This document shows, piece after piece, positions 1 through 25,056 of a DNA stretch of 25,056 nt. Under the pieces are notes generated by a model. The model had not been told where the DNA came from and did no database searches. It saw only the letters and a list, made by a program, of their open reading frames with translations. The position numbers and the translations under genes are program-made. The DNA is taken from positions 59,768 to 84,823 of the forward strand of contig NW_003143822.1 of the NCBI RefSeq assembly GCF_000003605.2, in the 5' to 3' direction. The stretch is from Saccoglossus kowalevskii. Taxonomy: Eukaryota > Hemichordata > Enteropneusta > Harrimaniidae. How positions within the stretch are numbered: the stretch's first letter is position 1; every line of letters begins with the position of its first letter.

Positions 1-346
1 TTTTGATTGTGCCTGGTAACCATTGATTGTTCCTGGTAACTTTTGATTGTGCCTGGTAACCATTGATTGTTCCTGGTAACTTTTGATTGTGCCTGGTAAC
101 CATTGATTGTTCCTGGTAACTTTTGATTGTGCCTGGTAACTTTTGATTGTGCCTGGTAACCATTGATTGTGCCTGGTAACTTTTGATTGTGCCTGGTAAC
201 CATTGATTGTTCCTGGTAACTTTTGATTGTGCCTGGTAACTGTTGATCGTTGCTTGTAACCATTGATTTTCTTTGGTAATCATTGGCCCTTGCCTTTAAC
301 CACTTGTTCTTCCACGTAACTGTTGGCTCTACTCTATCCTAGTAAC
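1..346. repeat. 20-bp minisatellite, truncated by the left edge of the window
   Basis: Twelve near-perfect 20-bp units run from 1 to 240. Unit A is ttttgattgtgcctggtaac and unit B is cattgattgttcctggtaac. They alternate A-B, except for an A-A pair at 121-160 and an A/B hybrid at 161-180. From 241 onward the units decay (tgttgatcgttgcttgtaac and so on), still recognisable by a terminal gtaac, until about 346. The array continues beyond the left edge, so its true size is unknown. Confidence 0.97.
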
Positions 347-1130
347 CATTGTCCTTATTCTGAAATGAAGTTTTCTATCAGAACCTACGCAGGTGACAAC
401 ATTACCGCATTGTTGTAAACTTTGAAGTTTTTGTTTAGTTCATTATTAATAGCTCCAACAATTATTATTACATATTGCATGGGTTATTATTTGTTTTGAT
501 TTATTGAGTATAGGCACATTATTGAATGTACATTTAGATATATTGTTCAATGTTAATACATGTAAATATTACAGGTTTCCCAGCTCCTCATCCAAATGCA
601 CTACTTCAAATGGCAAATATATACACATTGCTTTTTGAAAATACTGACCCAAAATATAAATATTAATATTTATAACAAATTAGCACGTGTGTGTCAATGT
701 AATATGTTATAATGCTTATAGTAGTTATGTGTTTTATTTACATACATGACTCAATGGTATATAACCCAAGGACCCAACCATCTGTAAAAAAAAAAAAAAA
801 GAAAAAAAAGAGGAAGTACTGAAACTTTTGTTTAAATCTTGTTTATACAAAGTTCTTGTATTTGCAAAACAGCAATAATTTTTTAATTTTAATTGATTGT
901 TGATAACCAGTGAAGTATTAGAAATGATTGCTGATGGCCTTGCTGATTTGTCAATTTCCAAAAATATGGGTGAAATAATTGTTTAAATATTAATTATGTA
1001 TTTCGGCTGATTATGAATTGTTTTGTTGTGCTTTGAAATGCATGTATTATTTATTGGTGGGTTTTAATTCCTGCTATGTTTATCACAAATGGGGGCTTAT
1101 GTTGTAATACTGTGTGTTTGTCTGTCTGTG
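347..1130. other. Non-coding AT-rich DNA
   Basis: I see no convincing gene here. An A-rich tract (about 787-812, A runs broken by single G) is the only notable feature. The open frame on the minus strand over it consists mainly of translated homopolymer. The stretch could be intron of a gene whose last exon is at 1134. Confidence 0.6.
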
Positions 1131-1133
1131 CAG

Positions 1134-1173
1134 GAATCTTGCAGCACTGATATCTCAAGAATTTGACACTTGA
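1134..1173 (+). other. Possible terminal coding exon of a gene to the left
   Basis: A textbook acceptor (tgtgtgtttgtctgtctgtg followed by cag, ending at 1133) precedes a short open stretch. In one phase it reads NLAALISQEFDT and then a TGA at 1171-1173. All three frames stop within 40 bases, so any exon here must be the last coding one. I do not recognise the peptide. The upstream exons would lie left of the window, perhaps beyond the 20-bp array. An ATTAAA lies at 1524-1529. This is a splice-signal argument only. Confidence 0.3.
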
Positions 1174-1575
1174 CCAGTCAAAACCAATCTGAATGTTGAC
1201 TGTAGTATTTGCAGCAGTGATTTTTATTAGTATTTACTGGGTAGATATTTTTTTTTTACTTTTGTACATATATGGAGTGATTTACTGCTGCTAACGCTAA
1301 TAGCAAAATACGCTATTGTGAATTGAATATTGGGCTGGATAAGGCCATACAATTACATATTAATTACCTTAATTGTCTGAACTTTGACCATAAATTGGCT
1401 GAACGCTAACTGGGTGGTCAGTTAAAGAAGATTTAGTATCTTGTTTTAGTTGAACCATAGTTATTTTACTCTTGTGTATTTTGCTCCCTGTTACTAAGCA
1501 AAATTGGTGAAGTTTGTGTGCAATTAAAAGATGCTGCTATATGACTGTGTTGGTGAATCTGTAGTACAGGTACTA

Positions 1576-2187
1576 GACTGGCAAAGTCCGGACTTCTTTT
1601 TTGTTTTACAAAAAGAAATAATTAATTGCTCTTTTATTCCTTTTAGCGTGATCACGAAAACTAACCTGATCGCTAAAGAAATCCCGACTGGACGCATCTA
1701 CGGGCATTTGACTGCTATTAATTATTCATGATTTCATTGATTATTCATGAGTGGGTGTGTGAAAGTAAACGTGACCTTTTTAGGTTGATTTTGATTCGAT
1801 CGCAGAGATGGATGCTTTAATTTTCTAAGTGCAATGGCGATACTTTCATCCATGTTTACTGAAAACAAGTCCATCTAAATGTCCAATGTATATAAGTAGT
1901 CATTCAAAATCATTGGGACCTCATATGTGAAAGGTCACGACCATAGATAAGATAAGAGATGATGTATATAGCTGCACTCTGATTCGTTGTCAATGCTAGT
2001 CAACATCTTTTAATAAGCATAATCACCGGAGTGATTCCGCTCCAGTTTTCACTTCAATGCAGGGGGTCGCCTGCAGATGCGTCCAGTCAGGATTTCTTTT
2101 GCAGTCACGCTAGTTTTAGCGATTAAGAAAGCTAAATTGACAATTATGGTTTTTTTGTAACAAAAAAAAGTCCTGACTTTGCCAGTC
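1576..2187. mobile_element. Non-autonomous DNA transposon (MITE-like) with long inverted termini
   Basis: The left end GACTGGCAAAGTCCGGAC (1576-1593) is matched in reverse complement by GTCCTGACTTTGCCAGTC at the right end (2170-2187). Both are bordered by TA (1574-1575 and 2188-2189), consistent with a TA target duplication. The inverted similarity continues inward for about 140 bp: AATCCCGACTGGACGCATCT on the left corresponds to AATCCTGACTGGACGCATCT in the reverse complement of about 2070-2095. There is no transposase ORF. A few extra bases outside the TA also look inverted, so the ends may be off by about 10 bp. Confidence 0.85.
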
Positions 2188-2323
2188 TATACTGGTACCG
2201 CAAATCAGTTTAAAAATGACTGAATTACACCCAAAAAAAATGCGTAATAAAAACAAGTGAGAAAGCATTGCTGCCTTCACATGTTGCATTTACCTATCAC
2301 AATAATATTTTGTTGTATTTTAG

Positions 2324-2700
2324 AAATGAAAAGAAGCTACACAACTTGATATCAGTGTTCGTCCATAAGCCAAAGTATTCAGTGCGTGTATTGACTTGAA
2401 TAAGCCAAGATGTAAGCAGAATGTCTTCTTATAAACACACATGGATTGGTTTGGTGCTGTATTGTTAATCTCTGTCTTATGGACTGTATTTTGGCAAACT
2501 CATTAAACTTGACAGTTCTCATTATGTGGTGTATATATGTATACAAATTTGTGATGTTATTTTATGAGTAAAACAAAATATAAAATGTTCACTCAAGTAT
2601 ATAATGTAAGGCAGCTTGGAATGTCGTGTATATATATATATATATATATATATGAAGTATATGTATTGTTAACTTTTTGCCAATAAATGTCAATTATCAA
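2324..2700 (+). other. Possible alternative terminal exon and 3' UTR
   Basis: A good acceptor (attttgttgtattttag, ending 2323) opens a 24-codon stretch starting NEKKLHNLISVFVHKPKYSV and stopping at TGA 2397-2399. About 280 bp further on is a canonical AATAAA (2682-2687). A (TA)n microsatellite (about 2629-2652) lies inside the putative UTR. This competes with the candidate at 1134; both could be alternative ends of one gene left of the window, or one or both may be chance. The peptide is not recognised. Confidence 0.25.
2629..2654. repeat. (TA)n microsatellite
   Basis: About twelve uninterrupted TA dinucleotides follow tgtcgtg. Confidence 0.95.
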
Positions 2701-2875
2701 TGTAATATCTCAATTGTTGCACCAATCCATTCTTATAAACAGAACTTAGAATAAGACGATACGTTGTTAGGACTGATCAATCAAATATAAAAAAACTAAT
2801 TTACTACATTCTGATCCTACTGAAGAAAGGCCATCACCTGAAACATCGGATTATATTGATTAAGTATCACCATTA

Positions 2876-3359
2876 GGGACAATATCAAAAGTTCAATGTA
2901 GGATAAAAAACTGAATTCCTTTAGTTTTTTCCAAAACCCCCCCACCCCCACTGAAACTTAATTGATAAATATTGATGATGGCGTCAGACTACATTCAATA
3001 TTAAATACAAATTGATAATCGGACAGTAGTATGGCATAGCAGTTGGTTGTCGGGTGGGTGTAAAAAGACTTTACAAATGCACCAATAACAAAGAAAAACA
3101 AGCTCCATTTGACGCACATATTCACACTCGGACCAAACCATTTTCTCGTCTTGGAGGGTTTTTTTTTTTCATTTTCTGTTATTTTTGTCCATGATTGGAT
3201 AGAAAAAAAACGGACTACAAATACTCCAAGATTTTTTTGACTTCATTAAAAAATAAAATCGTTTTTGTAGGATGGAAACTTTTTGAGGTCAAAATCCACC
3301 CACCCCAAAACTAAAGCAAATAAGTTTTTTATCCGACATCGATCTTTTGAAGTCGTTCC
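2876..3359. mobile_element. MITE with TTA target duplication (PIF/Harbinger-like)
   Basis: The left terminus begins GGGACAATATCAAAAGTTCA and continues through GGATAAAAAACT to TTTAGTTTT at 2928. The reverse complement of 3306-3359 reads GGAACGACTTCAAAAGATCG, then GGATAAAAAACT and TTTAGTTTT. That is more than 50 bp of imperfect terminal inverted repeat. Identical TTA triplets flank the ends (2873-2875 and 3360-3362). TTA duplications with GG-starting termini are usual for PIF/Harbinger elements; the superfamily is inference. The interior (C-rich near 2937-2950, T-rich near 3160) has no ORF. Confidence 0.8.
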
Positions 3360-3489
3360 TTACCTATTATTATTTTCAATATATTGGAATACCCAATGAA
3401 TTACGAATTGCATGTTTTATATGCTGCCAACTTGCAAAAATATCACTAACATTTCAGCCTTTGCAAATCACTGAATTTTACAAACGATT

Positions 3490-5440
3490 TTATGACTTTT
3501 AATACAACTTCTCTACTTTCCAAAAATATTCTCGTTTCACTAGGCTTTTCTTTCTTCAGGCAATATTTCTTTTTTCCTAACTTTACAGACAGCCTTTCTG
3601 TTTTTCAGGAAATACTGGGAACTTTGCAAATTGCTTTTGTAACCTTTTAGGCATCTTTTCAGCCTTCCAAGGTGACTTTTCAAACTTTGCAGACTGCTAC
3701 ATTTGAGGCAAATTTCCTGCTTTTCAAAATTGCTTTTCAAACTTTGCACCTTTCATGACTTTTCAGGCAACTTTCCTGCCTTCCAAATCAATTCTCATGC
3801 CTTATTTATCAGGCAACTTTCCTGATTCTACTTTTGCTTTTCAGAAAAATTCTTGTCTTCCAAAACAACTCTTCAAACTTTGCAGATAACTTTAGTGACT
3901 TCAGGCAACTTTCAAGCCATTCAAAGTGGTATTTTGATTTCTGTATGCATTTCTGCAGTCTAAAGCGACTTTTCAATCATTCCATTGAGGACTTTTCTTG
4001 CTAGTTTTCTGTGTCCCGAAGTGACTCTTAGCAAGTATTTTTTATGAATTTTCAAACAAATTTCCTGCTTTTCTAAGGTACTATCAAAGACAACTTTTCT
4101 ACTTTCAAAGTGTCATTTTGAACTTTACAGATGGTTTTTAATTACTTTCATGTAGATTCCTGGTAACCTTTCGCCCTTTTGAAACTTAGCAGACTGTTTA
4201 TCATAAGTTTTTACGCAACTTTCATGTCTTCCAAAGTGACTCCAAACGTTTTACATGGTTTTTATGACATTTCTGCTTCTTAAAGCAACTTTTTGAATTT
4301 TGCAGATGACTTTTTTGACTCATCTTGAATTTTCAAGGTGAATGTTCCGGCGATCATGACTTTTTCAAAAGCAACTTTTGGAATTTTGCAGACTGCTTTT
4401 CTTTCTGCCAAATTGATTCCTTTGAAGGTTACTTTTGTGACTAAATTAACTTTCTTTTCTTGTCAAGTGAATCATCAATCTTTGTGTACGACTTTCATGA
4501 CTTTTCAGGCAACTATTCCATCTACCAAAGCTTTGCAGGCTGTTTTTATGACTCTTCAGACCACTTTTCTGCCTTCCAAAGCAACTTTTAAATCAACTTC
4601 CAAACCAACTCTCTGAATATTTTGGATGGCTTTCATGACTTTTTGGAAATTCTTTTCCTGATTTGTAAGACTGTTTAGAAAATAGTCCTTCCTTAAAACC
4701 AAACCTTTCGAGACCCCAAACTTTGCGGATGGTTGTCATGACATTTCAGGCACCTTTTTTCTTTGCAAATTAGCTTTTCAAACTTTGCAGGCTGCGTTTA
4801 TGTGACTTTTCAGTTTTTGATTATTTTAAATGGGTTCCACAAGGTTTCAGGCAATGTGTAGATCTAACTTTAGAGACTGTGTTTTTGACTTTCATTTTTG
4901 CAAACTGACACTCCAATCTTTGTCTTCGATTGTGTAGGCAATTTTTCCTGTCTTCAAAAATGACTTTTAGAATCTTTCAATTGCCTTGGTTACTTACCAA
5001 GCAAAGTGACTTGCCTTTCAAAACTCTTGTTATACTTATGGCAAGTTTCCTGTATCCTGTTTCGATTTGTGAAAATTGTTTTTGTAATGTATAAGGCAAT
5101 GTTTACAACTCTTTTTGGAACTGCTTTTGTGACTTTTAGAAATTTGGAGCTTTGTACTGAGCTTTGATGACATTCAGTACCACTTTTCTACCATCAAAAG
5201 CGACTCGTAATTTGAAGACTACCGGTACTACTTTTAATACAACTTCTCTAAATTTTCAAAAATATTCTCGTTTTCTACCATCCAAAGTGACTCTCATAAT
5301 TTGAATACTACTTTTTTAGGCTACTTTCACACTTAAAGTGATTCTCCACAGTTTCGCGACGTTTCAGTAAACTTTTCCACTTTTGAACTTCACAATTGTA
5401 TCTTTAGGTAAATTTCCGATTTGCAACTTTTCAAACAGAT
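3490..5440. repeat. Ancient diverged satellite, unit about 60-70 bp
   Basis: Recurrent words build an imperfect unit: gacttttcaggcaactttcc, tgccttccaaagcaactttt, caaactttgcagactgcttt. The word 'actttgcaga/g' recurs near 3612, 3690, 3741, 3875, 4293, 4383, 4532, 4722 and 4774. The best-preserved part (4490-4610) has a 63-bp period. Spacing elsewhere is irregular because of indels. The open frame at 4338-4616 is read from these units (about 21 codons each) and is probably incidental. A longer word (acaacttctcta, then caaaaatattctcgttt) is shared by 3505-3537 and 5238-5272, suggesting an internal duplication or that both lie at the array edges. Confidence 0.85.
5220..5227. repeat. TACCGGTA palindrome, copy 1 of 4
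   Basis: The 8-bp palindrome TACCGGTA occurs here and at 11674-11681, 15002-15009 and 19422-19429. Confidence 0.9.
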
Positions 5441-5449
5441 GGATTTTGT

Positions 5450-6866
5450 AACTATTCTGTTGTAGATGAAATTTCATGGCATTACTATTCAACATAGAAC
5501 AGGGCTAAACAGAGCATGGTGACTTACTCGCACAAATAACTTCATAAACAGAAATATTAAACTGCATTGGTCAATTTGTTGACATGTAATAGTCAGAACA
5601 CATACTGCACAACTTAGACAAGATACTTGCAATAGACCACAATTTTTCCGAATTCAGATTAAGCTCAACCTGAATGTTCAGCGGATTTGTTCTTATAATT
5701 ATCGAGCATATTCTGTAAAAGTGTTAAATACATCAATGATTTGAATTTGTATTCATTTGCACATGAGTTTTTAGATGTTATACAGACAAAATTTTAAATG
5801 AATAATGATATATGTCTCATATAGCAATTTCTAGTGGAGTAGTTTTATATTTTGACATGTGTTTTTTTTTCTGCGCCCAGTCTGCAAAATGTGACTGTCT
5901 TGGCGCCCTCTAGTGTTGCAGCAGGGTGAGTATTCAACAGGTGAATTTCACATTATATTGATAGCTGGATTAATAGTAGGCATGATTGACATAAGTGGTA
6001 ACATTGTTTGTGTCATGTTTGATGTGGTCATATTGTCTATAATCACATGCAATAGGTGTAATATGCAATATGTGTGATAGAAATGAACGTTGTATATTAA
6101 TTTAAATAAATAAAAAAACGTAAATTTGTAGACATGGGTAATTGCGTAATTTGTACAAAGATCTTATTTTTTGCAAGCGTATATAGTAGTTTCCACAATA
6201 AATGTCGCAATTCGTACGCAATTTCCAATTTTGATTCTTAAACACAAATTATCAAATATATTATAAAAATGTAAAATGTATTTGTAAAGTGTAAAAACCT
6301 ATTTTTTACTGTGAATGAAACTTTCATTTCATTACCTGTAAAAACGTAAAATGCCTTTTTTATTCTCTGTAACCTGTACCAGCTATGCCCCCTTGCTCCC
6401 TTCATTGATGTTGATAGTGTGTAAAAAATTTACCCAATATAGGGACCCCCTCAACGCGTTCCAGTAAGTTGTGCTTTTAACCACATACTTGGGGTGTTCA
6501 ATAAAAGTTTGACCTTTCGCTAGGCATTGTGGTTAAAATAATAGCGTCTGGCATATTTTACGTTCCACGGGAAAATTGTCATCTAAATGCAGTTTGCTGA
6601 CAAATTGTCTGGTTAGTATCTCGCTGATATCGTATCGTGTATTATATAGTATTATGGGTGAAATGCGTTTTGCCATTCAGTCATGCGTGTCACGGTGAAG
6701 ACCGGCCATCTCTCAACACCGACGGGGACAGTGGCTTGCAATATCTTAATACTTACAGTTTACAAAACAGAAATAATAATCGCGAAATTATGCTCATGGA
6801 AACCATGATTAGACATATTGCTCTCTGGACGTACCACAAATTAAAATGACTAATATTTAAATTATA
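5450..6866. other. Non-coding stretch with one CTCF-like motif
   Basis: No gene is supportable. The segment TTGGCGCCCTCTAGTGTT (about 5900-5917) is, in reverse complement, close to the vertebrate/insect CTCF core (CC-A-C-T-A-G-A-G-G-G-C-G-C with one mismatch). Around 6620-6850 there is a moderately CpG-containing patch with short open frames that I do not recognise. Confidence 0.5.
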
Positions 6867-7095
6867 AACACTTATACGGGGACTATTACCGACGCTGTCT
6901 TTTTAGCTTCATATCGAGTTAAGTTGTCCGGTGGAGTGTGTAGTTGGCTTCATATCCGGTGGCATGCTAAACACTCCGGTGGTAGGTCACAAAGCATAGC
7001 TCCGTGCACACCGTTTGTCGTTCTGCATCTGACATTATAAACGGCATGTGATCGACACGCCCACTTCGTTGCGCTTACAGTCCCATTGTGTGTTT
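6867..7095 (+). promoter_or_regulatory. CpG-containing promoter-like patch
   Basis: This patch has clearly more CpG than its AT-rich surroundings. It carries TCCGGTGG three times (6927-6934, 6955-6962, 6975-6982), a repeated cttcatatc, and a TATAAA within cattataaacggcatg near 7036. It is the best promoter candidate upstream of ASB gene A, which has a splice acceptor at 10144 and therefore needs a 5' exon somewhere upstream. The assignment and direction are inference; a decayed repeat is the alternative. Confidence 0.3.
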
Positions 7096-9064
7096 AATCT
7101 TTGGAAACTGGCAGGGTTGTTGTAGAAAAACTGCACGTTAGTTTTTATTCGTTTAGCTTACATACAATGTAGTTTTCAGCTATATTTGTTCAAGGATGAT
7201 GTTGCGTTTGCTTTTCTTTATTAAATGTGTTGTTATAAATATAGTTCTGGAATTTCCCCTCTTGTCTGAACTTTACTACACTGTAGTATGCAAACATATG
7301 TACATACTTAGCTGGCAAAAAGCTGGGAGTTTTATAAATATAAATTTGTATAAATCTAAAGGACTTGTAAAATTAAAATTGACCAATTCTGAAATGATGA
7401 GGTGACATCATCATGAGTTTTGTTAATGAGTTGACCCCTCCCTCGGTAGTTCAACATTATCCAATAAGTAAGTGGTTCATTTGTAAGTGGGTGGTCATCG
7501 TTGTTGTCACTTGAGGGCTTGTGCATGCATTAACGGTGGAGACAATGTTGAGCTCTCAAGCCAATTATTATTAAATATTTGAATGAATGTTAATAATAGG
7601 TATTTATAAATGAAACTAAGATACAGTTTTCTGCCATTTACTGTATAGCAGTGGCAATAATTAGTCTCTCAAGAATCTCAACTCAGTTTTAATGAAATAT
7701 ATTAGATATAGTTTTTTGTTTTACAACTGGGGTACTTTAAAAAATTATGGGTTGCACATAGTTTGAGAACCTAAATTTGTATGGGGGTAGGGGATTACTT
7801 GTACAGTAGAAATGGAAAGAAAAATGGCTAACCCAGAACAAAAAAACGAAAGTTATGCACGGCTGTTTAAAACTGTATAGTTTCTGATCTGATGGACAAT
7901 ATTTCTGATAAGAATTCCCTAATAGCCAAGCTAAATAATGATAACTCCCAGGCTCGGTGGAAGGGGGGAGGGGGGGGGGGTTGTTGGGTGTTGATATGTT
8001 TTATGCAGTTTATATGTAATATTAAACAAGTTTACCTCCAATTTTATTAGCACTAATTTTAAAATTCTTTAGTTTACACACTTTCATGTTGATGTTTAAT
8101 ACAAAAGTTAGTTGTATTTAACACCCCCGCATTCTAAAGACACCATGGATGTCAAAATGAATGGAGAAAAATGACATCTCATTATTACTGATAAATCTAA
8201 ATTAATTCTAAATTAGCATACTGTAAAATATTTTATTATTTTTTGCTGAAATAACATTTAGATTGTTTTGTATGGAATTTATTCCCACTGACTGTTGATG
8301 AGTTGAATGTAAAATGCAGGAAAACAATATTCTCACTGATTCATTCCTTCAGCCAAATTGTAAAAGTAAATTCACAGTAATTTACATTATTAAAAAAAAA
8401 CTTGGCAAAGTTTCAGATAATTTCAAAATAAAATATAGTCCTAGCCTTCAACTACCGTACTTTAACATGTTGAGTTCAATCAGTGCTAAAGTCGGTATGG
8501 CTGTAACAATTACCAGTAATAGATTCTCTTCTCACTAATATCTTTGTTTGCTTGTTTAGCTTTGTTTGCTCAGATTGCTGCTCATTGGCATTAAATATCT
8601 CTCTTAGTTTCAAATATAACTAGTATGTGTTTGTCTGTTCACATGTTTTAGGGAATTTCATTCTGAAATTCTGTTATAACCTGCTTTGAAGGAGTAGTTG
8701 TATTGAAAGGTGAAACATTTTATTTCAGTGAGTGGTGGACGTGATGACAGATTGATCACAAACGTCATATTTTCATTGCTTCTAATATAAAGTTCCTAGA
8801 TAGAATACAAACTTAGAAAACACAGACCTGAACAGTGACTGCACATGACTAGTTTGCGTTGGTATTCAAGTTGCCCAGCATAACATTTCATGCTGGCTGT
8901 GTTTCACAGCTGTTTCTTTAGTGTAGTGAAAAAAAGGAAACAAATTAATAGATTGAATTGAGCTAATTAGTTGCATTTTCAGCCCTCAAGTAACCAATTG
9001 TTAAATGTCAGCCCAATCTCTGGATGGGAAAACAATTTTCTTATGTAGATACGTCTATTTTATC
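7096..9064. other. Non-coding stretch, probable 5' intron of ASB gene A
   Basis: Apart from the G tract nothing conserved is visible. Short open frames at 7196-7405 and 8314-8538 have AT-driven composition and no recognisable motifs. If the patch at 6867-7095 is the promoter of gene A, this would be its first intron. Confidence 0.4.
7963..7988 (+). other. G-quadruplex-forming G tract
   Basis: Six G, an A, eleven G, TTGTT, then GGG give more than four G runs within 26 bases on the plus strand, a classical quadruplex pattern. No gene context fixes a role. Confidence 0.75.
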
Positions 9065-9675
9065 AGTGATACAGCTATAATGAACAATCTGATTGGACAA
9101 TGTGTTGCCAAAGATAGTGATACAGCTATAATGAACAATCTGATTGGACAATGTGTTGCCAAAAATAGTGATACAGCTATAATGAACAATCTGATTGGAC
9201 AATGTGTTGCCAAAAATAGTGATACAGCTATAATGAACAATCTGATTGGACAATGTGTTGCCAAAAATAGTGATACAGCTATAATGAACAATCTGATTGG
9301 ACAATGTGTTGCCAAAGATAGTGATACAGCTATAATGAACAATCTGATTGGACAATGTGTTGCCAAAAATAGTGATACAGCTATAATGAACAATCTGATT
9401 GGACAATGTGTTGCCAAAAATAGTGATACAGCTATAATGAACAATCTGATTGGACAATGTGTTGCCAAAGATAGTGATACAGCTATAATGAACAATCTGA
9501 TTGGACAATGTGTTGCCAAAGATAGTGATACAGCTATAATGAACAATCTGATTGGACAATGTGTTGCAAAGATAGTGATACAGCTATAATGAACAATCTG
9601 ATTGGACAATGTGTTGCCAAAGATAGTGATACAGCTATAATGAACAATCTGATTGGACAATGTGTTGCCAAAAAT
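9065..9675. repeat. 51-bp minisatellite, 12 copies
   Basis: Twelve head-to-tail units start at 9065, 9116, 9167, 9218, 9269, 9320, 9371, 9422, 9473, 9524, 9574 and 9625. They start agtgatacagctataatgaa and end tgttgccaaa plus gat or aat. Copies differ only by G/A at one site (order GAAAGAAGGGGA) and by one missing C in unit 10 (50 bp). Because 51 is a multiple of 3, frames on both strands stay open for 170-200 codons; the one-base deletion breaks the sense frame, so I read this as non-coding. Each unit contains an inverted CCAAT box (CTGATTGG) and ACAAT words resembling HMG/SOX sites. Confidence 0.97.
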
Positions 9676-10144
9676 ATGTTAGCTAAATAAAATCTGCCAA
9701 GATGTAGTGATGTGGCGATTGCCTAATAAACAAACCTTGGCTGGCAAAGATAACTTTTTCCCCAAACATCACTGGAAATTACTTAATATTCCAATTGATC
9801 AGAAACCACTTTTTTTATGTAAATTTCACGGCTAGCAATGATCTTCTACAATGGCGCTGGTGCATCCAGGGTTGCCATGGTGGAGTAATAGAGATGTGCA
9901 TTTTGTCTGTCTCTAAGTTGGTGTTGGACGTGCCATAGAAGGTTAACCAGTTCCTTGTACATTTTCTACTATATTCTCTACTACTTGGTCCTCAATTTAT
10001 AAAAAAGGTGTGTATATACATGTATGTTTCCCTTACCTAAGATATCTGCCAGTATTTTGTAAACTTGCTCCTCTTTTATCATTTCTATTGGAATATAAAG
10101 AACATGATGATCACAAATATTAATATTTTTTTTTCATTTTGCAG
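9676..10144. other. Non-coding, ends in a splice acceptor
   Basis: There is no ORF of interest. AATAAA occurs at 9685-9690 right after the array. The stretch ends with a strong acceptor, tattttttttttcatttt-type tract followed by gcag (10141-10144), which defines the start of the ASB-A exon. Confidence 0.6.
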
Positions 10145-10160
10145 GAATCTTCACAATAGT

Positions 10161-10181
10161 ATGTTAAGATCGATGTTATAA
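10161..10181 (+). other. Upstream ORF in the ASB-A leader
   Basis: ATG at 10161 (A at -3) opens six codons and stops at TAA 10179-10181, 13 bases before the main ATG. It lies after the predicted acceptor at 10144, so it should be in the mature leader and could reduce translation of the main frame. Confidence 0.5.
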
Positions 10182-10194
10182 TTTGATTACAATT

Positions 10195-11550
10195 ATGGCA
10201 GAAGTGGGCAATACTGAACTTATAAATCTTATAAATAGTGGGGTGTCTGCTAGTGAATTGGAATTAAAGATTTGTGAAGGTGCTGATGTTAACTGTCCTG
10301 GGAAAATGGGTCTTGCCCCACTACATCATGCCGTATATGAAGGTAACTTGGACTGCGTCAAGCTGCTGCTCTGCCACAATGCTGACGTCAATGTACAGGA
10401 TCACTGTGGATACTCACCCCTACATTTGGCAGCTAAGTATAAAAGGATTGAGATACTACAAGAACTGATACTGAAAGGTGCTGATGTTCATAGCAGAGAT
10501 GCAGTTGGATTCCCACCACTGCGTTTAGCTCTACAAGCTGGTAACCATGAGTGTGCAGCATATTTATTACGGAAAGGTGCCAATCCTAATATGTATTATA
10601 AACACTTTGGCTATGAGGTACACATGGTTAATCTGTCAAACGCTGAATGCTTAGAACTGTTATTGCAATTTGGAGCTGATCCCGATGCCCATGACTCCAG
10701 AGGATTAACAGCCTTACACATTGCCTGTCAAGATGGCAACGTTGGATTTGTACAAAGATTATTAAAATATAATGCAGACATTGATGCTAAATCAGCCAAT
10801 CCTTCAAAAGAGAATTCAACACCGTTGAGATATGCTGTGTTAGAGGATGAAAAAGAGATAACTGAACTGTTGCTATTGAGTGGGGCTGACCCAAATGAAC
10901 CTGATGGACGATCCAACACACCACTCCACCATGCAGCCACACAAGGAAATATTGAAATGGCAAAATTGTTGTTAAAATATGGATCTAATGTCTCGGCGAA
11001 AAATGAAATGATGAATGAACCGTTACATCAGGCGTGTAGGTACTCTCATGATCCGTTGATGATTGACTTGTTATTACAGCATGGAGCTGATCCAAATTCA
11101 GTAACAAGCAACAAAGAAACGCCATTACTTCTATTATTATGGAAATACGGACGTATCACTAAGTATGATGTGGAAGAAATTGACAGAGAACTCAAAATGA
11201 AAATAGGATATTTATTTAATTTTGGAGCAAAAGTAAGATTTACCAACGATCGAGTTGACCCGTTCACTTTACTTCATGCAAAGCTGAATAAATTAGTGGT
11301 ACTAACCGAGAGCATGTTATCACTAGCTGAGTTTGCTCAAGAGATTTCAGTAGAAGATGATATTGGTAATGTTTCACCTGATATGCCCTCGGAGATATTA
11401 ACACAACTGCGGTTTGTTAAAAGCAATCCTAAATCATTAAAACACATGACAAGACTATGCATCAGGAATAGTTTAGGTGAACGCTGTCAGTATAAAATAC
11501 ACAAGCTGCCATTACCTCAGCCACTAGTCAAATTTGTTCAGTATTTATAG
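10195..11550 (+). CDS. Ankyrin repeat and SOCS box protein (ASB-A), 451 aa
   Basis: Probable substrate receptor of a Cullin-5/Elongin B/C (CRL5) ubiquitin ligase; this role is family knowledge. About eight ankyrin repeats run from residue 38 to 303 (PLHHAV, PLHLAA, PLRLAL, ALHIAC, PLRYAV, PLHHAA, PLHQAC, each followed by a LLL-x-GAD-type helix and loop); the one near 138-166 is degenerate. A linker with LLWKYGR (314-320) leads to a C-terminal SOCS box (412-451). Its BC box is SLKHMTRLCIR and its Cul5 box is LPLP near 438-441. The start is ATG 10195 (A at -3, G at +4); an in-frame TAA at 10165-10167 rules out extension within this exon. The coding part has no intron. No canonical AATAAA appears until 12419-12424. 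It is a tandem paralogue of the gene at 17927. The exact ASB number cannot be assigned. Confidence 0.93.
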   Translation: MAEVGNTELINLINSGVSASELELKICEGADVNCPGKMGLAPLHHAVYEGNLDCVKLLLCHNADVNVQDHCGYSPLHLAAKYKRIEILQELILKGADVHSRDAVGFPPLRLALQAGNHECAAYLLRKGANPNMYYKHFGYEVHMVNLSNAECLELLLQFGADPDAHDSRGLTALHIACQDGNVGFVQRLLKYNADIDAKSANPSKENSTPLRYAVLEDEKEITELLLLSGADPNEPDGRSNTPLHHAATQGNIEMAKLLLKYGSNVSAKNEMMNEPLHQACRYSHDPLMIDLLLQHGADPNSVTSNKETPLLLLLWKYGRITKYDVEEIDRELKMKIGYLFNFGAKVRFTNDRVDPFTLLHAKLNKLVVLTESMLSLAEFAQEISVEDDIGNVSPDMPSEILTQLRFVKSNPKSLKHMTRLCIRNSLGERCQYKIHKLPLPQPLVKFVQYL

Positions 11551-12498
11551 GGTGTACATACTTTACCTTTCCACGGGTCTTCATTCGCGTCATTCGAACA
11601 CCATTCTGACCAATTGCATGAGACTCTCATCTGAAATTCTGACAAGCAACTTGTTGTTCTTATCAGCTGCTAGTACCGGTAAATATTCAGTCAGAATATG
11701 TACTTTCAATACTTAATCTTTTCACCACCAGACTTTCTTGCCCAAATTTATCTGCACTTTTTTTCTATATTCTTCAATATTTTTGGAAATGAACCCTAAT
11801 TTTGGAACCAATAGACAAAATTTGAGTCAATTTTTAGTTTTTACTCAAAAGTTTGGCTATTTTTGTCCTAATCTTCTGAAGGAAAGTGCAGACTATAAAC
11901 AGGACTATTTTGTGATGAAAAGCGGCAACTGGTGGTGAAAAGGTTAATATATGCGCAAAAGTGTTGGCCATCATTTTATATAATTTGGCAATGCAAATGC
12001 AATTCACACTGCAAAATTTATATAAAACAGAAAACAGCACAAAGCATCACTAATTGTTCGTATAGCAACGTTTTTTTAACGTTCATTTGTGGGAAAGGTG
12101 ACTTTCCTGTACTGTGTAAACCAGGTCATCTCAATTATTAAAAGGACTGATTCCAAGTAGAAGTTTGTAGTGCAGTGTTTGACATTCAAATAATTGTGCA
12201 CTACAGAGAAGTTAATTAATTAGGTTGATACTTCTGAAAGCAGTAAAATAATATTTATGCTAATTTGGCATGACATGTGTTAGTAAACACGTATTTGCTG
12301 CCACATATATTTGATAACCAGCAGAAAAATTTGTCTTGTATATATTTTTGCAAAATTCACTTTCAATTGGCATTATTAAGTCTTGCAAGTTATCCATCTG
12401 AAATTTTTAAATCACTGCAATAAATGCACGAGTTAGTTTTCTTCAAGTACACTTCCTTTAAGAAAGTGCATAGATAATAATGTATAATTTGACATTTA
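11551..12498 (+). other. Probable 3' UTR of ASB-A and intergenic DNA
   Basis: The first canonical polyadenylation signal after the stop codon is AATAAA at 12419-12424, about 870 bp downstream; ATTAAA near 12137 is an earlier weaker option. TACCGGTA copy 2 lies at 11674-11681. Overlapping short open frames between 11534 and 12141 show no family features. Confidence 0.45.
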
Positions 12499-12559
12499 AT
12501 GTATCATATCAGATAGTATACGTAATATTTCACACTAAACATTGAATGATATGATACAT
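12499..12559. repeat. Perfect 13-bp inverted repeat (hairpin)
   Basis: ATGTATCATATCA (12499-12511) is matched exactly by TGATATGATACAT (12547-12559) across a 35-base loop. It abuts the target duplication of the inserted element that follows. It could be a remnant of an older inverted-repeat element into which the next one jumped. Confidence 0.85.
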
Positions 12560-12566
12560 ATAATAC

Positions 12567-12955
12567 CAGAGGTACATTACTTGGGGTTTGCAACTACGGT
12601 GACATGATACCAAGATCCCGTTTCAATCTCGCTCTCGCATAAGTGTTCCAACTCAGAAAAATGCGAATGCGCATGCCCGAGGTAACTTGGATACTGAGAT
12701 GTCCAGGTGGATCAAAATAGCTGCTCACGATATAACGGATTACGATAACTATATTTTCTGTACATTTTCGATGTATTACATTTTTTCATTATGAATGTGG
12801 TAATACATGTTTTATTGTTTTATTACAAACCGCCTATTTCATGTCAGAAGGTCGTAGCATCAGTCTCGCTATCTACGAGATGAGACTTGAATGGGATCTT
12901 GACATGTCACCATACAGTACGATGTGCATTGCAAACCCCAAGTAATGTACCTCTG
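12567..12955. mobile_element. 389-bp MITE with 7-bp target duplication (possibly hAT-like)
   Basis: The termini are inverted: CAGAGGTACATTACTTGGGG then TTTGCAA at the left, and its exact reverse complement ending TTACCTCTG-type (…AGTAATGTACCTCTG) at 12955. The first 27 bases are identical, and the similarity resumes inside (GGTGACATG, CAAGATCCC). ATAATAC occurs directly outside both ends (12560-12566 and 12956-12962). CAG-starting termini suggest hAT, which normally makes 8-bp duplications, so the superfamily is uncertain. There is no transposase ORF. Long, nearly identical ends imply a fairly recent insertion. Confidence 0.9.
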
Positions 12956-12962
12956 ATAATAC

Positions 12963-14510
12963 ATTAGTTGTTGCATCAACATCATTTCATGTCAGAATTC
13001 ACTCAGAATTCTTTGTAACAAAAAAGACTTATAATACATTAAAATGGTCTCACTGGTTTGTGTAAAGTGGCCATGCATGTATTTACCTATTAGAAATGAA
13101 ATTAATAAAGTTGTCTATATGCACAATGACGCAAATGTGGTTTAGTAACCTAATCATTTTAAATAATAGTTATTTATCTCTCTCACTGCAAATTACTGCT
13201 GTGATAGTTGTTAGAAATGGCCAGTATTTTGTCATATTTTTATTTTTTTTTAAATTTGTCTTTAACTTTTACTGACTGCATTTTTGTCACTTGAGGTTTT
13301 ACATTTGTAGCACCCATCTTGTGTATTAGCCATACTAGAAAAGGCAGAAAACTTACTCAGTTCGTTATCAGTTCTCTATCTTGTAGGTATAGTTATTATA
13401 ATAGTAATAAAAGTTATTGTTGTATGTCGGTGTTTTCTGTTTCTTTCTTTGCTATTACTGAATACTTTCTCAGTGTGGATTGAAATTTCAATGTAGATAC
13501 ACTATTTGCTCTATTAGAAGCGCATCTCTAATAGAAACACATATAAACAAAAAATGTTATTTATTGTATTCATATTTGACAATAGACACACCTTTGTCAT
13601 TTACAATGCACATACATCAATGATAAGCAAATATTAAGCTTGTGTTTTTAATGCAAATTAATGAATATGCTGTATCCCTAGTTCACTGCTAATCAACAAA
13701 ATGGCCCCCCTCAAATCAAGCTTCAAAATCTGCCAATTTCTGTTTCGTTTTAATATATAACAAAATGCATGACCAAAGAACACTTGTCTTTTCTCTATTA
13801 GTGAAGAATAAGAATTGCTGAAGAAAATGGCAAATGAAACTCTAATGTGTTTGTTTTTTTGGTTTCCATGTGTTAATTGCCCTTTGAAATAACAATAATC
13901 TTTAATATAATAGTCCAACAATGTTGTTCTATGTAGTGGAAATGGATTCATGCCAAAAAGCATTTGTTTGTCTAGTTTTTGAGAAAATTATAAGAATTTA
14001 CATAATCGCATATGCTGCTAACACCTAGACTGCACCAACATAAAATCCTGCCCTCTATCAGTATGCAATGCATAGCAAGCCTGGATGTTGATTTTTTAAT
14101 GTAGCTTTGTCATCAAGTTTTCTTCGCTTATTTCTCAAGTTTCATATCTCAACTTCAATAGTTCAGTTGCCCTAAACACAACACATGAATAAGGGCAAGG
14201 TATTGATCTACCTTAATGTTTTTTTGGTCATTACCTGTAATATGTGTAATTTATCCGTGTAACTCTGTCGTGTCCTATGTTTGTGTAATATTAGCATATA
14301 TGAATATTTCCACTTCTTAAACATACAAAACCATTTGTGCATTCAATTAAAACAAAAATGATTAGATTTTTTGATATTTTTGTATTATAGCGCCCTCTAC
14401 AGACAAAATTGATTTGGGGTTCATGTCAATTAAGCTCAGGATAGAAAAGGTTTCTTGTAATTTTTTAAAATCAAAGCAGAGGCAGTTATTTTTATTTTAA
14501 AATTGATAAT
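12963..14510. other. Non-coding intergenic DNA
   Basis: No supportable gene. The minus-strand open frame at 13658-13963 (101 codons) has no recognisable motif. A second CTCF-like core, AGCGCCCTCTACAG (about 14389-14402), has the same orientation as the one near 5900 but matches less well. Confidence 0.5.
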
Positions 14511-15060
14511 AGTCCCTGTTCGGATGCAGTCTGAAAATGTGGACTTATGAATTGACTTCTGCATCTATCTGTACGCTTGTGTGTGTATCTGTCTGTGCTT
14601 GTTTCCAGACTTGTATCTTAGACATGCCTGGACCGATTACATTCACACATACATCATACCTAATATTATACATGTGCACATAAATTTGTTTCACAATCTG
14701 ATTTAAGATGGCCAAATGGCGGCCATTTTGTGCTCAAAATCATTTAAATCAAGCAACTTTTATATATTCATCATACATCATTTCATAAATATACAGATGT
14801 ATTGGTTTGCTTATCCCATTCAAAATAGCCGACCGCTGGCCATTTTGTTTTAATTATTGCTGTTCTAGAGCAATATCTCTCAATATGAACAAGTACTCGT
14901 ATGATGATCAAATACAAGATGCCAATGTCAATCATTTTAATGTGAAAAAATCATAATCAAGGATCAGCTTCTGGATATATCTGACATGTTTATGTTCCAA
15001 CTACCGGTATATTACTATAAACAAAACTATATATCTTAAATTTGATAACTAACGGGGACT
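14511..15060 (+). mobile_element. Interspersed repeat, family X copy 1
   Basis: Short inverted ends AGTCCCTGTT (14511-14520) and AACGGGGACT (15051-15060) match at 9 of 10 positions. Just inside the left end is GTCTGAAAA, then a TGTGTGTGTATCTGTCTGTG-type tract. Two internal blocks carry GGCGGCCATTTTG (about 14716) and CGCTGGCCATTTTG (about 14833). A reverse-oriented relative lies at about 17255-17724. There is no ORF, and no target duplication is obvious. A perfect 12-bp palindrome GCCATGCATGGC follows at 15063-15074. Confidence 0.7.
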
Positions 15061-15074
15061 GTGCCATGCATGGC

Positions 15075-17250
15075 TTGTTTTTTTATTTCAAATATTCATG
15101 AGAAGCAATATTGTGAATTAGATTTTTCATAGTTTCTTCAAAAATCATCAACAAAAAACCTGAAAACAAATTGACATGCACGTTTTTAAGGTTAAATGCT
15201 ATCTAGTGTCCTACAATTTACATGTTCATATCTAGATGTATTACAAAATTGACATTACTTTTAGTGGACGCTAAAATGAACATTAACTTATTGATAAGAT
15301 GTACAGAGGTCTGAATATTTTATATCATGTGCTTGTATTGTGATACTGGTAATATTTGAATTGATATTGATACCCTGGTACATATACAATTTAGGCTGAG
15401 ATGTTTTGATTACTCCTGTTAACATTTGGATAATTGTAAAGTTCAATATCTTAATAATTACTGTAACATCTGTATTAGAAGCCACGACTTTTATTAAAAT
15501 GGTAAATTCTAACAGAGGGGATGCGACTTATTTTAGAGCATCTACACATATGACAAACGGTGAATTTGTGGTTCTCAATTGTTCAAAAAAATGGGTGCAA
15601 CTTCTATCAGGAATTCAGCTTCAAATACAAATTTTATGGTATATATGTCAGTTCTTTAAAAGTTTAAAAGTTCTCCAAACACGACAATCACAATTGAACA
15701 AGCCTCAAAGTGACAACCATTATAGGCATTCATGATACAGGTTACTATTAAACCATTTAACTTCTCTGTCACTTAATTTCATTAATTTGAGCAATTTCAT
15801 TAGGTTTTAAGTTCATGAACCTGACAGGAAAACAATAAGTTCTATTCTACTTGTTCACATGGTTTTTATTTAGCGATTTTTAATAGAAAAATTAAAATCC
15901 AGTGAGTAATTAATGTTTTTACAGTACACGGTGAACATTTTCACTACTAGAAATTGTTATGGCATTTGTCAAGACAAATTTTCAATGTGTGTAAGTAGTA
16001 ACTAAAATTTGTTTCTCTCAAAATTAAACCAATTTGCTGAAATTTCTTTCTAGGTCATATGTAAATCATTCACAATATCGTCTGACTCTGTTAGTCATTA
16101 ACAGTTTCTGACATTGGCACTTATCTGATTCTCACTGTAAGGACTTGGTTTGCATGTAGGATTTAATTCTCGCTATAGTAAGTATACCATATGTGAATAT
16201 AGTTAAAACACTGAGTGTCTAAAGATTCTTAAACTAGGTATTTATTTATGATTCACTCATTGACAAATATATTGAATACCAGATTTAAGTAAGTACAAAC
16301 AAATCTAAATGCCCAGTTCCATTTTTCAATTTTTTTTTAATATATATATTTATTTTTATGTTACTACAAAAAAATCTTAATTTTCAGTTGATTGATTGAC
16401 TGATCTGGAATTACAATGTACCATTTACAATTTATTTATGGCCACCATTTGAATATACCAAAATACCATTCACACACACATGCACGCATGTTATCCATAT
16501 GGTATACATCCATACTGTAAAGTAACATATGTTGTCAGTATTCAGATAGTTTCAATCTTATGTTTGTTTACTAGGTATTTCTATTTATAATAACTTGGAA
16601 TAACAGTCTTCCTCTATGTGTTCAGTTGAAGGCAGCATTTAATAATAAGCTTACATATCAGGTAACTACTTGTTTCATGTTAAAGGAACAGCATATTTTC
16701 ACCAATATTTTCATAGTTTCAAATCAGTCTGACACTGAGGCAAAATGACCATTATATCTACTATGTATTTCACATAGACATGAATATCTTTTTTTTTATG
16801 TAAAACATTTATAAACTGTTTGAAAATGGCTTCTGAATAAATCACCATTATGTGTGGGTCATGGTTGAAACCAAAGATCTTCTCTGTATCATAGTATTAA
16901 TGTAATGCTGGTATCCTGGGTAAATATTTATGAATTTTCATGAAATATATTCATGCCTAAGTGAAACTCAGTGTATCTTGTGTCACAGGCTGTATATTCA
17001 TTATAACTGCATGCAAATTAATGCATGAAAATGAAAGTTTTTCCAACACAAATTGTACAAGAATTTCAAGTGTCAAGGTGCTGTTTACATATTGCAAATA
17101 TCCTATAATCTTATCGCTGGTATATTTATTTAATACCATATGGACTCAGTGAAACATGAATTAAGTCATTGTCAATGTTTGTTTTATAGCGGGAGACATA
17201 TGTATGACTTGATACATTATATACATGTTGAACTTGATTGGTGAGATATG
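15075..17250. other. Non-coding intergenic DNA
   Basis: AT-rich, with short open frames (15288-15735, 16957-17398) that look like chance. There is a T/A-rich block near 16330-16370 and a short CA tract near 16472. I see no exon with matching protein features. Confidence 0.55.
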
Positions 17251-17254
17251 GCTC

Positions 17255-17724
17255 TATGAAACTGCATTTGTTTAAACAAGATGGCCACCAGTCAGCAATT
17301 TTGGATCCGATGATGACAAAAATGTATTTGCGATTATCTGATGCGATGTAGAGTGCATGTGTGAAATTTGAACTTGAAATGCAGATCTGGAACTGCACTT
17401 TTTAAAACAAAAAGGCCACCAGTTGGCTAATTTGAACCTAATTCGAACAATAAAATGACATTCTTCAAGGTCCTAATATGCTCAATGTTTGTACAAATTT
17501 AGAACAAAATCCATTCTTGCTTGACTGAGATCTGGTTCTGGAATGGTGAAAATGTGTGATTGTGATATATTTTTGGCCCTAAAATGGCAGTCTTAAGTTT
17601 GAATTAGTCTAAGTATGTGTGAGATACAGCTGGATATAAATGGACGGACACACACAGGCGCAGCACATACACACAAAGGTCAATCTAAAAGTCTTCGTTT
17701 TCAGACCTTGTCTGAATGGGGACT
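17255..17724 (-). mobile_element. Interspersed repeat, family X copy 2 (reverse orientation)
   Basis: Read on the minus strand, this copy starts AGTCCCCATTCAGAC (from 17724) followed by GTCTGAAAA, GATTGACCTTTGTGTG and a GTGTGTGTCCGTCC tract. It parallels copy 1 (AGTCCCTGTTCGGAT, GTCTGAAAA, ATTGACTTCTGCATC, GTGTGTGTATCTGT). Internal blocks recur on the plus strand as AAGATGGCCACCAGTCAGCA (about 17278) and AAAAAGGCCACCAGTTGGCT (about 17410), some 130 bp apart. I could not find the other terminus, so the left boundary is approximate and this copy may be truncated. Confidence 0.65.
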
Positions 17725-17811
17725 ATAAATATTAACAAAATGAGCAAAGAATATAGCGCATAGTCCTTTTATTTAATTGAAATTCAAACTACACATGGAA
17801 TTAGCTGCAAA

Positions 17812-17834
17812 TTTTCATTTGTTTTCATTCACAG
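17812..17834 (+). promoter_or_regulatory. Predicted splice acceptor for the ASB-B exon
   Basis: The tract ttcatttgttttcattcacag ends at 17834. It is the strongest acceptor near the ASB-B start and implies a 5' non-coding exon further left, as for ASB-A. Confidence 0.6.
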
Positions 17835-17864
17835 ATTGGTGTTCTGGATATATAACTTTCTAGG

Positions 17865-17918
17865 ATGAATCTTACAAGTGATGATTTACTGTCCGTCTCC
17901 TTCATGATAAAACTTTAA
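17865..17918 (+). other. Upstream ORF in the ASB-B leader
   Basis: ATG at 17865 opens 17 codons (MNLTSDDLLSVSFMIKL) and stops at TAA 17916-17918, eight bases before the ATG of ASB-B and in another frame. Being this close to the main start, it would affect reinitiation. Confidence 0.5.
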
Positions 17919-17926
17919 CTGGAGAA

Positions 17927-19240
17927 ATGTTCGAGGCTTTAGTGATGGAGGTAGTGGAAGATATCAATGGTTGTGACGACAAAGAACGCACTGCACTACA
18001 CTTTGCAGCTATGCGAAATAACCTAATATATGTCCAGATTTTACTTAAACATGGCATAGATGCAAACCTACAAGACCGTGCAGGTAATATAGCACTGCAT
18101 TATGCTGTTACAAAAAACAATCCGGAAATGGTATCTACATTGATAGAACATGGCTCTGTCGTGGGTACTGAAAATGCCAATGGTTTTCCAGCTTTGCATT
18201 TAGCAGTAAGAGACTGTAACGTGCAATGCATCAAGATACTGTTGCAGCATGGAGCAAATCCGAATAAAAGATATTCTATGTTCAATAGAGTTTTTCATGA
18301 GATAAACTGTGTTAAAAAAGACAGCACCGAAAGCTTAGAGCTGCTACTAAAGTTTGGTGCCAAAACAGAAGTCCTTGACACTAAAAGTCTAACGCCACTG
18401 CATTGGGCATGCCAGGGGGGGAATTTTCCCTTTGCTAAAATGCTGCTAGATTATGGGGCAAAGGTTGATTATGAAAGCCCCGAGACCAGAGGACTTCGTG
18501 GTAAAATTACACCATTGCGATATGCTGTAATGAACAGTGAACCTGAACTTACAAAACTACTATTGGAGCACGGCGCAGATCCCAATAAATGTGATGCTAG
18601 AGGCAATACTGCCCTGCATGTTGCAGCTCAACAAAGCTGTAGAGAAATCGTACAGCAACTGCTAGAAAAGGGAGCTAATGTTCAAGTGAAAAACTTTGAC
18701 GGTCATCAACCACTCCACCGTGCCTGTATTTGTAGTAATGACTCAGATTTGATTCGTCTGTTGCTTCAGCATGGAGCAGATCCAAATGCTGTGAATGAGA
18801 AAATGGAAGTACCCATACATGGCTTGTTGTGGAAGTATGGTCGGGCCCCCATTGACAAGGCAGATACCAATGACGCTAATCTGAGAGAAAAGATACTTAT
18901 TCTCCTTAACCATGGGGCACACTTCAATCTCTGCAATGATCAAAATGACCCATTCAGTATCATTAACAACTTGAGAAAGTTGGAAACTTTGCCTCAGAGT
19001 CTACATCTGCTCCTAGAGGCTTCTGATTCCGTCAACTTCTACGACAGCAAAGGCTCTACGCCACGTCAAGCCATTCATTCAAGCATAAAGGACAAATTAA
19101 AAGAGATGACATCAATGCCAAGGTCGCTAAAACAAAAAACTAGAGTATGCATACGCAATGCCTTAGAAATGAGAGTTGCCACTGATGTTGAATTTCTGCC
19201 AATACCACATTCACTGAAGCAATACATTTTATACAAGTAA
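17927..19240 (+). CDS. Ankyrin repeat and SOCS box protein (ASB-B), 437 aa
   Basis: Paralogue of the gene at 10195, with the same predicted CRL5 substrate-receptor role. Ankyrin repeats cover residues about 20-290 (ALHFAA, ALHYAV, ALHLAV, PLHWAC, PLRYAV, ALHVAA, PLHRAC); the repeat near 118-146 is degenerate, as in ASB-A. The linker again contains LLWKYGR (300-306). The SOCS box is 397-437: BC box SLKQKTRVCIR, Cul5 box LPIP (424-427). The start is ATG 17927, with G at -3; an in-frame TGA at 17882-17884 limits extension. It is shorter at the N terminus than ASB-A by about 20 residues. The coding part has no intron. AATAAA at 19628-19633 gives a 3' UTR of about 400 bp. The strongest match to ASB-A is the TPLRYAV to LWKYGR span. 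Confidence 0.93.
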   Translation: MFEALVMEVVEDINGCDDKERTALHFAAMRNNLIYVQILLKHGIDANLQDRAGNIALHYAVTKNNPEMVSTLIEHGSVVGTENANGFPALHLAVRDCNVQCIKILLQHGANPNKRYSMFNRVFHEINCVKKDSTESLELLLKFGAKTEVLDTKSLTPLHWACQGGNFPFAKMLLDYGAKVDYESPETRGLRGKITPLRYAVMNSEPELTKLLLEHGADPNKCDARGNTALHVAAQQSCREIVQQLLEKGANVQVKNFDGHQPLHRACICSNDSDLIRLLLQHGADPNAVNEKMEVPIHGLLWKYGRAPIDKADTNDANLREKILILLNHGAHFNLCNDQNDPFSIINNLRKLETLPQSLHLLLEASDSVNFYDSKGSTPRQAIHSSIKDKLKEMTSMPRSLKQKTRVCIRNALEMRVATDVEFLPIPHSLKQYILYK

Positions 19241-19655
19241 CGGAGAACTTGTATTAACCCCACAATATTTTTTCTTTTTGATTTTGTATCGCACTGAGCC
19301 ACGAATGAGAATTGATGCTACTAACATTAACCTATGAGAAAATATCATGGGATTATACATTTATCACATGCATATTTTCTGTCCGGGAAATTGGAACTGT
19401 TGCTGAAATACCGATTACAAATACCGGTATATCATTTCACACACGTCTTGATGCCATGTTCCTCCATGATTTTTGCTCCAATTCACTAGATTTTTTTTTA
19501 AATTTCAATTTTTTGGATGCACTGAATAGAAATTTCAATACACACAAGCTTGCCAAAATTCAGTCATTCTAAACAATCAGTAAATTGGTGCAAAAAATGC
19601 CATGCAGCATGTGAGGCATTTGCATGAAATAAATAGAACACAAACAAAATCAAAA
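19241..19655 (+). other. 3' UTR of ASB-B
   Basis: AATAAA at 19628-19633 is the first canonical polyadenylation signal downstream of the stop, followed by a T/G-containing stretch (tgctttgtattc). TACCGGTA copy 4 lies inside at 19422-19429. Confidence 0.6.
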
Positions 19656-20269
19656 TAGCATGCTTTGTATTCAGAATGTATTTTCAGCAATTGTTACATT
19701 TTCAACACTCAGTCGTCTCACTTTTTGAACTTTTGAAACATACATTCAAAAAGTATATAACCCCCCCACAATGTATTCTCCAATGTTAACATCAGAAGTG
19801 AGTGATTACCACCAGTTTGTTTCAATTTGAGCCATAAAATAATATAATCTTCATGCAATCTTGAACTGGAAACTGACAATCCCACTTTCAGTCAATTTTC
19901 CTCTCAAAATTTGGTATTGTGTTTCAGCTAATTTCTATGGATACTATAATTTGCTTGCAAAAGTAGTTCTCTTTTCAAAACAAGTCTTTGGTCTAAAGCT
20001 TAGGAAGAACTCTTAGAAGTACTGTAGGCGTATTAAAATTTAATTTAAAATTTAGCCTTTCAAACAAGAAGCTTGGAAACTAATATTTACATGTATCTGC
20101 TATTGGAGATGTACAATGTGAAATTTGATTAAATTTTATAATACTTAAAAATAAATTTGATTGTACATCTGTGATTTGCAGTCTAATTTATTCCAGAGCA
20201 AATTGCATATACTAGTAATTCATGAAGGTATGTCTGAGAAATGATTAAGAACACATGAAAAATTATAAT

Positions 20270-20275
20270 TTTATT
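20270..20275 (-). terminator. Polyadenylation signal of the minus-strand microprotein gene
   Basis: TTTATT on the plus strand is AATAAA on the minus strand, about 330 bp downstream of the microprotein stop. A variant ATTAAA (20585-20590) lies only 16 bases after the stop and is an alternative. Confidence 0.45.
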
Positions 20276-20605
20276 TAGTTAATTCTATAATATACCCCAA
20301 ATTACAAACAATGTTTTTACATGCCCTGTATATGGGACCCACTTGAACTTGCTCCAACCATCATCAATAAGAAGTTTTGTATTAGTGGAGCAGACTCGAA
20401 GAAATGTTCTTAAGTAACTCAATAAATCAGTCCACATTTCCGTGTTTTATAAACACATACATCATTGTCAATATCTATAATTCATTGACATATTTATATG
20501 GCTGCATTACACTGTTTTCGTGATATATTTGAACTTATTTTTGTTTGTAAAAATGAACTGTAATGTTATGGGTTTAAACAAATATTTAATTCCATTATGG
20601 TTCAA

Positions 20606-20887
20606 TTACGACTTCTTCGGAACTCGTTCGTGAACTTGTTTTACTAATTCTTTAGTTGTTTCCTCAACATCTGGTAGAACATAGGTTTGTTGAACATACA
20701 CTCCAGCAATAAGTCCAACTAATAGTCCAGCAGCAAATTTTCTGGGCAGAACTGCTCCTGCTATGACTCCCATTAAGAAGTCTGGAGTGGCTGCCCTCTC
20801 AGCAATAATCTGTAATGGTATCATAGTAATATTGAGTATTTTCTTGATGTGGGATGGGGTCATAGTCTTACTTAGAGGGTGGGCCAT
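20606..20887 (-). CDS. SLC35A4-microprotein-like mitochondrial membrane protein, 93 aa
   Basis: The C-terminal 55 residues look like the human SLC35A4 upstream-ORF microprotein and, more distantly, STMP1. They contain FLMGVIAG (37-44), a Gly-rich hydrophobic helix AAGLLVGLIAGVYVQQTY (52-69) with GxxxGxxxG spacing (54, 58, 62), then LPDVEETTKELV and a basic tail ending KKS. As I recall, the human protein has FLKG-x-LAG, GIYAAQAY and VPNVEKT at the same places, and is reported in the inner mitochondrial membrane. I chose ATG 20885-20887 because its context (AACCATGG) is ideal. An earlier in-frame ATG (20960-20962, weak context) would give 118 aa. A strong acceptor (AATTGTCCCACAG, exon from 20981) lies upstream with the frame open through it, so coding could begin in an earlier exon. 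The N-terminal 30 residues are not conserved by eye. Confidence 0.72.
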   Translation of the reverse strand: MAHPLSKTMTPSHIKKILNITMIPLQIIAERAATPDFLMGVIAGAVLPRKFAAGLLVGLIAGVYVQQTYVLPDVEETTKELVKQVHERVPKKS

Positions 20888-20981
20888 GGTTTTCTGGTGG
20901 ATAGTGTGCAAGCCATACCCAGGTGTGAATAGCCATGTTGGAAGTGATTTCTTGCATAACATATGAACAATATTAGCAAAG

Positions 20982-22017
20982 CTGTGGGACAATTAAAAAA
21001 AGTAGGGATTAAAGTATAAATATTCTGTGATACAACATGATGGATATATTCAGAGTGATCCAGCAGCGACTCAATAATGAAAGCTAAAAATCATGTTCTA
21101 GTGAATTCCCGGTTTTCAAAAAAACAAATAACATGTATTAGAAAATTTAACCATTGGGAATGTAGATTAAAAAAACAAATGGATTAATGAAAACAAACTA
21201 ACAATACACAATCCATTCTTTACATGGAAAAGTGAGGATGAAAGTCCTATAACAATGCAATAATTTATCTAAATATTTTGCTTAGCAAATACTGGCTACA
21301 ATTTAGGTGAGAACAATTCTGACAAAAAATGGACAAGAACAATGAAGTCATCATAATTATATAAAAAAAAATAATATTAATGTTCCTCAGATAATACTAC
21401 GGTACATGTACTGTATTAATCTCAATGTCCCTTATGAAATAATAAACAGGAATTGTATAAAAGTTCCTACATAATAGTACAGTGATATATATATATATAA
21501 GAAAAATCTGGCTAGCCAGATTTAGCAGGGAAAAACAGACTGTTATTGTCACTTTTGTAATCTATACTACATAATGTAAAAATAATCATCAGTATACTAC
21601 ATTTGTGTAATTGACATTTCTTGGAGGGCATATTACTATTATCTTGTTTAGCAGGATTATTAGCAGTATAAATGTCTTTATTCTGTCCAACAATTGTTTT
21701 ATTTTAGCCAAATTGAAAATTGCACTTCATAGTTGCACCAAAATTGAGCTTGGTGGTTCATAATGATAACAATCATCCTCTAAGTCTTGTCGATAACGTT
21801 TTGGTTCAAATTCATGTAGCTATCGCTGAGAAAAACGTAGTCGTTGAAAAAGCTAATTAGCATAACGGTCTTTTGACCGTTGTCGCCATTTTTAATTATC
21901 TTTGACTTTTCCGTTTTCTCACGCCAGAGTGAATACCATAACACCATAAAGAATTGTTCCCGGGAGTAATAAGAATGAATCCATGTCCTCCATCATAATT
22001 TACAATGTTTTGTGTCA
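20982..22017 (-). other. Probable 5' intron and promoter area of the microprotein gene
   Basis: AT-rich DNA from 20982 to about 21770 has no gene signal. From about 21780 to 21910 CpG rises. The minus strand carries AAAATGGCGACAACGG (about 21880-21895), which resembles a YY1-type initiator element; its ATG opens only ten codons. A 7-bp hairpin AACGGTC-TTTT-GACCGTT sits at 21864-21881. This would suit a start site for the minus-strand gene, with splicing to the acceptor at 20982. Inference only. Confidence 0.3.
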
Positions 22018-22089
22018 TTTTGGTCCTCACTGGTCAATGTGTTTTGGTCCTCACTGGTCAATGTGTTTTGGTCCTCACTGGTCAATGTG
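22018..22089. repeat. 24-bp tandem repeat, 3 copies
   Basis: Three identical head-to-tail units (22018-22041, 22042-22065, 22066-22089) begin ttttggtcctcactggtcaa and end tgtg. Perfect identity indicates recent expansion. Confidence 0.95.
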
Positions 22090-22900
22090 TTTTTCGGATT
22101 GGGTCGCAATTACCATAGCTATCATTGAGGTAAATAGTCTCTCACACCTTGGTTATTAAAAGGACTGTGGTTAGTACAGGTATCACTGATTTTTCGTCGC
22201 CGGGGTGATTAACGTCCCAAATTTTGGTTCCCCAGACGCCTCTAAAATTTAACCTATACTTATTTTGGTCTCAATGTTTTTTCACTCAAAAGGCAAAGGA
22301 TCGGCTATTTCATTTGTTTCCAATTCGCTGTATGCTTAGAAATATGGCAACGTTGTAGTTTGGTAAATATATAACATGTTCTGTTCCAATAAAGAATTTT
22401 GATATGCATAACAATTCTTAAGTTACTGAAACATCTCCTGTACTCATGGACCTTCTGTTCAATGCATTATTGAATGTTCAAGACACTGTACATAAAAACA
22501 CACCCTCAAACTTGACAACATTCACTTTCAGACCACTAAGCAAATAGATGGAAATACCAGTTGCATTAATCATGAAGATTGATGATTCGATTGCTGGCCG
22601 GGATAGCTGTATTTAGTGTTCATTTCCAGGCAATGTAAAATCATATCGCTGTTACTCCAAGTCAGACCTGGTACCCATGCTGAAGTATAGATTTTCAAAA
22701 AAGCTTCTAAACATGTACTTATTTTTGTGAAATTGTGAAATTATACCCCTTTTAAAGAGCAGAAACTCAATATAAATACCCTATATACATACGGCACTAA
22801 AAATCACACTGTTTCCAAGTATCATTAATTCATGACACATTATTCCATTAATGAACGAAATTCATAATACAATCTTATGCTTACAAATAATTCCAGTACT
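22090..22900. other. Non-coding stretch
   Basis: The CpG-containing part at 22180-22330 may belong to the same promoter-like area. The remainder is AT-rich with no supportable gene. Confidence 0.5.
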
Positions 22901-22905
22901 GGGAA

Positions 22906-22999
22906 ATGTCACTAAGCAGTATAAAAAATACATGATGCAAAGCCCATTCAATGTTTATTTGTCTTAGAATCTAGGGACATTATCAGAGCATGGGTCTTA
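22906..22999 (+). repeat. Diverged direct repeat, copy 1
   Basis: Words shared in order with 23602-23712: ATGTCA-TAAGCA, TACATGATGCAAAG, CAATGTTTATT, TCTTAGAA-CTAGGG, CATTATCAGAGCA, GTCTTA. A second smaller pair (CATTAATGAAC-AAATTCA) lies at about 22848 and 23043, so X-Y-X-like blocks alternate here. Confidence 0.75.
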
Positions 23000-23600
23000 A
23001 TCAGTTAGGCCCTGAAGATAGAGTCATCAACACAGTATTTCATTAATGAACAAAATTCACATAACCATCTTATAATCCGTTGACAATCCCTAAAATTGCT
23101 AAATCTCCAGTTGTGAACTTTATTAGAATTTCTGCATGAAGTTACACAGACAGAGAAAATGCATGGAAAAATATTGATTTTTTTTGTCTAGGTTATAAAA
23201 TAAATTGTGAAATAATTAATATTTTATTTTTGTTAGTGTATTTTTATTTATTAAAATATGCACACATTATATCTAATTGGATTGGGAATTGCCAAGCCAG
23301 TTTATAAAATTGTGAACAAATAATTTTATAAATAACACTGACCACGAAATCCGCCCTTGAGAAGTGTTAGTGTCAGAATATTATATATTGCAATTTCTTT
23401 CAATTTTAATTAGTTGTATTGCAATGCATTAGTAATAATGTAAATATATATACATTTCTTTATTTCATTGTTGAGACTGAGTTATACATTTGTTTCGTAC
23501 TATAATTTATCTATATTTGAAAATTGTTATGGGGGATTATTAATTTTATTAAACAATGTTCAACTGTTCTTTGCAATGTCAATAAGATCATTAATTACAG
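23000..23600. other. Non-coding stretch between direct repeats
   Basis: Very AT-rich, no ORF of interest. A copy of the CATTAATGAAC block is near 23043. Confidence 0.55.
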
Positions 23601-23601
23601 T

Positions 23602-23712
23602 ATGTCAATAAGCAACTTTTATAAAAAAAAATACATGATGCAAAGTCTATTATAAATGGTCAAATGTTTATTGATCTTAGAAACTAGGGGCATTATCAGA
23701 GCACGAGTCTTA
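23602..23712 (+). repeat. Diverged direct repeat, copy 2
   Basis: Counterpart of 22906-22999, about 700 bp further on, with several small insertions. The relict reverse transcriptase lies about 130 bp to the right. An old duplicated element end is possible. Confidence 0.75.
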
Positions 23713-23840
23713 TTTTGGACCAGAGCAACTGCAAAAATCATAAGGGTAAATTAATAGCTTCTAAGCATGGTATTCCCAGAATAGCGCCAGTTGTTAAAAA
23801 AACATAAAACTTTAATTCTCAACGACAATGAAAGGACCAG

Positions 23841-24255
23841 TTACTGCAACAAAGCCCTAATCCCCATGAAAGCCAGCCGATACGAAACCCACTTACCGCA
23901 AAAGCCAATTATCGCGAAGCTACTAGTTGAATCTAAAAAAGATGTCAACCTAATATTCAGGATGCTATTGAATAACTTGCCAAGACAGCTAGAGATGGCA
24001 ATTTCCCTGCAGTTGACTGTGTTATTTTTGGACCCAATTTTTGGATTACATGGTACCAACAGACCAAGAATGTGGATAGTTATTTGACCTATAAACAATA
24101 TTAAAGAGTTTATGTATTGCATATAATAAGTGATGTTCACCGTATTTTAACAATTTATTGCAAATTCTATCTTCTGCCGAAGCCTTGTTACTTTTAGGAA
24201 GTCTAATGGCTTTTGTAATTTCACTTTTTAAGATTGGTCTGTCTAAATGAAGTTG
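23841..24255 (-). pseudogene. Relict non-LTR retrotransposon reverse transcriptase fragment
   Basis: On the minus strand one frame (24255 to 24046) reads EITKAIR...NKASAEDRIC, then KLLKYGEHHLLYAIHKLFN and ends at a TAA (24046-24048). A one-base shift then continues as GLLVPCNPKIGSKN...REIAISSCLGKLFNSIL followed by NIRLTSFL. The order matches the start of the reverse transcriptase domain of non-LTR elements: the 'K..G.DGI...LL' block, then 'PI.KKGS...YR.I.LLS...K....IL..RL'. The catalytic YxDD region is absent. Similarity is lost near 23935, and DNA from there to 23790 is of another, CpG-rich, unidentified origin. Frameshift, stop and truncation mark it as dead. The element may extend up to about 24400, but I cannot align that part. 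Confidence 0.8.
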
Positions 24256-24700
24256 CTACTTGCACTCTTTTCACTATTCTCCAGTTCATTCACAATCTCA
24301 GAGTTTGATGTACTATCAGTATTAAGTAGATTCTGGGCCCTCCACGTATGTAAATACGCGACTTTATTATTCCGAAAACTTGTAAAACTGGGTCCGAACA
24401 TTTGTGTGAACATAAATTACTGTAGTATGTTGTTGTTTAGCCTTAGTCCTGAGTACAGTCCTGTAGGTTGGCCTTCTTCCGCTGATCCTTCGGCCCCCAC
24501 AGTCCTGAGAAGTCGCATAGACAGAGGATTCGATACCCGCCTACAAATTTATGGCGGAGAACCGTTCTGCAGTTTTCATGATTGTAACCAGCTAAAACAT
24601 CTCTCGATCAATCTAGCGATGACAAATACTTTTTTTTGTGGTCGAAAAATGAACCTACATTACTGGAACGTTGGCGAAAGCTAGTTTTACGCAACGAAAC
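24256..24700. other. Unassigned stretch with a GC-richer block
   Basis: 24440-24560 is notably GC-richer than its surroundings. It contains GGATTCGATACCCGCC, which resembles a Pol III B box, and TGTAGGT (about 24463) that could pair with GCCTACA (about 24540). The intervening arms do not fold as a tRNA, so at most it is a tRNA-derived SINE relic. On the plus strand ATGGCGGAGAACCGTTCTGC (from about 24551) followed by GTAACC could be a short first coding exon. Neither reading is well supported. Confidence 0.3.
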
Positions 24701-24714
24701 AACGTTTTGTTAAT

Positions 24715-24880
24715 AAATACGTCAAGAACAAGATGGCGGCGTATATTTCCGGTTGACGTTGGAAAATGTCGATTTGATCGACCCTAGTGGGAACTCTTAT
24801 GTAATTTCGCTTCCAGTTAGGGTATTTAGAATGGCACAGATCTAGAAGCAGTACCTACACACGAATTGGTGACGTCATAA
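24715..24880 (+). promoter_or_regulatory. Promoter-like cluster (YY1, ETS and CRE motifs)
   Basis: AAGATGGCGGC (24730-24740) is a YY1-type element, TTTCCGG (about 24747) is an ETS-like site, and a full palindromic CRE, TGACGTCA, lies at 24870-24877. CpG density is higher than in the flanks. The YY1 orientation suggests transcription to the right, out of the window. No long ORF follows, so any gene would continue after an intron. Confidence 0.4.
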
Positions 24881-25056
24881 AATACATGACCTTCAATCGG
24901 GGTCGTTTCCTCGGTATATACGAATTGGTATATACAAATTACAATAAAGATACTTAAGACATTACACATAAGTAAAACAAATCACGTGACATATAATGAT
25001 AATAACGGTAATAAATCCTACTAGCTTAACAGTTGAGAGAACGCTCATATAGTCAG

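Follow-up and report, generated by a model that had tools for sequence, protein, structure and literature searches.

A candidate stand-alone gene for a STREMI/STMP1 (DUF4535) superfamily microprotein in the enteropneust Saccoglossus kowalevskii

A minus-strand exon and its surroundings

The window analyzed here is a 25,056-nucleotide stretch of the Saccoglossus kowalevskii assembly (572,110,611 bp, 4830 contigs), located on contig C3486 (103,998 bp). Its central feature is a reading frame for a 93 amino acid protein (Table 1), within what the first-pass annotation had proposed as a minus-strand coding exon at 20606-20981. This frame is present, and a good splice acceptor (actttttttaattgtcccacag) precedes 20981, where the exon can begin. 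The ATG at 20887 lies in a strong start context (ccagaaaaccATGGCC), and that of the longer in-frame reading lies in a weak one (tattgttcatATGTTA). The GC content is 41.7% in the frame vs. 30.5 and 32.6% in its flanks. The length of the frame alone is no proof of a gene, since an open frame of at least 128 codons was present in 29 of 60 order-1 random windows with the same dinucleotide make-up.

Table 1. Coordinates of the features predicted at the microprotein locus.
Feature	Position	Strand	Basis	Remarks
Exon, coding part	20606..20981	minus	sequence only	opens at acceptor ttttttaattgtcccacag/CTTTGC
CDS of 93-aa microprotein	20606..20887	minus		ATG at 20887, stop 20606-20608
Longer in-frame reading, 118 aa	20606..20962	minus		from weaker ATG at 20962
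Predicted N-terminal helix, residues 11-32	20792..20857	minus	model	amphipathicity not significant
Segment 1 GxxxG, GVIAG, residues 40-44	20756..20770	minus		putative counterpart of STREMI G50xxxG54
Segment 2 GxxxGxxxG, GLLVGLIAG, residues 54-62	20702..20728	minus		putative match to STREMI G67/G71/G75 and the STMP1 motif
Predicted C-terminal helix, residues 72-88	20624..20674	minus	model	starts PDVEET
AATAAA, likely poly(A) signal	20270..20275	minus	sequence	
Second AATAAA	20187-20192	minus	sequence	
AT-rich gap between convergent genes	19241..20605			1,365 bp, without transporter frame

Upstream of the exon, the site at 23897 (gcg/GTAAGT) is what we take to be the best minus-strand donor, scored with a hand-entered weight matrix, and a AAAATGGCGAC element near 21891 on the same strand may presumably mark a start site. 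The same upstream region contains 3.2 perfect copies of a 24-bp unit (22018-22093), which provides three donor-like cca/GTGAGG sites on the minus strand, one in each unit.

Downstream of the stop codon, the first-pass annotation had described AT-rich DNA with polyadenylation signals and no transporter frame before a convergent ankyrin/SOCS-box gene. Both points were confirmed: the gap up to that gene, which ends at 19240, has a GC content of 30.5% and carries AATAAA at 20275 and 20192, and no ATG-started minus-strand frame of at least 60 amino acids is listed in 19241-20605. The longest open stretch on this strand of the gap is 57 codons, and the longest from an ATG is 50.

Two tandem ankyrin-repeat and SOCS-box (ASB-like) genes occupy the plus strand of the window (10198-11550 and 17927-19240), each a single open frame with Ank and SOCS_box matches above the Pfam cut-offs, and the second of these is convergent with the putative microprotein gene. 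Upstream of the first ASB-like gene, at 9065-9676, a 51-bp unit is repeated 12 times (98% matches). Because 51 is a multiple of 3, two frames on the minus strand and one on the plus strand stay open across this array; its long ORFs are therefore probably spurious. On the same contig, upstream of the microprotein gene, a rhodopsin-type 7-TM receptor is encoded in a single open frame (L002:5096-6103, minus strand). Searches across the window with Rfam at gathering scores and with ARAGORN returned nothing.

Likeness to STREMI and STMP1 and predicted architecture

Human STREMI, also referred to as SLC35A4-MP, alt-SLC35A4 or the SLC35A4 uORF protein, is described in the excerpted text of PMC13303939 (2026) as an inner-membrane protein with two membrane segments and both ends in the intermembrane space, which forms oligomers with MIC10, contributes to maintaining the largest MICOS assemblies and gives cristae their shape. 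According to the same excerpts, its location, MIC10 binding and cristae phenotype were shown in human cells and mouse, residues 11-28 of the human protein are required for mitochondrial localization, and the protein is akin to STMP1, which has been reported from metazoans and land plants alike. The excerpts limit STREMI homologues to vertebrates, a range that rests on BLASTP of nr at 1e-5 together with extra lamprey and hagfish searches. Earlier, Andreev et al. (2015; PMC4383229, in part) had noted DUF4535 in the SLC35A4 uORF, conserved across vertebrates, and a survey of conserved uORFs (PMC7530721, in part) included this uORF among those tested. Among the matches listed for SLC35A4, STREMI, STMP1 and DUF4535, titles and abstracts contained no report of an invertebrate STREMI.

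In the profile search proposed by the first-pass annotation, DUF4535 (PF15054) matches residues 55-87 of the 93 amino acid protein with E = 7.5e-6, and the score of 26.0 bits (25.4 in the genome search) lies slightly under the Pfam gathering cut-off of 28.3. For pairwise comparison, the human STREMI and STMP1 letters were entered by hand rather than retrieved; the hand-entered STREMI agrees with six published positions (L52, G54, A69, G71, C73 and G75) and with the published length of 103 residues (PMC13303939, excerpts). The local alignment score was 85 against STREMI and 61 against STMP1, and 0 of 2000 shuffles reached either value. The STREMI alignment spans both membrane segments. Segment 2 with the C-terminus barely discriminates on its own (68 for STREMI vs. 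61 for STMP1); segment 1 contributes 17 more, and when the N-terminal half was shuffled with segment 2 kept, 14 of 5000 shuffles reached the full score of 85. When the N-terminal halves alone were compared, the score was 30, a value reached by 28 of 2000 shuffles, and no local alignment extends into the N-terminus of STREMI. In the PDB, six sequences matched at E ≤ 10, the best being a virus capsid VP1 (E = 0.85), and this was taken as chance.

Three GxxxG motifs are common to the microprotein (one at residues 40-44 and two within 54-62) and STREMI (50-54 and 67-75), in which G54, G71 and G75 are taken from the paper and G50 and G67 from the hand-entered sequence. The hand-entered STMP1 has two such motifs, corresponding only to the segment 2 set. 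In addition, the PDVEET of the microprotein resembles PNVEKT of STREMI and not PNLAKK of STMP1, the letters of both human proteins being hand-entered. Like STREMI, the microprotein is about 100 residues long, has GxxxG in the first predicted membrane segment and GxxxGxxxG followed by PxVExT in and after the second, and carries basic residues in the loop between the segments (R-K here, K and R in human). It resembles lamprey and hagfish STREMI (PMC13303939, excerpts) in being a stand-alone gene, here a putative one. It differs from STREMI in belonging to a hemichordate, in having no SLC35A gene behind it, in a loop three residues shorter, and in an unalignable and more hydrophobic N-terminus.

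With the hand-entered STMP1 (Mitolamban; DUF4535, PF15054), the microprotein shares a glycine-zipper helix of the form G-x3-G-x3-G-x-Y-x2-Q-x-Y-x2-P and a charged C-terminus. STMP1, however, has 47 residues rather than 93, without a counterpart of segment 1 and without PxVExT. A hairpin of two glycine-rich inner-membrane segments is also the topology given for MIC10 (PF04418) in the excerpts of PMC13303939; MIC10 differs by its GxGxG-type motif and by its own locus on contig C2733, and homology with the microprotein is not claimed.

A single-sequence AlphaFold model of the protein, which is of low confidence (mean pLDDT 65.3, pTM 0.26), places helices at residues 11-32, 35-46, 49-70 and 72-88. 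The modelled helices fit the plan of STREMI, with flanking helices around two predicted membrane segments of uneven length. The 15-residue hydropathy exceeds 1.0 nearly continuously for windows starting at residues 32-57, and because of this nearly unbroken profile the division between segments 1 and 2 relies on the P-R-K loop and on the weak model. Residues 14-31 add a third hydrophobic stretch, weaker than the others (15-residue means of 1.10-1.29), which is absent from the hand-entered STREMI. Neither flanking helix is clearly amphipathic: the amphipathicity of the predicted C-terminal helix was equalled by 448 of 20000 shuffles (26 of 20000 for the hand-entered human STREMI), and that of the N-terminal helix was equalled or exceeded by 2154 of 20000 (1453 of 20000 for the hand-entered STREMI).

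Genome-wide searches

All genome searches scored only the best candidates and ignored introns, so that a miss is weak evidence. The microprotein itself matched only its own locus at E ≤ 0.001. With the hand-entered human STREMI as query, the microprotein locus was the only match at E ≤ 10, one candidate having reached scoring; the match spans query residues 45-96, including both segments, at 37% identity and E = 0.017. The hand-entered human STMP1 returned nothing at E ≤ 10, the microprotein locus included, and a separate STMP1 was not detected in the assembly with either the Pfam DUF4535 model or this query; as far as this weak test goes, the locus may be the sole DUF4535 gene. A second DUF4535 match, on C2727 (L005:1459-1599, minus strand; TGIYICQQYNIPS), has an STMP1-like core and an E of 6 genome-wide, and was dismissed as chance because it shares its DNA, in another reading frame, with the end of a Neurexophilin-like open frame. 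For MIC10 (PF04418), two exon matches above the family cut-off were found on C2733, and the locus carries a GTGIGLGMG segment.

We also followed the first-pass suggestion that SLC35A4 be sought elsewhere. A search of the whole assembly with the SLC35A family profile (PF04142) yielded at least 11 matches on five contigs (C4595, C1841, C3354, C2720 and C1143), of which none lies on the contig of the microprotein; since the SLC35A matches found sit on five other contigs, the SLC35A4 uORF arrangement is not seen at this locus. The longest match runs from profile position 104 to 315 (of 315) and contains three internal stops, so no intronless full-length copy is seen. When the hand-entered human SLC35A4 was compared by tblastn with the 11 loci, the best matches were those on C1143 (L016) and C2720 (L013), with E about 1e-9 as computed within this 11-locus database; no orthology is claimed.

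The assembly also includes a mitochondrial contig of 17,037 bp (L021, L022), for which codons were compared with the residues of mammalian COX1, cytochrome b and ND5 from the PDB (ND5 over its first 412 aligned residues only). The 36 aligned ATA codons stood opposite Ile in 17 cases, Val in 6, Leu in 4, Met in 3 and other residues in 6, whereas 28 of 31 ATG codons stood opposite Met; among 13 AAA codons, 9 faced Lys and 1 Asn. From these counts we read ATA as Ile and AAA as Lys. The two aligned AGA codons faced Ser and Pro, so AGA as Ser rests on one conserved site. The frames of this contig show an inverted cox1, nad2 ahead of nad1 and cob after nad5. PDB searches identified cox1, cob and nad5, and the other genes were assigned by eye. 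In the excerpts of Perseke et al. (2011; PMC3121625), S. kowalevskii mitochondria read AUA as Ile, AAA as Lys and AGA as Ser, lack AGG, and have COX1 inverted and ND1 or ND2 transposed, while AUA is Met in vertebrates, tunicates and lancelets, AAA is Asn in echinoderms and Balanoglossus has no AAA. Excerpts of Bourlat et al. (2009; PMC2697986) likewise give ATA as Ile as a mark of echinoderms and hemichordates and AAA as Lys in Saccoglossus, and place nd5 next to cob in both hemichordates, as well as in Xenoturbella and birds. A later paper (PMC8961565) states to the contrary that hemichordate mitochondria have AAA reassigned to Asn; on this point we followed the two mitochondrial-genome papers (PMC3121625 and PMC2697986, as excerpted). 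The code and the inverted cox1 of the contig, as judged from its sequence, fit the Saccoglossus pattern. The gene order had also raised a lancelet origin, against which the reading of ATA as Ile decides; a GFP-family search returned no match here or in any control genome and carries no weight on this point.

Alternative readings and implications for the origin of STREMI

Taken at the level of sequence, the locus offers the frame with its acceptor, a glycine zipper in each of the two segments, a matching C-terminus and only one detectable copy, on a contig without SLC35A match. We consider it likely that this exon represents a stand-alone enteropneust gene encoding a microprotein of the mitochondrial inner membrane, one that belongs to the STREMI/STMP1 (DUF4535) superfamily and has the architecture of STREMI. 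The name given in the first-pass annotation, an SLC35A4-type microprotein, is supported by the STREMI-type motifs and by the higher score against STREMI, and the protein may be a strict orthologue of STREMI or, less probably, an STMP1-lineage protein with an extra membrane segment.

That the frame is a chance opening and not a gene, with common membrane-segment residues producing the match, would agree with the abundance of equally long frames in the random windows; it is very improbable given that the locus is the only genome match of the human STREMI query, that the motifs are in register, that the acceptor, the strong start context and the poly(A) signal stand in order, and that GC content is higher than in the flanks. 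A different reading takes the protein to be a hemichordate STMP1, that is, a complex III assembly microprotein, lengthened N-terminally by hydrophobic helices, with a segment 1 that came to resemble that of STREMI by convergence. DUF4535 covers only the C-terminal part of the protein, segment 2 and the C-terminus fit STMP1 almost as well as STREMI, the N-terminal third is unlike STREMI, and no separate STMP1 was detected in the weak test available. Against it stand segment 1 and its GxxxG, which are in register with STREMI beyond what most shuffles achieve, the P-x-V-E-x-T that STMP1 lacks, the two-fold difference in length with further hydrophobic segments ahead of the DUF4535 part, and the recovery of the locus by the STREMI query and not by the STMP1 query, so that we regard an extended STMP1 as unlikely.

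The sole convincing DUF4535-type locus detected in the assembly could also descend from an undivided STREMI/STMP1 ancestor, and serve both MICOS and complex III in hemichordates. We find this improbable: the reported presence of STMP1 across land plants and metazoans (PMC13303939, excerpts) means that a separate hemichordate STMP1 is expected, and introns may divide such a gene or assembly gaps hide it (9,115 N among 9,991 positions in L003).

If the stand-alone gene with STREMI architecture is accepted, it would be transcribed as its own mRNA, without a transporter. Its product would form a membrane hairpin of two uneven helices, its N- and C-termini lying in the intermembrane space and its R-K loop facing the matrix. 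The GxxxG motifs would pack the microprotein with itself and with MIC10, and at crista junctions it would support MICOS in the way published for human STREMI. In jawed vertebrates, the uORF arrangement would then have arisen later, when SLC35A4 was captured behind a gene that was already old and independent.

In the excerpts of PMC13303939, lamprey and hagfish STREMI are stand-alone and away from any SLC35 gene, the bicistronic STREMI-SLC35A4 transcript is dated to jawed vertebrates through retroposition of SLC35A4, and no associated STREMI ORF was found in lancelets. The first-pass annotation had left two options, a uORF arrangement derived in vertebrates or a transporter lost or moved in this lineage, and the former fits best because of this published distribution of the bicistronic transcript and the stand-alone gene. 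This locus probably extends the history of the two-segment protein as a stand-alone gene to before the chordates, which agrees with and deepens the published model of a later fusion, and conflicts with the vertebrate-only range of STREMI stated in the same excerpts. Extending this, we lean slightly toward a history in which STREMI is no vertebrate invention. The two-segment MICOS microprotein would already have had a gene of its own in the ancestor of deuterostomes, perhaps of bilaterians, and would have escaped BLASTP through its small size and divergence; the transporter would have landed behind it in jawed vertebrates, giving the stress-regulated STREMI-SLC35A4 transcript.

At stake is the origin of functional uORF proteins, which may emerge afresh from leader sequence or be old genes that were captured in front of another. 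A STREMI-like stand-alone gene outside chordates, if true, would be an outgroup favoring an old gene captured later, and would contradict the published vertebrate-only range of STREMI. It would also offer an animal in which the role of the protein may be tested without disturbing the translation of SLC35A4.
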